Both the position numbers and the translations under genes were made by a program. This document shows positions 1 through 64,000 of a stretch of DNA of 64,000 nucleotides, one piece after another. This stretch comes from Nitrospira sp. ND1 (GTDB lineage: Bacteria; Nitrospirota; Nitrospiria; Nitrospirales; Nitrospiraceae), in NCBI RefSeq assembly GCF_900170025.1, contig NZ_FWEX01000006.1:2509236-2573235 (forward strand), read 5' to 3'. Numbering within the stretch: the first letter of the stretch is position 1; each line of letters starts with the position of its first letter. The notes under the pieces are model-generated. The model had not been told where the DNA came from. It was given only the letters and a program-made list of their open reading frames with translations, and searched no databases.

Positions 1-227
1 GGGGGGAGGCGGCGTGCCCTTCCTCGCATCGCACACCTGGCGGAACGCGCGCCCTCAGAATGGCGTCGCTCGAGGAGCGCAGGGGAACCAGCATGAGCAT
101 AGTTGCTGGTGGTTAGAGTTATACGGCAGGTTTGGAGAAAGTGTTCGGGATGCTGTGCGTGCAACGCGCGAAAGCAAGGTCCTCTGCTACTCGCGACCTA
201 TTTGTCGGTGGATGCTTACTCTTGAGC

Positions 228-255
228 GCTTTACTTCCTTATGCTAACGTAAAGC
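228..255. promoter_or_regulatory. Candidate VapB operator (inverted repeat)
   Basis: A 7-bp perfect inverted repeat, GCTTTAC and GTAAAGC, is separated by 14 bases and ends about 30 bases before the antitoxin start. AbrB/MazE-type antitoxins usually bind palindromes in their own promoter, so this is a plausible autoregulatory operator. The role is inferred from position only. Confidence 0.35.
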
Positions 256-285
256 AGAATGTAGGAAGCAACGGAGGGAGGCACC

Positions 286-504
286 ATGGCGGTCCAAAAA
301 CTCAGCAGCAAAAATCAGATCGTCCTCCCGAAGGAGGCGAGGCAGGCGATGGGCGTCCGAGGCGGTGATGAATTGCTGATCGTCGTCAAGGATGATCTGA
401 CGTTGGTCATGCCGAAACCCAAACGGTATGCGCAGACTCTGCGAGGGCTTGCTAAGGGCACCTATCCGTCAGGCTATCTCAAGCGAGAGCGACGGTCGTG
501 GTAG
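286..504 (+). CDS. AbrB/MazE-type antitoxin (VapB-like)
   Basis: This 72-residue protein has the swapped-hairpin AbrB/SpoVT DNA-binding fold typical of VapB antitoxins: the N-terminal stretch KLSSKNQIVLPKEARQAMGV is followed by a GDEL turn and a short beta strand. The C-terminal 25 residues are basic and probably bind and block the toxin. A strong ribosome site (GGAGGGAGG) lies just before the ATG. Its stop codon overlaps the GTG start of the downstream PIN toxin gene, the usual translational coupling of such pairs. Because that toxin is disrupted, the antitoxin may now be an orphan regulator. Confidence 0.85.
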   Translation: MAVQKLSSKNQIVLPKEARQAMGVRGGDELLIVVKDDLTLVMPKPKRYAQTLRGLAKGTYPSGYLKRERRSW

Positions 505-1052
505 CGGGCTCCACACAAGGGTTCCCCCTCGAACGCCAACGCATCGGACTCGATACCAACGTATTCATTTATTTCTTGGAAGACCATCCTAGGGAACCTC
601 TGATTAATTCCCGATTTTGATCAGTCGGTGTCCAAAACACAGGGGATTTAACTCGTCGCTGTCTAAGATTTCGAATTAATCAGACCTTCCCTAGGTATGG
701 GGCATGGTGTGCCTCGTTGTTCGATTTGATCGAGCGTGGGCTCAATCCAGCTGTCACATCAACCGTGACCCTCCTGGAGTTGCTGGTCCAGCCGTACCGT
801 GACCAGAAAGATGAGTTGGCTCAACGCATTTTTGCTCTTGCCGGCACGTATCCAAGGCTGGAATGGGTTTCGGTCACAATGAATGTGGCGGACCGTGCAG
901 CCGAACTCCGTGCCCGGTATCGTCTCAGCACACCGGATGCGATACAGCTGGCCACGGCCATCTTGCACAAGGCCGTGCGCTTCTACGGGAATGATCGCGG
1001 TTTGCGAAAGGTGAAAGAGATTGAGTGTGTCCTTATAGATGAGTTGATCTGA
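498..1052 (+). pseudogene. PIN-domain toxin (VapC-like), interrupted by a MITE
   Basis: The gene starts at a GTG that overlaps the antitoxin stop. The first codons give the PIN strand IGLDTNVFIYFLEDHP with the first catalytic aspartate. A small inserted element then introduces an in-frame TGA at 618-620. After the element the same frame resumes and carries the rest of the PIN domain: the glutamate in TLLELL and the TPDAIQLATA aspartate motif. Removing one CTAG plus the element (102 bases) restores a continuous frame of about 150 residues, reading LEDHPRYGAWCASLFDL across the junction. A PIN toxin would be an RNase; here it is probably inactive unless the stop is read through or the element excises. 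Confidence 0.8.
589..694. mobile_element. MITE with CTAG target duplication inside vapC
   Basis: A non-coding element of about 98 bp (593-690) is flanked by direct CTAG repeats (589-592 and 691-694). Its ends are 18-bp inverted repeats: GGAACCTCTGATTAATTC at the left, and GGAAGGTCTGATTAATTC when the right end is read from the other strand, differing at two bases. CTAG is a common target of some DDE insertion sequences, so this is probably a deletion derivative moved in trans by a full-length relative. The insertion keeps the host frame because 102 bases were added, but supplies a stop codon. Confidence 0.75.
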
Positions 1053-1251
1053 CTTCGTAGACTCCTACCCCGTTGCCCCGTTCCGCCCAAGCCTTTCCAT
1101 CTGGCCCTGCGATTTTCAACGTAGTGTGAGGCTGCCCTATCGGCAATCGGAAGCCGCTCCGATATGTGCTTCCGCAAGCCTCTCGCGGTAGGAAAAAGGT
1201 CTGAGGCATGCTGTCCAAGGTTGTGGCGCGAAGACCGCCTTTCGACCGGTG

Positions 1252-1962
1252 CTACCGTGCCAGGCTCAGTTTCGCCATGTGCCAGAGACTCTCCGCCAAC
1301 CAGCGGCTGTCTTTGAACAGATGGGCCAGTTCGGACGTGAGGATGAAGAAAGCGGGGTAAAACAGGTGCGGGCTGGTTTTACTCCAGGCCAGGGCCGGTT
1401 CCACGAGCTTCACAAAGACAGCACGCCATTTCCAGATCACGGCCACGGCCGTCACACCGAGGCACGCGCCGGACAGAATGTCCGTCGGAAAGTGGAGACC
1501 GACATAAATTCTTGGGATGGATACAATCACCGCTGCGTGGAGAAAGGCGAAGGCGCCCACCAGCGGGGACACCAACCAGAGGCCGGCGGCAAGGGCAAAG
1601 AAGAGTGAGGCATGGTCGCTGGGAAAGGAACTCCACCCGGCCAGGAAATCGGCCGGCATGGTGTAGGGCAGGGTGAAATCCAATCCGGCGGTGTGCACCG
1701 GACGTGCGCGGTAGGGGAGGACGAGCTGAAGTGCGCGGGCGACCGCCATCGCCGCGAAGGCCGCGAGGATCGTCAGGAGGACGGCTTGTCGATGGTCCTC
1801 ACGATGGGGGACGCGAAACCAGGCCCACCAGATGAGCGGCAGCGAGAGATACCCCTTCAGCGCATCGCTGTCGCTGATCGTCATGATCAGGCTGTCGATG
1901 GCCCAGGACCGTTGGGCAAACTGGTTGAAGAAACCTAAGACGGTCGTGTCGAATCCGTTCAT
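1252..1962 (-). CDS. PAP2-family membrane phosphatase
   Basis: The 236-residue membrane protein is a type 2 phosphatidic acid phosphatase, a family including undecaprenyl-diphosphate phosphatases that recycle the lipid carrier for cell-wall synthesis. The signature is complete apart from the leading lysine of motif 1: RARP near residues 85-88, PSDH at 114-117 (the usual PSGH with D for G), and R151-x5-H157-x3-D161 in RIYVGLHFPTD. Several hydrophobic helices surround the motifs. It is transcribed alone. The exact lipid substrate cannot be told from the sequence. Confidence 0.85.
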   Translation of the reverse strand: MNGFDTTVLGFFNQFAQRSWAIDSLIMTISDSDALKGYLSLPLIWWAWFRVPHREDHRQAVLLTILAAFAAMAVARALQLVLPYRARPVHTAGLDFTLPYTMPADFLAGWSSFPSDHASLFFALAAGLWLVSPLVGAFAFLHAAVIVSIPRIYVGLHFPTDILSGACLGVTAVAVIWKWRAVFVKLVEPALAWSKTSPHLFYPAFFILTSELAHLFKDSRWLAESLWHMAKLSLAR

Positions 1963-2294
1963 GTGCGCGTCATCTGCAGGGTGGAGTTCTTGTCGCGTGA
2001 GTCAGAGGTCATGAGGCTCGGCTCATGCCGGGGCGCAGGTGCGCGGCAGCGGCAAGATAGCGGAGGTCAGGTCCGTTGTAAATGCTTATAAGCCAGACCG
2101 GTGAAAATCGAAAAATGTTTTCGTCATTCGAGCGCTCGACGTGAGACTCGCGTCCGCACAGGCCAGGGCCGATGTACCCTGGTCAAAGGCCCTCCGTGAG
2201 GGATTGAATCTGCTCGTCGCAGTGGATCGATCACCGCCTTCTTGACGGCCATTCGGCCCTAGGCAGATAATGCGCCCGTCGCCAGGAGGCAGGC
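1963..2294. other. Intergenic region between divergent genes
   Basis: This stretch separates the leftward PAP2 gene from the rightward TPR lipoprotein gene and must hold both promoters. A GGAGG ribosome site precedes the lipoprotein ATG. I see no open frame, repeat or RNA gene in it. Confidence 0.5.
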
Positions 2295-3188
2295 ATGGGA
2301 CGGGCCGGCCGGATCGTACGCGGAATCATGGTGCTTGGCAGTGTGCTGCTGCTCGCTTCCTGCGGCGATTCCTTCAATGACGCCTATTGTGAAGCCAACA
2401 ACCACCGCAATCAGCAAACCGTCGAACACCTCACCAACGTCCTCGAGCAAAAGCGCAATCAGCCCGGACTCTATCTCGCGCGTGCCCGCTGCCACTACTT
2501 TCTCGGCGCCTATGCGCAAGCCCTGCAGGACGCGTCGGAGGTCATTCGCCGTCTGCCCAATAAAGCCGATGCCTATCTCCTTCGCGCCAAGGCAGGGAAG
2601 ATGCTCGGCCAGATTCCACAGGCGCTGCAAGACTACAGCGCTGCCATTAAATTCCAGCCGACCGCCGAAGCCCATTATGGCCGTGGATTGACCTACGTGC
2701 GGGAATATCAGGGGAAGGATCGCGAAGCCCTGGAGGATTTCACCGCCGCCATTCGCCTCGATCCCAAACACGTCGGCGCCCACGCATTCCGCGCTCAAAT
2801 CTACAGCCGCCACGAACAGTTTCAGCACGCACTTGCGGATTCGGAGCAGGTGCTCAAGCTCGATCCCACCACCCCCAATGCCTACTGCAATGTCGGCTTT
2901 GCGCACTATGCGCTGGGGCATGACGCCGAGGGCCGCAAGTTTCTCACCACCTGCTACCAGAAAGATGCCGATCCCCAGACGCGCGGCTATTACGAAACCG
3001 AAGTGAACAAGGTGCTGTATGCGCGGAAACCGAAGCGGAATTCCGGCGGGAGCTACGTTGCCGAAGGGCGGGAGGTGACGCCCTACGACCGGGAAATGGA
3101 ACGGCAGCACAATGTGTACGAGAGTTTGCGGAATTCAGGCTTCAATGATCGGGCCGAGGCTTGCCGGACGGATGGGTCGAAATGCTAG
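2295..3188 (+). CDS. TPR-repeat lipoprotein
   Basis: The 297-residue protein begins with a lipoprotein signal whose lipobox is LLLASC, giving a lipidated cysteine at residue 23. The mature part consists of tandem tetratricopeptide repeats (for example YLLRAKAGKMLGQIPQALQD and HAFRAQIYSRHEQFQHALAD), which form a scaffold for protein-protein contacts at the outer or cytoplasmic membrane. The last 70 residues are polar and lack repeats. A GGAGG site precedes the ATG. The partner is unknown. A hairpin repeat begins four bases after the stop and may terminate its transcript. Confidence 0.85.
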   Translation: MGRAGRIVRGIMVLGSVLLLASCGDSFNDAYCEANNHRNQQTVEHLTNVLEQKRNQPGLYLARARCHYFLGAYAQALQDASEVIRRLPNKADAYLLRAKAGKMLGQIPQALQDYSAAIKFQPTAEAHYGRGLTYVREYQGKDREALEDFTAAIRLDPKHVGAHAFRAQIYSRHEQFQHALADSEQVLKLDPTTPNAYCNVGFAHYALGHDAEGRKFLTTCYQKDADPQTRGYYETEVNKVLYARKPKRNSGGSYVAEGREVTPYDREMERQHNVYESLRNSGFNDRAEACRTDGSKC

Positions 3189-3192
3189 GAGA

Positions 3193-3287
3193 GGGGCGGC
3201 CTGAGTAAGCCCCCTTGCTCGCGCAACGCGCGGCCTGAGAAGGCCCTCGTTGGACGACGCGCAGTGGGGGCTCACTCAGGCCGCCCC
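3193..3287. repeat. Family A hairpin repeat, copy 1
   Basis: Two 22-base arms (3193-3214 and 3266-3287) are complementary at 21 of 22 positions and enclose a 51-base core. The core carries GCTCGCGCAACGCGCGGCCT and CCTCGTTGGACG, with an inner GGCCT/AGGCC stem. The same core recurs at 21910-21961 and 39148-39198, while the arms differ in sequence but remain complementary. It lies directly after the TPR lipoprotein gene, so it may serve as a terminator or 3'-end stabiliser. Confidence 0.85.
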
Positions 3288-3863
3288 TTGAGGGAGTGAG
3301 GGGGAAGTGGAAGGAGCATTAGACACGGCCGGCTCACCGTCTCGCCGGCGTGCGCAGACGTGACGCTCCTTATTCGTCGCGTCGTGCACCTCGCAGACCG
3401 CGCACAATACACGGAATCCTTACCCACGCGTGGAGGTAAAGCCACCTCACGTTTTTGTTCTCCGCGGTTCGACTTATCCTGACTCAAGGCGATCTTGTTG
3501 TCATTTCCCTCCGTACCGATTTTTCTCCGCCAAGCATTCATATCAATCCCTCCGCTACACGGCAATCATGCGTGTTGACCTATTACGAACAGAGTGCTAG
3601 ATGGAAACTGCGTCTCACGTGGGTCGCCCTAAAAATGCACGTATTTATGGTTAGGAAAGTTTTGACAACATGAGTGAGCACGGGTATTCTCCCTGCCTGA
3701 ATGTGAGCCATGTACGATTTTGTCAGCCTGATTCGCGCATGCATCAAAGTTTTTGAATGTGAATTCAATCTCGGTATCATTCCAGCTGCACATGGTGGAT
3801 TGAGGAGTTGCTCGAAGGCGAAATTTATACTACTCGTCTATGTTCAATTGAGGAGGCAGCCCC
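3288..3863. other. Intergenic region and left edge of AT-rich island
   Basis: No convincing gene is present. Composition changes from GC-rich to AT-rich at about 3.45-3.6 kb, which I take as the left edge of the island. A TATACT hexamer at 3826-3831 could be the -10 box of the operon that follows; no well-spaced -35 box is evident. No tRNA or direct-repeat attachment site was recognised. Confidence 0.4.
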
Positions 3864-4721
3864 ATGGACTTGAATAGTAATCAAGAGGCCGTTGTAGGTC
3901 GGTCGTTCTGCAATCCTGTCCCCATGGACATTGTGCAGTCTTGGCTCAAGGGCGAATACCTTGTGGGGCAATCAGAGGCTGCCGGGTATGACTATATTGG
4001 CTGGTCGCTAATGGTGAGAGGTCATTATGGCTATGTTGTTACTAGTGATCCGACAACCAATGAACTGAAGGAAGAAATTGTAAGTCGGTTTGAGCAGGGT
4101 TTTATGGTGAAACAGGGCACGAAGAAGCTGGCCATTAGTCATGGAGGAATTGCCTTCATTGATATTCAGGATGGGGAGCTTCATTACCAGGGTGTTCGCC
4201 TGTTCAGCAACTGCGTAATGTACAACAAATCATCAGAAGCTGATGCCCCCTTGTTTTGGAAGTCCATGTTTTCAAAGCTAACGAGAATAAATAAGGATGG
4301 CGATCCCCATTTGTATTTCGGCCAGGTCTTATACGAGCCACAAGCAGATGAAGCCTATAGGACAGTGATCGAGGCACTCGCGAAAAAATTTGAACCAGGA
4401 AACGCGAAAGATTGCTTGGTCCATGGATTCTTAACGCAGCATCGCGCATTTGAACCAGTTTGCTCGTCTGCCGTCTCCGAGGATCAGATGCTTAAGTTTC
4501 GCGAGTCCGCTAGCAAATATCTCTCAGAAGAATATGAGGAGAATTTAACGGTCGTCGTAAGTGGCGCAAAAGCCGAAGATGCAGACGATGTCAGCGGACT
4601 AGTCCACATCAAGCTGGAGAAGTGGATGTTGCAGAATCTGGAGGGGGAGCTTCAGACGGTCACGCTCAAGGACGACTGGCTTCCTAAAAACAAGGGCGAG
4701 ATATGGTGGTTCCCCCTGTGA
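3864..4721 (+). CDS. Unknown protein, first gene of island operon
   Basis: I do not recognise this 285-residue soluble protein. It has no signal peptide or membrane segment. The N-terminal half is rich in aromatic residues and glycine and looks like a beta-rich domain (YDYIGWSLMVRGHYGYVV, then HGGIAFIDIQDGELHYQGV). The C-terminal third is acidic and helical and ends in KNKGEIWWFPL. The start follows a GAGGAGG ribosome site at 3850-3856. It is first in a co-oriented set of four genes and is AT-richer than the rest of the window, implying horizontal acquisition. By position it could be the sensor or adaptor of the AAA+ protein encoded 47 bases downstream, but that is inference. Confidence 0.75.
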   Translation: MDLNSNQEAVVGRSFCNPVPMDIVQSWLKGEYLVGQSEAAGYDYIGWSLMVRGHYGYVVTSDPTTNELKEEIVSRFEQGFMVKQGTKKLAISHGGIAFIDIQDGELHYQGVRLFSNCVMYNKSSEADAPLFWKSMFSKLTRINKDGDPHLYFGQVLYEPQADEAYRTVIEALAKKFEPGNAKDCLVHGFLTQHRAFEPVCSSAVSEDQMLKFRESASKYLSEEYEENLTVVVSGAKAEDADDVSGLVHIKLEKWMLQNLEGELQTVTLKDDWLPKNKGEIWWFPL

Positions 4722-4768
4722 ATCCCCGTCGATGAAGAGGGATGCATTAGGCCTGGAGGGACAGTAGC

Positions 4769-6205
4769 ATGACCATGACCTTTGACTATCTGAAGAGCCT
4801 ACATGAACTACCGCTGCATGACACGAAAACATTACAGTGTGCTCTTCCTCCAAAAATATATAGCCCCGCTCTTGCTGATGTTGCGTCCTGTCATCCTGTT
4901 TATAGCAGCCAATTAAAGGGTGCAAAATCCCTGCTTCGAAGCTATTTCGATGACAAAATAAGAGGCCAGTCGCCGCTCAATTGCCTCTTGCTTGGGCCTC
5001 CTGGAGCAGGAAAAACATTTATTGCCGAGGCGATAGGAAAGTCTCATGACCGCAACCAAGTTATCGAGGAGATTAATTTGTCCCTTGATAGCGATGCTCA
5101 AGTCATTTTGGCAAAGATTGGTGCAGCGAGGAAACGTCCCCGGGTGGTTTTTCTTGATGAGTTTGATGTCACCGTCGATGGATCTTCTGTCGTGCGTTAT
5201 CTGTTGGATCCGATTACAAGGAAGGAGCATGCGAAGACGGTCTTTATTTTCTCTGGCAGCTATCTGAAGAATCGAAGCATTCTTAATACTCTCTGTCGCA
5301 ATACAGCTGACTTCGATCTTTTGCGGTTTCTCTTCGATGTGTTCATGTCGGAGAGTAATCGGGATGCCGCAACATTCGTTAGGCAGCTGCATCAAATGTC
5401 AGCCCTATACCGTGAATCTAAGCAAGCCCTATCACCGAATAGTGATCTCCTAAACTACCTCAGACAATTACATAAGATTCGTGACTTTCTCTCCCGGATT
5501 AATGGGTTTGTGATCCAAATCCCAGATATTGCATCACCGCTGGCCATTACTGATCCCATGCTCGCTCTGCGGCCTCATGAGAAAGGTAAACGATCGGAGG
5601 TTTTTCTCTGGAAGGGCAAGGTGCTGCCAGAGGATGTTCGCGAGTTTGCGGTAAAGCTGGGCAACAACGCATGCAAGTATCAGAGCCCAATCGAACCGCT
5701 TCTAGATTACAAGAATATGATTCTCACCGAACGTCTGGGCCTCGTGCTCAGCCTTCTCCCCAAGCCAGAGTGGAAGGATAGTGAAAAGGGAAGAGACGAA
5801 CCAGAGTTGCCCCGCTTCATTAGTCATAGACTGCTGAATTACCTTGTGATGGTGCCGGTTGAACACAATGTTCGGAGTTTAAAGTTTATGATCGAACATT
5901 GCTTGGAGTTTAATAGGGTCGAGAAAAACTCCATTGTGAAGGTAGGGCAGGAAGAGGAGCAGTTCCCAAATGGAGAAGAGTTTCTTTTACGCAAAGACCT
6001 TCGACTCTTGTTCGAGATGCACGTGAACAAGGAGCCGTTCTTCGACTCTCCCACAGGCCTTTGGAGGCTATTAGGTGCAACCCAGAATCATGACATATTT
6101 AAAAGAACCGGAGCGGAGCTTCTCCGAGTTCCGTACGACAAAGAGTGGAAAGACGAAATGAAGAGGCGTACGGCAAGAAATGGGAATAAGTCAAACGTCC
6201 CGTAA
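4769..6205 (+). CDS. AAA+ ATPase of island operon
   Basis: This 478-residue protein has a clear P-loop ATPase core near the N-terminus: Walker A GPPGAGKT at residues 76-83, Walker B VVFLDE at 126-131 and a sensor-1-like stretch FIFSGS at 159-164. About 300 further residues are largely helical and match no family I know. The spacing of the motifs is AAA+-like, so it probably works as an oligomeric NTP-driven switch or remodeller. A GGAGGG site precedes the ATG. It lies between the unknown 285-residue protein and a two-helix membrane protein; an ATPase sensor controlling a membrane effector is a recurring design in antiphage systems, but no known system is recognised. Confidence 0.8.
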   Translation: MTMTFDYLKSLHELPLHDTKTLQCALPPKIYSPALADVASCHPVYSSQLKGAKSLLRSYFDDKIRGQSPLNCLLLGPPGAGKTFIAEAIGKSHDRNQVIEEINLSLDSDAQVILAKIGAARKRPRVVFLDEFDVTVDGSSVVRYLLDPITRKEHAKTVFIFSGSYLKNRSILNTLCRNTADFDLLRFLFDVFMSESNRDAATFVRQLHQMSALYRESKQALSPNSDLLNYLRQLHKIRDFLSRINGFVIQIPDIASPLAITDPMLALRPHEKGKRSEVFLWKGKVLPEDVREFAVKLGNNACKYQSPIEPLLDYKNMILTERLGLVLSLLPKPEWKDSEKGRDEPELPRFISHRLLNYLVMVPVEHNVRSLKFMIEHCLEFNRVEKNSIVKVGQEEEQFPNGEEFLLRKDLRLLFEMHVNKEPFFDSPTGLWRLLGATQNHDIFKRTGAELLRVPYDKEWKDEMKRRTARNGNKSNVP

Positions 6206-6240
6206 GTGCCTGAGTAGGCGTTTTGTAAAGGGAATTTTCT

Positions 6241-6720
6241 ATGGCCAACAGGGACCTGATCTGGAAGTCTCTATTGAGCGCGGAGCTGAATGCTGGCTAT
6301 TACAAGGAGTCGAGTGACAGATATGTTCTTCAGGATAACCTGGCGCGATATTTTGGGATAGTCTTAGGTGTGAGTACTTTTGCGAGCCTCCCGTTTTGGG
6401 CTTTGGCCCCATTCGTGTGGCAGGGGCTACTTGTCGTCAACTCGTTATTCTCGCTAGCGACGTATGTGTTTAAAGTAAGCGAGAAGGCAAGAACAGCAGG
6501 AGAGCTCTCAACTAAATGGAAGATTCTTTCGCAACACTACGATCTGTTATGGGCTCAGATCGACGAGGAGGGGTGTCCGACCGATTACATGAATAAGTAC
6601 GAAAACCTGCTGAGAGAAGAGGACGAGTTGATCAAGGTAGGCTATGCGTTGCCAAACGACGATGCACTCAGAGCTAAATATACTGACGCAGTTTGGTCTT
6701 TGCGAGGTATTAGAAATTAG
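6241..6720 (+). CDS. Two-TM SLATT-like membrane protein
   Basis: The 159-residue protein has an amphipathic N-terminus, two adjacent membrane helices (about residues 40-58 and 61-79, around FGIVLGVSTFASLPFW and FVWQGLLVVNSLFSLATYVF) and a cytoplasmic helical tail with STKWKILSQHYDLLWAQID. This layout matches SLATT-domain proteins, small membrane proteins predicted to be pore-forming effectors in nucleotide-second-messenger and other conflict systems. Family membership is judged by eye only. It lies 35 bases after the AAA+ gene in the same AT-rich operon, and no CD-NTase or nucleotide cyclase is nearby. Confidence 0.65.
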   Translation: MANRDLIWKSLLSAELNAGYYKESSDRYVLQDNLARYFGIVLGVSTFASLPFWALAPFVWQGLLVVNSLFSLATYVFKVSEKARTAGELSTKWKILSQHYDLLWAQIDEEGCPTDYMNKYENLLREEDELIKVGYALPNDDALRAKYTDAVWSLRGIRN

Positions 6721-6737
6721 ATTATTGGAGGTGCTAA

Positions 6738-6899
6738 GTGGGGAAGGATTTTGTTGATAAGATTGAGCCGACTAGGCCATGGCCTCCGGCACCATTGCCT
6801 GGAGAAACTCAAAAAAAACAGGACAAGGGGCAGCGAAATGATCAGGATAAAACGCCGATCGGTGATCGGCAAGCTCAGCGATTGCCAATTAAGTCGTGA
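6738..6899 (+). CDS. 53-residue charged, proline-rich small protein
   Basis: A GTG-started frame of 53 codons follows a GGAGG ribosome site (6727-6731) seven bases upstream and begins 17 bases after the SLATT-like gene. The product is hydrophilic: a proline-rich segment (TRPWPPAPLPGET) followed by a lysine, glutamine and aspartate-rich stretch, with no membrane helix. The spacing and ribosome site suggest it is the last gene of the island operon. It could be an inhibitor or linker of the system, or chance; the function is unknown. Confidence 0.5.
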   Translation: MGKDFVDKIEPTRPWPPAPLPGETQKKQDKGQRNDQDKTPIGDRQAQRLPIKS

Positions 6900-7384
6900 A
6901 ACTGATTTGTGGTTTTTCCCCCGCTGAATCAACGTGCAACGCCAGGTCAGGCAGCGGCGGTTAGTCTCACTGCGCTGCACTATAGCGTGCGACGTCATTG
7001 CAATTGGTGCTGTGCCGCATTCTACGGCTCTTCCGAATGCCAAACGTGGCGTACATGAAATGTCTTACCTTTTGGAGCCTCCTGTTTATTATGCCAAATC
7101 TCCCCGAGCCCATTGATGCCGGCCACTTTCCAATAGAGTGTTTTCTTGGGCTGGTATCGTTCGGCTTGTGGCTTCGCCCCGAGGCCTGCATGTTTCATGA
7201 CACTATTTTAAGAAAGGAGCAGAGGCCTCCATCGAGGAGACTCTTCGGCTCAGTACCGCTGTCTATGCTGCTGCACTATTCGAAATAATCCGAATCAGCG
7301 TATCCGGCTTCGGCGTCAAAGACAGTCCCAATTGACAGCCCTCAGTGGATATCGGTACTCTCAAAAAAAGTGGGAGGGTTTGTG
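6900..7384. other. Right edge of AT-rich island, no firm gene
   Basis: This stretch holds the return from AT-rich to GC-rich sequence. One frame (7037-7288, 83 codons, hydrophobic, beginning MPNVAYMKCLTFWS) has no good ribosome site and resembles nothing I know, so it is not called. The promoter of the gene at 7385 must lie at the right end; GGAGG at 7373-7377 is its ribosome site. Confidence 0.4.
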
Positions 7385-7681
7385 ATGGCACTTCTTCTCG
7401 CGTTCTACCTCATCTTTTCCACAGTCATTCCCGCATCAGCGCTAGAGGATTCTCCGGCCACCGCCGCCTTGGTCATCAAGGCCGATGTCTTGTATTGGGA
7501 AGAGGGCGAACTGGTCGTGAAGGAATTCTCCGGTCACGAAGAACGCCTGAAAGTGACGCCTGAGACCAAAATCGAGGGCGTGGTGGGCGGTCGCTTGAAG
7601 ACCGGCGACAAGATCGTGGCACAGATTACCGACGACCGTAAGGCGCTCTCCATCAAGTTGCAGGTTCCGGACGGCCGGTAG
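7385..7681 (+). CDS. Small secreted protein
   Basis: The 98-residue product has a signal peptide (MALLLAFYLIFSTVIPASA) and a mature domain of about 80 residues rich in beta strands and charged residues, ending KALSIKLQVPDGR. The pattern IEGVVGGRLKTGDKIVAQIT suggests a small OB-like or SH3-like barrel that may bind a ligand in the periplasm; no family is recognised. The ATG at 7385 is chosen over an upstream GTG at 7370 because it follows GGAGG at the right distance and gives a clean signal peptide. The gene converges with the toxin gene at 7801. Confidence 0.7.
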   Translation: MALLLAFYLIFSTVIPASALEDSPATAALVIKADVLYWEEGELVVKEFSGHEERLKVTPETKIEGVVGGRLKTGDKIVAQITDDRKALSIKLQVPDGR

Positions 7682-7694
7682 GGGCCTCTGGCCA

Positions 7695-7726
7695 GGCTCA
7701 CGCTCACTCAGTGCCGACCGTGAGCC
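7695..7726. terminator. Candidate hairpin between convergent genes
   Basis: A perfect 8-bp stem, GGCTCACG and CGTGAGCC, encloses a 16-base loop 14 bases after the stop of the small secreted protein gene. It has no T run, so intrinsic termination is uncertain; it may be a weak or factor-assisted terminator for either convergent transcript. Confidence 0.3.
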
Positions 7727-7800
7727 GCACCTGCATCTATATTCAGGCAACCATTTCGGCTTTGCACCGTCACAATTCGGAGCTTCATCCGCTCTTACCG

Positions 7801-8079
7801 TTACTTGAACATGTCGTAGTCGTAAATCGAGTGGTGATGGCCGATGTACCGGAGCTGCACCTGGTTCGGGCCGAGGAATTTAAAGATGATGCGATAGGAT
7901 CGATCGACACGAAAGCTCCACACTTCGTGATGTTTGGGGCGGAGCTTCTCTGTATGGAGCGATGGGTAAAACGGATTCTCCCGGAAGAGATCCGTTTTGG
8001 AAGCGGCCTTTCGTTGAATTGGTTTGGGAAGCTTGGAGAAAAGGGCGTCGAAGGTTGCGGTAGTGGAAAGCTCGAGCAT
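7801..8079 (-). CDS. RelE/ParE-type toxin
   Basis: The 92-residue protein has the RelE/ParE core: an N-terminal helical hairpin (FDALFSKLPKPIQRKA), then strands with the family signature HEVWSFRVDRSYRIIFKF and the C-terminal IGHHHSIYDY. Toxins of this fold are mostly ribosome-dependent mRNA endonucleases or gyrase poisons; the arginines in SFRVDRSYR and the terminal His/Tyr group fit an mRNase. The gene starts seven bases after the stop of its antitoxin gene on the same strand, forming a two-gene type II module. It looks intact. Confidence 0.85.
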   Translation of the reverse strand: MLELSTTATFDALFSKLPKPIQRKAASKTDLFRENPFYPSLHTEKLRPKHHEVWSFRVDRSYRIIFKFLGPNQVQLRYIGHHHSIYDYDMFK

Positions 8080-8086
8080 GATCGAA

Positions 8087-8284
8087 CTACGCGATCAACT
8101 CTCGTAGCGACTTTCGTTTCGTGATTCGCCCCGCTTTGTGGTCCTTTTCAGAGGTGTCCAGCGCATCGAGGAATTCTCGGCGATAGAGGCCGATCGAATC
8201 ACAAAAAGACTCAAAATTTTCTTTTGAGATTTTGAACTGAAAACTGTCTTTGGTTCGTTTCACCACTTTTGCTGCAAGCGCCAT
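8087..8284 (-). CDS. Antitoxin of RelE/ParE-type pair
   Basis: This 65-residue, strongly charged protein directly precedes the toxin gene. Its N-terminal half (KVVKRTKDSFQFKISKENFE) and basic helical C-terminus (GRITKRKSLRELIA) are like those of small antitoxins that wrap the toxin, though I cannot assign a DNA-binding fold. The call rests on gene order and size. The promoter should lie in the 70 bases between it and the divergent side of the secreted protein gene at 8357. Confidence 0.75.
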   Translation of the reverse strand: MALAAKVVKRTKDSFQFKISKENFESFCDSIGLYRREFLDALDTSEKDHKAGRITKRKSLRELIA

Positions 8285-8356
8285 GATGTCCCTCGTTATG
8301 CGCTAATTTTACCGCCTTCAGAGGCGAGAGACAATCTGAAACACCGTGGCTCTCGC

Positions 8357-9073
8357 TTAATCGAGGATTGAGAAGGCGCCGATGAAATACGGCCCGTTCG
8401 CCGCCTGCGCGCCTCTGATCCGCACTTCGGTCACATCGAACACCCATCCGCCGACCAACCAGGGATTGGGGGCCAGGTTCGACCAGTACCACCAGCTGCC
8501 GTTTGATTTCCTGAACCAGAATTGAATCGGCTCGGTGCCGGTGACTCTGATGATCGGCATGTCGAACACCCTGGGCTGATGCGTCACCCGATCCTCCATC
8601 CAGATCTTGATCCAGTGATCCTTCCCATGCGTGCCGAGGGTTCTCGGTTCATGAATCCAATCGGCGGCGACGCAGTCGTCGCCGACGTTCCGTCCAAAGC
8701 CTGCGCCGGGCCCGTCGCCGGGATCGACAAAACAGGGGGTTAGCAGACTCGGACTGTCGAAGACCAGGTGGATGTGGCCATAGGTCATGTCGTCCACGTT
8801 GATGTAATTGCCGAAGCAGCGATGGCGGTAGGTCCAGCAGGCCTGATGGGTGGCATTACACGGTTGCAACTCGCCTGAATTGTCGATGCCGGTAGGGTAT
8901 CCGAAGTTCCCTCTTGCCTGCCCGTAGATATAGGTCAGCGCAAACGTATTATCGAAGTCGACCACGCAGTCACCCAGCCAATCGTGGGCTTCGGCCGGTG
9001 TGGATGTCGGTAAGAGTCCGCCCAGGATGACGGTTGTGAAGAGCAGCAGTGTGCAGAGTGGTATCCGCTTCAT
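8357..9073 (-). CDS. Secreted protein of unknown function
   Basis: The 238-residue product has a signal peptide ending STPAEA and a mature, aromatic- and cysteine-rich domain. Cysteines come in close groups (GDCVVDF, QPCNATHQACWTYRHRCFG, TPCFVDPGD, DDCVAADW), suggesting disulfides in an extracytoplasmic protein. Strand-like segments such as HIHLVFDSP and HWIKIWMEDRV hint at a beta sandwich, possibly carbohydrate- or surface-binding, but no family is recognised. It lies 40 bases downstream of the lipoprotein gene at 9114-9458 on the same strand. Confidence 0.7.
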   Translation of the reverse strand: MKRIPLCTLLLFTTVILGGLLPTSTPAEAHDWLGDCVVDFDNTFALTYIYGQARGNFGYPTGIDNSGELQPCNATHQACWTYRHRCFGNYINVDDMTYGHIHLVFDSPSLLTPCFVDPGDGPGAGFGRNVGDDCVAADWIHEPRTLGTHGKDHWIKIWMEDRVTHQPRVFDMPIIRVTGTEPIQFWFRKSNGSWWYWSNLAPNPWLVGGWVFDVTEVRIRGAQAANGPYFIGAFSILD

Positions 9074-9113
9074 GGTCCTTTCCTTTCTCGCTCAGGTCGG
9101 GCTCCGTTCGCGG

Positions 9114-9458
9114 TCACTTTCCGGTCGTGTCTCGTAACCGCTGAAACGCCTGATCACGCTCGGCTTCCGGCAGAAGCAGTGCCGCATGGTGATACCGATC
9201 CACCAAACGCTGCTTCTGCCGAAAGTTTGTGGCTTGGGTAATCTGTGTGAGCAAGCCGTTCAAATCGACTCGCTCTGGGGGATTCTGCTGGTGCAGCGAC
9301 GATTCCGCCAACATGGTGCGCACTTCTTCATCGCTCGCTTGCCGTGGTCCTTGCACGGTTTGTCCGGCTTCGCCGAGCGGCCCTCCCGGCACGAACTGGT
9401 GAGGAGGAGGCGGGACACATCCATAGAGAAGCAGCATCAGCAGAGTGATCCGGCGCAT
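9114..9458 (-). CDS. Small lipoprotein
   Basis: A short signal sequence ends in a lipobox (LLLYGC, cysteine 14) followed by the proline-rich CVPPPPHQF, typical of outer-membrane lipoproteins. The remaining 95 residues are polar and helical, with no domain I recognise. A GGAGGGA site precedes the ATG. It probably forms a two-gene unit with the secreted protein gene at 8357-9073. Confidence 0.7.
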   Translation of the reverse strand: MRRITLLMLLLYGCVPPPPHQFVPGGPLGEAGQTVQGPRQASDEEVRTMLAESSLHQQNPPERVDLNGLLTQITQATNFRQKQRLVDRYHHAALLLPEAERDQAFQRLRDTTGK

Positions 9459-9876
9459 CGTTCCCTCCTTGTCTTCTGCTGTCGATCCTGGAAGCGTGGC
9501 CAGAAAGCTCGCTCCGCAGGAGGTCTGGTCACGACTTCACATCACGCAAACTCTGCGCCATCGAACTCAGACAGAGCCTCTGCGCGTAATAACAATCGCT
9601 TGGAAGCGGTGTCTGGAACTGCTGGTATTTGTGGGTGGCAGAGGAGGTATCGCATCGGATACAGATCCGTATCCCATCCGATACCACTACGTAGGGTTGT
9701 TCACGATGACGTGAACTAAGAACAGGAAAAGATCCCGTCGATTGAAGGAGCCGGTAGGGGCATTCGGTCCGGAGCGGCCGGCACGGATTGACAGGCAGTC
9801 CTGAAATACGTAGCCTAGGAGACCATTCTCCCCTGCCCTCCGAACCACGGCAGTCGCTGTTCGTCAGGAGGTCGTC
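9459..9876. other. Intergenic region between divergent lipoprotein genes
   Basis: The 418 bases hold promoters for the leftward lipoprotein and rightward metzincin genes. The notable content is a 38-base inverted repeat at 9647-9684, listed separately. The frames here look like chance and have no ribosome sites. Confidence 0.4.
9647..9684. repeat. 38-bp inverted repeat
   Basis: Arms GTATCGCATCGGATAC (9647-9662) and GTATCCCATCCGATAC (9669-9684) are complementary at 14 of 16 positions around a 6-base centre. It lies mid-way in a divergent intergenic region, so it may be an operator or the hairpin of a small RNA. No flanking duplication was seen. Confidence 0.55.
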
Positions 9877-10632
9877 ATGCTCGCTTCGCCGCTTCGTGTC
9901 CTGGTCTCGATGGCGATTCCGGTTTTCGCAGGCTTGCTGGTCTCCTGCGTGTCCTTGGAATTCGACCGTATGACAGGAACGGCATTCCCCACTTCCCAGA
10001 CGGTCAATGGCCAGACCGTGACGTTGAGCTCGATCTTCGACGAGGCAGGCATCAAGTTGACGGTCGAGCAGGATGACACGGGGATTCAGCCGCTCAACAT
10101 CGCCCAGGACGAGTGCATCAGCGATGCCGAACTCTCGACGTTGGAGAACGGCCATCGTCACCTCTCGCTGTTTCCCACGGCCGCCTGTCCCTTTGATTTC
10201 TGCAATACCTATCACCTCTACGGTGCGGTGGTGAATCACTACGGCGAGGTGCTCGATGTCTGTATTCCTGAATTCATCCTGGGCAAAATGTGGCAGGGAC
10301 ATACCAGGTCGGCCTTCGCCATTTTCTATCGCATGAACACCATCCAGACCGACGGGGCTGCCTACTTCCGCACGACGGCCCATGAGATCGGCCATGCCTT
10401 CAATCTCCACCACAGTGACGGTGACGGCACCTCGATCATGACGCAATCAGACGACCTGACGGGCGATCCGGTGTACCGCTTTTCCGAGCAAAGCCGGGAG
10501 CATCTGGCCAACCATCCGGGGCAGTGCAAATTCCCCGGCGCCATCGGAGCTGCGCCATTCACGTGGGTCGCCAACGACCATGCGGCCTGGGCGCATCCTC
10601 TGGAAGAATTAACGATCACCGATTGTCAGTGA
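9877..10632 (+). CDS. Metzincin-like zinc protease, lipoprotein
   Basis: The 251-residue protein has a lipoprotein signal (LLVSC, cysteine 24) and a zinc-protease signature: HEIGHAFNLHH with H169, E170, H173 and H179, the HExxHxxxxxH pattern of metzincins, followed by SIMTQ as a candidate Met-turn (M188). The glycine usual at the third position after the second histidine is asparagine here. Six other cysteines in the mature part may pair. It probably cleaves proteins in the periplasm or at the cell surface. The next gene starts 16 bases later, so the two are likely co-transcribed. Confidence 0.8.
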   Translation: MLASPLRVLVSMAIPVFAGLLVSCVSLEFDRMTGTAFPTSQTVNGQTVTLSSIFDEAGIKLTVEQDDTGIQPLNIAQDECISDAELSTLENGHRHLSLFPTAACPFDFCNTYHLYGAVVNHYGEVLDVCIPEFILGKMWQGHTRSAFAIFYRMNTIQTDGAAYFRTTAHEIGHAFNLHHSDGDGTSIMTQSDDLTGDPVYRFSEQSREHLANHPGQCKFPGAIGAAPFTWVANDHAAWAHPLEELTITDCQ

Positions 10633-10648
10633 GGCTGAAGGGCGGCTT

Positions 10649-11641
10649 ATGCACCTCGATCCTATCGCGCGCCGGTCCAGGAAGGTGTTTCTCGTCTGCG
10701 TGGTCGCGCTCCTGTTCCCGGCGGTGCGGGCAAACGACGGCTTGGCCCAGGAACCGCCCGGCTCCACCACGCTCCAGCTCACGCTAGACATTGGACAATC
10801 CGCGCTGAGTCTCGGAGAGCCGGTCTATGCCACCGTCCGCCTCGTCAATGTGGGGACGATGCCGGTGGAGGTGTTCAAACTGCTCGACCCGCAAACCGGC
10901 GCGATCCAGATTGAAGTGTCGAGCTCGAATAGGCCACGGTTCGTGTTCCTGCCGTTGTTTTACGCGGATGCCGTGCACAACAGGATCGCTCTCGCTCCGG
11001 GCGAGGCAGTCGTGGCGATCTTTCCTGTCTTTTATGGCGCGCTGGGATGGACGTTCGATCGACCTGGGACCTATCGCGTGACGGCCGAATACCGTCCTCA
11101 GGGCGCGTCTCAACAGGATCGGATACGCTCACACGCGGTCAGCGTGACGGTGACCGACGAGCACGGCGCCGGGGCCTCCTTACTGACCGGCTCGTCCGCG
11201 GGCGAGGAAGCGGCAAAATTTCTGTTATGGCAGCGGGGCGACCAATTGCAGGCGGGACAGGCGCTGTTGACCGGGCTGCTGACCCAACATCCCGAGTCGC
11301 CGCTGGCCGATTATGCGCTGCTGGCGTTCGGGAGAAATCTGAGCCGGAGTTTCCGCAATTATGCCGTTGGGAAGATCCGTGAAGCGGACTGCGGGTCGGC
11401 GTTGACCTATTTTCAGAGAATCCGATCAGACCGGCTGCCGGTCTTCTTGCAGATCCAACAACGCCTGGATGAAGCCCGCTGTTTTATCAAGTTGTCCCAG
11501 CCGGCTAAGGCGCTCGATTCGATGGAGCGGGCCGAACAGTTACGCGACGGTCGTCCTGAATACACGCTCCTCTTTCAACAAGCGATACGGTTGGAACCGA
11601 CGCTGGGCCTTCACTCTGCCATCAACACACCGCACCGCTAA
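10649..11641 (+). CDS. Secreted protein with beta-sandwich and helical repeats
   Basis: The 330-residue product begins with a signal peptide (FLVCVVALLFPAVRA). Residues 40-150 look like an immunoglobulin-like fold (LSLGEPVYATVRLVNVG, then PGTYRVTAEYRP). The second half is helical with TPR-like pairs (SALTYFQRIRSDR, KALDSMERAEQL). It may be a periplasmic scaffold. It lies 16 bases after the metzincin lipoprotein gene, suggesting a shared role, perhaps as inhibitor or substrate-presenting partner; that is inference. No family name can be given. Confidence 0.7.
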   Translation: MHLDPIARRSRKVFLVCVVALLFPAVRANDGLAQEPPGSTTLQLTLDIGQSALSLGEPVYATVRLVNVGTMPVEVFKLLDPQTGAIQIEVSSSNRPRFVFLPLFYADAVHNRIALAPGEAVVAIFPVFYGALGWTFDRPGTYRVTAEYRPQGASQQDRIRSHAVSVTVTDEHGAGASLLTGSSAGEEAAKFLLWQRGDQLQAGQALLTGLLTQHPESPLADYALLAFGRNLSRSFRNYAVGKIREADCGSALTYFQRIRSDRLPVFLQIQQRLDEARCFIKLSQPAKALDSMERAEQLRDGRPEYTLLFQQAIRLEPTLGLHSAINTPHR

Positions 11642-11685
11642 ATCTGCTCTGTGAACCTCGATGACGGTCTTTTCCCTGTCGACCA

Positions 11686-13230
11686 TTATGCGCTCGCTCC
11701 GGTTCTCGTCGCTTCGACGAATTGTTCGGTGGAATCGTCCAAGGCCCGGCCTTTGCGACCCTGGGCACGATGGATGTACAGCAGGCCGGCGCTGATGTCT
11801 TGTTTCTGTGCAGGCGGGAGCGGCATCTGGTACGCGACGGCCCGGGCATGATCGGCCAGTTGAAGCTTCGGATCGTACACGCGATTGAACTTCCACAGCA
11901 TCTTCACGAAATTTGTCTGGCCGCGCAGCAGATGTCCGGCCGCGATACGCGCCGTCGATTTTAAGGCGTTCCATCCCAGGTGCTTCTGATTCAGGATCTG
12001 CTGCGTCTTGACCAATTCCGCATAAAATTCCGGCAGCGGTAAGGTGGTCGGAAGGACGGCATGTTGGATGTCGTAGAGGCGGTAATCCCGAGTCGTCACA
12101 TGCCGGGCTTCGGTATGCCACGATTCGGTTCCGGGATAGGGCGTGTTCACGCTGATGTTCACGATCTCGGGGATCTCCAGGCACCACTGCCGGACGATCT
12201 CGAAGCGCCGTCGATCCCAAGCGGGATCGGCGATCAGGTTGATGGCGACCGTTATACCGAGCGAGCGGGCGAATTCGAGCGCTTCGAGGTTCTTGCTGAT
12301 CGTGGTGCGTTTGCGATGGTGCGCCAGCCCTTCTTCATCCATCGCCTCGATGCCGATGAACATGTAGGCGAGGCCCAGCCGCTTCCACAGCTGAAACACC
12401 TCTTTGTTGCGGAGTAGCACGTCGCCTCTCGTCTCCAGGTAATACTGCTTCTTGATTCCTCGTCGAGACACGGCCTCTCCGATCGCCATGCCCTGTTTGG
12501 CTTGAATAAAGGCGACATCATCGACAATGAATACGCCGGGCTCTCGAATGGACGCCAGATCGTCCACGATCTTGTCGGGGCTGGCAGCGCGATAACTCCG
12601 TCCGTAAAAGGTCCAGGCGCTGCAGAAGGAGCAGTCCCAGGGACACCCCCTGGTGAATTCGATGGAGGCGCAGGGATCGAGCACGCCGATGAAATATTTG
12701 CGCCGGTGCCGCAGCAGGTCGCGCGCCGGATGAACCTCGTTCAGGCTGGTGATCATACGGGCGGGCGGCCCTTCAGCATAGCGCGTGACGGTGCCGGGGA
12801 CCTCTGCGAGAGCCGACCGGTCTTCTTCGATGGCCGTTAACAGCGGCCCGATGGCGCTCTCGCCTTCGCCCTTGAGGACACAGTCGATCGCGCCGTCCGC
12901 ATGCTCAAGCATGGCTTGGGCCACGAACGATGCACTGTGCCCGCCGACGAAGACCGCACTGCGCGGGAGTTGTTGTTTCGTGAGCCTCGCGAGATCGACG
13001 ATTTCGGGCACGTTGGCCAGATAGTTACAGGAAAAGCCGATCGCATCGGGACGACGCTCCTGCAGCAGCGTGACGAACGACGCGTGCGACTCCACTTGCA
13101 GATCGATGAGCGTGACGTCGTGCCCGGCCCGGCGCGCGGCGGCTGCGACGAGCTCAAGCCCCAGCGGTTCCAGGCGCAGATAAATTTTCGTATACATCAA
13201 TGGGCTTGGATGGACGAGCAGCACGTTCAT
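11686..13230 (-). CDS. hpnR: B12-binding radical SAM enzyme, likely hopanoid C-3 methylase
   Basis: The 514-residue protein has an N-terminal cobalamin-binding domain (about residues 1-150, beginning MNVLLVHPSPLMYTKIYLRL) and a radical SAM core with the CxxxCxxC cluster motif CPWDCSFC (C196, C200, C203). The C-terminal 120 residues are helical. Length, order and the YTKIYLRLEPLGLELVAAA start resemble HpnR, which methylates hopanoids at C-3; Nitrospira and methanotrophs carry it. The assignment is from memory of the family. No other hopanoid gene is nearby. GGGAGG lies just before the ATG. Confidence 0.75.
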   Translation of the reverse strand: MNVLLVHPSPLMYTKIYLRLEPLGLELVAAAARRAGHDVTLIDLQVESHASFVTLLQERRPDAIGFSCNYLANVPEIVDLARLTKQQLPRSAVFVGGHSASFVAQAMLEHADGAIDCVLKGEGESAIGPLLTAIEEDRSALAEVPGTVTRYAEGPPARMITSLNEVHPARDLLRHRRKYFIGVLDPCASIEFTRGCPWDCSFCSAWTFYGRSYRAASPDKIVDDLASIREPGVFIVDDVAFIQAKQGMAIGEAVSRRGIKKQYYLETRGDVLLRNKEVFQLWKRLGLAYMFIGIEAMDEEGLAHHRKRTTISKNLEALEFARSLGITVAINLIADPAWDRRRFEIVRQWCLEIPEIVNISVNTPYPGTESWHTEARHVTTRDYRLYDIQHAVLPTTLPLPEFYAELVKTQQILNQKHLGWNALKSTARIAAGHLLRGQTNFVKMLWKFNRVYDPKLQLADHARAVAYQMPLPPAQKQDISAGLLYIHRAQGRKGRALDDSTEQFVEATRTGASA

Positions 13231-13387
13231 ACCTTACCTCCCTCGATGGTGGTGTGGTGGCTGACTATAGGATGTCTGTGACATGTTGAGGACTAGGGAG
13301 AGTCCTCGTTCTCCCGTGGTCCGCCCAGGGGGAGGACAGAAGTCCGGGCTAGGAACCGGCCCGGCTTCGGAGTATTCTCACCCGGAT

Positions 13388-14266
13388 ATGTCTGCTCAAC
13401 GCCTCAATAGGATGTCGGTCCGGTCCGTGACCGGCTGGTGGGCGGTTGCCTGTCTCGTCTTCGCTCTGTCGGGCCTGCCCGTTTCCGTTGACGCCGCCGT
13501 CACGACGTTCATTGCGGAAGACTATGCCTTCACCGGTCCGGAGCAGCTCGACTCCGGCCGGCAAACGGTGCGATTGATCAATCGCGGCCGGGATGTGCAC
13601 CAGGTTCAATTTTTGGCGCTGCCACCGGGAAAAACCGTGGCCGATGTCGAACGGGCATTGGCGTCCCGGTCGCCAAGCTTGCCGAATTGGCTGCGGCGTC
13701 ATGGGGGAGTGAATAGTGTCGCTCCCGGCGATGAGGCGTCCGTCAGCATTCAGCTTGAGCCCGGAGACTATCTGTTACTCTGCGGCATTCCGGACGTCGC
13801 GGGTCGTCCCCATGCCATGCGCGGCATGGTGCGTGCGCTGCGAGTGGTGGAGGCCGCGCCTTCCGGCGAACCGGCGCCGCGGGCCGATGCGACGCTGCGT
13901 CTGAACGATTTTGCGTTTGCGTTGAGTGGCCCGCTGCAGGCGGGGTCTCGAACCGTGCATCTCGTGAATGATGGCCCGCAGGCTCATGAGGTGGTGCTGA
14001 TTCGTCTCGCAGAGGGAGCGTCGGCGAAGGAGTTCATCGCGCGGTACAGGCCTGGAGGACTGCCCAATTCCGCTGGGCGGGAAGCCGGCGGCCTCACCGG
14101 TCTCGATCCGGGACGAGAGGGTTATGTTCATCTCGAACTGGAGCCGGGGCGATACGGTCTGCTCTGTTTTCTTGCTGACCCGGTGACCGGAGCCCCTCAC
14201 TTCTCCCGCGGCATGTGGATGGACATTGAGGTGAAGCAGGCGCTACCCGCCGCGGAGGGTCCGTGA
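13388..14266 (+). CDS. Secreted protein with two cupredoxin-like domains
   Basis: A signal peptide (cleavage near SVDAA) is followed by two homologous domains, each with a possible copper-site pattern. Domain 1 has H71, C132, H142 and M147 (HQVQFL, LLLCGIPDVAGRPHAMRGM); domain 2 has H200, C260, H271 and M276 (HEVVLI, LLCFLADPVTGAPHFSRGM). The His-Cys-His-Met order and short C-to-M loop are those of type 1 copper proteins, so this may be a periplasmic electron carrier or copper-binding protein. The ATG at 13388 is favoured; 13412 is an alternative. Its stop overlaps the methyltransferase start by four bases. Confidence 0.75.
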   Translation: MSAQRLNRMSVRSVTGWWAVACLVFALSGLPVSVDAAVTTFIAEDYAFTGPEQLDSGRQTVRLINRGRDVHQVQFLALPPGKTVADVERALASRSPSLPNWLRRHGGVNSVAPGDEASVSIQLEPGDYLLLCGIPDVAGRPHAMRGMVRALRVVEAAPSGEPAPRADATLRLNDFAFALSGPLQAGSRTVHLVNDGPQAHEVVLIRLAEGASAKEFIARYRPGGLPNSAGREAGGLTGLDPGREGYVHLELEPGRYGLLCFLADPVTGAPHFSRGMWMDIEVKQALPAAEGP

Positions 14267-15234
14267 CGTATCGGGACTTGATGCGGCTGGCGAACGGCTA
14301 TGCGGAGTCGAAAGTGCTGCTCGTCGCCAATGAACTCGGCCTGTTCACGGCAATCGGCCAGGGCGGCAAGTGCGCCGACTCACTGGCCACCACCTGCGGC
14401 GCTTCGCGCGAGGGCATGGACCTCCTGCTGCAGGCGCTCGCAGGGCTTGGACTGGTGCGTCTGAAAGCGGGGCGTTATTGGAATACGACGTTTGGGCTGA
14501 ACTATCTGGATGGCCGAAGCCCGACGGCGGTGACCAATCTGCTCTGGCTGCTGAACCACCATTGGTCGGATTGGACGGGGATGGCGCGCGCCATCCGCCG
14601 GGGTCGTCCCGGCTGGGTACCGGTCACAAAGACCGCGGCGTTCCGGCGACGGTTTGCCCTAGCGATGCACGAGCGTAGTTATGTGCTGGCGCCGCTCACG
14701 CTCGACAGGATCCGGCTGCCGCGTGGAGCTAGGCGCCTGTTGGATGTAGGCGGCGGGTCCGGGGCCTACAGCATTGCTCTGGCGCAACGTCATCCCGATG
14801 TTCATGTGCTGCTGGTCGATCAGGCCGTGTCGGTCGCGCGACGGCAGATCAAAGAGGCTGGGCTGGCGGACCGTATCGCGGTGCGGCAGGGGAACGTGTT
14901 GACTGCCCCGCTCGACTCGGGATTCGATCTGGTATTGATCTCCAATCTGCTGCATGATTTCAGCGAGGCGGAAAATCGAGGTCTGTTGAGACGGGCGCAT
15001 GGCGCGCTACGACCCGGGGGAAAGATTGTGATCGTGGAGTATTTTCTCAACGCTGCCGGCACCCTCCCTGCCGAGGCGGCGGTATTTTCGTTGCTGATGT
15101 ACGCGTTCACGCCGACCGGGCGGAGTTATGCTTGGAACGACGTCGAGGCCTGGCTGAGGGGTACCGGATTCGGACGGTTTCGTCGGCAGTTGGTGACCGA
15201 CAGTATCGGCACGCTGGAGGCCGTCAGGCTGTGA
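14263..15234 (+). CDS. SAM-dependent O-methyltransferase
   Basis: The 323-residue protein has the two-part build of plant-type O-methyltransferases: an N-terminal winged-helix dimerisation domain (about residues 10-85, VANELGLFTAIGQGG) and a Rossmann SAM domain with LLDVGGGSGAY at 159-168, acidic LLVDQ after strand 2 and a DLVLISNLLHDFSE motif where the H-D pair could act as general base. The substrate is unknown; small hydroxylated metabolites or quinones are usual. The GTG start overlaps the stop of the cupredoxin-like gene, implying coupled translation. Confidence 0.8.
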   Translation: MTYRDLMRLANGYAESKVLLVANELGLFTAIGQGGKCADSLATTCGASREGMDLLLQALAGLGLVRLKAGRYWNTTFGLNYLDGRSPTAVTNLLWLLNHHWSDWTGMARAIRRGRPGWVPVTKTAAFRRRFALAMHERSYVLAPLTLDRIRLPRGARRLLDVGGGSGAYSIALAQRHPDVHVLLVDQAVSVARRQIKEAGLADRIAVRQGNVLTAPLDSGFDLVLISNLLHDFSEAENRGLLRRAHGALRPGGKIVIVEYFLNAAGTLPAEAAVFSLLMYAFTPTGRSYAWNDVEAWLRGTGFGRFRRQLVTDSIGTLEAVRL

Positions 15235-16471
15235 CTTCCGTTGGTGCCGGGGCGACGGCACTCAGCCCTGCATGATACCTCTGGAGGTGCCGCCGGACCG
15301 GGATGAGCAATCGTGGCGGGATGTGAGGGCAGACTTCGCGATCGAATGACACTGCCCGTTGATATCGCTTCACTCCCAGTGCCGCTTCAGCCATTGCCCA
15401 GTAGAGATTCTCAACCCACCCTGACCGGATCACGGTGTCCAGATATTTGTACAGGACTTGAGGCGATCGTACGGCGCCTCGATAGGCATCTTTGATTTCG
15501 TTCAACAGCCGCTCTTCCTTCGCCGTCCGCTGATACAGGCCTTCCACCACATGGTTGAGCGAGAGGAAGTCTTGCAGATCGAAGCGGGCATCGACAGGTT
15601 GTGTCTGCTCACGGTAGAGGTCCCAATCTGTCGTGAAGTGGAGCCGCTCCAGCAGGGGCAGCAGGTCCTGCAACGTGATTTCCTCTGCCGTTTCGCAGGA
15701 GCGGGAGAGGCGGACCTTGATGAAGGTCCGCCGATCGTACGTGTGCTCGGGCAAATAGTGTGTGCCGGAGAGTTCCGCCAATCGACCCGTCTGGTCGCGT
15801 TTCGGGAATTGCCATTGCCATTGGTCCGGGAAGTGAACCCCGGCCGCCTGTAATTCCGCCCTATAGCAGGGAAGCAGGTGCTGGAAGAAGGGGCCGCCTG
15901 CGTCGTCCAGCGGCGTTCCCGGCAGACTGCCCACTGCCAGAGTGAGTCTGGCGAAGGGCATGCGGGTATAGCCATCGTCGTCCACGACAAAGTTGAATCC
16001 GCCCCACGGTCCGATGTCCAGCAGGGTTTCATGGCCCTGTTCCGCCAGCCAGGTTTCGGTGTCGAATGCCAGACGCCGCCAGAGTTGGATCAAGGTGCCG
16101 ATGTGTACGTGGCGATTGCGGAACAGCGGGACAGAGTCGGGATGATAGCCGTTCGTGCTGCGAAGGCGAGTCTGGAGTTTGAGGGTTTCCCACTCGACCG
16201 CTTGAGCCAAGGTTCCCTTGTGGACGGACAGTCCGGAGAGATCGCGCCGGCAATCCGCGGCGATTCCGGACCAAAGGTCCGCTCCGGGCCTGGCCGAGGC
16301 CGCCTGTTGCGTGACGTGATCGATCAGGTTGGAGATCCCCGACGGGGCATGAGCCGCTGCCAGATTTTGAAGGGAAGTTCGGAAGCGGCTGATGGCCCGG
16401 CCGGAGCGGCGCGTCCAAGCGGCGCTGAACGCGCTCATGTCGGAGGCCCTGCTCGTACAGGCATCACACAT
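15224..16471 (-). CDS. Unknown protein, about 415 residues
   Basis: I do not recognise this soluble protein. The frame is open from 16552, but an ATG at 16471 giving MCDACTSRASDMSAF is the more likely start because the extra 27 residues look like non-coding sequence. The middle is aromatic- and proline-rich (DIGPWGGFNFVVDDDGYTRM, FPDQWQWQFPKRDQTG) and the C-terminus helical (VLYKYLDTVIRSGWVENLYW). Its 3' end overlaps the convergent methyltransferase gene by 11 bases. Codon use matches the neighbours, so it appears to be a resident gene. Confidence 0.65.
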   Translation of the reverse strand: MCDACTSRASDMSAFSAAWTRRSGRAISRFRTSLQNLAAAHAPSGISNLIDHVTQQAASARPGADLWSGIAADCRRDLSGLSVHKGTLAQAVEWETLKLQTRLRSTNGYHPDSVPLFRNRHVHIGTLIQLWRRLAFDTETWLAEQGHETLLDIGPWGGFNFVVDDDGYTRMPFARLTLAVGSLPGTPLDDAGGPFFQHLLPCYRAELQAAGVHFPDQWQWQFPKRDQTGRLAELSGTHYLPEHTYDRRTFIKVRLSRSCETAEEITLQDLLPLLERLHFTTDWDLYREQTQPVDARFDLQDFLSLNHVVEGLYQRTAKEERLLNEIKDAYRGAVRSPQVLYKYLDTVIRSGWVENLYWAMAEAALGVKRYQRAVSFDREVCPHIPPRLLIPVRRHLQRYHAGLSAVAPAPTEVTA

Positions 16472-16801
16472 CACAAGGACTGAGCTCCCGTTGCTCCGCC
16501 AGGATGTGCGAGGCCCTTCCTGCAGCGGGGAATCATGTGCCCGCCCTTTCATACGGTACTCGGGCTATGAGGCGGAACTCGTAAACCCCGAAGGTCTGGG
16601 CAAGAAGATTACGAGGGGACTGAGAATCGTGAGGATTTGGGAAGGTAGAAGGTTGCGATCACCAGACAAGCGCCGGCTCTGAATGCGGCGAATCCCGGTC
16701 AGCGAATGGGGATGAGCGGTGCGTGAAGCGATGCCCGAGAGGGTAGGCGGTGGGCGCCTCGACTGAACCAGCTTGTGCCTGGCGGCGGTGGAAGTGCGGC
16801 G
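16472..16801. other. Intergenic region, nothing recognised
   Basis: This stretch separates the unknown protein gene from the small membrane protein gene. It contains no convincing frame, hairpin or repeat. Confidence 0.4.
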
Positions 16802-16930
16802 TTAGCGCCGTCTCCGCACTCGCACGGGCTGCCGCCGCTGGATCCAGTCCCAGATGAGGGTGCCGATGACCAGCGCGGGAAGCGCCAACAGCCAGACATA
16901 CCAGCTTGTCCAGAGCGCGGGGTCGTGCAT
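16802..16930 (-). CDS. 42-residue single-helix membrane protein
   Basis: A short frame starts at an ATG with a good GGAGG site eight bases upstream on the minus strand. The product has one membrane helix (WYVWLLALPALVIGTLIWDW) and a very basic tail, RRQPVRVRRRR, so the C-terminus should face the cytoplasm. Such miniproteins often bind and modulate larger membrane complexes, but no partner is evident. The frame extends upstream to 17044, but the added residues look non-coding. Confidence 0.6.
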   Translation of the reverse strand: MHDPALWTSWYVWLLALPALVIGTLIWDWIQRRQPVRVRRRR

Positions 16931-17200
16931 GATCGTTCCTCCAGTGTGTCTGGCAGGGAATAGAGCAAGCACCATACCGTCGTGCATTGTTCCGAGGGAT
17001 TGCGCCGCAAACCGTGAAACCTCCGGCGATTCGCATAGATGCAAGGTTATGGCGGCGATGTTTCCTGTCGCAAAGCGCGCCAGGCAAATTTTGCCGTCGC
17101 ATAAACCTCACAATACGTGACGCCATTCCCACAGGTGCCGGATGGAGACAATCTGAGGAGGTCTACGGAGCCGATACATCCGAGCACGGAGTCAGCTCGT
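16931..17200. other. Intergenic region, nothing recognised
   Basis: It lies upstream of the 42-residue membrane protein gene and downstream of the AEC transporter gene. The small gene's promoter should be here. I see no other feature. Confidence 0.35.
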
Positions 17201-18115
17201 TTACCCTAACAGCAGCCAGATGAGTTGCGGCAGCCAGGGCAGCAACGCCACGCCGACGCAGATCGAGAGGGCGACAATCGAGGTGACGAGGTCTTCGTCC
17301 AATCCCGTGTCGGTTGCGAAAATGACCGCCGTCACGGCGGACGGCATGGCGGAGACAAGGATGACGATCGCCCGTTCCATGCCTGCAAGGTCGAGCCCAT
17401 AGGCAACCGCAAACCCGAGTAGCAATCCGCCGACCATCCGCATGCCCACCCCAAGCAATGCCAAGGCCCAGGTTCGACGTACGGCCGAGAAACTGATCGA
17501 CAGGCCCAGCACCAGACTCGCCAGGGGTGTCGTGGTGAGGTGGATGGGGGTGAGTGCATCGTGGAGCCAGCCGGGAAGATGGAGTCCAAGCAGGGTGAGC
17601 AGCAGGCTGAGGCAGAGGGCCCAGAGCGGCGGAGACGACACAAACCGCCGCATGGCTGATCGGGCGGTGGTGCCCTTCGCCCCGTGCCAGACCGCCAGCC
17701 CATAAATCACCGTGAGTGTCAGCGTCGTCTGCCCCAGGTCGAACAGGATCGCCTGCGCCAGTCCCTTGTCACCGAGGGTTGCGAGGACGACGGGATAGGC
17801 GAAATAGACGGAGTTGATACAGCCGGTGCCGAGGAGAAATCCCCCTCGTGTGGCGCGGGGTAGATGCAGCAGGCGGGCGACCGGCCAGGAGCAGAACAGC
17901 ATCGAGAGGGTCACCAGGCAGGCGGCCAACGGTAACTTCCAGGCTGTGGGGGCAAAGACCACTCGATCCAGTGACACCAATATCGTGGCCGGCAGGCTGA
18001 TCGAAAAGACGACAAAGGCCAGACGTTCCGCATGGATTCTCCCGAGCAGGCCGGATGACCGGAGCAGCGCACCGAGCAGGAAGATGGCGATGAAGGCTTG
18101 GAGGGTGGCGGGCAT
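17201..18115 (-). CDS. AEC-family transporter (auxin efflux carrier type)
   Basis: The 304-residue membrane protein has about ten hydrophobic helices in two similar halves, as in AEC permeases, which export or import small organic acids such as malate. Family features include the N-terminal FIAIFLLGALLRSSGLL with an early ISLPATILVSL helix, GTGCINSVYFAYPVVLATLG mid-protein, and a C-terminal LVSAMPSAVTAVIFATD. The substrate cannot be inferred. It is divergent from the MFS gene at 18214, with promoters in the short gap. Confidence 0.8.
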   Translation of the reverse strand: MPATLQAFIAIFLLGALLRSSGLLGRIHAERLAFVVFSISLPATILVSLDRVVFAPTAWKLPLAACLVTLSMLFCSWPVARLLHLPRATRGGFLLGTGCINSVYFAYPVVLATLGDKGLAQAILFDLGQTTLTLTVIYGLAVWHGAKGTTARSAMRRFVSSPPLWALCLSLLLTLLGLHLPGWLHDALTPIHLTTTPLASLVLGLSISFSAVRRTWALALLGVGMRMVGGLLLGFAVAYGLDLAGMERAIVILVSAMPSAVTAVIFATDTGLDEDLVTSIVALSICVGVALLPWLPQLIWLLLG

Positions 18116-18213
18116 CGACGGGAGGGTAGCAGAAAACCCGTTCGAAGAGGAGGTGCGTCGTCCGACTGATCCCCGCGTCTTTTTCTATGCGCCTGAACGG
18201 CGGGCCTGCTACC

Positions 18214-19452
18214 ATGGCCCATCCCATGACGCACCCGGAGAGCTCAACACAACCGCGGCAAGCGGCGGTCTTCTTTATCCTTGTCACGGTCGTGCTCGAC
18301 ATGTTGTCGTTCGGGATCATCATTCCCGTCCTGCCGAAACTGGTCGAAGAGTTTCTCGGCGGCGATACCGCGCAGGCCGCGGAAATCTACGGGCTGATGG
18401 GCACGTCCTGGGCCTTGATGCAGTTCGTCTGTTCGCCGATTCAAGGCGCGCTGTCCGATCGCTTCGGGCGGCGTCCGGTCGTGCTTCTCTCCAACCTAGG
18501 GCTCGGTCTCGATTTCATTCTCATGGCGCTGGCGCCCAGTCTCGCCTGGCTCTTTGCAGGCCGGGTGATCTCCGGCATCGCCTCATCGAGTTTCAGCACG
18601 GCCGGTGCCTACATCGCCGATGTGACGCCGCCGGACAAACGCGCGGCTGCATTCGGCATGATGGGGGCCTCGTTCGGTCTCGGGTTTGTGTTGGGTCCTG
18701 CCGTGGGTGGGCTGCTGGGCGCCGTCGATCCCCGCTGGCCCTTTTGGGGCGCGGCGGCGACGAGTCTGCTCAACGCCTGTTACGGGTTCTTTGTGCTCCC
18801 GGAATCGCTCCCGATGGAGAAGCGGGCGCCGTTCCGCTGGAAACGGGCCAATCCGGCCGGCGCGTTGATGCTGTTGCGCTCACATCATGAGCTGTTCGGT
18901 CTGGCGACGGCGAACTTTCTGATGAACCTGGCCCACGGGGTGTTGCCCAGTGTAGCGGTGCTGTACCTGGGGTATCGGTATGGCTGGGGGCCATCGGCCG
19001 TGGGGTTCACGCTCGCAGCGGTCGGGGTCTGCGCCATGGTTGTGCAGGGCACGCTGGTGAGGCCGATCACGGCGCGGCTGGGAGAGCGGCGCACGTTGAT
19101 CACCGGGCTGCTGTGCGGGGCCACCGGTTTCGCCATCTATGGACTCGCGCCTACACCGCTCATCTATTGCTTAGGCATTCCAGTGATGGCGTTTTGGGGA
19201 CTCGCCGGTCCGTCCGCGCAAATGTTTATGACGCGCCGCGTGAGTGCGTCCGAGCAGGGACAATTACAAGGCGCCATTGCCAGCTTGACCGGCATCGCCG
19301 GCTTGATCGGCCCCACGCTCTTCACGCAGACCTTCGCCGCGTTCATCGGCCCGCAGGCCGACTGGCACCTGCCGGGGGCGCCCTATCTGTTATCCACGAC
19401 GCTGTTGCTGATCGGGGCAGGTATCGCCTGGCGGGCGACCAGAGCCGTCTGA
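18214..19452 (+). CDS. MFS efflux transporter, TetA-like
   Basis: The roughly 412-residue protein has the twelve-helix MFS build with the drug/proton antiporter signatures: motif A after helix 2 (GALSDRFGRRPVVLLS) and motif C in helix 5 (GASFGLGFVLGPAVGGLLG). The N-terminal helix FILVTVVLDMLSFGIIIPVL is characteristic of TetA/TCR-type exporters. It could expel a drug or a natural metabolite; no regulator gene sits beside it. The ATG at 18214 is preferred to 18187, as the extra residues precede the family's usual start. It ends four bases before the convergent TPR gene. Confidence 0.8.
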   Translation: MAHPMTHPESSTQPRQAAVFFILVTVVLDMLSFGIIIPVLPKLVEEFLGGDTAQAAEIYGLMGTSWALMQFVCSPIQGALSDRFGRRPVVLLSNLGLGLDFILMALAPSLAWLFAGRVISGIASSSFSTAGAYIADVTPPDKRAAAFGMMGASFGLGFVLGPAVGGLLGAVDPRWPFWGAAATSLLNACYGFFVLPESLPMEKRAPFRWKRANPAGALMLLRSHHELFGLATANFLMNLAHGVLPSVAVLYLGYRYGWGPSAVGFTLAAVGVCAMVVQGTLVRPITARLGERRTLITGLLCGATGFAIYGLAPTPLIYCLGIPVMAFWGLAGPSAQMFMTRRVSASEQGQLQGAIASLTGIAGLIGPTLFTQTFAAFIGPQADWHLPGAPYLLSTTLLLIGAGIAWRATRAV

Positions 19453-19456
19453 CGGG

Positions 19457-20470
19457 CTATCGGTTCCCGTGCACGGACAACTCGCGGTTGCGGTAGATTG
19501 CCAGCGCATGGGTGTCCGCATCCTGAGACTCCGTGGCTTGCCCCAGTTGCCCATAGAGATCGGCCAGGAGCGACCAGGCTTCCGCCTCGGCGGCGGTGTC
19601 GTGGACCGCTTGCGCAATCTGCAGGGCGCGTTTCCCTTGGGCGACGCGATCCTTCAGGGAGGCCTGGTCTCCATCCAGCCGCGCGAGCCGCAGTTGCATC
19701 ATGCCTTCGAACGGCAGGTGATGTTCCGCTTCCGCCAGGCTGAGGGCGTCGAGATAGGCGCTGTGCGCGTCACTGGTGTGGCCGAGCAGCCAATGGGCAT
19801 CTCCGAGCGCGACCGTGGCGGTGAACTGTTGGTCCACGTGCCGTCTCGTACGGGCCTCTTCCGAGGCCTGCTGCAAGGTGGTCAGCCCCGCGCTGTTCTC
19901 TCCCTGTGCGATCTGTAGCAACCCCAACTGCACCATCGTGTCGTTCCATCCCCGGGCATTTCTCACGCGCGTGAAGAGGGCGGCGGCCTGGGTGAGGGCG
20001 TCGCGCGATTCGTCCGATAGCCCCAACTGCGCCGAGACTCGACCGATTGCGAGCAGCGACTCGGCATGGGCGGATCGATCCGACGCCTTGGCGAACAGCG
20101 CCACCGCTTCCTTGAGTGAGGTGTGGGCCTGCTGCAGGTGACCCTGGCGTTCATCGATCCGCGCAATCTTCACCAGCGTGGTGGCGATGCCTTGGGGCTG
20201 TCTCTTCTCCCGGAATTTCGACAAGGCCAGGTTGTAATACGTCAGCGACTCCGGGAAATGTTCCTGCTGATCATGGATTGTCCCGATGCGAAGCAGTTCA
20301 TGGCCTGACAGGGTATTGGGAGATGCGGCCGGTGCGGCCGGTTCTGCGGAGAACGCCTGGTCCGCACATTGGCCGGACAGGCCCCAGAGCAGGAGAAGCG
20401 AGCAGCTGATCACGATGTGGCGAATCAGGCCTGGTTTCGAACGGTGATGGAGTGCTGACCGGTGATGCAT
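19457..20470 (-). CDS. Secreted TPR-repeat protein
   Basis: The 337-residue product starts with a signal peptide (IVISCSLLLLWGLSGQCADQ) and continues as a string of about seven tetratricopeptide repeats (SLTYYNLALSKFREK, QAHTSLKEAVALFAKA, DALTQAAALFTRV and others). It is probably a periplasmic or outer-membrane scaffold. The cysteine in SGQC could alternatively be a lipidation site. It is divergent from the CBS-protein gene and nearly abuts the convergent MFS gene. Partners are unknown. Confidence 0.8.
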   Translation of the reverse strand: MHHRSALHHRSKPGLIRHIVISCSLLLLWGLSGQCADQAFSAEPAAPAASPNTLSGHELLRIGTIHDQQEHFPESLTYYNLALSKFREKRQPQGIATTLVKIARIDERQGHLQQAHTSLKEAVALFAKASDRSAHAESLLAIGRVSAQLGLSDESRDALTQAAALFTRVRNARGWNDTMVQLGLLQIAQGENSAGLTTLQQASEEARTRRHVDQQFTATVALGDAHWLLGHTSDAHSAYLDALSLAEAEHHLPFEGMMQLRLARLDGDQASLKDRVAQGKRALQIAQAVHDTAAEAEAWSLLADLYGQLGQATESQDADTHALAIYRNRELSVHGNR

Positions 20471-20592
20471 GGCCTAAACATGCACGTGCCGGTTGCCAAG
20501 GTCAAGTCGGTGCGGTTGCATGGGCCCGGCGCTTGCCTCGCCTGTTCCGGAGGGGTAAGATCGGTCATCCCGCCATACAGAGAGGAGGTGCC

Positions 20593-21363
20593 ATGTCTAC
20601 GACACGCGCGACTCCCAAACGAGCCCGGATCTCCCTCGACCGCAGCATCGAGCGTTTACGCAAGCAGTTGGCCGATCTGGCCGCCTATCTTGGCAGGGGC
20701 CTTCCCACCCGCAGCCTGGAAGAGTTCGATCAGGACACCGAAAACCTCATTGCCGAATTGCTCGGGGATACCTCCGAGCTGCTTGAGGCGTATGAATATG
20801 CCGAGTTCGGCGAAGCGGCCGGCTTGGTGAATCTGACAGATGAAGCACCGGAAAGCGCCGGTGTGGAGAGTCAGCGACAGCGCCTCTTGCAACGCAGTCG
20901 GGTGCTGGAAAGTTGCATTGCCGAACTCGAAGCCCGACGCGCTGCCGAACCGAAACAGTCACAAGCCAGCCGGCAGACCCTCATCGGTCCTCAGGTCGCC
21001 GAGCATATGTCGTCCGAGATCCGTAGCCTGTCCCAGGATGCCAGCCTCAAGGACGCTGGTCAGGCCATGGAGAAATGGAAACTGGGCTCGCTGTTGCTGA
21101 CCGACAAGCAGGCCTATGTCGGGTTCATCACCGATTCAGACCTCGCCCGCGCAGTGGTCGCCAGGGGGGTGGATCCTGCGACGGGGGTCAACGTGTATAT
21201 GCGAAGGCCGGTGGTGTCGATCGCCGGCGACCGTCCGATCATCGAGGCGGTGCGCATGATGAAGGATCAGGCCACGCGGCATCTGGCGGTCACGCAGGAT
21301 GGCTCGATTATCGGCGTGATTTCTGTGTCCAACATTCTGCGGTACTACTCGGGCGTGGTGTAG
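20593..21363 (+). CDS. CBS-pair protein with a new N-terminal domain
   Basis: The 256-residue protein joins an uncharacterised helical domain (about residues 15-110) to two CBS motifs (about 130-256: MSSEIRSLSQDASLKDAGQA and YMRRPVVSIAGDRPIIEAV). CBS pairs bind adenine nucleotides and regulate a partner. The N-terminal domain is shared with the stand-alone protein at 26096-26488: both have F-x-x-FD-x-x-TE, then a Y-x-YA-x-x-GEA-x-x-LVNL core and a QQRR/LQRSRVL helix. The start follows AGAGGAGGTG. A family B hairpin lies just after the stop. Confidence 0.8.
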   Translation: MSTTRATPKRARISLDRSIERLRKQLADLAAYLGRGLPTRSLEEFDQDTENLIAELLGDTSELLEAYEYAEFGEAAGLVNLTDEAPESAGVESQRQRLLQRSRVLESCIAELEARRAAEPKQSQASRQTLIGPQVAEHMSSEIRSLSQDASLKDAGQAMEKWKLGSLLLTDKQAYVGFITDSDLARAVVARGVDPATGVNVYMRRPVVSIAGDRPIIEAVRMMKDQATRHLAVTQDGSIIGVISVSNILRYYSGVV

Positions 21364-21383
21364 CCGGACAGTGTGACCATCAC

Positions 21384-21504
21384 GGGATGGTCAAAAAGGC
21401 TGTCAGCAAGGCCGCAGCGAGTGAGGGGCCGAGGCGTACCCTCAAGGGTACGTTGAGGGTCCGAGCGATGCGAGAACGCAGCTGGCGGGCTTTTTCAACA
21501 TCCC
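21384..21504. repeat. Family B hairpin repeat, copy 1
   Basis: This 121-bp element starts 21 bases after the CBS gene stop. Its ends (GGGATGGTCAAAAAGGCTG and GGGCTTTTTCAACATCCC) pair with each other, and each strand offers a GC stem followed by a T run, as in a bidirectional intrinsic terminator. The interior is nearly identical to the copy at 36592-36714 (CCGCAGCGAG, GGGGCCGAGGCGTACCCTC, GTACGTTGAGGGTCCGAGCG), including an inner GTACCCT/AGGGTAC hairpin. Confidence 0.85.
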
Positions 21505-21523
21505 AGGCAAAAGGAGGCGGGAT

Positions 21524-21883
21524 ATGGGCCCGACGAAAGCAATCGTTCAAGGACAGTCGCTCCACGAAGCCGTGAGCGGCAAACTGATACGGGACGGATT
21601 TACGAGCCAGCAGGCGATGGAAGATTACGTGCGGCAGCACTATATCGTCATGCCGGTACGCGACAATGCCGGACAGCCCTGGCAGTTGGACGGGAAACCG
21701 GTCTACTGTCTGCACGGTGTGCAATACGAAACGGTCGATGACCAGAAGGTGCATCTTTCCCGATGCCCGGATTGCGGCGGCATGGGGATCAGGGCGGATG
21801 AACTCACGGTCGATTCCGACTGTATTCGCTGCACCGCCTGTGGCCATGAGTTTGATGCGCGGTTGGAGATGATGGAGACATAG
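21524..21883 (+). CDS. Zinc-ribbon protein
   Basis: The 119-residue protein ends in a four-cysteine ribbon, CPDCGGMG and later CIRCTACGHEFD, expected to bind one zinc ion. The N-terminal 80 residues (LHEAVSGKLIRDGFTSQQAM, then YIVMPVRDNAGQPW) form a small mixed domain I do not recognise. It may bind nucleic acid or protein. An AGGAGGCGG site precedes the ATG. It is flanked by a family B hairpin upstream and a family A hairpin downstream, so it is probably a separate transcription unit. Confidence 0.7.
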   Translation: MGPTKAIVQGQSLHEAVSGKLIRDGFTSQQAMEDYVRQHYIVMPVRDNAGQPWQLDGKPVYCLHGVQYETVDDQKVHLSRCPDCGGMGIRADELTVDSDCIRCTACGHEFDARLEMMET

Positions 21884-21887
21884 GAGA

Positions 21888-21983
21888 GGGGCCTGCCTGC
21901 TCAGTGTCTTTTGCTCGCGCAACGCGCGGCCTTAGAAGGCCCTCGTTGGACGCGCGCAGTGAGACACCGAGCAGGCAGGCCCC
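21888..21983. repeat. Family A hairpin repeat, copy 2
   Basis: The 22-base arms (21888-21909 and 21962-21983) pair at 21 of 22 positions; their sequence, GGGGCCTGCCTGCTC and onward, is unrelated to the arms of copy 1 past the first bases. The enclosed core (21910-21961) is almost identical to that of copies 1 and 3. It begins four bases after the zinc-ribbon stop. Confidence 0.85.
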
Positions 21984-22015
21984 AGACAGAAAAGAGAGGG
22001 CTATCAGCGATACGC

Positions 22016-22085
22016 TCTTATTCCCCGCGAGATACGTTTCACGTCTTACGTGTGACGCTTCACGCTCGACGCTTCGCGATTGATC
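22016..22085. repeat. Family C repeat (degenerate, inverted copy)
   Basis: Phrases such as GCGAGATACGTTTCACGTC, then TGACGCTTCACGCTCGACGC, are the reverse-strand form of the GTGAAACGTGAAGCGTATCTCGT motif seen near 37.2, 46.1 and 58.8 kb. The motif is a mosaic of short near-repeats rather than one exact unit. Confidence 0.5.
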
Positions 22086-22206
22086 TGCCTTCCGGAGGAG
22101 TAAGAAGAAATTCAGCGACAGGAATGAGAACCGGTTATACTCAGCGCCTGCTCCTCATAAGAGGAGGCCACGTGGGTCATACTAGAATCGGAAAGGGACG
22201 AAGGAC

Positions 22207-22782
22207 ATGGCAGGTGCAACGGTGACTCGGCCACGCAAGAAGGCTCCGCAGCAGAACAAGAAGGCGCCTGCGAGAAAACCCAAGAAGGCTCGTGTGCAGG
22301 AGCCGTCCGGTGCGGTGATCGTGCTGTCCGGAGCCACGCCGCTTCGCCGGCAGAAGGCCGCGGAGGTATTGGCCGAAGAACTGCAATTGGACCTGGCCAG
22401 CGTGGATTTGTCGGCGGTGGTGAGCAAACACGCCGGCGAAACTGAAAAAAATGTCAATCGCGTGTTCGACATGGCAAACCGCCATGGGTCGATTCTTTTT
22501 TTCGATGAGGCCGACGCGCTCTTTGGCAAGCGCACCCAGGTGCATGGCGCGCACGATCGGTACGTAAATGCCGAGGTATCCCATCTGATTCAGTGCATCG
22601 AAGACCACCAGGGCCTTGTCATCCTGACGAGTAACGGAAAGAGCCGCATTGAAGAAGCCTTCTCGCCCGAGAAGCCGGTGATTGTGCTGGGCGGAGCCTC
22701 AAAGAAAAAGACCGCAACCAAGCCAAAGCCGGCGGCTAAGTCCGCACCCATGCCCAAGAAGAAGGTGGCAAAGAAGGCGTGA
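22207..22782 (+). CDS. Degenerate AAA protein with histone-H1-like tails, copy 1
   Basis: Residues 36-150 of this 191-residue protein match a bacterial AAA ATPase core (AAEVLAEELQLDLASVDLS, GETEKNVNRVFDMANRHGSI). The P-loop is replaced by SGATPLRRQK (41-50), losing the Walker A lysine and glycines. Walker B is kept (FFDEADALFGKR, 98-109). The fold stops just after sensor 1 (LTSNGKS), so the lid and arginine finger are absent. Both ends are Lys/Ala/Pro-rich, like histone H1 or nucleoid proteins (KKAPQQNKKAPARKPKKA; KPKPAAKSAPMPKKKVAKKA). It is probably a non-hydrolysing DNA- or RNA-associated protein. The next gene overlaps it by four bases. Confidence 0.75.
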   Translation: MAGATVTRPRKKAPQQNKKAPARKPKKARVQEPSGAVIVLSGATPLRRQKAAEVLAEELQLDLASVDLSAVVSKHAGETEKNVNRVFDMANRHGSILFFDEADALFGKRTQVHGAHDRYVNAEVSHLIQCIEDHQGLVILTSNGKSRIEEAFSPEKPVIVLGGASKKKTATKPKPAAKSAPMPKKKVAKKA

Positions 22783-23255
22783 GCAGGGGCACGGTGTCTG
22801 CAGGGATGGTACTCCCATTGCGATCACCGCGTGAGGGGCTTGGGGGTTACGTCATCCTCCCTCGGCTTATCGATAAGGTGCGGCTCCATGCGTTGGGCGC
22901 GTTGCCATCGGACTATGTGCGGAATTTATTGAAGCCAGGGCTTACCCTTGATGGCAGGTTCCTGAAATTCACCGGACTCGCTGCCGACGCGCTGCAAGGC
23001 GCAATATTGTCATCGCCAACAGACGAACTCGTCTTGGCGTGGGTCGATCAACATGCGGCAAACCATTCAGATGCCGAGAAACAGGCATGGTCAGAGAAGG
23101 CGGCTGCTTTTCGTCCGGATCCTCGCGTGGCTAAATTTTTGATGGCGAGCCTCCCTGCTCTCGCAGCCAGCTTGGATATCACTGCTTATACCCTCTTTGA
23201 TTTGATTGATATGGACGAAGGGCGCCTACCGATTCCGCCGAATCCGGCGACCTGA
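22779..23255 (+). CDS. DUF5069-family protein
   Basis: The 158-residue protein matches DUF5069 from memory of the family: LRSPREGLGGYVILPRLIDK near the N-terminus, then KPGLTLDGRFLKFTGLAADA and ILSSPTDELVLAWVDQHA. The family is conserved in several phyla and has no known function. It starts at a GTG overlapping the stop of the degenerate AAA gene by four bases, so the two are probably translated together; whether they interact is unknown. Confidence 0.75.
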   Translation: MSRGTVSAGMVLPLRSPREGLGGYVILPRLIDKVRLHALGALPSDYVRNLLKPGLTLDGRFLKFTGLAADALQGAILSSPTDELVLAWVDQHAANHSDAEKQAWSEKAAAFRPDPRVAKFLMASLPALAASLDITAYTLFDLIDMDEGRLPIPPNPAT

Positions 23256-23292
23256 AGTGGGCGGACCGGTCAGAGTTGGCCGCCTCGCTTCA

Positions 23293-23541
23293 TCACGGTA
23301 GGGATGCAATGAGGGCCATTTTCGTGGCCCGATCCAGTGACTTGATGGCGGCTTCGCGTTGTAAGGCGGCTCCCTTGCTGTCGAGTGATTCGATATACCG
23401 GACCGTGAACGGTCCGCGGCGTTTCGTGTATTTTGCCCCCTTCCCGGTCGCATGCGCCTTCATGCGCCGTTCCAAATCATTCGTGATCCCGGTGTAGAGA
23501 CTGCCGTCGATACACTCCAGGATGTAGACAATCCAGATCAT
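23293..23541 (-). CDS. GIY-YIG nuclease-family protein
   Basis: This 82-residue protein is a stand-alone GIY-YIG domain of the UvrC/Slx1-type small family: VYILECIDGSLYTGITNDLERRMKAH provides the paired tyrosines and the catalytic arginine (split here by the 20-residue limit: YILECIDGSLYTG then ITNDLERR), and KSLDRATKMALI the conserved C-terminal helix with lysine and arginine. Such proteins are widespread, with few known functions in DNA processing. The start at 23541 (MIWIVYILEC) fits the family better than the longer frame to 23598. It converges with the DUF5069 gene. Confidence 0.8.
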   Translation of the reverse strand: MIWIVYILECIDGSLYTGITNDLERRMKAHATGKGAKYTKRRGPFTVRYIESLDSKGAALQREAAIKSLDRATKMALIASLP

Positions 23542-23625
23542 GTGGTGTGACGCCGGGGTCTCCGTGCCCAGGGAAGGTCCTTCGCCTGGCTGGCTCATGA
23601 TAGCGAAAAAGATCCGGCGTGGCGA

Positions 23626-23841
23626 CTATTTGGGGAAAGCGTGGGGGAAGTCGAGCACCAGTCTTGAAAGGATGGCCGCCAAGACGAGGGCTGAGGCCAG
23701 TGCCACGATCAGGAACTTGCGGTCTTTGCGCACCGAATCGTGGAATCGATATCTGCTGGATCTGTGTAGAGACTGACTTGCCACGCGGCCGTACCTCTGG
23801 AGTCTATGAAATGGCCCGTGCACTATGCCTGGCTGATGCAT
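23626..23841 (-). CDS. Possible small single-helix membrane protein
   Basis: A 71-codon frame ends in a clear membrane helix (KFLIVALASALVLAAILSRL) preceded by a basic stretch, as in small inner-membrane proteins. The first 35 residues look poor in coding signal and no strong ribosome site is seen, so the true start may be internal or the frame may be chance. No family is recognised. Confidence 0.3.
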   Translation of the reverse strand: MHQPGIVHGPFHRLQRYGRVASQSLHRSSRYRFHDSVRKDRKFLIVALASALVLAAILSRLVLDFPHAFPK

Positions 23842-24014
23842 AGGCTGGAATAGGGGTTTTCCTGAAAGGCTCTGGAATTATTACTGTCTCGAAGTTATTC
23901 GGTCCTGTTCACTGTTCTGCATACTCGTCCGATGAGTCCCCGGTATCGAGCTGAGTTCCTGCCGATGTGGCCCTGATTGACAGCTCAGTCGGCGGCCACG
24001 TAGCGTACCCATTC
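23842..24014. promoter_or_regulatory. Upstream region of the 24.0-24.9 kb genes
   Basis: No gene is seen. The region likely carries promoters for the small membrane frame on the left and the 24015 gene on the right; no clear -35/-10 pair was identified. Confidence 0.2.
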
Positions 24015-24362
24015 ATGTCTGAGGCAACGATGATCGATCGAGAACTCGCCGCCGCTGAAGTTGCGTGGACACAAGGCAATGCAGGCAAGGCGCGGGTCTG
24101 CGCGCGGCGGGCTGTGGCGCTGGCCGCCGCAGCCTGGTGGGCGCGCTCTGGCCGCTCACTCCGGCACGGTGATGCCCTGGAGCATTTGCGCCGGATTCAG
24201 CAGCAGGAGGCCTTCCCATCGCCTGTCCAACAGGCGGCGGAGCGATTGACCACCGCCGTAACCAAGCGGCATGACGCGCCCTTTACGAGTGATCCGATCG
24301 GGGACGCCCGGTTGATTGTGGGCTACCTTGCCGCGGCTACAACGGACCGGCGGCTTGCTTGA
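24015..24362 (+). CDS. Unknown helical protein
   Basis: The product of about 115 residues is mostly helical and alanine-rich (AEVAWTQGNAGKARVCARRA, ALEHLRRIQQQEAFPSPVQQ), ending in a helix DPIGDARLIVGYLA. It may be a small HEPN-like or TPR-like domain protein, but the typical HEPN RxxxxH is not evident. The ATG at 24015 is preferred to 23967. It lies just before the gluconokinase gene on the same strand, possibly in one operon. Confidence 0.5.
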   Translation: MSEATMIDRELAAAEVAWTQGNAGKARVCARRAVALAAAAWWARSGRSLRHGDALEHLRRIQQQEAFPSPVQQAAERLTTAVTKRHDAPFTSDPIGDARLIVGYLAAATTDRRLA

Positions 24363-24429
24363 CGGTTGGCCCCGGCGGGTGGAACAGCGCCTATCTCGTC
24401 CAGCCGCAGGTCGAACGAAGTGGAGGGTT

Positions 24430-24933
24430 GTGGTCATTCTGGTCATGGGCGTATCGGGAGCGGGGAAGACGACGATCGGCCGTCGCTTGGCGGACGAATT
24501 GGGCTGGCAGTTTTCCGACGGCGATGACTTCCATCCGGCAGCGAATCTCGAGAAGATGCGGAATGGCCATGCGCTGACGGATGTTGATCGTCAGCCCTGG
24601 CTGGAGCGGATGCATGCTGCGATCGTCGATCGGATCAGTCGGAACCAGCCGGCGGTGCTTGCCTGTTCCGTCTTGAAGGCGAGTTACCGCGCGATCGTGG
24701 AGGAGGGCTGTCGCGCACATTTGCGACTGGTCTACCTGAAAGGTAGCTTCGATTTATTCCATCAACGCCTGATCCACCGCCGGGATCATTTCATGCCCCG
24801 GGAATTGTTGGCCAGTCAGTTTGCCGTCCTTGAAGAGCCGGCCGATGCCCTGGTGATCGACGCGGCTCTCCCGCCGAACGAGATCATCCGGCAGATCCGT
24901 CTCGGTATTCCGGTTGACGCGGCGAAACACTGA
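24430..24933 (+). CDS. gntK: Gluconokinase
   Basis: The protein phosphorylates gluconate to 6-phosphogluconate, feeding the pentose phosphate pathway. It shows the family pattern: P-loop MGVSGAGKTTIGRRLADEL, the substrate loop FSDGDDFHPAANLEKMRNGH, PWLERMH, and ACSVLKASYRAI followed by the lid region HRRDHFMPRELLASQF. The start is uncertain: the GTG at 24430 gives 167 residues, the usual length, but the GGAGGG is very close; an ATG at 24445 would leave the P-loop at the very N-terminus. Confidence 0.85.
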   Translation: MVILVMGVSGAGKTTIGRRLADELGWQFSDGDDFHPAANLEKMRNGHALTDVDRQPWLERMHAAIVDRISRNQPAVLACSVLKASYRAIVEEGCRAHLRLVYLKGSFDLFHQRLIHRRDHFMPRELLASQFAVLEEPADALVIDAALPPNEIIRQIRLGIPVDAAKH

Positions 24934-25017
24934 GGACGGATCAGGCTGCGAGGCCGGAAATCATGTGTCCCGTTCCGACAACGCGATCGTGGCGTTTCCT
25001 TTTCCATCCAGTCCCGA

Positions 25018-25377
25018 TTATTCCTTGACGTAGTGGACGCGCACCGTGTGAATCTGACCCTCTCCATTGATGATCATCATCTCCGCAGCCAGCAATCCCG
25101 TGACGCTCCGATAATACAGTAACAGACTGTCAACGCCGATCAGGGTGCGGATCAGCTCGAAGTGCAGGTCCGGGTAGGCTTGGAGCCCCTTCCGAAAATA
25201 GGCGCTCAATGCTTCTCGGCCGCAGATGGTGCCGGACGCTTCCCCGGATAGCGCGGATACAAACGGACTGGTAAACTCCACATCCGGCGCATAGTGTCTC
25301 AGGATGGCGTCCGGATCGTGCCGGTTCCAGGCGTCGATCCAGGCCTGGGCCAGGCGGGTGGCCTGCTGTTCGTTCAT
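25018..25377 (-). CDS. SnoaL-like/NTF2-fold protein
   Basis: The 119-residue protein has the cone-shaped NTF2/SnoaL pattern: an N-terminal helix and WIDAWNRHDPDAILRHYAPD, FTSPFVS, a mid-region GREALSAYFRKGLQAYPDLH and terminal strands with GQIHTVRVHYVKE. The fold serves polyketide cyclases, isomerases and ligand-binding proteins; the exact role is unknown. ATG at 25377 is preferred to the upstream TTG at 25398. Confidence 0.75.
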   Translation of the reverse strand: MNEQQATRLAQAWIDAWNRHDPDAILRHYAPDVEFTSPFVSALSGEASGTICGREALSAYFRKGLQAYPDLHFELIRTLIGVDSLLLYYRSVTGLLAAEMMIINGEGQIHTVRVHYVKE

Positions 25378-25494
25378 GACGGTCAGACCTTTCGTCAATG
25401 GGTGATGGGCCTAGCCTAGGCGCGGCCGGTTCGATGATCAAGAGTCTGTTGAGGTTCGCATAACGATGATGCAGAACGATCCGATTGAGCCAGG

Positions 25495-25983
25495 ATGGCC
25501 GGGCAAGACATGATGCCATTCATGACGCCGCCCTCGCCCCGAGGCGGCTTGGCGTTGATCGCAGTATTCAAACTGCTCAAGGGCGTGGTGCTGTTGCTGG
25601 TCGGCGCCGCTCTGCTCCGATTGGTAGATCCTGAGATCGCCACGTTCCTGGCTCCGGCTATGGATCTCTTGCATCTCCACGGCCATTCCCGCCTGGTCCA
25701 CTCCCTTCTGCTCACGGTCTCCGCCTTGTCATCCCACAGCGTCTTTTTGATGGCCTATGCCAGCCTGCTCTACTCCGTCTTTTTGCTCATCGAAGGCTGC
25801 GGCCTGTGGCTCGAAGCGTCGTGGGCCGGATACATGGCCGTCATCTCCACCAGTGTATTTCTGCCCGTCGAATTCTACGACGTGCTGAGGCAGATCTCGG
25901 TCGTGCATGTGACCATGCTCCTTTTCAATGTCGCCATCGTGGGGTATCTGGTCGCGCAACTGGAGCGACGGTCGTTGCGGTAA
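25495..25983 (+). CDS. DUF2127 membrane protein
   Basis: The 162-residue protein has four predicted membrane helices and matches DUF2127 in outline: LALIAVFKLLKGVVLLLVGA at the start, then a long loop ending SLLYSVFLLIEGCGLWLEASW and VISTSVFLPVEFYDVLRQ. The family is widespread and uncharacterised. Other start codons exist within the first ten residues (MAGQDMMPFM). It is upstream of the small protein gene at 26096. Confidence 0.75.
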   Translation: MAGQDMMPFMTPPSPRGGLALIAVFKLLKGVVLLLVGAALLRLVDPEIATFLAPAMDLLHLHGHSRLVHSLLLTVSALSSHSVFLMAYASLLYSVFLLIEGCGLWLEASWAGYMAVISTSVFLPVEFYDVLRQISVVHVTMLLFNVAIVGYLVAQLERRSLR

Positions 25984-26095
25984 GACCGAAGCCTCGTTCC
26001 AGGTTGATGCGAGCCCCGGTGACCGTCCAGGGGAATGCCTAGCTGCCGACCTGCTCGAAGGGAGGTACAAAAGAATCAAACCGGGAGGAGACGTC

Positions 26096-26488
26096 ATGAC
26101 TGAAGTCAATTCCATGTATCGTGCGCAGACGCGGAGTGATGACCTGAAGGCCCAGATCGAAAAGCTCGAAGGCCTCGCCCACCATACGGCCGTGAACCCC
26201 ACGTTCGAGCGGTTCGATGCGGAAACGGAAGACATCCTCATGAAAATATATGGCGAGAACCATAAGTACGTGGAATCGTATAAGTACGCCACGGTGGGGG
26301 AAGCCGAAGCGCTGGTGAATCTGCCCGAATCAGCCCAGGAACCGCAGACGCGAGATATTCCGAAGAAGGGGCTGCAGCAACGCCGGCAGGTGTTGCAGAG
26401 CATTCTGACCGATCTGCAGGGACTCGAAGTGCAAGAAGCCGAATTGCTCACCGGAGAAGATCGCGAAGATCCTCCCGGTCCCAGCTGA
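26096..26488 (+). CDS. Stand-alone version of the CBS-protein N-terminal domain
   Basis: The 130-residue helical protein is homologous to residues 15-110 of the CBS protein at 20593. Shared features are F-x-x-FD-x-x-TE-x-I, a central SYKYATVGEAEALVNLPESA (EYAEFGEAAGLVNL in the relative) and a terminal LQQRRQVL helix. It has no CBS motifs, membrane helix or signal. A GGGAGGAG site precedes the ATG. It may be a regulator or subunit that assembles with the CBS protein; no function is known. Confidence 0.7.
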   Translation: MTEVNSMYRAQTRSDDLKAQIEKLEGLAHHTAVNPTFERFDAETEDILMKIYGENHKYVESYKYATVGEAEALVNLPESAQEPQTRDIPKKGLQQRRQVLQSILTDLQGLEVQEAELLTGEDREDPPGPS

Positions 26489-26716
26489 TCTCACCGTGCA
26501 TCGCAGCTGTCCAGGCATGGAGGTGGTGGCCGCCGTTCCGTTTATATCCAATGCGGTCGCTGCCTCCGCGAGCCGGTCTCTACCCTATCTTCTCGTGGGC
26601 GCTTCTCTTCTGGTATTCCATCTTCATATCCCGCGATTCGCGCGAGTTAAATTGACGAGGGAATAGCCAGGCCCAGTCCCGTCCCCTCTACATCGGCGCG
26701 ATGCAAGGAAGGGGAA
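26489..26716. other. Intergenic region between convergent genes
   Basis: No gene seen. The AT-rich patch around 26560-26650 has no recognisable terminator with a T run. Confidence 0.3.
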
Positions 26717-27532
26717 CTACCGGCCTGTTTCACGAAGGGTGGCGAGGTACGCGACGAGGTCGCGGATATCTTCGTCCCGGAGGAGTGTCTTTGGATACAT
26801 GGCTGTGCCAGGGTGGCCGCGCTTGATTGAGCGGTAGCGGTCCTCGTCGTTCTGCGATTTCAGCGTGGCGGAATCCCGGAGGTTCGCGGGCGGCGCCGGA
26901 AGCGCGTCAAGCCGTTTGATCAGGTCGGCAGACATCGGCGGTCTTCGATTCAAATGTCCTTCGATTCCATGGCAGATCGCGCATCCACCGAGTTCATGAT
27001 AGAGCTGCCGTCCGCTTTTGGCATCACCCCGCAGCGAGGTATCGGGTTCGGGTAGGCCGGCGGGTGGCGGCACCGTGCCGCGAATTGAGGCCAGGTAGGG
27101 GAGCAGCGCAAGAATCTCTTCGTCGGAGAGGGCTTCCTTCGAGAGCGGGTACATGGCGGTGCGGAGATGCCCGTGCCGGATGACCTCGAACCGTTGTTTG
27201 TCGGTGGTGAGGGTGAGCGTGGCCGCCTGTCGCAGGTCGGGTGGCGCAGGCGAGAGATGTTCGACATTGTCGCGGATGTTCTTGCTCAGTTGCGGGGGCA
27301 ACCGGTCTCTGTAGCCGTCGATGCCATGGCAGGTGGAGCAGAGGCCTTTGCCGTTGAAGATGGCCCGGCCTTGCTCAGCATCCGCCGGTCCGTTGCCCGG
27401 CTTGGTCTGTGACGGCGATCCTGCCCAGAGAAGTGAAGCGGCAATCAATGAGGTCGCGAGGCAGACGATCCCGATGAGGGCAATTCCGGGGCGGCCCCTT
27501 CGAGTCGGGCGCTGATGGGAGGATGTCGGCAT
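26717..27532 (-). CDS. Di-haem cytochrome c
   Basis: The 271-residue protein has an N-terminal membrane or signal helix (IALIGIVCLATSLIAASLLW) and two cytochrome c domains. Each has a CxxCH haem site (CSTCH at 65-69, CAICH at 184-188) and a TAMYP methionine (near residues 126-130 and 243-247) as likely axial ligand. It would work in periplasmic electron transfer; with no oxidase gene beside it the partner is unknown. It is divergent from the Crp/Fnr-type regulator gene at 27698, which might control it. Confidence 0.9.
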   Translation of the reverse strand: MPTSSHQRPTRRGRPGIALIGIVCLATSLIAASLLWAGSPSQTKPGNGPADAEQGRAIFNGKGLCSTCHGIDGYRDRLPPQLSKNIRDNVEHLSPAPPDLRQAATLTLTTDKQRFEVIRHGHLRTAMYPLSKEALSDEEILALLPYLASIRGTVPPPAGLPEPDTSLRGDAKSGRQLYHELGGCAICHGIEGHLNRRPPMSADLIKRLDALPAPPANLRDSATLKSQNDEDRYRSIKRGHPGTAMYPKTLLRDEDIRDLVAYLATLRETGR

Positions 27533-27697
27533 GGTCAGTGTCTCGGTAGCCTGCCTGTCGGACCTGTTTCACTCCATCATAATCGAGGAAGGAGGTGCAG
27601 TGCCATGCCTGATTATGGAGCAGAGTCATGCTGCCCCCTGCGGGGGTCTGGTCACGCGCTTCAGGATGCCGGTACAATGCGCAGCAGTGAGGGACAC

Positions 27698-28429
27698 ATG
27701 ATGTACACGGCGATGAATATGACAGACCACCGTCAATGCGTAGCCCTGTCTGGCTGTTTTCGCGGCAAGCTGTGCGACCAGCTCATGCACAGACCCGGCC
27801 GTTCTGTGGGCAAGGGGGAACTCGTCTACGGCCTCGGCGATTCCGCGCAGAGCGTCTTCTTTCTTCGGCGGGGATTCGTCAAGTTGACCTCTCTGACCGA
27901 GGATGGCCGTGAATTAATTTTGCGCCTGCATCAAGCCGGGGAAGTGTTCGGCGAGCTCTGCCATTGTACCGGGGAACGCCGCGAACAGGCCGTGGCGATG
28001 GAAGACAGCGAGATCGTCGAACTGAACTTCGATGAATTTGTGGCTCATCTGCAGAACAATCGTCCAGCCTTCCTGCTGTTTCTCTCCAACGTCGCGCAGC
28101 AGCTGTCGGCGGCCTACGATCAGATTCAGACCCTCTCGTTCAGCAGCACCATGGAGCGCCTGGTGCGGACGCTGGGCCGGTTGGCCGATGAATTCGGCGA
28201 GCCGGACGGCGAATGGGTGCGGCTCACGCATTATTTCCGGCAGGACGATCTGGCGCAGATGATCGGCGCGCGCCGGGAAGTGGTCTCGACCCTCTTGAAC
28301 CAGTTGCGCGACCGGGGCCTGATCAATTACGCGCGGAAAGACGGGCTGCTGCTGCATCGTGCCGGGCTCGAGGGATTTCTGGGTACCGCCGAAAAGTCTC
28401 CTGCCAATCTCAGCGATTCCGGCTTCTAA
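27698..28429 (+). CDS. Crp/Fnr-family transcription regulator
   Basis: The protein of about 243 residues has a cyclic-nucleotide-binding-type beta barrel (VFFLRRGFVKLTSLTEDGRE, LHQAGEVFGELC), a long dimer helix and a C-terminal winged helix with DDLAQMIGARREVVSTLLNQ as the recognition region. It lacks an obvious Fnr-type cluster of four cysteines, so the signal is unknown; cysteines occur at CFRGKLCDQ and LCHCTGE. Starts at 27698 or 27701 are equally likely. It is divergent from the cytochrome c gene. Confidence 0.85.
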   Translation: MMYTAMNMTDHRQCVALSGCFRGKLCDQLMHRPGRSVGKGELVYGLGDSAQSVFFLRRGFVKLTSLTEDGRELILRLHQAGEVFGELCHCTGERREQAVAMEDSEIVELNFDEFVAHLQNNRPAFLLFLSNVAQQLSAAYDQIQTLSFSSTMERLVRTLGRLADEFGEPDGEWVRLTHYFRQDDLAQMIGARREVVSTLLNQLRDRGLINYARKDGLLLHRAGLEGFLGTAEKSPANLSDSGF

Positions 28430-28562
28430 GACCACGTTTCTCCCCGCAATGTTATCCCGCTAACTTACAGAACTGCTCCCGTTCTCTATCCTTGCCGCTC
28501 GATGCTACCGCCGGTGTCGGTTGATCCGGCGCGCCATTACTATTTTCTAAAGGAGAGTTGCC

Positions 28563-29216
28563 ATGCAGAAGCTGGTTCGAGTGTTGCCTGTGTTGATGTT
28601 GACTCTATCCCCGATTGCCTGTGCCCATTCGGCTGATTCGCCTGCAACAGCGGTGTCCCCGTCGGCGACGGCGTACCCGGCCAAGGTGGCGGAGACTAAG
28701 GCCGTGCTTCGGGATCTCTGGCTGGGCCATATCCTCTCGATTCGCAATGTCGCTGTCGCGACGATGGATAAGAATGCGTCTGCGCGGAGCGCGGCCGAAG
28801 CGGGTGTGGTTGCCAATGCCGAGCAGATTGCGCGGTCCATCGAGCCGTTTTACGGCAAGGCCGCGTCCGATAAACTCTTTACCTTGTTGGCCGGTCACTA
28901 CGGCGCCATTCGCGATCATCTGGATGCGACAGTGGCAGGGGCGGCGAGCCGGCAGGAGGCGGCCGTGAAGGCCCTCACCGCGAATGCGGCAGAGATTTCG
29001 ACGTTTCTCAGCGGCGCCAACCCGAATTTGCCGAAGGATACGTTGATGGGACTGCTCATGGCCCATGCCGCGCATCACCTGACGCAGTTTCAGCAGTTGA
29101 AAGACGGAGACTACATACATGAGGCGGAGACCTGGACGGGTATGAAGCAACACATCTACGTGGTGTCCGATGCGCTGGCGCAGGCGTTAGCGGCGCAATT
29201 CCCTGCGAAGTTCTAG
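28563..29216 (+). CDS. Secreted four-helix protein of unknown function
   Basis: The 217-residue product has a signal peptide (possible lipobox SPIACAH, cysteine 20) and two similar helical halves. It has the LW-x-x-H-x(4)-RN motif (LWLGHILSIRN), the SIEPFYGKAASDKLFTLLAGH segment and the mid-protein FLSGANPNLPKDTLMGLLMA typical of a family of small metal-binding-like helical proteins in soil and freshwater bacteria. Histidines at LAGHYGAIRDH and MAHAAHH suggest a metal site. An AAGGAGAG site precedes the ATG. Confidence 0.65.
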   Translation: MQKLVRVLPVLMLTLSPIACAHSADSPATAVSPSATAYPAKVAETKAVLRDLWLGHILSIRNVAVATMDKNASARSAAEAGVVANAEQIARSIEPFYGKAASDKLFTLLAGHYGAIRDHLDATVAGAASRQEAAVKALTANAAEISTFLSGANPNLPKDTLMGLLMAHAAHHLTQFQQLKDGDYIHEAETWTGMKQHIYVVSDALAQALAAQFPAKF

Positions 29217-29599
29217 GAGGACTATTCGCGCATTGACTGTGTCTCGTTTCTGATTATTTTCGGAGGCCGGATTCAGGCAGCCAGGAGCGGAGACCCCGCC
29301 ACCTGGCTGCCCTCCTCGACGTGACTTCCTCACGCCGGTCGATCTCGTTCGGCCCTCTCCCTTCCGGCCCTCCGCTTCTGCTCGCTCAGGGCGGGAGATC
29401 GTTCCGGTACAACTGCTCAATACTACGTACTAGTGGTTTTCTCTGCGCCTCCTATTTGAGCGGTCATTCCGTCTCAGTTTGCGACAACAATTGGAACCAT
29501 TCTGTTTCGCCGGAACCGCACGCTTTTTCTTGAAAACGCAACGGCCACTTGCCTAGAGTGCATCGCTTGAAGATGGTTTCATTATCATAGGAGGACGGT
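29217..29599. other. Intergenic region with a strong hairpin
   Basis: No gene seen. It holds the hairpin at 29276-29311, listed separately, and the promoter of the outer-membrane protein gene. TGAGCGGTCA at 29457-29466 resembles the perfect palindrome TGAGCGCTCA at 30289-30298 on the other side of that gene. Confidence 0.4.
29276..29311. terminator. Strong hairpin after secreted helical protein gene
   Basis: A perfect 10-bp stem, GGCAGCCAGG and CCTGGCTGCC, contains an inner GCGG/CCGC stem. It lies 60 bases after the stop at 29216. No T run follows, so it may be a Rho-dependent or transcript-stabilising structure rather than a classical terminator. Confidence 0.45.
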
Positions 29600-30184
29600 A
29601 TGCGCAGGAATCGTGAGCAGTATGTGTTCGGTGGGGCCATGGTGCTGGCCCTGGTGATCAGTCTTGCCCCTGCTTTCTCTCAGGCTGCCGAGTGGGTGCA
29701 CGAGGGGATGGCCGAAGAAGGGAAGTTCACGGCAGGTTTTCGTGTAGGGCCGAGCTTCACCACGCAAAGTGCCGGTGTGTCGACGGCCGGTCCGGCGCTG
29801 AACTTTCAAGGCATGTACGGACTGAACAAATGGTTCCGTCTCGGGATGATGCTGGAGTGGGAAAGTCACGGGATCGATGGGCCTCGAAGCGGCTCCGTCG
29901 ATACCATTACGCTGCTTCCGGTGAACCTGGAGTATCGCCCGGGGCATTTCGGTAATTTCATCCCGTACTTCACCACCGGTCTGGGGGTGAACATCAATAC
30001 GAAGGATGTGAAAGATACGTTCGCCTGGCGGATCGGCGGCGGTATCGACTATGCCTTGACCAATCTGGTTCAGGGCGCGCCGAAGGGCCTGATGTTGAAT
30101 ATGGAAGCGGCCTGGAAGCGTAACCATCCCGACAGTGACGGGTCCACCATGGGCCTGCTCTTCGGTGTACGCCATACCTTCTAA
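29600..30184 (+). CDS. Outer-membrane beta-barrel protein
   Basis: The 194-residue product has a signal peptide ending in AFSQAA and alternating strands typical of an eight-stranded barrel (KFTAGFRVGPSFTT, WFRLGMMLEWES, FIPYFTTGLGVNIN), ending in a terminal phenylalanine (GLLFGVRHTF), the outer-membrane insertion signal. It resembles the OmpW/porin-like family and the protein at 55325. Function is unknown. A GGAGG site (in CATAGGAGGACGGT) precedes the ATG. Confidence 0.85.
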   Translation: MRRNREQYVFGGAMVLALVISLAPAFSQAAEWVHEGMAEEGKFTAGFRVGPSFTTQSAGVSTAGPALNFQGMYGLNKWFRLGMMLEWESHGIDGPRSGSVDTITLLPVNLEYRPGHFGNFIPYFTTGLGVNINTKDVKDTFAWRIGGGIDYALTNLVQGAPKGLMLNMEAAWKRNHPDSDGSTMGLLFGVRHTF

Positions 30185-30495
30185 TCCCGACTTCAAACGT
30201 TCCAACGAGCCCCCGAACGGGAATGGCGCCATACCTGGGCAGTCAGTAGCGGTTCTGCCGTTGCTGGCTGCTCCTTCAGCCCCTTATTTGAGCGCTCACC
30301 TCTGCCAGGCCTGCAGGCCTCCGATGACCGTGCCCACTCTCTGCTGAAATTGCTGCTGATCATCTGAGGGGCGCGAGAAGAGCTCCGGAGGGTTGTGCCT
30401 TGTTCTGCGTGAACGGGAGGGCTGAGCGGTGAGCCATTCAAGCGGTCATTGTGGGTGGTCGCGTGGAACGTGGCATGACTGGAATCTCCTCGCGA
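30185..30495. other. Intergenic region between convergent genes
   Basis: No gene seen. The perfect 10-bp palindrome TGAGCGCTCA (30289-30298) could be an operator half or chance. Confidence 0.3.
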
Positions 30496-30987
30496 TCAGC
30501 CGCCGGCGGGCGTATGCCGAAGATATTCGTGGAGGAGATCCCGCCAGGTGATGATGCCTTCGAGAAGTCCCGCCGTTGTGACAACGGGGAGGCAGGACAC
30601 GCGATGCTCAAGCAGCAGTTGTGCCGCTGCCTCCACGGTCGTGTCGGCTGCGACCGTGATCAGCTTCCGGCTCATGATTTGATGGGCGCGTTTGTTGAGC
30701 GTCGCCCGGTCGCGATCGGTTTCGGACAGTGTCCCGATGTGTGGACTCACAGCCTTTAGCAGGTCGCGATCTGAAATGATGCCGAGTAGCGTAGGGCCCT
30801 GGACGACCAGCAGGTGGTGAAAATGATGTTCATTGAAGAGCTCTCGCGCTCGAGCGAGGGAATCGTCCATGGTGACGGTGACGGCTCGTGTCGACATGAT
30901 GGCACGAACTGTCGGCTGTGCGATGGTGTCGGAGGGGACGACCGGGGGAGGCATTTTCGCGGAATCATTAAGACCTGATTGGGACAT
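30496..30987 (-). CDS. CBS-pair protein
   Basis: The 163-residue protein consists of two CBS motifs: IMSTRAVTVTMDDSLARARE with HHLLVVQGPTLLGIISDRDL, and IMSRKLITVAADTTVEAAAQ with SCLPVVTTAGLLEGIITWRD. Such stand-alone pairs bind AMP, ATP or SAM and adjust partner activity. The N-terminal 25 residues are polar. It has no neighbour in the same operon. Confidence 0.85.
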   Translation of the reverse strand: MSQSGLNDSAKMPPPVVPSDTIAQPTVRAIMSTRAVTVTMDDSLARARELFNEHHFHHLLVVQGPTLLGIISDRDLLKAVSPHIGTLSETDRDRATLNKRAHQIMSRKLITVAADTTVEAAAQLLLEHRVSCLPVVTTAGLLEGIITWRDLLHEYLRHTPAGG

Positions 30988-31453
30988 GGACGGTCCTCAT
31001 GGGCAGGAATTGGAACGCGCGTGTCGTTCTGCCTTCCCGCTCTGCTTCCCTTATCGGCGGGCGGGAGACCATTCTTGAGAGTTTGGCGCGACTTGCGCGC
31101 GGGGCTGGAAGGCCGGATCGAATGGCCGATTGCGAATGGATGTTGTGCGGGACGGTCTCGCCCGGGCGTCCAGTTTCTCGTTCGGCTGAGGTGTTTCTGC
31201 TCGTCATGTGTATCCGCAGGGCGGGAGTTCCTGATGGTTCGGCTTGATGGCGAAGTCGGTCTGTCGTCGGCGCGGGAGCCGACCACAGACTCCCTGCTGT
31301 TTCATTCGGCCCCGATGTGTTATAAGCTGTCTGTTTCTCTCGCCGATCAATCATGGTTCAGTGCAGTGGTTCGTAGAATCAATCCAGACCTTCGGGGATC
31401 GCACGATCGTCAGACCGTCAGTTCCGGGGGCTTCACAGGGGGAATGAATTAGG
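30988..31453. other. Intergenic region upstream of pyrophosphatase gene
   Basis: About 460 bases lie between the divergent CBS and pyrophosphatase genes. The open frames here lack ribosome sites and recognisable content. The pyrophosphatase promoter should be in the right half, possibly near TGTGTTATAAGC (about 31315-31327), where TTATAA is -10-like. Confidence 0.35.
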
Positions 31454-32137
31454 ATGAGCAAGAAGGAAATCGATGCAGCGCGGCGACTGATGAGCCTGAT
31501 GTTCAAGGCGCATCCGTGGCACGGAGTGTCCATGGGCGACCATGCGCCTGACTTGGTGACGGCCTATATCGAAATTGTGCCGACCGATACGGTCAAATAT
31601 GAGGTGGACAAGGCCAGCGGGTTTCTCAAGGTCGACCGTCCGCAGCGATTTTCCAACTACTGCCCGTCCTATTACGGGCTGATTCCGCAAACCTATTGCG
31701 GCGAGCGGGTAGCGGAACTGTTCGGCGCGCGGGCGGGCCGGCCGGACATGATCGGAGACGGCGATCCGCTCGATATCTGCGTGTTGACCGAGAAGACGAT
31801 TCCGCACAGCGATATTCTGTTGACGGCTCGGCCCATCGGCGGATTCAGCATGGCAGACGGCGGCGAGGCAGACGACAAGATCATCGCGGTCATGCGGGAC
31901 GACGCCGTCTACGGGTCGTTTACCGATCTCAAAGAATGTCCGGCGGCACTCCTGGATCGGCTCCACCATTATTTTCTGACCTACAAGCACGCGCCGGGAT
32001 CGACGCAGCACAAGGTCGAGATCACGAGCATCTACGGCCGCGATGAGGCCATGAAAGTCATTCACGCCAGTCACGACGACTACAAACAGAAATTCCCCGA
32101 GTTAGAATTCATGTGGCCCGCCAGCATGAACAGCTAG
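31454..32137 (+). CDS. ppa: Inorganic pyrophosphatase (family I)
   Basis: The 227-residue cytosolic enzyme hydrolyses pyrophosphate to phosphate, driving biosynthetic reactions. It has the family I signature DGDPLDICVL (D102, D104, D107) plus KYEVDK and the tyrosine-rich RFSNYCPSYYGLIPQTY. It is longer than the 175-residue E. coli enzyme because of an N-terminal helical extension and the loop around residues 115-135. The DEAD-box helicase gene starts 29 bases after its stop, so both may be in one operon. Confidence 0.85.
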   Translation: MSKKEIDAARRLMSLMFKAHPWHGVSMGDHAPDLVTAYIEIVPTDTVKYEVDKASGFLKVDRPQRFSNYCPSYYGLIPQTYCGERVAELFGARAGRPDMIGDGDPLDICVLTEKTIPHSDILLTARPIGGFSMADGGEADDKIIAVMRDDAVYGSFTDLKECPAALLDRLHHYFLTYKHAPGSTQHKVEITSIYGRDEAMKVIHASHDDYKQKFPELEFMWPASMNS

Positions 32138-32166
32138 TACTACCAAGAAAGGTTTATCCCCCCCTG

Positions 32167-33897
32167 ATGAAACACACCACGACGCATTCGCAGACAGAGC
32201 CGACGGCCAAGGGATTCTCTCCCGGTTTTGCCGCGCTCGGATTAGAAGCCTCGCTGTTGACCACCCTGGAAGCCTTGGGCTACGAAGAGCCCACCCCGAT
32301 TCAGCGCGAAGCCATCCCTCCGCTTCTGGAGGGACGCGACCTGCTGGGGCAGGCCGCCACGGGAACCGGAAAGACAGCGGCGTTTGCGTTGCCGCTCCTG
32401 CAGCGGATCGCCCATGGGCCACGGCAGCGGCCCACGGCATTGGTGCTGGTACCGACCAGGGAACTCGCCGTGCAGGTGAGTGAGGCGGTGCAGCGGTACG
32501 GGAAGGAGCTGCGGATCGGGGTGCTCGCCCTGTACGGCGGTCAGGCGATGGGACCGCAACTGCAGGCGCTCCGGCGCGGGGTTGAAGTCATCGTGGCGAC
32601 GCCGGGCCGGGCCTTGGATCACCTCCGCCGCAAGACCTTGAAGCTGGCCGATCTCCAAGTGGTGGTGCTCGATGAGGCGGACGAAATGCTCGACATGGGC
32701 TTCGCCGACGACCTCGATGCCATTCTCGAACAAACTCCGGCCAGCAAGCAGACCGCGTTGTTCTCGGCGACAATGCCGCCGCGGATTGCGTCCATCGCCC
32801 GCCGGCATTTGAAGAATCCGGTGGATGTGACGATCGCCCGTGAGCCGGTGAAGGCAGGCGCCGCGCCGCGCGTGCAGCAGACCGCCTATGTGGTGGCGCG
32901 ACAGCATAAGGTGTCCGCGCTGGCCCGCGTGTTGGATATTGCGACGCCCAAATCGGCACTCGTGTTTTGCCGGACGCGGTTGGAAGTGGATGAAGTGACG
33001 GCGGCGCTGAACGGTCGGGGTTATCGTGCCGAGGCCATTCATGGCGGCATGAGCCAGGTGCAGCGGGATCGCGTGATGCAGGCGTTTCGCTCAGGACAAA
33101 CCGAACTCCTCGTGGCGACCGACGTGGCCGCGCGCGGGTTGGATATTCCATCCGTCTCCCACGTGATTAATTACGACCTGCCCTCGTCGTTGGAAGTCTA
33201 TGTCCATCGGATCGGGCGAACGGGCCGGGCGGGGCGCGAAGGCGCGGCGATGACTATCATCGAGCCGCGTGAACAGCGGTTGTTGCGCGCGGTCGAACAG
33301 CATACCAAAGCGAAAATTACGGTCGCTGCTGTGCCATCCCTGGGTGATCTGTTGGCCAAACGGCTGGAGCGGACCAAGGCCTCCATTCAAGAAACCTTGG
33401 AGGCCGGCGAGCTCGAAGATTTTCGTCGTGTCGTGGAAGCGCTGTCGGCGTCGGCAGAGCCGGCGGATATCGCGGCGGCGGCCATCAAGCTGGTCTACCG
33501 GTCCCATGGCGGTGAACGGGCGGAAGAAGAAATCCCGGCAGTCTCGACCAGGGCGCCGGAGCCCTACCGGCCGTCGCGTTCTTCGTACGGTTCGGCTCCT
33601 CAGCCCGGGGATCGCGCGCGTGCGCCCCGCGGTGGTCCGAGTCGCGGTGGTCGGGCAGCCGGAACCGTGCGGGTCTATGTCGGGGCGGGGCGGGCGGCAG
33701 GTATCAGGCCTGGCGATCTCGTCGGTGCCATCGCCAATGAAGCGGGCGTGCCGTCGCGTATGATCGGGGCGATCGAAGTCGAGGAACGATTTTCCCTGGT
33801 GGATGTGCAGGAAGAGGCGGCCCGGCAGATTATCGAGGCCCTGGGGCGGACGCGCATCAAGGGGCAAAAAGTCGCCGTGAGATTGTTCAGAGATTGA
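32167..33897 (+). CDS. deaD: DEAD-box RNA helicase
   Basis: The 576-residue enzyme unwinds RNA for ribosome assembly or RNA decay. It shows the Q motif (GYEEPTPIQREAI), Walker A AATGTGKT (63-70), PTRELA, DEAD (169-172), SAT (200-202) and the HRIGRTGRAGREG motif VI. Residues from about 498 form the DbpA-type RNA-binding domain (RVYVGAGRAAGIRPGDLVGA), as in CsdA/DeaD. Between lies a serine, proline and arginine-rich linker. The start at 32167 is preferred to 32113 because the extra residues overlap the pyrophosphatase tail. Confidence 0.85.
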   Translation: MKHTTTHSQTEPTAKGFSPGFAALGLEASLLTTLEALGYEEPTPIQREAIPPLLEGRDLLGQAATGTGKTAAFALPLLQRIAHGPRQRPTALVLVPTRELAVQVSEAVQRYGKELRIGVLALYGGQAMGPQLQALRRGVEVIVATPGRALDHLRRKTLKLADLQVVVLDEADEMLDMGFADDLDAILEQTPASKQTALFSATMPPRIASIARRHLKNPVDVTIAREPVKAGAAPRVQQTAYVVARQHKVSALARVLDIATPKSALVFCRTRLEVDEVTAALNGRGYRAEAIHGGMSQVQRDRVMQAFRSGQTELLVATDVAARGLDIPSVSHVINYDLPSSLEVYVHRIGRTGRAGREGAAMTIIEPREQRLLRAVEQHTKAKITVAAVPSLGDLLAKRLERTKASIQETLEAGELEDFRRVVEALSASAEPADIAAAAIKLVYRSHGGERAEEEIPAVSTRAPEPYRPSRSSYGSAPQPGDRARAPRGGPSRGGRAAGTVRVYVGAGRAAGIRPGDLVGAIANEAGVPSRMIGAIEVEERFSLVDVQEEAARQIIEALGRTRIKGQKVAVRLFRD

Positions 33898-34346
33898 GCA
33901 ACGAGGCGGGCCGGCCGTTGACGGACGTCACGGCCGGCTCACCGCGTGATCCTCCGGAGTGTGTCTTCCGTCAACCGTTCCCACCGTCGAGTCCGGCCGG
34001 TCTATCCCCCCGCGCAGGCTGAGCCATCACCACCGTTTCGGCCCGGCATCTTCCTTCTTGGCCCTTGTTGCCTGACCGGTTTTGCGATACCATCCCGCAC
34101 AGACATGATGCGTCTCACCCATACCGTGCCGGCCGCCTCGCGATCGTGAGGGTGTGCCGGCAGAGTGTGCGTCACACCTCATTATCAGATCAGTTCCAGG
34201 CAGACAGTCTCTGTGGTGCCTCGCACCGGCGAGCCATTACGGAACGGGACTGGCGGCGTCTGACATTTGGTGGCGATCCAGGGGGATGGCGCTGGGGTGA
34301 GACTGAGTTCCAATGAGTCACGGCGACGGAGAGGATCTGTGTTGAG
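33898..34346. other. Intergenic region, nothing recognised
   Basis: About 450 bases separate the two helicase genes. I see no credible frame with a ribosome site and no repeat. Confidence 0.35.
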
Positions 34347-35909
34347 ATGGCGGTGACGCTCGCACCATGGAAAGCCGTGCTGCGGGACTGGCAGGCGAGG
34401 GCGGTCGCCGATGTGTTGGCGCAGCCGCGCGAGGACTACCTCGTCACCGCGACGCCTGCGGCCGGGAAAACACGCTTCGCGCTCCGGATCGCCCATCAGT
34501 ATCTCGCCGATCGGGCCGCAAGTCGTGTCCTGGTGATCTGCCCGACGAATCATCTTCGAACGCAGTGGGCTTCCGCGGCGGGGCAGGTCGGCATTCAGCT
34601 CGATCCGGCGCTCTCGAATGAGCAGGCCTGCGAGGCGCGTGACTATCACGGCGCGGTTGTGACCTATCAGCAAGTCTGTCTGGCGCCGGAAGTGTTCCGG
34701 CGCGCCTGCCGCAGTCGCAAAACTCTCGTCATCCTCGATGAGTTGCACCATGCCGGTGACGGTAAGGATTGGGGCAAAGCGCTGCGCGAATCCTTCGGCG
34801 AAGCGGTCTTTCGTCTGGCGCTGTCCGGCACTCCCTTCCGCTCGGATAATAACCCGATTCCCTTCGTGCGATATGAGCAGGGCGAAAGCCAGGCGGATTT
34901 CACCTATGGGTATTCGCATTCGATTCGTGACGGGGTCTGTCGCCCGATTCTGTTCCCGAGTTACGAAGGCGAACTGACCTGGTTGTCGGACGGGCGTGAG
35001 CATCGGGCCACCTTCGAAGACGGGTTAACCTTCGAACGCCAGCGGGAACGGCTCAAGACCGCGTTGCTTCAGGAGACATGGCTGGGCCCGGTCTTGAGCG
35101 ACGCCCATGCCGAGTTGCAGCGGTTGCGCAAGCAGGAACAGGCGGATGCGGGCGGGTTGATCGTGACCATGAATCAGGACCATGCGCGGCAGGTGGCGGA
35201 CCTGGTTCTGAAGCTCACGGGCACACGCGCGCTCGTAGCGGTGTCCGACGATCCATCCGCCTCGAAGACCATCGAAACCTTTGCGCATCACAAGCAGCAA
35301 CAGTGGCTGGTGGCGGTGAATATGGTGAGCGAAGGCGTCGATATTCCTCGCCTGCGGGTCGGTGTGTATGCGACCAACGTGTTGACCGAGATGTATTTCC
35401 GCCAGGTCGTCGGGCGGTTTGTGCGGATGCAGGATAAGGTGCCGAAACCGCAACGGGCCTGGCTCTATCTGCCGAAGGATGCCACGCTGGTGCATTATGC
35501 CAAGCGCATCAAGGTCGAGCGCGATCACGTCCTCGAAGAGATCATGCCGGCGGTGCAACGGACACTCTTCGGCACGGCGGCCACCTCGCTCAAGGAGTAC
35601 ATTCCCCTCAACGGCGTGGCCAGGCTCGATGCCTTGATCGGTGCGGACGAGGGTGATTCGGCGGGTGACGGCAAGGGGCAGCCGGAACCGGCGGTCGCGT
35701 TGCATGACCAGAAAAACACCTTGCGGGACAAACATCGCTCTCTGGTCGGGGCGGTGGCGCGGAAGTGCGGGATGGATCATCGGCAGCTGAATGCGGAGTT
35801 GATCAAGCGGACAGGCGGCCGGGTCGATCAGGCGACCATCCCGCAACTGGAGCGACGGATCGCCCTGCTGGAAAAGTGGCGTGATTCCGGCTTCGACAAG
35901 AAGCGCTGA
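34347..35909 (+). CDS. SF2 helicase of unknown role
   Basis: The 520-residue protein has the type III restriction/RecG-like SF2 order: DWQARAVADVLAQPREDYLV, Walker A TPAAGKT (36-42), the CPTNHLRTQW segment (65-74), DELH box (131-134), SGTPFR (160-165), and helicase domain 2 with VNMVSEGVDIPRLRVGV and motif VI QVVGRFVRMQ. The C-terminal 90 residues are helical and unlike standard members; no nuclease or methylase domain is fused. It may act in DNA repair or defence. The degenerate AAA gene follows by 82 bases. Confidence 0.75.
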   Translation: MAVTLAPWKAVLRDWQARAVADVLAQPREDYLVTATPAAGKTRFALRIAHQYLADRAASRVLVICPTNHLRTQWASAAGQVGIQLDPALSNEQACEARDYHGAVVTYQQVCLAPEVFRRACRSRKTLVILDELHHAGDGKDWGKALRESFGEAVFRLALSGTPFRSDNNPIPFVRYEQGESQADFTYGYSHSIRDGVCRPILFPSYEGELTWLSDGREHRATFEDGLTFERQRERLKTALLQETWLGPVLSDAHAELQRLRKQEQADAGGLIVTMNQDHARQVADLVLKLTGTRALVAVSDDPSASKTIETFAHHKQQQWLVAVNMVSEGVDIPRLRVGVYATNVLTEMYFRQVVGRFVRMQDKVPKPQRAWLYLPKDATLVHYAKRIKVERDHVLEEIMPAVQRTLFGTAATSLKEYIPLNGVARLDALIGADEGDSAGDGKGQPEPAVALHDQKNTLRDKHRSLVGAVARKCGMDHRQLNAELIKRTGGRVDQATIPQLERRIALLEKWRDSGFDKKR

Positions 35910-35991
35910 GCGGCTGAAGTGTGGTAATGATGGCAGGCTCCATCGGCGGATGTGCGATTTCGTTGAATATTGATGTGAGAGGAAGGCAACC

Positions 35992-36546
35992 ATGGCTGGG
36001 AAACAAGTGGCGCGCCGGACGAGTGCGGTCGCCAAGAAGATCACGAAGCAGGCGGTGAAAAAATCAGGAACGAAAAAAGCGGCGCCTGCGCGCCGCGCAA
36101 AGACGCCTCGCGCCAAGCGGCCGTCCGTGGCGGTGGTGGTGCTGTCCGGTTCCACTCCGCTTCGCCGGAACAAGGCGGCGGAGTTGGTGGCGGAAGAACT
36201 GCAATTGGATCTGGCAAAGGTGAACCTGGCTTCGGTGGTCAGCCGTCAGGTCGGTGAGACGGAGAAGAACATCAACAGGGTGTTCGATGAGGCGGAACGG
36301 AGCGGATCGATTCTCTTCTTCGACGGCGCGGATGCGCTGTTCGGCACGGGCCGGGCGGGCAAGGCGGGCACCAGTCACTCGACCGCTGCCGGGGCGGCCC
36401 ATCTGCTACAACGCATCGAGGATCATAACGGCCTGGTCATTCTCACGACCAACGGGAAAAGCCGGATCGATCAAGCCTTGTCGCGGCAAGCGAAGGTGTC
36501 CGTGATGGTGGGCATCAAGAAGAAGCCAAAGAAGAAGACGGCCTGA
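35992..36546 (+). CDS. Degenerate AAA protein with histone-H1-like tails, copy 2
   Basis: This 184-residue protein is a paralogue of the one at 22207. The shared core is AAELVAEELQLDLAKVNLAS, GETEKNINRVFDE, SGSILFFDGADALFG and EDHNGLVILTTNGKSRID. The P-loop is again lost (SGSTPLRRNK), and Walker B has glycine in place of glutamate (D111, G112), so hydrolysis is not expected. The N-terminal tail (KKITKQAVKKSGTKKA, RRAKTPRAKRPS) and C-terminal KKKPKKKTA are strongly basic. It may bind nucleic acid. A family B hairpin follows. Confidence 0.75.
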   Translation: MAGKQVARRTSAVAKKITKQAVKKSGTKKAAPARRAKTPRAKRPSVAVVVLSGSTPLRRNKAAELVAEELQLDLAKVNLASVVSRQVGETEKNINRVFDEAERSGSILFFDGADALFGTGRAGKAGTSHSTAAGAAHLLQRIEDHNGLVILTTNGKSRIDQALSRQAKVSVMVGIKKKPKKKTA

Positions 36547-36591
36547 CGAGTCGTTCTCTCAATGGTTGTTCGAGAAGCGATGTCACGAGCA

Positions 36592-36714
36592 CAGGATGCT
36601 CAAAAAGGCTGCTCAGCAAGGCCGCAGCGAGCGAGGGGCCGAGGCGTACCCTCGGGGTACGTTGAGGGTCCGAGCGATGCGAGAACGCGGCTGACAGACT
36701 TTTTCAGCATCCTG
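36592..36714. repeat. Family B hairpin repeat, copy 2
   Basis: It lies between convergent genes, 46 bases after the degenerate AAA stop and seven bases from the end of the small zinc protein gene. The ends CAGGATGCTCAAAAAGGCTG and GACTTTTTCAGCATCCTG pair and offer a T run on each strand. The core matches the copy at 21384-21504 almost base for base, but the outermost arm bases differ in both arms in step. Confidence 0.85.
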
Positions 36715-36720
36715 TGAGGA

Positions 36721-36891
36721 TTATTCCGTTTCTTCGCTGGCCTCCAGACACTTCGTGCACTGTTCCAGATCGGGCACGCCATGGGCGCTGCAGAAGTGCC
36801 GATGGCAGAGGCCGCAGAGCATAAAGGTCATCTTGATGCGGTCTTCCGCTTCGCAGTAGTAACAGTTTTTTGCGGTTCTTGCCTTCGGCAT
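36721..36891 (-). CDS. 56-residue cysteine-rich zinc protein
   Basis: This short gene encodes a protein with three cysteine pairs plus a mixed pair: CYYC at 10-13, CGLC at 26-29 followed by HRH, CSAH at 34-37 and CTKC at 45-48. The eight-ligand pattern fits a two-zinc finger, perhaps a small RING-like or double zinc-ribbon domain. GGAGAAGG precedes the ATG. It is convergent with the degenerate AAA gene, and the family B hairpin between them may terminate both. Function is unknown. Confidence 0.7.
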   Translation of the reverse strand: MPKARTAKNCYYCEAEDRIKMTFMLCGLCHRHFCSAHGVPDLEQCTKCLEASEETE

Positions 36892-37373
36892 GGTCCTTCT
36901 CCTCGAAACATGTGTCGGTTCAATTACCAGTCATTGAGTGAGTGCACGAGTCGCATTCCGTCGGCGTCAGTGCGCTTCGCCGTTTCATGCCGATGATCGG
37001 GCATGAGGGCGGCAGGACCTGAAACCATGACAGGGGGCGGGCAAGGCACCTAGGCCGAGTTAGCCTGAGGCGCTAAGGGCAGCTAGAGGTGTGATCGTGC
37101 TCGCGTTCACCATTCCACAGGGTCGGCCGGCACTCCCGTGGACTGATGCTCCTTATAACACATTTTGCCGATCGTCGGCTTGGCCCTGACCGGGCGGCCG
37201 CCGGCGGCGTTCTGCACATCTGTGAATCGTGAAGCGTATCTCGTCAGGGACGCCCACTCTCGATTTCCGGCCATGTGCGATGAACTCTATGCCATACGCT
37301 CTTTTCTGCGGACGAGAGACGAACGACGTTTCACGAACGACGGACTAGGAGGACGGCCTTTTTGCGCATCCTG
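36892..37373. other. Intergenic region with family C repeat
   Basis: About 480 bases upstream of the zinc protein gene and downstream of prfC. No gene is seen. The right half carries family C repeat units (37222-37345), listed separately. The hairpin CCGGGCGGCCGCCGGCGGC near 37188-37207 is very GC-rich. Confidence 0.4.
37222..37345. repeat. Family C repeat region
   Basis: GTGAATCGTGAAGCGTATCTCGT (here in two parts: GTGAATCGTGAAGCG, TATCTCGT) is followed by a second unit containing TATGCCATACGCTCTTTTCT and GAGAGACGAACGAC. The second unit recurs near 46240-46290, the first near 46080 and 58840. It is one member of a dispersed intergenic repeat. Confidence 0.55.
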
Positions 37374-39002
37374 CTATTGTGCCGAGGTCTGCTCGACTTC
37401 TTCCCTCAACAGAAACTTGATCGACGGGTTCGATTTGATGCAATAGGCCAGCAGGTGTTCGGTGGTGAACAACATGACGCCGCGGCCTTGCTGGTCGACG
37501 AGCCGGATGGTGTCGGACGGCCAGTAGACGGCCGAAATCGTGGCGGGATCACCGACGATCCAGCGGGCCAGCGCATGGGGCAGGCGCTCCACGGATGTCT
37601 TTACCCCATACTCATTCTCCAGGCGAGACATCACGACGTCGAACTGCAATTCACCCACCGCGGCCAGCACCGGTTCGCGGCGCACGTGGTCCGGTGAATA
37701 AAAGATCTGCATGACCCCTTCTTCTTCCAGCTGCTTGAGCCCCTTCTGAAACTGCTTGTGCTTCGAAATATCCTGTGTGCGCAACAGGCCGAAACATTCC
37801 GGCGCAAAGTGCGGAATCGGATCGAAGGTCAGCGCGGGATCGGAGGTCAGGGTATCGCCGATCGTGAACAGGCCGGGGTTTACCAACCCGACGACATCGC
37901 CGGGGTAGGCTTCGTCGATCGTTTCGCGGTCGCGGCCGAACAGGCGATGGGGGCGTGTCATCCGGATCTTGCGGCCCAGCCTGGCGTGATGGACCATCAT
38001 GTCTTTTTCGAAGCGGCCGGAGCAGATGCGGAGGAAGGCCATGCGGTCGCGATGCTGCGGGTCCATGTTCGCCTGAATCTTGAACACGAAGCCGGAGAAC
38101 GCTTCGTCGGTCGGTTGTATCAATCCCTGGGCCGTCTGGCGCGGTCCGGGAGGCGGCGCTAGTTTGGTAAAGGCATCCAGGAACGGCCCGACGCCGAAGT
38201 TGGTCAACGCGCTGCCGAAGAAGACCGGCGTCAGTTCACCCGCGAGGAACCGGTCGCGATCGAAGGATGTGCCTGCCCCCGTCAACAGTCCGATCTCTTC
38301 CTGCAGGGGCCCGTAGGCATCGCCGAGGGTTTCCGCCAGTTTCGGATTCGGAAAGGCCTCGACCGTCATCGGCGCGCGCCGTTGATTGTGTGCCGTACGC
38401 TGGAAGAACAGCACCTGGCGGTGTTGGAAATCGTACAGGCCTTGAAAGCCTGACCCTTCGCCGATCGGCCAATTGAAGGGCACCGCCGTCATCCCTAGGG
38501 TTCGCTCGATTTCATCCAGCAGGTCGAATGGATGGCGTCCCGGCTGGTCCATCTTGTTGATGAAGGTCAGGATCGGGATGCCACGCTTGCGGCAGACGGC
38601 GAAGAGTTTCTTGGTCTGCGGCTCGATACCTTTGGCGCCGTCCAGCACCATGACGGCGCTGTCCACGGCCATGAGTGTGCGATATGTGTCTTCGCTGAAG
38701 TCCTGGTGGCCTGGCGTGTCGAGCAGGTTGACCCGCGCGCCCTGATAGTCGAACTGCAGCATGGTGGAGGTAATCGAAATGCCGCGCGCCTGCTCCAATT
38801 CCATCCAGTCGGACTTGGCTTGACGCTGGCTGGAGCGCGCTTGCACCGCGCCGGCCAGGTGCACCGCGCCGGCATAGAGCAGCAGCTTTTCGGTCAAGGT
38901 GGTTTTTCCGGCGTCCGGATGGGAAATGATCGCAAACGTGCGCCGTCGCAGCACTTCGCGCCGCAATTCATCGGCCGCGGATTTCTCAACCGGCAGGGAC
39001 AT
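37374..39002 (-). CDS. prfC: Peptide chain release factor 3
   Basis: This 542-residue translational GTPase removes RF1/RF2 from the ribosome after termination. The G domain has HPDAGKTTLTEK (28-39), the switch II DTPGHQDFSEDTYRTL and NKMDQPGR, with the RF3-specific segment RTFAIISHPDAGKTTLTEKL and GAVQARSSQRQAKSDWMELE. Domain II and the C-terminal EF-G-like domain (AAVGELQFDVVMSRLENEYG) are complete, so it looks full length and functional. It is transcribed leftward alone. Confidence 0.9.
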   Translation of the reverse strand: MSLPVEKSAADELRREVLRRRTFAIISHPDAGKTTLTEKLLLYAGAVHLAGAVQARSSQRQAKSDWMELEQARGISITSTMLQFDYQGARVNLLDTPGHQDFSEDTYRTLMAVDSAVMVLDGAKGIEPQTKKLFAVCRKRGIPILTFINKMDQPGRHPFDLLDEIERTLGMTAVPFNWPIGEGSGFQGLYDFQHRQVLFFQRTAHNQRRAPMTVEAFPNPKLAETLGDAYGPLQEEIGLLTGAGTSFDRDRFLAGELTPVFFGSALTNFGVGPFLDAFTKLAPPPGPRQTAQGLIQPTDEAFSGFVFKIQANMDPQHRDRMAFLRICSGRFEKDMMVHHARLGRKIRMTRPHRLFGRDRETIDEAYPGDVVGLVNPGLFTIGDTLTSDPALTFDPIPHFAPECFGLLRTQDISKHKQFQKGLKQLEEEGVMQIFYSPDHVRREPVLAAVGELQFDVVMSRLENEYGVKTSVERLPHALARWIVGDPATISAVYWPSDTIRLVDQQGRGVMLFTTEHLLAYCIKSNPSIKFLLREEVEQTSAQ

Positions 39003-39124
39003 AGCTCTTCTCTTTGTGGTTAGGGGAAGCCAACGGGACAGGGGATCAGGGCATCGCCTGGCGTCGCTGGGTGATAACTCTTTCTTTTATCAGTCGGAGT
39101 GGGGTGGCGGCAAGGAGGGGGAGA

Positions 39125-39221
39125 GGGGCGTGCAGTCGGGCGCTCCTATGCTCGCGCAACGCGCGGCCTCAGAAGGCCCTCGTTGGACGCGCGCACTCAG
39201 GAGCACCCGACTGCACGCCCT
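39125..39221. repeat. Family A hairpin repeat, copy 3
   Basis: Arms of 23 bases (39125-39147 and 39199-39221) pair with 21 Watson-Crick pairs, one G-T wobble and one A-C mismatch. The enclosed core (39148-39198) matches copies 1 and 2. It lies upstream of prfC and 70 bases left of the IS1182-type element, in a zone with further broken copies. Confidence 0.85.
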
Positions 39222-39289
39222 GGGTGAGGGGTAGGAGGGGATTCAGTTGGACGGCGCGCAGTGGGAGATCAACCAGCCCCCATCCCTAG

Positions 39290-40906
39290 GAGCCTGTCTG
39301 ACATTGATGGAAGAGAAGCCTGTTCTTCACCGGTGAGTCCGTTTGTGTTCGGCGGCACCTGGATCGGCACAGAGCCCTCCCGCTAGTGCCGTCCTCTCCG
39401 GGTCACCTTCCGACTGCCGCTCAGGGCCCGCAGCCCGTCCCCGGGGCGTCGGCATCGACAGCGCAGGGCGGTCCAGAGCTTGAGCACATTGTGTGTGGTA
39501 CAGATCAGCGCCCATTCCCCGCGCACCTGCCGCATCCCGCGTAGCAAGAATTGTCGATAGCCGCGGCCCTGCTTAATCTGGCCAAAGACCGGCTCGATAA
39601 TCGCTTTGCGCCGGGCATAGAGCCATCGACCGTGCGTCGTGCGGAGCGTGCGGCGCATCCGGTCAGCCACCGACAGACCCGCTGGCAGTCGGCCTCGGGG
39701 CGCGGCCGGCACCACCGGGCCGTGAAGCTGGCGATCAGGCGGGATAAGCGGTGTACAGCCCAGCGCCGTGAGGGCCGCGACATTCGCCTCGCTGAAATAT
39801 CCCGTATCCATACTCACGGTCCGGGGGACCTGCGCCGTATTCGCCAGCACCTGGGTCAACATTGGTTGCGCTTGTTGTTTGTCATTGGCTTCATCGGTGA
39901 CGTCGGCCGCGACAATGATCTGCGCCTGTGCATCGACGGCCGCTTGGCAGTTGTACCCTTGCACGACACTCCCCTTGGCATCCGACGCCGGCATGATCCG
40001 ACTCTCCGGATCGGTGAAGTTGCGCTGGGCCTTCGGATGAGGCACCGAGCGGGGCGGCTGCGGGGGCCGTCCCCGGCGCGGTCCTTCTGTCTCGCGAACC
40101 GCGCGGGCCGCCTGCTTGAGGGTGGCCTCGGCCTGGGCCTCCTGCTACAACACCGCCTTGGCCGCCTGAATGGTTTCCAGCCGCTGCTCCCGACGTGCCA
40201 GCTCGGCGGGCAGTTCATCACCCCGCCGGTCCGGGCCATACGCCGCATCATCCCGCGCATCGGCAGCCTCCGCCTGCTTGAGCAGGGCCGCCACCTCCGC
40301 CTGCAGCCGCGCCTCTTCCGTCACCATCCGTCCGTAGCTCATCGCCTTGTGCTTCGACGCATTGGCCTTGACCTTCGTGCCATCCAGCGCAATGTGGCCC
40401 AGCTTGACCATGCCCGCCCGCTGGCAGAGCTGGAGCACCTGGACAAACAGATCCGCCAGCGCAGGCAGATGCTGCATCCGAAAATCACTGAGCGTCCGGA
40501 AGTCCGGCCGCTGATTCGCCGCCAGGACGCGAAACGCCACATCCTCCTCCAGCTTCCTGGCAATCTGCCGCGAGGCCGGAATCCCGACGGCGTACGCATA
40601 CAGCAGCACCTTCACCAGCAGCTGGGGATGATACGGCGCCGTGCCGCGCGTCACCCCGCCATAGGTGGCGAGGATGGGCTGCAGGTTCAGTTCCTCCACC
40701 ACATCGGCCAGGAAGTACGCCAAGTGATCCTCCGGCAACCAGTCACGCGGCGACGGCGGCAACAGCCACAGCTCATCGGGGTCATAGGAACGAAAGGTGC
40801 GCATCGTCATCGCAGGGCCTCCTCTGGTGTGGCTCGGTGTTCGTACCGGTACACGATTCGGAGGGGCTTGCCAAGAAATTTCTGGAGGGCAATGTCGGAC
40901 AGGCTC
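39290..40906 (-). mobile_element. IS1182-family insertion sequence
   Basis: The 1617-bp element has terminal inverted repeats GAGCCTGTCTGACATT (left) and GAGCCTGTCCGACATT (right, other strand), 15 of 16 matching. It is flanked by CTAG on both sides (39286-39289 and 40907-40910), which I read as a target duplication. It holds one leftward transposase frame broken by a stop codon. It landed inside a zone of family A repeat fragments. Confidence 0.8.
39383..40810 (-). pseudogene. IS1182-type transposase with in-frame stop
   Basis: The reading frame encodes about 475 residues in a single phase but has a TAG at 40145-40147. The first part gives the N-terminal domain (SYDPDELWLLPPSPRDWLPE, DHLAYFLADVVEELNL) and the first DDE aspartate in HIALDGTKVKANASKHK. 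The second part gives the remaining catalytic core (DPESRIMPASDAKG, QAAVDAQAQIIVAADV, DTGYFSEANV) and a terminal Y/W-rich tail with IIEPVFGQIKQGRGYRQFLL. The neighbouring codons read AVL then EAQAEA, so the lost codon was probably CAG or a similar one. It is probably inactive. Confidence 0.8.
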
Positions 40907-40939
40907 CTAGGGAGAATTGGAAATTGAGAAAATGGGGAA

Positions 40940-41075
40940 TGCGCGCGATCGGAATATGCTCGTCCCATGCGCGCAGTGAGAGCCGCCCCGACCCCTCCCC
41001 CCTTGGGTTGGTAGAGCGTTGGACGCGCGCAGTTTGGGGACCACCCAGGCTGTCCGACCTGGGAAGAGTAGAAGT
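40940..41075. repeat. Degenerate family A repeat fragments
   Basis: GCTCGTCCCATGCGCGCAGTGAG, given as GCTCGTCCCATGCGC then GCAGTGAG, and GAGCGTTGGACGCGCGCAG are diverged pieces of the family A core. Together with GTTGGACGGCGCGCAGTG at 39248-39265 they suggest a longer repeat cluster split by the insertion sequence. The arms no longer pair well. Confidence 0.5.
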
Positions 41076-41107
41076 GAGAAGGTCGGAAGGAAGTCAGAGA
41101 TGGGCTG

Positions 41108-41413
41108 TTATTTGCCCAGTGGATTGGTCAGCGCGCCTTTCGCGCCTTCCTTGACCCCTTTGACGTCTTCTTTCACCTGACCCACGCCCTGCTTGGTCTT
41201 GTCGATGTCCAGCTTCTTGGCGTCTTCTTTCGTTTGGGTCGCATCGGTCTTGAGTTTGCCTGTGGCTTCCGTCAGCGACTTGCCCGTGCCTTTCATCGCC
41301 TCTTTGCCTTCGGCTACAAGGCCATCGGCGAGGGCTGATGGCAGAAACGACAAAACCGAGCTTGCCCCGAGACCGGCGGCGACTGCGATGGCGACGATCA
41401 ATGATTTCTGCAT
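41108..41413 (-). CDS. Secreted LEA-like helical protein
   Basis: The 101-residue product has a signal peptide (MQKSLIVAIAVAAGLGASSV to about LPSALA). The mature part is an amphipathic helix of lysine, aspartate, glutamate and threonine repeats (KLKTDATQTKEDAKKLDIDK, VGQVKEDVKGVKEGAKGAL), like late-embryogenesis-abundant or apolipoprotein-type stress proteins. It may protect periplasmic components during desiccation or stress. Start at 41413 follows AAGGAGGG; the longer frame to 41473 is not favoured. Confidence 0.65.
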   Translation of the reverse strand: MQKSLIVAIAVAAGLGASSVLSFLPSALADGLVAEGKEAMKGTGKSLTEATGKLKTDATQTKEDAKKLDIDKTKQGVGQVKEDVKGVKEGAKGALTNPLGK

Positions 41414-41729
41414 GACAACCCTCCTTGGTTTGTGGAGATCATTCACGGCATGGGGGATTCGGGAAGTGTGCACATGGTCGGCATGTTTAAGCCAATGCCA
41501 GGCTTTCGTGCGGGCACTATAACAGGATAGCCGAAGTTTTGTTTCGCGACCTTATTTAGGCAGGTAAAGCATGGACCTGCCGTCTCCGGAAACATAGAAT
41601 GCCACCGTTCATTCATCCGGCGATGGATCAATGGGCATTTTGAATAGGAAGCGCGATCAAATCTCTTGCAGAAACATTTTTGATCAGCTCATGGCGTATC
41701 CATAGTGTTCCGCAAGACTGCTATCAGCA
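41414..41729. other. Intergenic region, edge of acquired helicase island
   Basis: About 316 bases hold the promoters of the divergent genes. Composition turns AT-richer from about 41.5 kb. No gene, tRNA or clear direct repeat was seen. Confidence 0.35.
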
Positions 41730-44700
41730 ATGCAATTACCCGATGGGCTCTACGACCAGCTAATTACTGAATCGGTGGCGCAGTTAATTGCTGGCCTTCC
41801 AGACTCGTCTGGGCACACCTGTTCAATACTACCTTTGGAAGAAGTATCAGAGCGAATCGCGGACGCTCTCGCCAGACAAGTGACGCGGTTGCTGGATGAA
41901 CTCGGCGGGCAGGGGGCAGAGAAGGCAAAACGACAGCTCGATCTCGTGAACGCACTGCTGGTTCACCTTAGGCAGCAGGCCGCAGGAGGTGTGGACCCGC
42001 TGGTCGAGCCACCTCAGATACTCCGAGCCATTCATAGCATCGGAGCTGCACCGGAAGCTCCAGCGACCGGACTCGCTATCCCTTGGCTGTTTACTGCGGG
42101 CAAAGGTTACCCATCCCTTCTGACAGAGCTTCGCCGTGAGATCGCTTGCTGCGACCAAGTGGACATCTTGGTGAGCTTCATCACAGTGGCGGGAGTTCGA
42201 AAGTTGTTCGACATTCTCCAGACGGCTACAGCCGTGAGCGCTGTGGGCCAGCCCCGAACGCGACTCCGAATCCTCACGACCACATACACTGGTGCGACTG
42301 AGATGGAAGCGCTGGATTATTTCGCACGCTTGCCAGGCTGCGAAATCAAGGTTTCCCTCGATGGAAGACGGACACGTCTCCACGCAAAAGCATGGATATT
42401 TCATCGCAAAACGAGGTTTGGCTCGGCCTATGTCGGCAGTGCCAATCTATCAGGCTCGGCGCTGCTCGGAGGACTGGAGTGGACGGTCAAATTCACGGAG
42501 CAAGGGCAGGCTGGGCTATTTGCTCGCGCGAAGGCGCACTTCGAGACACTTTGGAACGACGGTGAATTCCAGCAATACGATGCGGCAAACCCGGAGCATC
42601 GCTCTGAACTCTCGCGCGCCCTTAAGCGGGAGGCGGGTGACCAGATTTGTGCCTCAACTACATTCTTCGACCTTCAGCCCAAGGACTATCAGAAGGACAT
42701 GCTGGAGCAACTCACGCTGGAGAGGGAGCATGGTAGGTTTCGCAACCTCATTGTTGCCGCGACGGGCACAGGCAAGACAGTAGTTGCGGCGTTTGACTAC
42801 CGTGCAGCATGCCAAGCTATGGGCGGACGTCCCCGGTTGTTATTCGTCGCCCATCGTCAAGAGATTCTGATGCAAGCTCGGCGAACTTATCGCGAGGTGC
42901 TGCGTGACCATTCCTTTGGTGAGATGTTGGGGGGTGGTTCTGAGCCGCAGAGCTACGACCACCTATTCGCCACCATCGACAGTGTGTGTGCACGCGACCT
43001 GGTCGCAAGATGCGGACCCGATTATTGGAACACAGTCGTGGTTGATGAATGTCACCGGTTGGCGGCGGACCGTTTCGATATGTTCGCGAAAGCGGTTTTC
43101 CCCAAGGTGATGCTCGGCCTAACTGCCACACCGGAACGTTCAGATGGGAAACCAATCTTTTCCTACTTCGACAATCGCCCCGATGGTTCGCCTGCCGTTG
43201 AGTTACGCCTCTGGCATGCGCTGGACCTCCAACTACTCAGCCCGTTCGAGTATTACGGCTGCGACGATGACACCGACTTTTCGGAAGTGCCTTGGGACAA
43301 ACCTGGTGAGCGAGAAGTCATTGATAACCTCGTGACGGGGAATGACACCCGTGCGAGACTCATCGTTAACGAATGGCAGCGACTGACTGGCAACCCCAGA
43401 CGGAGCAAGGCCCTTGTCTTCTGCGTGAGCGTGGCACATGCTGAATTCATGGCGCGCAAGTTTAACGAGGCCGGGCTGCCTTCGCTCTGTATCGTTGGCT
43501 CGACCGATGCAGATGCCCGCCGCCAAGGGCCAGAACGGTTAGCGCGTGGAGAACTCTGTGCACTCGTGACGTGCGACCTCTACAACGAGGGCGTAGACCT
43601 GCCTTCGGTTGACACACTGTTGTTGCTTCGCCCCACACAAAGCCCCGTGCTCTTTCAGCAGCAGATTGGACGTGGATTGCGTCTTCATGAGGGCAAGCAA
43701 AGCTGTCTTATCTTGGACTTTGTCGGCCGATACCGCGAAGAGTTTCGGTTCGACCGTTTGCTTTCGGCGATTACCGGACTATCGCGCGGCCAGTTGAGTG
43801 AATCAGTGGAGAAGGGATTTAGTTCGCTTTCACCTGGCTGCCTCATTCAGCTGCAACAATTCACTAAAGAGCAGATCCTTCGGAATCTGCGGACCGCCAT
43901 GAACCAATCGTGGCGACGACTTCGCGGGGAGCTTCAGAGTTATGCTGCCCTCCGTGGACGGACGGCTGTCAATCTCGGGGATTTCCTGCGCGAGCAGACA
44001 GTACAGCTCCATGAAATTTATCGCAGCCATGGCCGTAGTGGCTGGACTGCCTTGCGGCGCGACGCGGAGCTAATAACCACACCTGAAGGTCCAGAGGACG
44101 AATATTTGGGCCGCCGCTTCTCGGAACTGTTGCACTGCAATGACCCCGAACAAACGGACCTTGTTGTTCGCATCAGCGAACCTACCGTGCAATATCATAC
44201 CCTCAGTGACCGCGAGCGTTGTCGACTTCAAATGCTCGCATATCAGATCGACGGCCAGCATCACCAGGCAGGTACTGGCGAAGCCTTCCTCGCCAGACTC
44301 TCACAGGCGCCAGAAATCCACGCTGAACTTGGCGAACTGGGTGGGGTTCTTCGGGCGAAAGGCACTCTACGCTTCCGCCCGGTACCGGGGCTAACCGATG
44401 TGCCGTTGTGCCTTCACGCAAGCTACGGCATTCGTGAAATACTAACCGCAGTCGGTTGGCTGACCGCAGAAAAGAGAATTCCCTTCCAAGCGGGTGTACT
44501 TCCCCTGCAAAACCGGAAGGTGGAACTGCTGTTTGTTACTCTCGACAAGTCAGAGGGTTTCCACGATCGAATCGCCTACCGTGATTACGCCATCAGCAGT
44601 GAACGATTTCACTGGCAAAGCCAGAATTCAGCCGGGCCTGATACGCCAGCCGGTCGGCGTTATCTTGAGAGCCCCGGAAATGGCTGGTCATTCCAACTCT

Positions 44701-44855
44701 TCGTCCGTCGAAGCAAAGGGGATCCCTATCGGGCTTGTGGTCCGGTGATGATCGAGAAGGCAGAAGGAGAAAAACCGATGTCCATAGAATGGAAACTCGG
44801 GGTACTGCTTCCGGTCCATCTGTTTCAAGAATTCAGCATCCTCAGGGAGCAGTAA
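41730..44855 (+). CDS. PLD-nuclease/SF2-helicase protein (DUF3427 type)
   Basis: The 1041-residue protein has an N-terminal phospholipase-D-like nuclease domain with HxK (H218, K220) and GSANLS (236-241). It continues with an SF2 helicase: Walker A AATGTGKT (343-350), FVAHRQEIL, DECH box (439-442), TATPER (465-470), YNEGVDLPSVDTLLLLRPT and motif VI QQIGRGLRLHEGK. The last 300 residues match DUF3427 in position and include HQAGTGEAFLARLS. Such proteins are widespread, sporadic and often inside defence islands, so it probably degrades or restricts foreign DNA. Composition differs from the neighbours, suggesting transfer. Confidence 0.8.
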   Translation: MQLPDGLYDQLITESVAQLIAGLPDSSGHTCSILPLEEVSERIADALARQVTRLLDELGGQGAEKAKRQLDLVNALLVHLRQQAAGGVDPLVEPPQILRAIHSIGAAPEAPATGLAIPWLFTAGKGYPSLLTELRREIACCDQVDILVSFITVAGVRKLFDILQTATAVSAVGQPRTRLRILTTTYTGATEMEALDYFARLPGCEIKVSLDGRRTRLHAKAWIFHRKTRFGSAYVGSANLSGSALLGGLEWTVKFTEQGQAGLFARAKAHFETLWNDGEFQQYDAANPEHRSELSRALKREAGDQICASTTFFDLQPKDYQKDMLEQLTLEREHGRFRNLIVAATGTGKTVVAAFDYRAACQAMGGRPRLLFVAHRQEILMQARRTYREVLRDHSFGEMLGGGSEPQSYDHLFATIDSVCARDLVARCGPDYWNTVVVDECHRLAADRFDMFAKAVFPKVMLGLTATPERSDGKPIFSYFDNRPDGSPAVELRLWHALDLQLLSPFEYYGCDDDTDFSEVPWDKPGEREVIDNLVTGNDTRARLIVNEWQRLTGNPRRSKALVFCVSVAHAEFMARKFNEAGLPSLCIVGSTDADARRQGPERLARGELCALVTCDLYNEGVDLPSVDTLLLLRPTQSPVLFQQQIGRGLRLHEGKQSCLILDFVGRYREEFRFDRLLSAITGLSRGQLSESVEKGFSSLSPGCLIQLQQFTKEQILRNLRTAMNQSWRRLRGELQSYAALRGRTAVNLGDFLREQTVQLHEIYRSHGRSGWTALRRDAELITTPEGPEDEYLGRRFSELLHCNDPEQTDLVVRISEPTVQYHTLSDRERCRLQMLAYQIDGQHHQAGTGEAFLARLSQAPEIHAELGELGGVLRAKGTLRFRPVPGLTDVPLCLHASYGIREILTAVGWLTAEKRIPFQAGVLPLQNRKVELLFVTLDKSEGFHDRIAYRDYAISSERFHWQSQNSAGPDTPAGRRYLESPGNGWSFQLFVRRSKGDPYRACGPVMIEKAEGEKPMSIEWKLGVLLPVHLFQEFSILREQ

Positions 44856-44930
44856 TACGCACTTTGAATAGCTGGAGAGAGCGGAAGTGTTTTCTCCCAG
44901 ATTGGCTTTTCTTAATAATGTGGAGGGTAC

Positions 44931-45155
44931 ATGCCAACTAATGGCGAAAGGGCAGAACGCGGCAGGGAGGTTCTTGCAATGTATGCGATGCGGTTTGGTG
45001 ACCCTCATGATCCAAGAAGCAACTTGGTTGATGTGTTGACGGATCTTATGCATCTGGCAGCGAGAGAGGCTGAGTTAGGTCTGGAATTTGACAGTAGCTT
45101 AAAAATGGCACAATTTCACTTTGAGGCCGAAGCAGAGGAATGCCTGGATACTTGA
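44931..45155 (+). CDS. Small acidic protein downstream of the helicase
   Basis: The 74-residue soluble product is acidic and helical (LVDVLTDLMHLAAREAELGL, MAQFHFEAEAEECLDT). A TGGAGGG site precedes the ATG, 75 bases after the helicase stop, and composition matches the helicase gene. Similar small proteins are frequent in mobile elements and phage-type gene sets. It may be a partner or antidote of the helicase; function is unknown. Confidence 0.6.
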   Translation: MPTNGERAERGREVLAMYAMRFGDPHDPRSNLVDVLTDLMHLAAREAELGLEFDSSLKMAQFHFEAEAEECLDT

Positions 45156-45227
45156 CGAGTTGAAATTAGGGACCCCTCTCCGCATAGAAATGCTGCTGAA
45201 CCTTCTAAGATGGTCTGACATACGCCT

Positions 45228-45446
45228 ATGACTACTTCCCATCCCCGCGATCCTTTACACGGTGTGACGCTGGAGACCATTGTGACGACCCTGGTTGAAC
45301 GCCACGGGTGGCCTGAGTTAGCGCGTCGTCTTCCGGTACGTTGTTTCCTCAACAATCCGAGCGTCAAATCGAGCCTCACATTTCTCCGCAAGACGCCTTG
45401 GGCGCGCGAGCGGGTGGAGGGGATGTATATCGCGGAACTGCCCTGA
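45228..45446 (+). CDS. VF530-family DNA-binding protein
   Basis: The 72-residue protein matches the VF530/DUF2132 family: DPLHGVTLETIVTTLVERHG followed by WPELARRLPVRCFLNNPSVK, then SSLTFLRKTPWARERVEGMY. Members have a winged-helix-like fold and are thought to bind DNA. Housekeeping-type codon use returns here, so this gene is probably native. Regulation is unclear. Confidence 0.85.
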   Translation: MTTSHPRDPLHGVTLETIVTTLVERHGWPELARRLPVRCFLNNPSVKSSLTFLRKTPWARERVEGMYIAELP

Positions 45447-45526
45447 CCTTGAACTGTCCGCTTCCACCGGTCCAATAACCTGGTTTCTTCAATCTGAACG
45501 CTCCACAGAAGGACATCGCCGTCCAC

Positions 45527-46069
45527 ATGGCCCCGAACGCGACGATCTTCAAGGCCCTCCTCCACATCGCCGATGTGGAGCGCCACTATTACGAAGATCA
45601 TACAGTGACCCTTGCGCAGCATCCGTCGGAAACCGACGAGCGGATGATGGTGCGTTTGCTGGCCTTTGCAATGCATGCACATGAGGCCTTGTCGTTCGGT
45701 CGCGGGCTCAGCACTGAAGATGAGCCCGCGCTCTGGCAAAAGGATTTGACCGGTCTCATCGAGTTGTGGATCGAGGTGGGCCTGCCGGATGAAAAGGCTC
45801 TCCGCCAGGCCTGCGGTCGCGCCAAACAGGTCTGCGTCTACAGCTATGGCGGTCGTGCTGCGGACCAATGGTGGAAAGAGAATCTGGCTGCGCTTGAGCG
45901 GTTGAAGAATCTCACCGTGATGAACCTCTCGCTGGAGGGAAGCCGGGCTCTGGCCGAGCTTGCGCAGCGCAACATGGAACTGCATTGCACCATTCAAGAC
46001 GGGCAGCTGTTGATCGGCGACGGGACGAATGCCGTGCAGATTGAATTGATGACCCTGAAGGAAGCGTGA
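45527..46069 (+). CDS. yaeQ: YaeQ-family protein
   Basis: The 180-residue protein shows the YaeQ pattern throughout: MAPNATIFKALLHIADVERH, YYEDHTVTLAQHPSETDERM, LCxxx-type ISFGRGLSTEDEPALWQKDL written here in part as LSFGRGLSTEDEPALWQKDL, and VGLPDEKALRQACGRAKQVC. YaeQ has a PD-(D/E)XK-type nuclease-like fold with no proven activity and was first noted for links to transcription elongation. A family C repeat overlaps the stop. Confidence 0.85.
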   Translation: MAPNATIFKALLHIADVERHYYEDHTVTLAQHPSETDERMMVRLLAFAMHAHEALSFGRGLSTEDEPALWQKDLTGLIELWIEVGLPDEKALRQACGRAKQVCVYSYGGRAADQWWKENLAALERLKNLTVMNLSLEGSRALAELAQRNMELHCTIQDGQLLIGDGTNAVQIELMTLKEA

Positions 46070-46300
46070 AAGGTGAAACGTAAAACGTGAAGCGTATCTC
46101 GTTGTGGACAAGAGCGTCTGGCGTATGGCGTGGGGGAATATGAGCCTATAGCGTCTGGCTGATGACGGGAGGATGAGATCTGCGGCCCTGGCTCCTCGCT
46201 CTCAGCAATCAACCATTCGCTCTTCGCTTCTGACTCCTGCTATGAGCTATACGCCATAGGCGCTTTTCTGCGAACGAGAGACGAACGACAAGTTCTGGAG
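46070..46300. repeat. Family C repeat cluster
   Basis: GGTGAAACGTAAAACGTG with AAGCGTATCTCGTTGTGG lies just after the yaeQ stop, and a second unit (CTATACGCCATAGGCGC, then GCGAACGAGAGACGAACGAC) near 46243-46289. The phrases recur near 22.0, 37.2 and 58.8 kb. There is no gene. Confidence 0.55.
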
Positions 46301-46309
46301 CCTGATGAC

Positions 46310-46699
46310 ATGAACAAGAAACGTATTCCCACAGACGGTGAGCCGGTCCCGTGGAAGAGTCCGTTTGCGGCGTTGAAGAATGTGGAGCTGCCGCCGACTC
46401 CACCGCGAGACAAGACGGAACGCCCCGCCATGGCTTCCTCAAGCCAAGCGAAGAACCGTGGCCGGGTAGATATCATCCGGCAAACCGCGCATCGCGGCGG
46501 CAAGACGGTGACGGTCGTCACGGGATTTGCCGGTATCGGTCAGGAGGAGAAAGAGCAACTGGCGAAAGAAATGCAGAAGGCCTGCGGCGTCGGGGGCACG
46601 GTGAAGGAAGGGCGGATCGAAATCCAAGGCGATAGGCGCAATGACGTGGCGCGCATTCTGACGAAAGCCGGCTTCCGGCCGGTCTTTGCCGGCGGGTGA
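46310..46699 (+). CDS. yciH: SUI1/YciH-type translation factor
   Basis: The 129-residue protein has a polar N-terminal tail and a C-terminal eIF1/SUI1 domain from about residue 55: VDIIRQTAHRGGKTVTVVTG, GIGQEEKEQLAKEMQKACGV, GGTVKEGRIEIQGDRRNDVA and LTKAGFRPVFAGG. YciH-type proteins are thought to aid start-codon fidelity or ribosome stress responses. It lies six bases before the AlkC-like gene. Confidence 0.85.
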   Translation: MNKKRIPTDGEPVPWKSPFAALKNVELPPTPPRDKTERPAMASSSQAKNRGRVDIIRQTAHRGGKTVTVVTGFAGIGQEEKEQLAKEMQKACGVGGTVKEGRIEIQGDRRNDVARILTKAGFRPVFAGG

Positions 46700-46705
46700 G
46701 ATCTC

Positions 46706-47821
46706 ATGGCTGAACCGCTCAAGAATAGTTTCGGGGCCGATGTTCCGCGCACCATCGCCAGGATGATTGCCGCCGTCTTTCCTCGATTCGACGAGCCGGC
46801 GTTCGTCCGGTCGGTGCTGGACGGGTATGACGCGCTCGAACTCATGCCGCGTGGCCGGAAGATCGCGCAGGAACTGCGCCGCTTCATGCCGGACGACTAT
46901 GAGAAGGCGGTCGAGATTCTGTTGGCGTCGCTCGACCGGAAACCGGAGCGAACCGTTGCCCAGGGGATGGGTGGCTTTTTGTTTCTTCCGCACGTGTTTT
47001 TTGTGGCCGACTACGGACTCGACCACTTCGAAGCCTCCATGCGTGCACAATATGTGCTGACGCAGCGCTTCACGGCCGAATTCAGCATTCGCCGGTATCT
47101 GGAGCGGCACCAGGCGGCGACGCTGGCGCGCCTCGCTGAATGGACGACTGACCCCAGCGAGGATGTGCGTCGCCTGGTGTCGGAAGGCACGCGCCCCCGG
47201 CTGCCCTGGGCTTCCCGGTTACGCGCCTTTCAGGCCGATCCGCGTCCCGTGCTCGCCTTGCTGGAGCGACTGAAAGATGACCCGTCGCTCTATGTGCGTC
47301 GAAGTGTGGCGAATAGTCTAAACGACATCGGCAAGGACCATCCGGCCTTGCTTGTGGAGACATCCAAGCGGTGGATGCGGGACGCGACGGAAGAGCGTCG
47401 GTGGATCATCCGCCATGCGTTGCGGTCGGCGGTGAAGCGAGGTGATTCCGGCGCGCTCGGACTATTGGGATTCGGGGAGGCGCCACGTGTCTCGCTGGAG
47501 AGGGTGCGCATCACGCCGCGTCGCCCCGCGATCGGTTCCGCTGTGACATTGACCTTCGACATCGCCGGCCGCGCCGTTCGTGCGCAACGGCTCCTGGTGG
47601 ATCTGCGCGTCCACTATGTGAAGGCACACGGCGCGACCGGTCCAAAAGTGTTCAAGTTGAAGGCGGTCGATCTGGCTCCGCGCGGCGTAGTGCCGTTCAG
47701 CAAACGCCTCTCGCTCGCGCAATTGACGACAAGAACGCATTATCCCGGGCGACACGCGGTTGAGGTGTTGATCAATGGCCAGGCGTATCCGCTGGGAACG
47801 TTCGAGCTCACGGATCGATAA
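46706..47821 (+). CDS. AlkC-like DNA alkylation repair protein
   Basis: The 371-residue protein is a HEAT-like-repeat DNA glycosylase of the AlkC type, which removes 3-methyladenine. The helical core runs to about residue 250 (GRKIAQELRRFMPDDYEKAV, WTTDPSEDVRRLVSEGTRPR, DDPSLYVRRSVANSLNDIGK) and is followed by an immunoglobulin-like domain (VRITPRRPAIGSAVTLTFDI), as in AlkC. Activity was not checked by alignment. It is in one operon with the SUI1-type gene. Confidence 0.8.
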   Translation: MAEPLKNSFGADVPRTIARMIAAVFPRFDEPAFVRSVLDGYDALELMPRGRKIAQELRRFMPDDYEKAVEILLASLDRKPERTVAQGMGGFLFLPHVFFVADYGLDHFEASMRAQYVLTQRFTAEFSIRRYLERHQAATLARLAEWTTDPSEDVRRLVSEGTRPRLPWASRLRAFQADPRPVLALLERLKDDPSLYVRRSVANSLNDIGKDHPALLVETSKRWMRDATEERRWIIRHALRSAVKRGDSGALGLLGFGEAPRVSLERVRITPRRPAIGSAVTLTFDIAGRAVRAQRLLVDLRVHYVKAHGATGPKVFKLKAVDLAPRGVVPFSKRLSLAQLTTRTHYPGRHAVEVLINGQAYPLGTFELTDR

Positions 47822-47836
47822 CAACCGCAGTCGTGT

Positions 47837-48445
47837 TTACCTGCCCGCGTGTTTCCTCGGATCGATCACCTGCCCCGTCATCGTGCCTTCCACACTGGCG
47901 AGATAACATTGCGCGACCGTCTCAGCCGGCAGGCCGATCGACGGGTCCATGCCTCTGGCAATCAGTGTTTCCGTCACCCAGGGAGGGCTGACGACATTCA
48001 CGCGCAGGCTTCGCGGCAGGTCGATGGCGGCGGCGCGGACGAACCCTTCCAATCCGGCATTGGCCATGCTGATCGCGCAGCTGCCTTTCATGGGTTCCTG
48101 GCTGAGCACGCCGCTGGTGAGCGTGAATGATCCATGGTTGGTCACGAACGGTCTGCCGATCCGCACGAGATTCGCCTGGCCCATCAGTTTGTTCTTCAGG
48201 CCGATGAAATAGTCGTCGTAGGTCAGGTCGTCCAGACTCGCGAACTTGGCGATCCCGGCGGTGCTCACGACTGCGTCGCAGGTACCGATGGTTTTGAAGA
48301 GGCTGGTGATGGAGTCCGGCGAGGCCAGATCCACCTGATACGTTCCCCTCTTGTGTCCCACCGTCACCACATCGTGCCGCGTCGAGAGTAGCCTTACGAC
48401 GGCGGATCCGATGGTACCCGTTCCTCCGATCACAATCACCCGCAT
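47837..48445 (-). CDS. Short-chain dehydrogenase/reductase, atypical
   Basis: The 202-residue protein has a Rossmann fold with GGTGTIG (7-13), VVSTAGIA and VRVNVVSPPWVTET-type terminal signatures (RVNVVSPPWVTE). The region of the catalytic Tyr-x-x-x-Lys carries SGVLSQEPMKGSCAISMANA instead, so the usual tyrosine and lysine are absent. The same change occurs in a known SDR subgroup, so it may bind NAD(P) without classical catalysis or use another mechanism. It converges with the AlkC-like gene. Confidence 0.8.
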   Translation of the reverse strand: MRVIVIGGTGTIGSAVVRLLSTRHDVVTVGHKRGTYQVDLASPDSITSLFKTIGTCDAVVSTAGIAKFASLDDLTYDDYFIGLKNKLMGQANLVRIGRPFVTNHGSFTLTSGVLSQEPMKGSCAISMANAGLEGFVRAAAIDLPRSLRVNVVSPPWVTETLIARGMDPSIGLPAETVAQCYLASVEGTMTGQVIDPRKHAGR

Positions 48446-48511
48446 CCCGAACCTCCCTTGTTCATGAATGACCGAGTGTAGTCATGGGGCTCTGTGCGGC
48501 GCAAGAGTCGT

Positions 48512-48826
48512 TTACTCGGGACTGTCGATGACGTATTGCGCTCTGGCCGAGGATTCTGTGGCCGGCTGAATGTGGCGGCAAGGGGGAATGTCCGCCTGTA
48601 GGCGTCGCAAGAGCACGGTGATTTTCATGTTGGACGGAACCTCGCAGAGCCACACGTGCATGCCCGATTCGAGATCGTCGAAGTGTCGCTGGACGGAAAA
48701 CCCGGGTTTCTCCATGAAATAGGCGGAGAGAAATCCGTTGATGGCCTGCACGGTCCAGGGATGGTCTTTGATATATCGGTAGGTGAGTTGAAGTTCTACG
48801 ACCTGATTGACTGGCTCTGCATCCAT
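48512..48826 (-). CDS. Unknown small protein
   Basis: The 104-residue product has no signal or membrane segment. It begins MDAEPVNQVVELQLTYRYIK and includes a conserved-looking middle (FSVQRHFDDLESGMHVWLCE, VPSNMKITVLLRRLQ). The alternation of strands and helices suggests a small alpha/beta fold. It is 66 bases upstream of the SDR gene on the same strand. No function can be assigned. Confidence 0.55.
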   Translation of the reverse strand: MDAEPVNQVVELQLTYRYIKDHPWTVQAINGFLSAYFMEKPGFSVQRHFDDLESGMHVWLCEVPSNMKITVLLRRLQADIPPCRHIQPATESSARAQYVIDSPE

Positions 48827-49200
48827 GTGGGCGGTGCTCCTCGCTGAAGGTGACGGCGCACTCTAACAAATTTAGGAGGATCTTTTCCTGGTATGTCACT
48901 GCTTGCCTGAAGCGGCCCGATCCATCGCGCGGATCGTTGCGGGCGTCAAGACCTTAGTGGTCACGGCCGTTCAGCCGTATTGGCAGAGACGTGGATCCGT
49001 GGTAGAGCTGGGGCGTTGAATACAATGGAGTACGAACCCAAAGGGAATCAGGTCTTGCGATCGCACATGCCGCAATTCCCGTCGGACTCTGTGAGTCAGT
49101 GGCCGGCTGGGTTCTGCGCATTCTAAGCGCTCGCCGCTGGTGTCCTGGTGTGTTCACGGGCACAATCGGTACAATGCGCCACAGCGTGATGCGGGGTAAC
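48827..49200. other. Intergenic region, upstream flank of IS110 element
   Basis: No gene seen. An AATTTAGGAGGATC stretch with a ribosome-site-like GGAGG at about 48875 is followed by no credible frame. The left end of the IS110 element probably lies here or just to the right; IS110 members lack inverted repeats, so the border cannot be fixed. Confidence 0.35.
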
Positions 49201-49214
49201 CGGGGTGGTTCACG

Positions 49215-50369
<1,155 letters not shown>

Positions 50370-50443
50370 TTTTTAAGACAGTTGCTGGCCCCATCTCTCT
50401 CAAACTTCCGCATTGACGCTATCAAGAAGGCTTTCAAGAAGTT
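50370..50443. other. Downstream end of IS110 element
   Basis: No inverted terminal repeat or duplication is visible, as expected for the family. The right border probably lies near here. Confidence 0.25.
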
Positions 50444-50974
50444 ATGAGGCTTTCCTTCGTTGGTCTGCTCAGCGTTTTCCATGTGTTAGTCTCCGCGGCT
50501 ATATATGCACAGGAGCCTAGTTCTTTGAGCCTGTCCGTCTTCCTCTCGAAGAAAGGGAGCGAACGGTATTCGATAGAAATTCAATTGAAAAACACCTCCG
50601 ATCAAAAGGCGACCGTACAAAATTTGGATCTTCCATGGATTCCTCCCAATGAAATGATTTTTGTGAACAAGGCATACCGATTGGATAAGGCACACACGCC
50701 GTTGGCAAAGTTTGGGCCTATGGCGGACTATATGCATGTTCCACACGTATTGGACCCAGGTCAAACGATTCGCGGTGCAATCGATTTGAACGTGGTGTTC
50801 CCAACTCTCGCAGAAGAGATAAGGAGGTTTGGAGTTACTGTTGAGTGGGCCTGCAGATCAAAGACGGTGGCGTTTCAGTGCCAAGAAGGGAGCGGTGGAC
50901 AATTTACCATTCCACCAAAAAGCAAACGCAAATCAACTGCCCCTCATTCCCCAACCTTTCCATCGATGAAGTGA
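50444..50974 (+). CDS. Secreted protein of unknown function
   Basis: The 176-residue product has a signal peptide (MRLSFVGLLSVFHVLVSAAI) and a beta-rich mature domain (SLSVFLSKKGSERYSIEIQL, KNTSDQKATVQNLDLPW, GQTIRGAIDLNVVF) reminiscent of an immunoglobulin-like or bacterial periplasmic domain. It has lower GC than its surroundings, so it may be acquired. It lies between the IS110 gene and an RHS relic, which may mark a disrupted locus. Confidence 0.6.
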   Translation: MRLSFVGLLSVFHVLVSAAIYAQEPSSLSLSVFLSKKGSERYSIEIQLKNTSDQKATVQNLDLPWIPPNEMIFVNKAYRLDKAHTPLAKFGPMADYMHVPHVLDPGQTIRGAIDLNVVFPTLAEEIRRFGVTVEWACRSKTVAFQCQEGSGGQFTIPPKSKRKSTAPHSPTFPSMK

Positions 50975-51084
50975 CAGCCACCTACCCCTGTGCTGGGCTT
51001 TGCGTTCATTGCCTTCTCGTGCTTTGGTCTATGGAATGGCTTCAGCAAATAGATCACTTCCAGAGGTGGCTTGATCGATCCTTT

Positions 51085-51654
51085 GGACGCATCCGAGACC
51101 CCAAAGGCAATCTCACGCAGATCGCCTATGATGCCAAGGGCAACCCGCTCACCATCACCGACGCGCTGAACCAGGTGACCACGTTCACCTACAACCCTCA
51201 GGGCCTGCTCCTCACCACCAAGGATGCCCTCAATCAGACCACCACGTTCACCTACGACGCGCTGGGCCGACTGCTGACCACGACCGATCCGCTGAACCGC
51301 ACGACCACGCTGACCTACGATGCGGCGGGCAACGTCGCGACCAGCACCGACGCCCTGAACCGGACGACCACGTTCACCTATGATGCAAAAAACCGCCTGG
51401 TCGAGATACGAGATACGAACGACGGGCGGACGACCTACACCTATGACGGGAACGGCAATTTGCTCACGAGAATCACGCCCAAGAACGAGACCATCAGCTT
51501 CGCCTAGGACGCCGTAAACCAATTACTCAGCAAGACCCTGCCGGGCAGACAGGTCACGAGCTACCTCTATGATCTCTCCGGCAACGTGACCACCGTGACC
51601 GATCCGGATAGCGTACTGACCATGACTTATGACCTGGCGAAGGCCTGCGCATGA
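51085..51654 (+). pseudogene. RHS/YD-repeat relic
   Basis: The frame encodes tandem RHS repeats: GRIRDPKGNLTQIAYDAKGN, PLTITDALNQVTTFTYNPQG, LLTTKDALNQTTTFTYDALG and TDPLNRTTTLTYDAAGNV, as in toxin cages of polymorphic toxins. A TAG at 51505-51507 sits where the repeats predict tyrosine (ISFA then DAVNQ), and the frame ends at 51654 with no toxin tail. Upstream the frame loses repeat character before 51085. It is the remnant of a larger gene, probably reduced by the nearby insertions. Confidence 0.8.
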
Positions 51655-51681
51655 AGTGAGCCAGTTGGGTCCGGATGAGGG

Positions 51682-51882
51682 TTAGCGGGGTGGTTTAGGC
51701 AGGCGCCGGGACCGTTGGGCGCCGAGTGCGAATTCCAGCGCGGCTTCGAGGCGAATCACACGCGCGTTGAGGTCTTCGATATGCGATTGCTGTTTGGCTA
51801 CCGTGGTGCTGAGTCGGTCCACTTTGTCGTTCAGTTTGATGGTGTTGGCAAAAGCATCCCATACGCGCTCGGTGAGCCCCAT
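51682..51882 (-). CDS. Small coiled-coil protein
   Basis: The 66-residue product is a predicted single amphipathic coiled coil (ANTIKLNDKVDRLSTTVAKQ, QSHIEDLNARVIRLEAALEF) with a basic tail. It starts two bases after the stop of the RHH-type gene, following AAAGGAT. The pair may be a regulatory or toxin-antitoxin unit. It has no clear toxin fold, so its role is uncertain. Confidence 0.55.
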   Translation of the reverse strand: MGLTERVWDAFANTIKLNDKVDRLSTTVAKQQSHIEDLNARVIRLEAALEFALGAQRSRRLPKPPR

Positions 51883-51884
51883 CG

Positions 51885-52166
51885 TTATCCTTTCTTGGAA
51901 GTCCTGGCGAGCGCCTGCATGCGCGCTTCCGACTCCGCCACCAAGGCGAGGGTTTTGTCGATCGAGCGAATGGTTTTCTTCGTCTCCAGGATGACTCGCT
52001 TGGCCATGTGATCCAACAGCGCTGGATCGTCGGCCGGAGCATAGCGTTCGCCGCCCTCTCGCAGGAGTTCCGCCATAGTGAGGTTGGCGGCTTTCGCCTT
52101 TTGCGCGAGCCGACGTTTCTGGCTGGGGCTCATGAGGACTGGAACTTGAATCATTGTAGATGCCAT
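51885..52166 (-). CDS. Ribbon-helix-helix-like antitoxin or regulator
   Basis: The 93-residue protein begins IQVPVLMSPSQKRRLAQKAK, and has AANLTMAELLREGGERY, which resembles the strand-helix-helix core of CopG/Arc-type DNA-binding proteins. The C-terminal half is helical and charged. The start at 52166 follows GAGGGAGGC; the longer frame to 52208 lacks such a site. A palindromic operator lies immediately upstream. It is probably an autoregulator of the two-gene unit. Confidence 0.65.
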   Translation of the reverse strand: MASTMIQVPVLMSPSQKRRLAQKAKAANLTMAELLREGGERYAPADDPALLDHMAKRVILETKKTIRSIDKTLALVAESEARMQALARTSKKG

Positions 52167-52185
52167 GTGAGCCTCCCTCGAGCGC

Positions 52186-52206
52186 GATATATAGATGCTA
52201 TATATC
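52186..52206. promoter_or_regulatory. Palindromic operator before RHH-type gene
   Basis: A perfect inverted repeat GATATATA (52186-52193) and TATATATC (52199-52206) with a five-base centre lies 20-40 bases upstream of the start at 52166. AT-rich palindromes of this size are the usual binding sites of ribbon-helix-helix proteins, so autoregulation is likely. Confidence 0.55.
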
Positions 52207-52506
52207 ATACAAACGGAAGGGCTGTCGATGAGATCGGGATGGTAGGAGTGCCGGTGGACTCAGGGTCGTGCCGGTGTTTCCGTCACACGAGCAGGGGCCT
52301 GACAAGTGCCTGCAGTCTCTCACCCAGCCCAGCACCACGGCGACCCTGTGGCCGAACGTGCCGGGTCGCGTGGCCGGACCATGGCAGCGCCGCCGATCCC
52401 GCGTGCGGCAGGACAGGCACGCTCCGACTGGCACGACCTTCGATCATTGGAACATTGAGACCGTCGTGAGGATCTGTGTAAGGTACGGCGTGGAGGACTT
52501 CACGTC
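52207..52506. other. Intergenic region between divergent genes
   Basis: About 300 bases hold promoters for the RHH pair and the aldo/keto reductase gene. No frame of interest and no repeat was seen. Confidence 0.35.
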
Positions 52507-53343
52507 ATGCTGACTGCCTACAATCAGGTGCCGATTCCCTCGTTCATGTACGGAACCGCTTGGAAAAAAGAGGCCACGACTCAGTTGGTACTGAAGGCCG
52601 TGGCCGCCGGGTTCACGGCGATCGATACGGCCAATCAGTTGATCCACTATCAGGAAGCGCTGGTCGGGGAGGCGTTGCTGGATCTGGCGAAGCAGGGCAC
52701 GCCGCGTGAGCGGTTGTTCGTGCAGACCAAGTTCACGCCGCTCAACGGCCAGGACCATCGCAGGCCCTACGATGCCCAAGCCGATCTCACCACCCAGGTG
52801 AAACAATCCTTCGACAGTTCCCTCGCCCATCTCCACACCGACTATCTCGATTCCTATGTCTTGCACGGCCCCTATGGGCGCCGCGGGTTGAGCGATGCCG
52901 ACTGGGAGGTCTGGGCCGCCATCGAATCCCTGTACGGTGCGGGGAAGACGAAGATGATCGGCATCAGCAACGTTTCGGCGGATCAACTCACGCTGCTCTG
53001 TGCGCGGGCGGTTCATAAGCCGATGGTAGTACAGAATCGCTGTTATGCGGCGCTGGGCTGGGATCAGGACGTGCGGACCGTCTGCCGGACTCACGGTATC
53101 ATCTACCAAGGGTTCTCGCTGCTGACGGCCAACCGTGAGCTGTTCGCCGATCCTGAGGTACGGGCCATGGCCGCCAAGTACGGCATGGGGCTGGCGCAAC
53201 TGGTGTTCCGATTTGCCATGCAGACCGGCATGTTGCCGCTGACTGGTACGACCGATCCACAACACATGCAGGAGGATCTGCGCTCCGACCAATTCGCGAT
53301 CGCGCCCGACGATCTCCAGCGACTGGAAATCATCGGGATGTAA
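52507..53343 (+). CDS. Aldo/keto reductase
   Basis: The 278-residue enzyme reduces aldehydes and ketones with NADPH. It has the AKR pattern: GTAWKKEATTQLVLKAVAAG, FTAIDTANQLIHYQEALVGE (DTA with Y as in the catalytic Asp/Tyr region), KFTPLNGQD in place of TK, HTDYLDSYVLHGP with the histidine and ISNVSADQLTLL-type GISNVSADQL. The barrel appears complete. The substrate is unknown. It is upstream of the antiporter gene. Confidence 0.85.
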   Translation: MLTAYNQVPIPSFMYGTAWKKEATTQLVLKAVAAGFTAIDTANQLIHYQEALVGEALLDLAKQGTPRERLFVQTKFTPLNGQDHRRPYDAQADLTTQVKQSFDSSLAHLHTDYLDSYVLHGPYGRRGLSDADWEVWAAIESLYGAGKTKMIGISNVSADQLTLLCARAVHKPMVVQNRCYAALGWDQDVRTVCRTHGIIYQGFSLLTANRELFADPEVRAMAAKYGMGLAQLVFRFAMQTGMLPLTGTTDPQHMQEDLRSDQFAIAPDDLQRLEIIGM

Positions 53344-53411
53344 CCGGTTGCCTGTAGCCGCGGCGATTGGTCCGGCCCGCGCGATCGCCTCAGAAACGGT
53401 CTTGTGCATTG

Positions 53412-55028
53412 ATGGAAAGCCTGCATCAACTCGAAGTGATCATCATGTTGCTTGCGGTGGTGCTCGCGCTGACGACCATCGCGCAGAAGATCCGTATCCC
53501 GTATCCGATCTTTCTGGTGTTGGGAGGTCTGGCGCTGGGTCTGGTGCCCGGCTTGCCCGCAGTGACACTCCATCCTGACCTCGTGTTCCTGGTCTTCCTG
53601 CCGCCGATCTTATGGGCCGCCGCCTATTTCACGTCCCTGCGCGAGTTTCGCCAGAATCTCCGGCCGATTTCGCTTCTGGCGGTCGGGTTGGTCCTGGCGA
53701 CCTCCGCCGGGGTGGCGTTTGTGGCCCATGCGCTCTTGCCCGGTATCGGGTGGGCGGAGGCCATCGCGCTGGGTGCAATCGTCTCGCCGCCCGACGCCGT
53801 GTCTGCGACGGCCATTGGGAAACGGCTGAGAATCCCCCGCCGGATCGTCACGATCCTGGAGGGGGAAAGTCTGGTCAACGACGCCACGGCGCTGGTGTTG
53901 TATCGGGCGGCTGTGGGCGCCGCAATGAGCGGTTCATTTGCACTCGGCCATACGCTGTTCGAGTTCGTATTCGCCGCGCTGGTGGGAGTGGTCATCGGCA
54001 TCGGGGTGGCCTGGCTCACGCGGTGGGCGCTCTGCGCGACGGACGACGGGTTTACGCAGATCGGCGTGACGTTGCTGGCGCCGTACATCGCCTGGGTGTG
54101 TGGGGAGTCGGTGCATGCCTCTGCGGTCCTGGCTTGTGTGGCGGGTGGGCTGTACCTTCGTCAGTCGTTCAGCGGCGCGGTGTCCCCGGCTACCAGATTG
54201 CAGGCGCGTGCGGTGTGGGATCTCCTGATCTTTATCTTGAATGGAGTCATTTTTATCCTGATCGGCCTGCAGTTGGGCGCGTTACGCGATTCGGTGCCGC
54301 CGGGCCAGTTCGGCCCGGTGCTCATTGCCGGGGCCTGGGTGAGCGCGACAGCTATCCTGGTTCGGCTTCTGTGGGTGCCGTTGGCCGCTCTCATCCCGCG
54401 ATGGTTGAGCGCGAAATTACGTGCACGTGACCCCATGCCACCATGGTCGGGCCTGTTCCTCATTTCCTGGACCGGCATGCGCGGGATTGTGACTCTGGCT
54501 GCCGCATTGGCGTTGCCGGTGGCAACCAGCACCGGTGTGCCATTTCCATTTCGCGCTGAAATTATTCTGATCAGCTTCACCGTGATTCTTGCGACCCTGG
54601 TCCTGCAGGGCCTCTCGTTGCCGCCGATCATCAGGCTGTTGCACCTCAGAGAAGACGATGGGTTGGAACAGGAAGAAACGCTGGCACGGGAACATGCGGC
54701 GACGGCGGCCTTGAATCGGCTGGATCAAGTAGCCACGGAAAACTGGGTGTCGCTGGAGCAGGTGGAGCGGGTGCGCCTGCGGTATCTCCAACGGCTGGAG
54801 CGGCTCACCAAGGCCAGTCTGGCGGAGGAGACGACTTTGAGTTCGACCACCGAATCCGTCCAGCGCCTGCAATATGAAACGTTAACGGCTGAGCGCATGG
54901 CGCTGATCGATCTTCGAGATAACGGCACGATCAGCGACGAAGTCCTTCACCGCTTAGAGCAGGAACTCGATGTGGCCGCGCTCCACCTGGGCGTTGGAGA
55001 GCGACGTCCCGGCAGAACCCACAGGTGA
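53412..55028 (+). CDS. Na+/H+ antiporter (NhaP-type, CPA1)
   Basis: The 538-residue membrane protein has about twelve helices and the CPA1 signature: the FPPILWAAAYF region, ALGAIVSPPDAVSATAIGKR, the ND pair in ILEGESLVNDATALVLYRAA, and SWTGMRGIVTLAAALALPVA. It exchanges sodium or another cation for protons. The C-terminal 120 residues are hydrophilic and coiled (RLRYLQRLERLTKASLAEET), a likely regulatory tail. The start at 53412 matches the family. Confidence 0.85.
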   Translation: MESLHQLEVIIMLLAVVLALTTIAQKIRIPYPIFLVLGGLALGLVPGLPAVTLHPDLVFLVFLPPILWAAAYFTSLREFRQNLRPISLLAVGLVLATSAGVAFVAHALLPGIGWAEAIALGAIVSPPDAVSATAIGKRLRIPRRIVTILEGESLVNDATALVLYRAAVGAAMSGSFALGHTLFEFVFAALVGVVIGIGVAWLTRWALCATDDGFTQIGVTLLAPYIAWVCGESVHASAVLACVAGGLYLRQSFSGAVSPATRLQARAVWDLLIFILNGVIFILIGLQLGALRDSVPPGQFGPVLIAGAWVSATAILVRLLWVPLAALIPRWLSAKLRARDPMPPWSGLFLISWTGMRGIVTLAAALALPVATSTGVPFPFRAEIILISFTVILATLVLQGLSLPPIIRLLHLREDDGLEQEETLAREHAATAALNRLDQVATENWVSLEQVERVRLRYLQRLERLTKASLAEETTLSSTTESVQRLQYETLTAERMALIDLRDNGTISDEVLHRLEQELDVAALHLGVGERRPGRTHR

Positions 55029-55324
55029 GCAAGGTCTGTTTGGATGACTTCCTCTTGATCAGGAACACCGCGGGCGTAAAGGCGTGACAACCGGCCGCAA
55101 CTCCTCTTCCCTCGTCGACTTCGCCACCTCGTTCCCTCGTTCATAGACCGGTGGTTGCGCGACTGCCACTTTCGTTCCCCCCTTCGCAGTAACACTTCAG
55201 AGGACTTTGCTCCCTTCCGGCGACTAATGGATAGTGCGCCCTCGGCAATAGGCAGGGGGTTCACTGAACACATGTGCTCGTGCCCGCTTCATGAGCCCGG
55301 GCACGGCGAGTAAGGAGTGTGAGG
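55029..55324. other. Intergenic region, nothing recognised
   Basis: The stretch holds the promoter of the next gene; AAGGAG at 55311-55316 is its ribosome site. No repeat or gene was seen. Confidence 0.35.
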
Positions 55325-55966
55325 ATGGCTGGCGCAAGGCGTTCGAAGGTCGTGATTGTTTTGTTCCTGGTTGGAGTGTTGTGTGGCATGGGGTGGGGAC
55401 CCGCCCATGCTGAGGAAAGCGGTGCGAATCCAGACGCGAAAACGGAAGAGCCGCATTGGGTGATCTCTATTCGAGGAGGCGTGGCTCAGACGACTCAGGA
55501 GCATGTCTCCAATGCGGTCGCATCGTTGGGCGGCGCGGGCAGCCTCCAATTCCTCTATCAATTTTCTCCGTATTTTCGTTTTGGTCTGACCGTTGATGGC
55601 CAGCAGCAAGCAGTCGATGTGAAGAATGGCGCGGGCACGTTCGGTGATCTGTTGACCGTCGCCGTCATGCCGACGATCGAAATGTGTCCGTTTCAAACCA
55701 CCACCGCGATTCCCTACCTCTCAGTCGGCCTTGGCATGAATTTCAACATGTTCTCTACGGCCACGCGGGTGCTTCCGCTGGATTACGGCAATACGTTTGC
55801 GGCGCGAATCGCAGGCGGACTCGACATTCCGTTGACGCCTCACTGGAGCCTCAATACGGAACTGGCGTGGCGGCTCAATAAGGGAGACTGGACGCAAATG
55901 GGTATGACCGGCCGGTTCGATGCCACGTCTGTCCTTGGCTTGGTCGGTATTCGATATATGTTCTGA
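55325..55966 (+). CDS. Outer-membrane beta-barrel protein
   Basis: The 213-residue product has a signal peptide ending in GPAHA and barrel strands (HWVISIRGGVAQTTQE, FSPYFRFGLTVDGQQQ, IPYLSVGLGMNFNMF, HWSLNTELAWRLNKG) ending in a terminal phenylalanine (LVGIRYMF). It resembles the barrel at 29600. An upstream GTG at 55319 is less likely. Substrate or ligand is unknown. Confidence 0.8.
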   Translation: MAGARRSKVVIVLFLVGVLCGMGWGPAHAEESGANPDAKTEEPHWVISIRGGVAQTTQEHVSNAVASLGGAGSLQFLYQFSPYFRFGLTVDGQQQAVDVKNGAGTFGDLLTVAVMPTIEMCPFQTTTAIPYLSVGLGMNFNMFSTATRVLPLDYGNTFAARIAGGLDIPLTPHWSLNTELAWRLNKGDWTQMGMTGRFDATSVLGLVGIRYMF

Positions 55967-56137
55967 CGCTCGCTCCGGCGATCGTTCCGCAGGAATGCCG
56001 GATGTGCTTATCCCGCCTTGTTCTGCTGTCCTTCATCCGATTCTCTTTCGGCGACCTCCGCTGTCGGTGAGTCCACCGTACCGACAGCGGAAGCCACCCC
56101 GCTTGACGCGCGCGCCTGCTGCGGGTAGGTTCGCCCC

Positions 56138-56608
56138 ATGTCGATTCGTATTACTCAGGCACAACCGTCCGATGCGCCGCTCATTGCCGGACTGGTCGGA
56201 GACTTGTTGCGGGAGATCATGGCGGCCATTGAGACGAGGGCGTTTGAGTTTTCTTTGACCGATACGGAGATTCGGGCTCGTGGCTGGGTGACTGATGGGA
56301 GCTATACCGTGCTCCTGGCCCATGAGGACGAGACAGCAGCGGGATTTCTGGCCTTATCCGAGTGTCGAGCGCTTTATGCAGAGGGGGAATTCGGGATCAT
56401 CCCGGAATTGTATGTGCGTCCGGCATTCCGTTCCCGCAAGTTGGGCACCATGCTCGTGGCAGAGGCGAAGCAGGTTGCCCGGTCGAAAGGATGGACCAGG
56501 CTGGAGGTGACGACACCTCCACTCCCGCAGTTCGACCGGACCCTGGCGTTTTATGAACGACAGGGATTCAGCATTTCCGGCGGACGGAAAATGAAACTGT
56601 CTCTGTGA
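56138..56608 (+). CDS. GNAT acetyltransferase
   Basis: The 156-residue enzyme has the acetyl-CoA fold: IRITQAQPSDAPLIAGLVGD, then ELYVRPAFRSRKLGTMLVAE with the RxxGxG-type loop (RSRKLG), and the terminal FYERQGFSISGGRKMKLSL. It acetylates an amine; the target is unknown. Its stop overlaps the GTG start of the peptidase-like gene by four bases. In some bacteria GNAT and C39-like domains are fused, so the pair is likely functional together. Confidence 0.85.
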   Translation: MSIRITQAQPSDAPLIAGLVGDLLREIMAAIETRAFEFSLTDTEIRARGWVTDGSYTVLLAHEDETAAGFLALSECRALYAEGEFGIIPELYVRPAFRSRKLGTMLVAEAKQVARSKGWTRLEVTTPPLPQFDRTLAFYERQGFSISGGRKMKLSL

Positions 56609-57024
56609 TCCGGCCCGTTGTTCAAGAAGAGCGAACCGGCTGTGGCATTGCGGCAGCGGCCGCGTTGGCAGGTGTGTCCTATGCGCGCGCGAAGGCCGTC
56701 GCCGCTTCGTTGGGCATCTCTGCTCAAGATCCGAAGCTGTGGTCCGAAACGGCATCGGTGCGGCGGCTGCTGACACAATTCGGTCTGCGTCCCTCGCGGG
56801 CGACCAAACCGTTTCGCTCCTGGACCGGTTTGCCGGATTGCGCGTTGCTGGCCATCAAGTGGCATCTGGAGCAGGGACGACCGTTCTGGCACTGGGTCCT
56901 GTTCGTGCGAGAGAACGACCGGTCGTACGTGGTAGATTCCAACCCGACATTGAAGGATTCCCTTCGGACCGACTTCGGGCGTATGAGGCCGGTGTGGTTT
57001 CTGACTGTGACGATGAAGAGGTAA
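56605..57024 (+). CDS. C39-like cysteine peptidase
   Basis: The 139-residue protein has the papain-like order: EERTGCGIAAAAALAG with C13 after Q7, then HWVLFV with H96 and VVDSN with D111, the expected Cys-His-Asp set. It lacks a leader or transport domain, so it may process a small protein or work in the cytoplasm. It starts at a GTG overlapping the GNAT stop by four bases, and the flavoprotein gene follows three bases later. Confidence 0.7.
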   Translation: MIRPVVQEERTGCGIAAAAALAGVSYARAKAVAASLGISAQDPKLWSETASVRRLLTQFGLRPSRATKPFRSWTGLPDCALLAIKWHLEQGRPFWHWVLFVRENDRSYVVDSNPTLKDSLRTDFGRMRPVWFLTVTMKR

Positions 57025-57027
57025 CAG

Positions 57028-58266
57028 GTGAAGATCGCGATTATCGGTGGCGGGCCGGCCGGGCTCATGGCCGCTGAGGCGGCATTGGCCGGCGGGGCGC
57101 AGGTCGCGCTGTACGATTCGATGGCGTCCGTGGGGCGCAAGTTTCTGTTGGCCGGAAAAGGCGGGCTGAACCTGACTCACTCCGATCCGCCCGATCTTTT
57201 CCTCAGCCGGTATGGCGAGCGCCGCGCGCAGGTCGCGCCCTGGTTGGCCGAGTTCGGGGCCGACGCGATTCGCACGTGGGCGCGCGGGCTTGGTGTCGAG
57301 ACGTATGTCGGCTCCTCCGGTCGTGTGTTTCCGACGGATATGAAGGCTGCACCGCTGCTGCGCGCCTGGTTACGGCGGTTGCGTCAGGCGGGAATGATGA
57401 TTCATGTGCGGCATCGTTGGCATGGCTGGGATGAAAAGAAGGCCCTCTGTTTCGAAACGCCGCAAGGTACGACCTCCGTACGGGCGGATGCGGTCATCCT
57501 GGCGTTGGGTGGAGGCAGCTGGCCCAAACTCGGCTCGAATGGCGCATGGGTGCCGTTGCTCGCGGGGCGTTCCATTTCGATCGCTCCGTTGCGACCGGCG
57601 AATTGCGGGTTTGATGTGGGGTGGACCGAACACTTCCGGACCAAGTTCGCGGGGCATCCGGTGAAAACGGTGGGCGTGGTGGCGAAATCACCGACCGGCG
57701 CCGTGATGCGCCGCATGGGGGAGTTCGTGATCACTGAGACCGGTGTTGAAGGTGGTGTGATTTATGCCGTGGCCTCTTGCCTCCGCGATGAAATTGAAGC
57801 CACCGGCCGTGGCACGCTGCGGTTGGATCTGGCGCCGGACCGTGAACTGCCGCGTTTGATCAAGGATCTCTCTCAGCCGCGCGGAAAAAAGACGATAGCC
57901 ACGCATTTGCAGCGGCGCGCCCATATCGACGGGGTGAAGGCCGGGCTGCTTCGTGAGATTGTTCCCAAGGAAGATTTTGCAGACCCGACCCGTCTGGCGG
58001 CCGCGATCAAAGCCTTGCCGCTTACACTGACGGCGCCTCGCCCCTTGGAGGAGGCGATCAGCACGGCAGGCGGTGTGACCTGTGAGGCGCTCGACAAGCG
58101 GTTGATGCTTAAAGCGTTGCCTGGAGTGTTCTGCGCAGGAGAAATGGTGGATTGGGAGGCGCCGACGGGCGGGTATCTGCTCACGGCCTGTTTCGCCAGC
58201 GGGCGCACAGCCGGTGTTGGTGCGGTCGCCTGGCTCACGGAGCGTGCAGGGCGTGCTAAGGCATAA
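57028..58266 (+). CDS. HI0933-type flavoprotein
   Basis: The 412-residue protein binds FAD (GGGPAGLMAAEAALAGGAQV at the start, KGGLNLTH, CEALDKRLMLKALPGVFCAG and AGEMVDWEAPTGGYLLTACF at the end). This is the HI0933/TIGR03862-type family, uncharacterised flavoproteins with a Rossmann fold and inserted domain. It starts at a GTG three bases after the C39-like gene and overlaps the next gene, so the four genes at 56.1-58.8 kb form one operon. A related flavoprotein begins at 63.7 kb. Confidence 0.85.
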   Translation: MKIAIIGGGPAGLMAAEAALAGGAQVALYDSMASVGRKFLLAGKGGLNLTHSDPPDLFLSRYGERRAQVAPWLAEFGADAIRTWARGLGVETYVGSSGRVFPTDMKAAPLLRAWLRRLRQAGMMIHVRHRWHGWDEKKALCFETPQGTTSVRADAVILALGGGSWPKLGSNGAWVPLLAGRSISIAPLRPANCGFDVGWTEHFRTKFAGHPVKTVGVVAKSPTGAVMRRMGEFVITETGVEGGVIYAVASCLRDEIEATGRGTLRLDLAPDRELPRLIKDLSQPRGKKTIATHLQRRAHIDGVKAGLLREIVPKEDFADPTRLAAAIKALPLTLTAPRPLEEAISTAGGVTCEALDKRLMLKALPGVFCAGEMVDWEAPTGGYLLTACFASGRTAGVGAVAWLTERAGRAKA

Positions 58267-58813
58267 CACGACCAACGACGGGGTTGTGGCCCTGATCGTC
58301 CCTGGCATCGGCAATTCGGGACCCGGCCATTGGCAAACCTTGTGGGAGGAGCGGCACCCTGGCTGGCAGCGAGTGCAGCAGCGTGACTGGGATCGTCCGG
58401 TCTGTGCGGAATGGCTGCGCGGGCTTGATGCCGCCATGGCTCGTCTTTCTGCTCCGCCTGTGCTGATCGCGCATAGCATGGGTTGTCTGTTGGTCGCGCA
58501 CTGGGCGAAACGTTCCTCGCTTCGTGTTCGTGCTGCGTTTCTGGTCGCAGTCCCGGATCCTGCCGGCCCCATGTTTCCGCCTGCTGCGCAGGGTTTTCAG
58601 CCGGTCCCTTCGGAGAAACTTCGGTTTCCCAGTCTGGTGGTGGCGAGCAGCAACGATCCGTTCGGTTCCGTCGCCTATGCGCGGCGTTGTGCTGCTGATT
58701 GGGGCAGTGACTTTGTGGAGGTTGGTGCCGTCGGCCACATCAACGCGGACAGCGGTCTCAGTGACTGGCCGGCCGGGCTTGCGTTATTCGATGGCTTCTT
58801 GAAGTCGTTGTGA
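58253..58813 (+). CDS. RBBP9/YdeN-type alpha/beta hydrolase
   Basis: The product of about 186 residues has the family order: LIVPGIGNSGPGHWQTLWEE at the start, VLIAHSMGCLLVAHWA with the nucleophile S in AHSMGC, and DPFGSVAYARRCAADWG plus GAVGHINADSGLSDWPAG carrying the acid and histidine. It is a serine hydrolase of unknown substrate. A GTG at 58253 or 58244, overlapping the flavoprotein stop, is the likely start; no ATG is near. Confidence 0.8.
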   Translation: MLRHNTTNDGVVALIVPGIGNSGPGHWQTLWEERHPGWQRVQQRDWDRPVCAEWLRGLDAAMARLSAPPVLIAHSMGCLLVAHWAKRSSLRVRAAFLVAVPDPAGPMFPPAAQGFQPVPSEKLRFPSLVVASSNDPFGSVAYARRCAADWGSDFVEVGAVGHINADSGLSDWPAGLALFDGFLKSL

Positions 58814-58837
58814 CCCCTCGCCGTCTGCGTTCGTATC

Positions 58838-58900
58838 TCGTGAAACGTGAAGCGTATCTCGTCAGGACGAGATACGAGCGACGGGATACGGTCTGCGTTC
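58838..58900. repeat. Family C repeat
   Basis: GTGAAACGTGAAGCGTATCT with CGTCAGGAC and a following GACGAGATACGAGCGAC form a small palindrome: CGTATCTCGTC pairs with GACGAGATACG. It lies between convergent genes. Confidence 0.6.
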
Positions 58901-58923
58901 GATGCGCTTCACCGCGCATGTCG

Positions 58924-59706
58924 CTAGAGCAGGATCTGTCGATATTCCGGCGAGGCGAGTGTTCCTGCTTTCAGATCCCAGTCGATGAGGAAAATGGCAG
59001 ACCGTTCCGAGGACATCGAGAGGAGTCGCCGCCCGTCCTGAGCCACCACACTGTCCGCCTTCCTGAAATCGAGGGTGCGATCGGCTCCGGTGCGGTTGCA
59101 CACGAAGAGGGGCAGTCCGGTGTCTTTTGTGCAACGTTCCCACTCGCCGTTCGGGCCGTGCAGTCCAGGAGCCCAGGCCGCCGACGAGACCAGGATCTGC
59201 GCGCCTTTCGCTTTCAAGCTATTGGCAATGCCTGGGGAGAAGGCGTCGGCGCAGATGAGCATCCCGACGTTCCCGAGTGGCTCCATCGGAAAGACCGTCG
59301 TTTCCGTGCCGGGAGTCGACCAGGCTTCGGACCCGACGCGCAGCGCATTGATCTTGCGATGTGATCCTGCCAGGCGTCCGTCGGGGGCGATGGCGAAGAC
59401 GGTGTTGTAGAGTCGGCCGGATTGCGGGTCCCGCTCAGGATGTGAGAGGAAGATGGCGACGCGCTTCCTGGCGGCAAATAGGCGGACCTTCTCCATCCAG
59501 GGATCCGGCTGCGGGGCGATCCAGTCCGTGCCGAGTGTATCGGCGAAGGTGTAGCCGCCGACCGCGAGTTCCGGCGTGATGATCCAGGCGGCTCCGAGGC
59601 ACGCGGCTTTCGTGATCGCGTGCGCGATCAGGTGACGATTTTTCGCCAGAGCGCCGGGTATCGGAGCCAGATGCAGGAACGCGATTCGTAATCGGATGTC
59701 GGCCAT
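58924..59706 (-). CDS. Nitrilase-superfamily carbon-nitrogen hydrolase
   Basis: The 260-residue enzyme has the Glu-Lys-Cys triad: E46 in TPELAVGGY, K118 in GSHRKINAL and C152 in LICADAFSP. It would hydrolyse an amide or similar bond; the subtype cannot be told, though it is close to the aliphatic-amidase-like members with RVGSEAWSTPG. It is convergent with the hydrolase gene and leaves the AsmA gene divergent. Confidence 0.85.
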   Translation of the reverse strand: MADIRLRIAFLHLAPIPGALAKNRHLIAHAITKAACLGAAWIITPELAVGGYTFADTLGTDWIAPQPDPWMEKVRLFAARKRVAIFLSHPERDPQSGRLYNTVFAIAPDGRLAGSHRKINALRVGSEAWSTPGTETTVFPMEPLGNVGMLICADAFSPGIANSLKAKGAQILVSSAAWAPGLHGPNGEWERCTKDTGLPLFVCNRTGADRTLDFRKADSVVAQDGRRLLSMSSERSAIFLIDWDLKAGTLASPEYRQILL

Positions 59707-59910
59707 CGGTCACCTGTACGGCATACGCGTGCCTGATTGTTCTGATCAGGCCGGACTGTAGCATAGCAAGCCGTTGATATCGACTAAGCATGGCCGGCTC
59801 GATGGACAGGGCATTCTCATCATACGTAGAGGCTCGTCACGATCGGCTCATCTCCGCGGCTTGTGCCTGCCGCTTCTGTTGCGTACAGTGAACCAGAGGC
59901 CAATTGCGCG

Positions 59911-62900
59911 ATGGACCAATCCACAACAATTCCTTCCGCCAGGAAAAGAGGACGCACCGCGCTTGTCCTTTTGTTGCTGGTGATGCTGTGTATCGGTGGG
60001 TTGCTGGCGTTACCCTGGATGCTCAATCGTCCGTCAATCGGGGCGGCGTTGCTGCAGCAGTTTGAACGGCGCACGGGCCACGCATTGTCGGTCAAGGCCT
60101 GGCATGTTCGAATCCTTCCGTCCATTCGGGTTGAATTGCTGCAGACGCAGCTCCACGCACCCGGTTCCACCAGGCCGTTATTGAGTGCCGATCGCCTGGA
60201 GATTACGCTCCAATGGCTGCCGCTATTGGAGGGACGAGTCGTCGCCCATGATCTGGTCATCGATCGGCCTCGCCTCACGGTCAGCCGGGCGACCGACGGC
60301 ACCTGGTCTCTGGGCGGAACCGCTCCTGCGGCATCACCCGGCGAGTCGGATTCGCTCACTCCGATGGTACAGATGGTCAGGAATCTCCTCGTAATCGATG
60401 GCGCGATCACGGTCGTCGACGAGTCGAACTCCGCTCCTCGCGTTCCCGTTCACATTGTGGTGAGCCAGGGAACTCTGTCGAATGAGATGATGGGGCGTCA
60501 CGCGAAGGTGCAGTTATCCGGCGAGATTCCGCAAGCGGCGGACAGAGCGGCCTTTACCTTCGGTGGATTCCTGATCGGAAATCATGAAAGCGGCGGGATG
60601 CAGGCGGAGGGAGATCTCCGATTGCACCACATCCATGTACGACAGGCCCTATCGGTATGGGGAGGTCAGGACTCGATTTTCGATGGTCTGACGGGCGCGG
60701 CGCAACTCGATGCCCACGTGCGAGTGACCGCCGGAACCGATGGCTATGAGATGGCCGCGGACAACTGGAAAGCCCAGCTCGCGGACCTGTCGATACAGGG
60801 GACCGCGACAGTATCCGGCCGGGGAGCCGATCGGCCTCGCTATTCGGCAACCCTGTCCGCCGCGCCGGTCATGGTCACTCGGTTGATGAGTCATCTCCCC
60901 TCTGCCTGGATTCCTGCACAGATTCGAGACCGGCTTGTGGAGTACGGTGTGGATGGGCTGGTGACATTGCAGACCCTGTCTGTTTCCGGCGAAGTCGGAT
61001 CCGGTGCGCGACCGGATCTCAGTGGAAGCATCGGTCTACGAAACGGCCGTATGACGCTCCATTCCCGGTATCCTTCCATTGAAGACTTGTCAGCCGGTCT
61101 TGTATTCGATAGCTCACAGGTCCGCGTCACGGCTCTTCGTGCGACTGTGGGCCCGTTGCGCCTGACGGGGGACGATTTGCTCATCAGGCAGTGGCACGGC
61201 GATCCGCAGGTCGACCTTAAGATTTCCGGAGCCGGTTCCCTGGCAGGATTGGTGGAGGTCGCACGGCAAATCGAAGACGTGCCGATTCTGCACGCCCTAT
61301 TGTCCCGGGTGCAGGGGGCGACAGGCGATGTTGAAGGAGTCGCCCACGTGGTCGGGAATCCGGATGAGAAGACAGGCCTTTCGCTGGTCGACGTCGATCT
61401 CAGACTCCGCCACGCCGGTTTTCGCAGCGCCCTGCTTCCGCTCGATGTCCGGGAGGTTCAGGCGCACATCCATGTGTCGCCGACGGTGGTGCGCATCGAA
61501 CGCCTGGAAGGCCAAGTGGGGCCTGCCGCGTTCGATGCCGGAGGGGAGCTGACCTGGACAGGAAGCGAATTTTCTTCCGATGTGACAATAAGCATGGTTG
61601 CAGACGCCGCTAACGCCTGGTCGTGGATCGCGAATGCTGTCGAAGTCGGCCCCAGGCCGGATGTGGAGGGGGTCGTCCGCATGCAGGCTACCGTAACCGG
61701 CAGGGTCGATGAACCGCGTTTCGCGGGTCAGATTCAACTCAAGTCCGTCGGAATGCGCATTCCCACCATCCTCACCAAGCCGCTGCACGCACCCGCCTCC
61801 ATCGATTTTGATACCCGCCTGTCCGGCGGCAGCCTCTTGGCGATCCGGCACGTCGGACTCGTATTGCCGCCGGTGCAAATCATCGGCGACGGAACCCTCA
61901 GCCTCTCGGAGGGCATGGCCTTTGCTGGGAATGTCTCGTCCGGTGCGATCGCGCTGAATAAATTGCCGGCCGGCATTACGCTTGGGCCGATGAAGGCCGG
62001 GACGATCAGCACGAAACTCCATATGGAAGGACAGATACGGGACCGGGCGTCCTGGCGGACGTCGGGAGAAATTCGGTTCGATCGCGGCACGATCGTTCTG
62101 GACGCGTTGCGTGATCCGATTCACGAAGCCTTTGTGACGCTCCGGTTCGATCAAGACAAGATTCTGATCCCGCGTTTGGCGTTTCATGTGGGTGAGAGCG
62201 ACCTCCGGATCTCCGGTTCCATTGCGCAATGGGCGGAATCGCCGAAGGCCCGTCTGGTGATTGAATCATCTCAAGTCGACATCGCCGCGTTCCTTCCCTC
62301 ACCTCAGCCATCATCCGAATCACGTAGGGGCCGATTTGACGGGAAGTCCTGGTGGTCTGAGGGCAGGGTTGACGCGTTCTTCTTCGCCGATCATCTCTAT
62401 TACAAAAAATTTCTAGTCACGGACTTGTCCGGCCGGGTCGTGTGGGACCATGGTCTGTTGACGGTCGAGCGGATCAGCGGCGATACCAACGAGGGGCATG
62501 TCGGCGGTCAGATCAAGGTCCGGTCGACAGGACGGAGGGTTGAGCAGGCCAGGAGCACGTTTCATGCGAGCGGCATTCCGATCGAGCGCGTCTTATCTCT
62601 CGTCCGGGAGGAACCTGCACTGTCGGGGTGGCTCACGACGTCGGGCAAACTGCAGGCGGAATTCGAGCGCACGGGCTTCACTCTGGATGCCTTGACCAGC
62701 CGTCAGCCGATTCAGATTCTGATCGAGGACGGACGACTGTATCAGGTGCCCGTGATTTCCGCATTGCTCTCGGTCATGAACCTGCCGGCGGTACTGCAGG
62801 GGCAAGTGAATCTCGCTAAGGACGGGTTGCCGCTTGATCGGCTCAAGATGGTGCTGTCCATCAGCAACGGCGTCGTCCAGGCCAAAGAATTCCTGCTCGA

Positions 62901-63255
62901 CAGTCCCGTCCTCAAGATCAGCGGGACAGGGCGGTACGACATCCAGGCGGACCGGTTCGATATGGTGCTGGCTACCAGCCCGCTCGGGTCCTATTCCGCG
63001 GTGCTCAAACGCATTCCATTGTTCGGCCACCTCCTGGCCGGGGATCGACAGGGATTCGATACGGCAATCTTTGAACTGAAGGGCTCGGCGAACAATCCGG
63101 ACTTGCGGTATCTGCCCACGGAATCACTAATGACGGGGCTAAAGGGGACGGCTCAATTGGCCTTTGACATTCTCGTCAATGCGGTGACCCTGCCGCAAAA
63201 GGCCTACTCGATGATCGAAGAGGGAATCACTGGAGACGAAGACGAGGAGTTTTGA
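59911..63255 (+). CDS. Large AsmA-like protein
   Basis: The 1114-residue protein has a single N-terminal membrane helix (ALVLLLLVMLCIGGLLALPW) and an AsmA/YhdP-type periplasmic repeat structure with beta-strand groove units (LSADRLEITLQWLPLLEGRV, FHASGIPIERVLSLVREEPA) and a C-terminal AsmA-like region (DRFDMVLATSPLGSYSAVLK, RIPLFGHLLAGDRQGFDTAI). Such proteins form long bridges that move phospholipids between membranes. The start at 59911 is preferred because the upstream 16 residues are not signal-like. Confidence 0.8.
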   Translation: MDQSTTIPSARKRGRTALVLLLLVMLCIGGLLALPWMLNRPSIGAALLQQFERRTGHALSVKAWHVRILPSIRVELLQTQLHAPGSTRPLLSADRLEITLQWLPLLEGRVVAHDLVIDRPRLTVSRATDGTWSLGGTAPAASPGESDSLTPMVQMVRNLLVIDGAITVVDESNSAPRVPVHIVVSQGTLSNEMMGRHAKVQLSGEIPQAADRAAFTFGGFLIGNHESGGMQAEGDLRLHHIHVRQALSVWGGQDSIFDGLTGAAQLDAHVRVTAGTDGYEMAADNWKAQLADLSIQGTATVSGRGADRPRYSATLSAAPVMVTRLMSHLPSAWIPAQIRDRLVEYGVDGLVTLQTLSVSGEVGSGARPDLSGSIGLRNGRMTLHSRYPSIEDLSAGLVFDSSQVRVTALRATVGPLRLTGDDLLIRQWHGDPQVDLKISGAGSLAGLVEVARQIEDVPILHALLSRVQGATGDVEGVAHVVGNPDEKTGLSLVDVDLRLRHAGFRSALLPLDVREVQAHIHVSPTVVRIERLEGQVGPAAFDAGGELTWTGSEFSSDVTISMVADAANAWSWIANAVEVGPRPDVEGVVRMQATVTGRVDEPRFAGQIQLKSVGMRIPTILTKPLHAPASIDFDTRLSGGSLLAIRHVGLVLPPVQIIGDGTLSLSEGMAFAGNVSSGAIALNKLPAGITLGPMKAGTISTKLHMEGQIRDRASWRTSGEIRFDRGTIVLDALRDPIHEAFVTLRFDQDKILIPRLAFHVGESDLRISGSIAQWAESPKARLVIESSQVDIAAFLPSPQPSSESRRGRFDGKSWWSEGRVDAFFFADHLYYKKFLVTDLSGRVVWDHGLLTVERISGDTNEGHVGGQIKVRSTGRRVEQARSTFHASGIPIERVLSLVREEPALSGWLTTSGKLQAEFERTGFTLDALTSRQPIQILIEDGRLYQVPVISALLSVMNLPAVLQGQVNLAKDGLPLDRLKMVLSISNGVVQAKEFLLDSPVLKISGTGRYDIQADRFDMVLATSPLGSYSAVLKRIPLFGHLLAGDRQGFDTAIFELKGSANNPDLRYLPTESLMTGLKGTAQLAFDILVNAVTLPQKAYSMIEEGITGDEDEEF

Positions 63256-63278
63256 GCCGACGACAGGATACCGGAGTC

Positions 63279-63596
63279 TCACCGGGAGAGGTCGGGGCGA
63301 ATCTCGAGATCGTTCTTGACCCGCTTCACACCTTTGACCTGTCGAGCCAATTCTGCCGCTCTCGCCTTTCGCTCAGCCTTGGGTACTGTCCCCGTCAGGG
63401 TGACGGTTCCACCTTCCGTGGCTACGACGATACCATCGAGATCGCCTGAGCGATCCTCCGCCAGCTGGGTTTCCACCTGCTGAGTGATCACACTATCTTT
63501 CGGGGCATCCGGTGGTATTGTACCTATGGGCAATAGGCATCCGGCAGTCAGACACAAGAGCAGCAACAGATAGCGCAGCGTGTGAAATCGAGGCAT
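63279..63596 (-). CDS. BON-domain lipoprotein
   Basis: The 105-residue product begins with a lipoprotein signal (LLLLLCLTAGC, cysteine 20). The mature part is one BON domain (VITQQVETQLAEDRSGDLDG, VATEGGTVTLTGTVPKAERK, AELARQVKGVKRVKNDLEIR), which binds phospholipid or supports the cell envelope. It is probably an outer-membrane or periplasmic factor, as in OsmY-type proteins. It converges with the AsmA-like gene. Confidence 0.85.
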   Translation of the reverse strand: MPRFHTLRYLLLLLCLTAGCLLPIGTIPPDAPKDSVITQQVETQLAEDRSGDLDGIVVATEGGTVTLTGTVPKAERKARAAELARQVKGVKRVKNDLEIRPDLSR

Positions 63597-63744
63597 AGGG
63601 CTCCCGGTATTCAGGTGATGAGTGCGGACCGTGCGTCGATCTTGGCATAGCGAAACGCTCTTTTTCCACGTCGGAGTTTGTGATTGCGAGCGCATAGCGC
63701 AACGGGCATCATGCGCTGCGCTGAGCGAAATTATGCAGGGGGGA

Positions 63745-64000
63745 ATGGCAGTGGCATCGATCGATCTCTGTATCGTAGGCGCCGGAGCGGCCGGGTTGGC
63801 GGCCGGTATTTTTGCCGCCGAGCAGAACCCGCATCTGAGAATCGAATTGCTGGACGGGGCAAAGACTATCGGCGCCAAGATCCTGGTTTCCGGCGGCGGC
63901 CGCTGCAATGTCACCCATGATGTGGTGACGCCGGATGATTTTTTCGGCACCCGCCATCTGGTTCGCAATGTGCTCGCCGCCTTTCCGGTGGAGGAAACGG
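63745..64000 (+). CDS. HI0933-type flavoprotein, 5' part (runs off window)
   Basis: The partial gene starts near 63745 (ATG) or 63751 (GTG, better placed relative to the AGGGGGGA site) and encodes the FAD-binding start ASIDLCIVGAGAAGLAAGIF, then IGAKILVSGGGRCNVTHDVV, the hallmark of the HI0933 flavoprotein family. It is the second such protein in the window, related to the one at 57028. The 3' part is outside the window. Confidence 0.8.
   Translation, partial: MAVASIDLCIVGAGAAGLAAGIFAAEQNPHLRIELLDGAKTIGAKILVSGGGRCNVTHDVVTPDDFFGTRHLVRNVLAAFPVEET

Follow-up and report, generated by a model that had tools for sequence, protein, structure and literature searches.

Three hairpin-forming repeats lie in the window, the stretch of 64,000 nucleotides of Nitrospira sp. 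ND1 that was analysed here, and they probably represent a Nitrospira-specific, non-autonomous element that is mobile as a unit and is best read as acting at the level of DNA. The three copies (Table 1) are where the original prediction placed them; each half of the core has exactly three occurrences in the window, a number that none of the shuffles attains. Each copy is a hairpin of about 95 nt, in which a conserved apical core of 47 nt is carried by arms that are unrelated from copy to copy yet complementary within each. Copy 1 follows a gene encoding a TPR protein (2295-3188) and copy 2 a gene encoding a zinc-ribbon protein (21524-21883), and both units start 4 nt after the stop codon (3186-3188 and 21881-21883, respectively), the spacing that had been predicted. 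Copy 3 is differently situated: it is flanked by the start of the gene for RF3 and by a gene for a DDE transposase (both on the minus strand), with no co-oriented gene before it.

Table 1. Hairpin units and associated modules in the window
Feature	Position	Strand	Remarks
Unit copy 1	3193..3287	+	hairpin; core 3216-3263 (48 nt, one extra A); CM 103.9 bits
Tail motif GGAAGGAGCATTA after copy 1	3309..3321	+	common to unit tails in other species
Block X (extra hairpin block) and remnant of left core half CTCGCAGACCGCGCAC	3326..3406	+	optional module, same arrays
Unit copy 2	21888..21983	+	hairpin; core 21912-21958; CM 109.1 bits
Unit copy 3	39125..39221	+	hairpin; core 39149-39195; CM 99.8 bits
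Orphan right half of another unit (GTTGGACGGCGCGCA and 3' arm)	39246..39287	+	directly after copy 3; read against array structure

From the apex outward, the core folds into a 5-bp stem with a four-base loop, then CAACG/CGTTG, CGCG/CGCG with a GA bulge, and TGC/GCA. Below these pairs each copy has a small junction loop, followed by an arm of 22-25 pairs. The apical stem-loop occupies the 21 nt between AAC and GTT. Along the strand, a unit consists of a 5' arm (~24 nt), the core, and a 3' arm, to which many copies add a tail of ~45 nt that ends near GGAAGGAGCATT; the 5' flank is purine-rich (GAGAGG, AGAGGAGGGG). Right junctions are variable, and neither terminal inverted repeats nor a clear target duplication was recognised. 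Inspection by eye found no GTAG foot at the base of the hairpin and, in the units read in this way, no T-tract after the arms on the sense strand, the sign of an intrinsic terminator; the T-tracts that were seen are those of outer B palindromes. Rfam gave no match in the window at the gathering score, and at E<=1 the unit matched only miRNA models, all below threshold. Block X (3326-3390 in the window; also at L191, L200, L229, and L230) combines GGCCGGCTCACCGTCTCGCCGGC with a second hairpin and, in several species, is an optional part of a unit's left half.

The hairpin family is essentially specific to Nitrospira. The exact core pattern occurs in more than 120 stretches, and all among the 80 matches listed come from Nitrospira or from Nitrospirota MAGs. 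A covariance model (R1) gives 16-20 hits in the 4.45-Mb genome of ND1 (a few being opposite-strand readings of the same sites) and 7-42 copies in each genome of the same genus, with 25/25 genomes positive. Among genomes of other genera, 1/16 has a match, single and weak. Collections of phage, plasmid, and viral sequences matched neither the core with its tail nor the core pattern. The literature searched contains no earlier description of these repeats; one survey of REP sequences that names Nitrospira only tabulates counts.

That arms differ between copies while remaining complementary within each was the central claim of the original prediction, and it holds across the family. In an alignment of 42 copies (A1), built after leaving out 10 of 60 copies that folded poorly, every arm pair varies and 22 vary on both sides; double-change cells number 201, as against 87 after shuffling and 74-172 in slid controls. 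Because poorly folding copies had been excluded from this alignment, a second test of the arms took 165 units found by the core motif only. Their median arm score is 16.4, compared with 9.1 once arms have been exchanged between dissimilar units, and arm complementarity lies above the 95th percentile of swapped arms in 79% of the units. Arms that are not complementary, which the prediction had counted against itself, do occur in some chimeric copies, but these are a minority. The chimeric units at L074, L084, L086, L106, L126, and L137 combine arms of two types that meet at the core, a structure that recombination within the core would be expected to give. The core also covaries once divergent cores are included: 9/18 pairs are changed on both sides (43 cells, 16 after shuffling), and one core pair reads C-G in 15 of 30 copies but G-C in 14.

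A mismatch of A with C near the same place in the stem had likewise been noticed, and it resolves into two sites. In 77 non-redundant units, stem positions 8-10 contain 34 A.C and 4 G.T, and positions 16-18 contain 37 A.C and 5 G.T; taken together, these windows (picked after viewing the profile) have 71 A.C vs 9 G.T, while the remaining stem positions have 36 A.C vs 32 G.T. The A.C mismatches cluster at distances of ~9 and ~17 pairs from the core, and they do so even when the arms are unrelated. The excess persists in 29 units whose arms are at most 50% alike, and in a 60% non-redundant set, 46/73 A.C fall within the windows, where random placement gave a mean of 20 and a maximum of 36 (20,000 trials). 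The A.C sites become G.T wobbles when read on the opposite strand. DNA parameters predict the bottom strand to be more stable in 47/50 units (46 for the core alone, 39 for the arms alone), and RNA parameters in 36/50; these results draw on the G.T/A.C counts that also underlie the enrichment at the two sites. Outside these sites, the G.T/A.C ratio is 0.89 (95% 0.59-1.39). RNA stems normally favour G.U (the G.T/A.C comparison made here has no positive control), and selection on a stem in the sense RNA would not be expected to leave G.T and A.C equally common. The wobble counts thus provide no indication that the arms are selected at the level of RNA.

At orthologous loci, with flanks 72-94% identical, 549/574 core pairs are unchanged. 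The arm pairs comprise 389 that are unchanged, 43 changed on one side but still paired, 70 broken, 17 doubly changed and compensated, 16 doubly changed and broken, and 103 gapped (in all these counts, some locus pairs were entered in both directions). The core is therefore constrained in place, being conserved at flank identities of 72-91%, whereas the arms drift, with partial compensation, and for the most part remain paired. At the locus of copy 2, the same arms are present in G000, G019, G008, and G006, where the protein identity of the gene is 74-100%; in G022 the 5' arm has decayed, and in G007 these arms carry a different apex. A cluster change in the G008 copy (CT to GCG) has left its 3' core exactly reverse-complementary to its 5' core. 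Template switching creates and repairs hairpins (PMC8794818), and the change in G008 fits the signature of such a repair. At the locus of copy 1, sister species carry different units, often a full unit and then tails and orphan right halves of older units. A clean empty site was not found for the window copies, since these intergenic regions change too fast; in sister species the corresponding spots are occupied by different units or palindromes. Occupants also differ upstream of a gene that looks gatC-like (from its translation, by eye): L125, L071, and L291 have a unit of this family after the stop codon, and L123 has a palindrome of a second family at the same spot.

Mobility is supported by nested units. 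At 20 loci, an e-type unit starts directly after TGCTCxCxGA(A/G)C in the core of another unit. What has been inserted is a whole unit (arms, core, and tail), in the same orientation as the outer unit, and different loci have different outer 5' arms. Downstream, the outer unit resumes with its right half and matching arm in ~10 cases (L024, L040, L044, L087, L090, L091, L098, L102, L108, and L113); the automatic search for outer arms has a noisy null (99% level 15.85 of 22), and much of the weight is borne by the resumption of the outer core motif, judged by eye. The orthologous loci L110 and L052 have flanks 93-94% identical, and where the former has an intact f-type unit, the latter retains only the right half of that unit, to which an e-type unit is joined. 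Units are also nested, at many loci, within palindromes that have A/T tracts. These constitute a second Nitrospira family of ~120 bp, GCAGGATGCTGAAAAAG...GGCCTTTTTGAGCATCCTGC, whose A and T tracts resemble those of a bidirectional terminator (L022, L021, L092, L038, and others). Since whole units are nested in other units and in palindromes, it is the unit with its arms and tail that moves. The original prediction had proposed a mobile core that inserts into the loops of terminator hairpins. It is supported as to mobility and entry into hairpins, both the cores of units and the terminator-like palindromes with A/T tracts, but not as to a core that moves alone and adopts arms already in place: the insert brings its own arms and tail, and no orthologous locus with the same arms but no core was found.

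The placement of units relative to genes is biased. Exact-core copies in 8-kb loci (with genes called by a simple codon-score method, here and below) number 47 sense and 2 antisense between tandem genes, 16 between convergent genes, and 9 between divergent genes. Of these presumably young copies, 63/74 lie downstream of a co-oriented gene, mostly right after the stop codon, and the sense cases mostly start within ~30 nt of it. The orientation bias between tandem genes is weaker, 17 to 7, in a sample not chosen by exact core, namely the 34 classifiable copies found as CM hits, mostly in closed genomes (17 sense, 7 antisense, 5 convergent, 5 divergent). Relative to dnaA, 87/118 copies are co-directional with the replication fork, modestly exceeding the baseline set by nearby genes, 44/74 of which (59%) run with the fork.

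Could the hairpin be conserved for its shape as RNA, as a structured element at mRNA 3' ends (a stabiliser, a processing site, or a terminator)? Sense orientation with a start ~0-30 nt from stop codons, a core frozen at orthologous loci, and covariation would all be in keeping with this, and the selected shape that was the alternative offered by the original prediction is upheld by the covariation, the fixed positions of mismatches, and the frozen core. The RNA version of that alternative is weakened, however, by G.U being no more frequent than A.C in the arms outside the special sites, although RNA stems normally favour it. Also, the sequences read have no U-tract after the arms, copies occur between divergent genes, whole units jump into one another, and there is no corresponding Rfam family. 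We regard an RNA element as possible but rather unlikely, though core constraint and sense placement may leave room for a role in mRNA beside mobility. It is less likely still that the hairpins are the neutral product of template switching during replication, with a recurrent core seeding foldback copying that makes and repairs complementary arms to no function. The process is a known maker and repairer of hairpins (PMC8794818), and both the G008 change and the partly matched arms at L107 suggest its action, but it does not readily account for A.C positions fixed in unrelated arms, for a core far more conserved than flanking coding DNA, or for the bias toward sense orientation.

Two known systems might have supplied the enzyme. 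Like REP/BIME sequences and the RAYT-associated REPINs, the units are short, multicopy, intergenic palindromes, clustered and at times nested, often at the 3' ends of genes, and probably mobile without coding capacity. They differ in that the stem is much longer and the apex is conserved while the base varies; no GTAG foot was recognised by eye. Genes for Y1_Tnp (RAYT, a Y1 HUH transposase) are present in 19/29 genomes, but none was found in the other 10, a third of the total, among them the closed genomes G009 (19-21 units) and G004 (7 units). Moreover, the only Y1 gene of ND1, a single RAYT-like gene at L139 (G000:C5:725832-726155), has no flanking unit when the locus is read through. RAYT was therefore rejected as the driver, and it is extremely unlikely that the units are REP elements moved by it. 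The repeat near that gene, of the form TTGCAAGACCTGACCCCA, is unrelated to the hairpin family. The other system is the integron, whose attC sites have a sequence-variable stem read by shape, carry AAC/GTT triplets, fold from the bottom strand, and lie after stop codons. The units share these traits, their stem being putatively read by shape, their bottom-strand fold predicted to be the more stable, and the triplets lying at the point of insertion. As to the motifs, GTTGGAC conforms to R' (GTTRRRY) but GTTCGAC does not, and the left sides GCGCAAC/GCGGAAC do not conform to R'' (RYYYAAC). It is the apex of the units, not the base, that is conserved, no cassette genes were seen between them, and an integron integrase scored above the cut-off in only 1/8 genomes tested, ND1 having a C-terminal fragment of 132 aa (L140, G000:C6:1605433-1605819). 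The integrase was rejected as a general driver on these last grounds, and attC-like sites are a most improbable identity for the units. G007 (L300) has two full-length integron integrases, unlike the seven other Nitrospira genomes tested. The searches for RAYT and integron integrase left no candidate enzyme.

If the units are mobile elements acting at the DNA level, then their working form would be a hairpin of single-stranded DNA from the bottom strand, recognised by a putative recombinase or transposase. The core would be the part read by sequence, and the arms, with their two wobble sites, the part read by shape. Pairing of the arms would be maintained partly by selection and partly by template switching at replication, and placement after stop codons may reflect tolerance or a mild role at the 3' end of the mRNA. 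One can go further and imagine, though it is quite unlikely in all its parts, a recombination system that reads folded bottom-strand hairpins independently of integrons and IS200/IS605, in which a putative enzyme universal to Nitrospira inserts whole units into resident apices at AAC/GTT, building nested hairpins after genes, and in which the two wobble sites mark the strand used.

Small mobile hairpins whose palindromic clusters merge and shuffle, with no known enzyme, have been described as mitochondrial double-hairpin elements, sponge RHEs, and yeast GC clusters (PMC2800124, PMC4478555). In those elements the stems are conserved and the loops vary, whereas the Nitrospira units conserve the apex, and the base of the stem varies with covariation. 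Insertion into palindromes has a parallel as well, in the insertion sequences that target REP palindromes (PMC1525189); in Nitrospira, the insert is itself a small hairpin unit of the same family.

The family offers hundreds of natural copies with which to ask how a stem can change completely and yet keep its pairing; for RNA stems, this question has been debated between selection and template switching. For those who annotate genomes and RNA, the lesson is that covariation by itself is no proof of an RNA. The search for the enzyme is now well posed, as it would be expected in every Nitrospira genome and would need neither RAYT nor an integron integrase. For this ecologically important genus, the nested insertions also provide dated transposition events.

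Follow-up and report, generated by a model that had tools for sequence, protein, structure and literature searches.

A horizontally acquired Nitrospira cassette pairs a SLATT-like membrane protein with a proline-rich micro-protein: a candidate anti-phage system in a variable chromosomal slot

The window, the 64,000-nucleotide stretch of Nitrospira sp. ND1 DNA analyzed here, carries a four-gene cassette whose last two genes, encoding a SLATT-like membrane protein (gene 3) and a proline-rich micro-protein (gene 4), form a pair that spans at least two phyla as well as phages. Recent acquisition of the cassette by horizontal insertion at a variable chromosomal slot is supported by comparison with relatives, and a defense role for it is likely. 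Our best explanation, held at about even confidence, is that this is a horizontally acquired, abortive-infection-type anti-phage cassette in a defense hotspot, composed of two units (genes 1 and 2, and genes 3 and 4). The gene 3/gene 4 pair probably belongs to a suicide switch directed against viruses. The features concerned, in window coordinates, are these:

2295-3188, plus strand: left flank, native TPR lipoprotein gene, conserved beside the slot in the genus
3189-3403, no strand: repeated palindromic elements in the intergenic DNA that borders the slot on the left, with copies elsewhere
3404-7327, no strand: acquired segment, edges approximate, marked by its GC content and absent or replaced in the 15 relatives of the same genus that have both flanks
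3662-3690, plus strand: sigma70-like promoter match TTGACA-17-TATTCT upstream of the operon, a consensus match only
3864-4721, plus strand: gene 1, 285-aa soluble protein, proposed sensor; ATG-initiated ORF without a family match
4769-6205, plus strand: gene 2, 478-aa AAA+ ATPase; ATG-initiated ORF matching Pfam AAA
4994-5017, plus strand: Walker A motif GPPGAGKT, gene 2 residues 76-83, read from the sequence
5144-5167, plus strand: Walker B motif VVFLDEFD, gene 2 residues 126-133, read from the sequence
6241-6720, plus strand: gene 3, 159-aa SLATT-like protein with two membrane segments (2TM), proposed effector; ATG-initiated ORF, from hydropathy and profile
6738-6899, plus strand: gene 4, charged micro-protein of 53 aa that contains prolines and is proposed to partner gene 3; GTG start with GGAGG upstream
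6780-6800, plus strand: WPPAPLP of gene 4, containing the W-P-x-P shared with loci L248, L256, and L257
7370-7681, plus strand: right flank, native gene for a small conserved protein without a family match, conserved on the other side of the slot

The four ORFs at 3864-6899 all lie on the plus strand and are all intact, with intergenic gaps of 47, 35, and 17 bases, exactly as the original prediction had read them. It had also described an AT-richer island, and the GC content of 3404-7327 is indeed 0.481, against 0.602 in the rest of the 64-kb window, and is the lowest among 3.9-kb tiles. There is no plus-strand terminator match inside the operon, such matches being no more common than in shuffled sequence, and the sigma70-like matches in the operon region do not exceed the count in shuffles.

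We considered the contents of the same chromosomal slot in related organisms. The TPR lipoprotein gene was searched for in 29 genomes of the genus (ND1 included), and 15 relatives have both flanks. The slot is empty (about 200-470 bp) in G208, G583, G585, G593, and G589. A restriction-modification pair, consisting of an Eco57I-type methylase and an XhoI-family endonuclease, occupies it in G594, G224, and G055 (Pfam XhoI 4e-72 and PADLOC MTase_II 6e-184 for the G594 copy, which was the one scanned), while G127 has a DUF4238 protein (1e-42; PADLOC DUF4238-Pers 2e-7) and in G169 a D12 adenine methylase is accompanied by a DndB-like and an unknown protein. Cargo that does not resemble defense genes is found in G113 (an LMW-phosphatase-like gene, L232) and in G121 and G588 (a lipoprotein-like gene, L228/L238); the G586 slot holds a 120-aa protein, and that of G119 is partly masked. 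The palindromic elements recur in the window at 21881-21961 and 39149-39195, and relatives carry copies at their slots. Because the content differs between relatives and includes restriction-modification, DUF4238, and DndB-like/methylase genes, the slot behaves as a defense hotspot. It is repeatedly used for defense cargo, with restriction-modification or PADLOC/Dnd-type genes in 5 of the 15 relatives, but it takes other cargo too. The expectation of an acquired cassette in a defense setting is supported by these comparisons.

Gene 1 (P0001) is as unrecognizable as first supposed, with no match in Pfam, PADLOC, or NCBIfam, and searches of 296 same-phylum genomes and of plasmids, phages, and viral contigs yielded no relative; weak PDB matches to Vps4 (0.025) and proteasome alpha (0.38) were judged to be due to chance. 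The assignment of gene 2 (P0002) as an ATPase with Walker A and B motifs stands, as it matches Pfam AAA (PF00004) over residues 73-164 at E=9e-8, with 33 bits against a cut-off of 21.2. Across the 296 same-phylum genomes and the genome contigs searched, its relatives share no more than the ATPase core, and none is full-length. The pattern scan for gene 2 was steered by a degenerate-motif alignment with artificial rows, which is not counted as evidence. A concatenated three-gene query of the phylum of G296 (titled Myxococcales) returned AAA cores only, and a joint gene 1 and gene 3 query of the phylum of G298 returned no match. The best core matches include RyR-domain AAA+ proteins, one of which (L169) is encoded 51 bp from a gene matching Pfam SLATT_1 at 2e-9. 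By eye, rather than by profile, a neighbor of several RyR-AAA genes reads as SLOG-like (motif GVTGHR...EGADR).

Gene 3 has hydrophobic segments at residues 40-56 and 63-79 by hydropathy. AF2 models made without an alignment reached pLDDT values of 36 and 54, the latter for gene 3, whose model is all helical at this low confidence. The protein itself has no match in Pfam (SLATT families included), PADLOC, or NCBIfam, and direct searches with it (P0003) of plasmids, phages, and viral contigs gave no match. A joint gene 1 and gene 3 query of the phylum to which the genome of L124 belongs (titled Acidobacteriaceae) returned three relatives of gene 3: L248 (1e-9), L249, and L250. A profile built from these three identified the same-phylum loci L256 (1e-33), L257 (1e-28), and L258 (7e-11), and profile searching also found a relative on a viral contig, L255. 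A wider profile added L263 (2e-26) and L264 (1e-25), two copies within one further genome, and close relatives were found on more viral contigs, at L267, L268, L269, and L271 (L267 is the same locus as L255, and L270 is a second contig identical to L269). A profile of 12 relatives that leaves out the window protein recovers gene 3 at E=3e-26 among 3388 frames. For several relatives, SLATT models are the best hits, all below the Pfam cut-off: SLATT_1 at 0.0028 (L263) and 0.0095 (L249), SLATT_4 at 0.0032 (L258), and SLATT_5 at 0.035 (L249). These sub-threshold hits make "SLATT-like" a fair description, while formal Pfam membership is not reached; the original prediction of a SLATT-like protein therefore survives at the superfamily level, in the two membrane segments and the weak hits of the relatives, and not at that of the Pfam cut-offs. 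Homology is what supports gene 3 as a putative SLATT-type membrane effector.

Gene 4 has no match in Pfam, PADLOC, or NCBIfam. Inspection of the sequence downstream of the gene 3 relatives, however, gave a consistent picture: 13 of 13 distinct loci (the window, L248, L249, L250, L256, L257, L258, L263, L264, L267, L268, L269, and L271) have a proline-rich micro-ORF, about 29-61 aa long, behind or overlapping the gene 3 relative, often with a 4-base overlap of the gene 3 stop. The encoded micro-proteins usually have either a W-P-x-P motif or a poly-Pro stretch that closes with lysines. Examples containing W-P-x-P are those of the window (...KIEPTRPWPPAPLPGE), L256 (...KVEAPNPWPDPPP), L257 (...RIDPIDSWPPPPPPNDKKKK), and L248 (...KVERERDWPDPE), and a related WPP is present in L249, L264, L267, L268, and L271. 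The L249 micro-protein reads MRTNDFNKTWPPLSRPL, then 15 prolines and KKK, and that of L267 reads ...NWPPLPKPL, with 10 prolines and SPKK. The remaining phage examples are L268 (...GWPPLPERLPPPPP...PPPPPPKK), L269 (...YPPIPKPLPPPP...KK), and L271 (...EWPPIQRPLPPPP...KKK). WPxP is absent from L250, L258, and L263, which have proline runs of 8, 4, and 10, respectively, and the L264 micro-ORF (WPPPATPPPP...KK) has no in-frame standard start codon. The more distant SLATT-like genes L265 and L266 were found to have no such micro-ORF.

The proline codons across the micro-ORFs are mixed (CCA 50, CCG 42, CCT 34, CCC 23), suggesting that it is the protein that is under selection, and not a repeat in the DNA. 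Under a fixed rule, 4 unrelated genes among 1045 gene proxies are accompanied by such a micro-ORF, a background of about 0.4%; the other 16 positives in the same scan belong to the gene 3 family, some from duplicate loci. The rule was set after the pattern had been noticed, and the phage loci L268, L269, and L271, which came later and are new data, agree in 3 of 3 cases. Since an equivalent micro-gene is conserved behind the gene 3 relatives, we regard gene 4 as a real gene, despite its being the weakest call by length. It had been foreseen as a small charged ORF, which is present, and had been treated as an extra, yet it is the most telling part of the cassette.

The surroundings of the pair vary. 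In L257 it lies directly behind Gabija genes on the same strand (GajA 2e-178, GajB 2e-249); in L256 it is on the opposite strand within an island that has the type I restriction genes HsdM and HsdS and a PD-Lambda-2_B homologue; and in L248 it follows a gene for an unknown 404-aa protein. It appears to be alone in L249, L250, L263, and L264 and on phage contigs. Near the window operon, we found no CD-NTase, in agreement with the original reading, and no SLOG-type gene or reverse transcriptase. We found no description of the gene 3/gene 4 pair in the literature, although coverage was incomplete and this is weak evidence of absence.

SLATT proteins are predicted pore-formers, and deletion of the SLATT gene abolishes DRT10 defense (PMC12632851). 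An RT/SLATT pair makes sbcB essential (PMC9122126), and SLATT proteins recur in other conflict systems as well (PMC7159879). Gene 3 resembles the SLATT effectors (SLATT_1 PF18181, SLATT_4 PF18186, SLATT_5 PF18160; DRT10/UG17) in its size, its defense contexts, and its pair of membrane segments set close together ahead of a helical C-terminal part, but the window operon differs from systems such as DRT10/UG17 in that no nucleotide-signal enzyme or reverse transcriptase was seen nearby and in having the proline-rich partner. The RyR-AAA+/SLOG/SLATT operons (L169, L117, and others) have the AAA+ core most similar to that of gene 2, and the L169 AAA+ gene adjoins a SLATT gene; however, gene 2 lacks the RyR domain, the window operon lacks a SLOG-type gene, and the similarity covers about 100 residues. 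Among PADLOC profiles, those of IetA, the AAA+ component that acts with the protease IetS in IetAS, match gene 2 best, at 9e-6 in the P-loop region. We rejected membership in that system, as the match covers only about 65 residues, the NCBIfam equivalog score is 18 bits against a cut-off of 510, and the operon has no gene for a subtilisin-like protease. Gabija was likewise rejected for the window operon, from which GajA and GajB are absent; the pair trails both genes in L257, yet lies outside the defined Gabija system.

In the two-unit explanation that we prefer, genes 3 and 4 would be a mobile two-gene effector module. Gene 3 would oligomerize in the inner membrane and, once released, permeabilize it, perhaps by forming pores. 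Co-translated gene 4 would bind the cytoplasmic helices of gene 3 through its W-P-x-P or poly-Pro segment, and might gate gene 3 either by holding it silent or by coupling it to an upstream trigger. Genes 1 and 2 would be that trigger, with gene 1 sensing infection and the AAA+ protein of gene 2 spending ATP to remodel gene 3 or gene 4. As genes 1 and 2 have no full-length relatives, their link to genes 3 and 4 depends on the operon structure seen in a single genome, and so does the grouping of sensor, switch, and effector proposed originally. Conservation of the four-gene order, which the original prediction had proposed as a check, did not hold up, as the set is not seen together elsewhere and genes 3 and 4 are the only conserved unit. 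Given how often the gene 3 modules stand alone in cellular genomes and phages, an AAA+ trigger may be unnecessary.

The main rival to this explanation takes up the last point: genes 3 and 4 could form a pair in their own right, toxin-antitoxin-like or serving superinfection exclusion, that happens to lie behind unrelated genes 1 and 2, the micro-protein being the antidote to a two-segment membrane toxin and the four genes not being one system. The solitary copies are what such a pair would predict, genes 1 and 2 are not found with it elsewhere, the gene order fits toxin-antitoxin systems, and the 4-base overlaps in several loci are typical of tightly co-translated partners. Nevertheless, the four genes of the window are co-oriented and closely spaced with no plus-strand terminator match between them, and the position of the L257 pair behind same-strand Gabija genes suggests association with larger systems, so that we consider the autonomous pair somewhat unlikely.

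The tiny, proline-rich partner also recalls phage lysis genes. Rz1 is a tiny, proline-rich protein whose gene overlaps that of its partner, and the presence of the pair on several viral contigs would suit a domesticated holin or Rz/Rz1-type spanin. The missing lipobox weighs against a spanin: none of the 12 micro-proteins examined has a cysteine or a hydrophobic signal peptide. Unlike Rz, gene 3 has a long helical C-terminal part, and it has two membrane segments where Rz has one. Beside the pair we recognized no endolysin gene, and half the loci do not look like phage DNA. We regard a lysis origin as very improbable. A non-immune role for the cassette, as ordinary accessory DNA serving stress or envelope functions, for example, in a coincidental defense setting, is improbable to a lesser degree. 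The lipoprotein-like and LMW-phosphatase-like cargo of some relatives is compatible with it, but the defense-type cargo of others, the repeated occurrence of gene 3 relatives downstream of Gabija, close to type I restriction genes, and on phage contigs, and the intactness of all four frames argue against it.

Beyond the abortive-infection reading of this one cassette, it is possible, and we put it forward tentatively, that the pair represents an undescribed, widespread two-gene immune module in which a disordered, proline-rich micro-protein gates a SLATT-like effector, and which is traded among phages and defense islands containing Gabija, type I restriction, or an AAA+ sensor. More speculatively, runs of 8-15 consecutive prolines may make synthesis of the micro-protein dependent on EF-P, providing a built-in sensor of translation failure, although not all members have such runs. 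To our knowledge, little has been established about how SLATT proteins, which are common as predicted effectors, are controlled. A small dedicated partner, conserved in different phyla and in phages, would open that control to direct tests. At about 29-61 aa, and often overlapping the effector gene, such a partner is easily overlooked in annotation, and its conservation would suggest that other membrane effectors in defense islands may have overlooked micro-protein regulators as well.

The slot flanked by the TPR lipoprotein gene on one side and by the small gene starting at position 7370 on the other is a genus-wide cargo hotspot. When the four-gene site of the window (3404-7327) was compared with the equivalent loci of same-genus relatives (L228-L243), an XhoI-type restriction-modification system was found as cargo in three genomes, a DUF4238 gene in one, a DndB-like protein with a D12 methylase in one, and no cargo at all in five. 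Further features of the window and of a relative's locus:

Window 286-1052, + strand: VapBC-like pair made up of a MazE-type antitoxin gene and a gene with a PIN domain
Window 3189-3403, 21881-21961 and 39149-39195: repeated palindromic intergenic elements, with copies also at slot edges in relatives
Window 7801-8284, - strand: HigB/ParE-like toxin with a small partner gene upstream, both in a second small variable slot
L236 7957-11301, - strand: three genes in the equivalent slot, encoding a DndB-like protein, an unknown 300-aa protein and a D12-class adenine methylase

The L236 set is possibly a defence system, and the palindromic elements may be a recombination substrate for exchanging cargo. 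The HigB/ParE-like pair recurs in L235 and is skipped in most other relatives. In one relative (L240, genome G055), the flanking TPR gene (about 11290-12357) contains an in-frame stop and looks broken.

Among loci with relatives of the gene 2 AAA+ core, RyR-AAA-like ATPase genes in L117, L120, L127, L131, L158, L175, L184 and L185 each have a gene for a protein of about 180-220 aa behind them; with its GVTGHR...EGADR motifs, this product reads like a candidate SLOG protein.

Relatives of gene 3, the SLATT-like protein, have other neighbours:

L257 114-4332, all same strand: Gabija, 71-aa ORF, gene-3 relative, proline-rich micro-gene
L248 4240-5451, - strand: gene for an unknown 404-aa protein, directly upstream of the gene-3 relative

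The L257 arrangement is possibly an extended Gabija locus. The 404-aa protein, which had no Pfam or PADLOC match, might serve as an alternative trigger protein.
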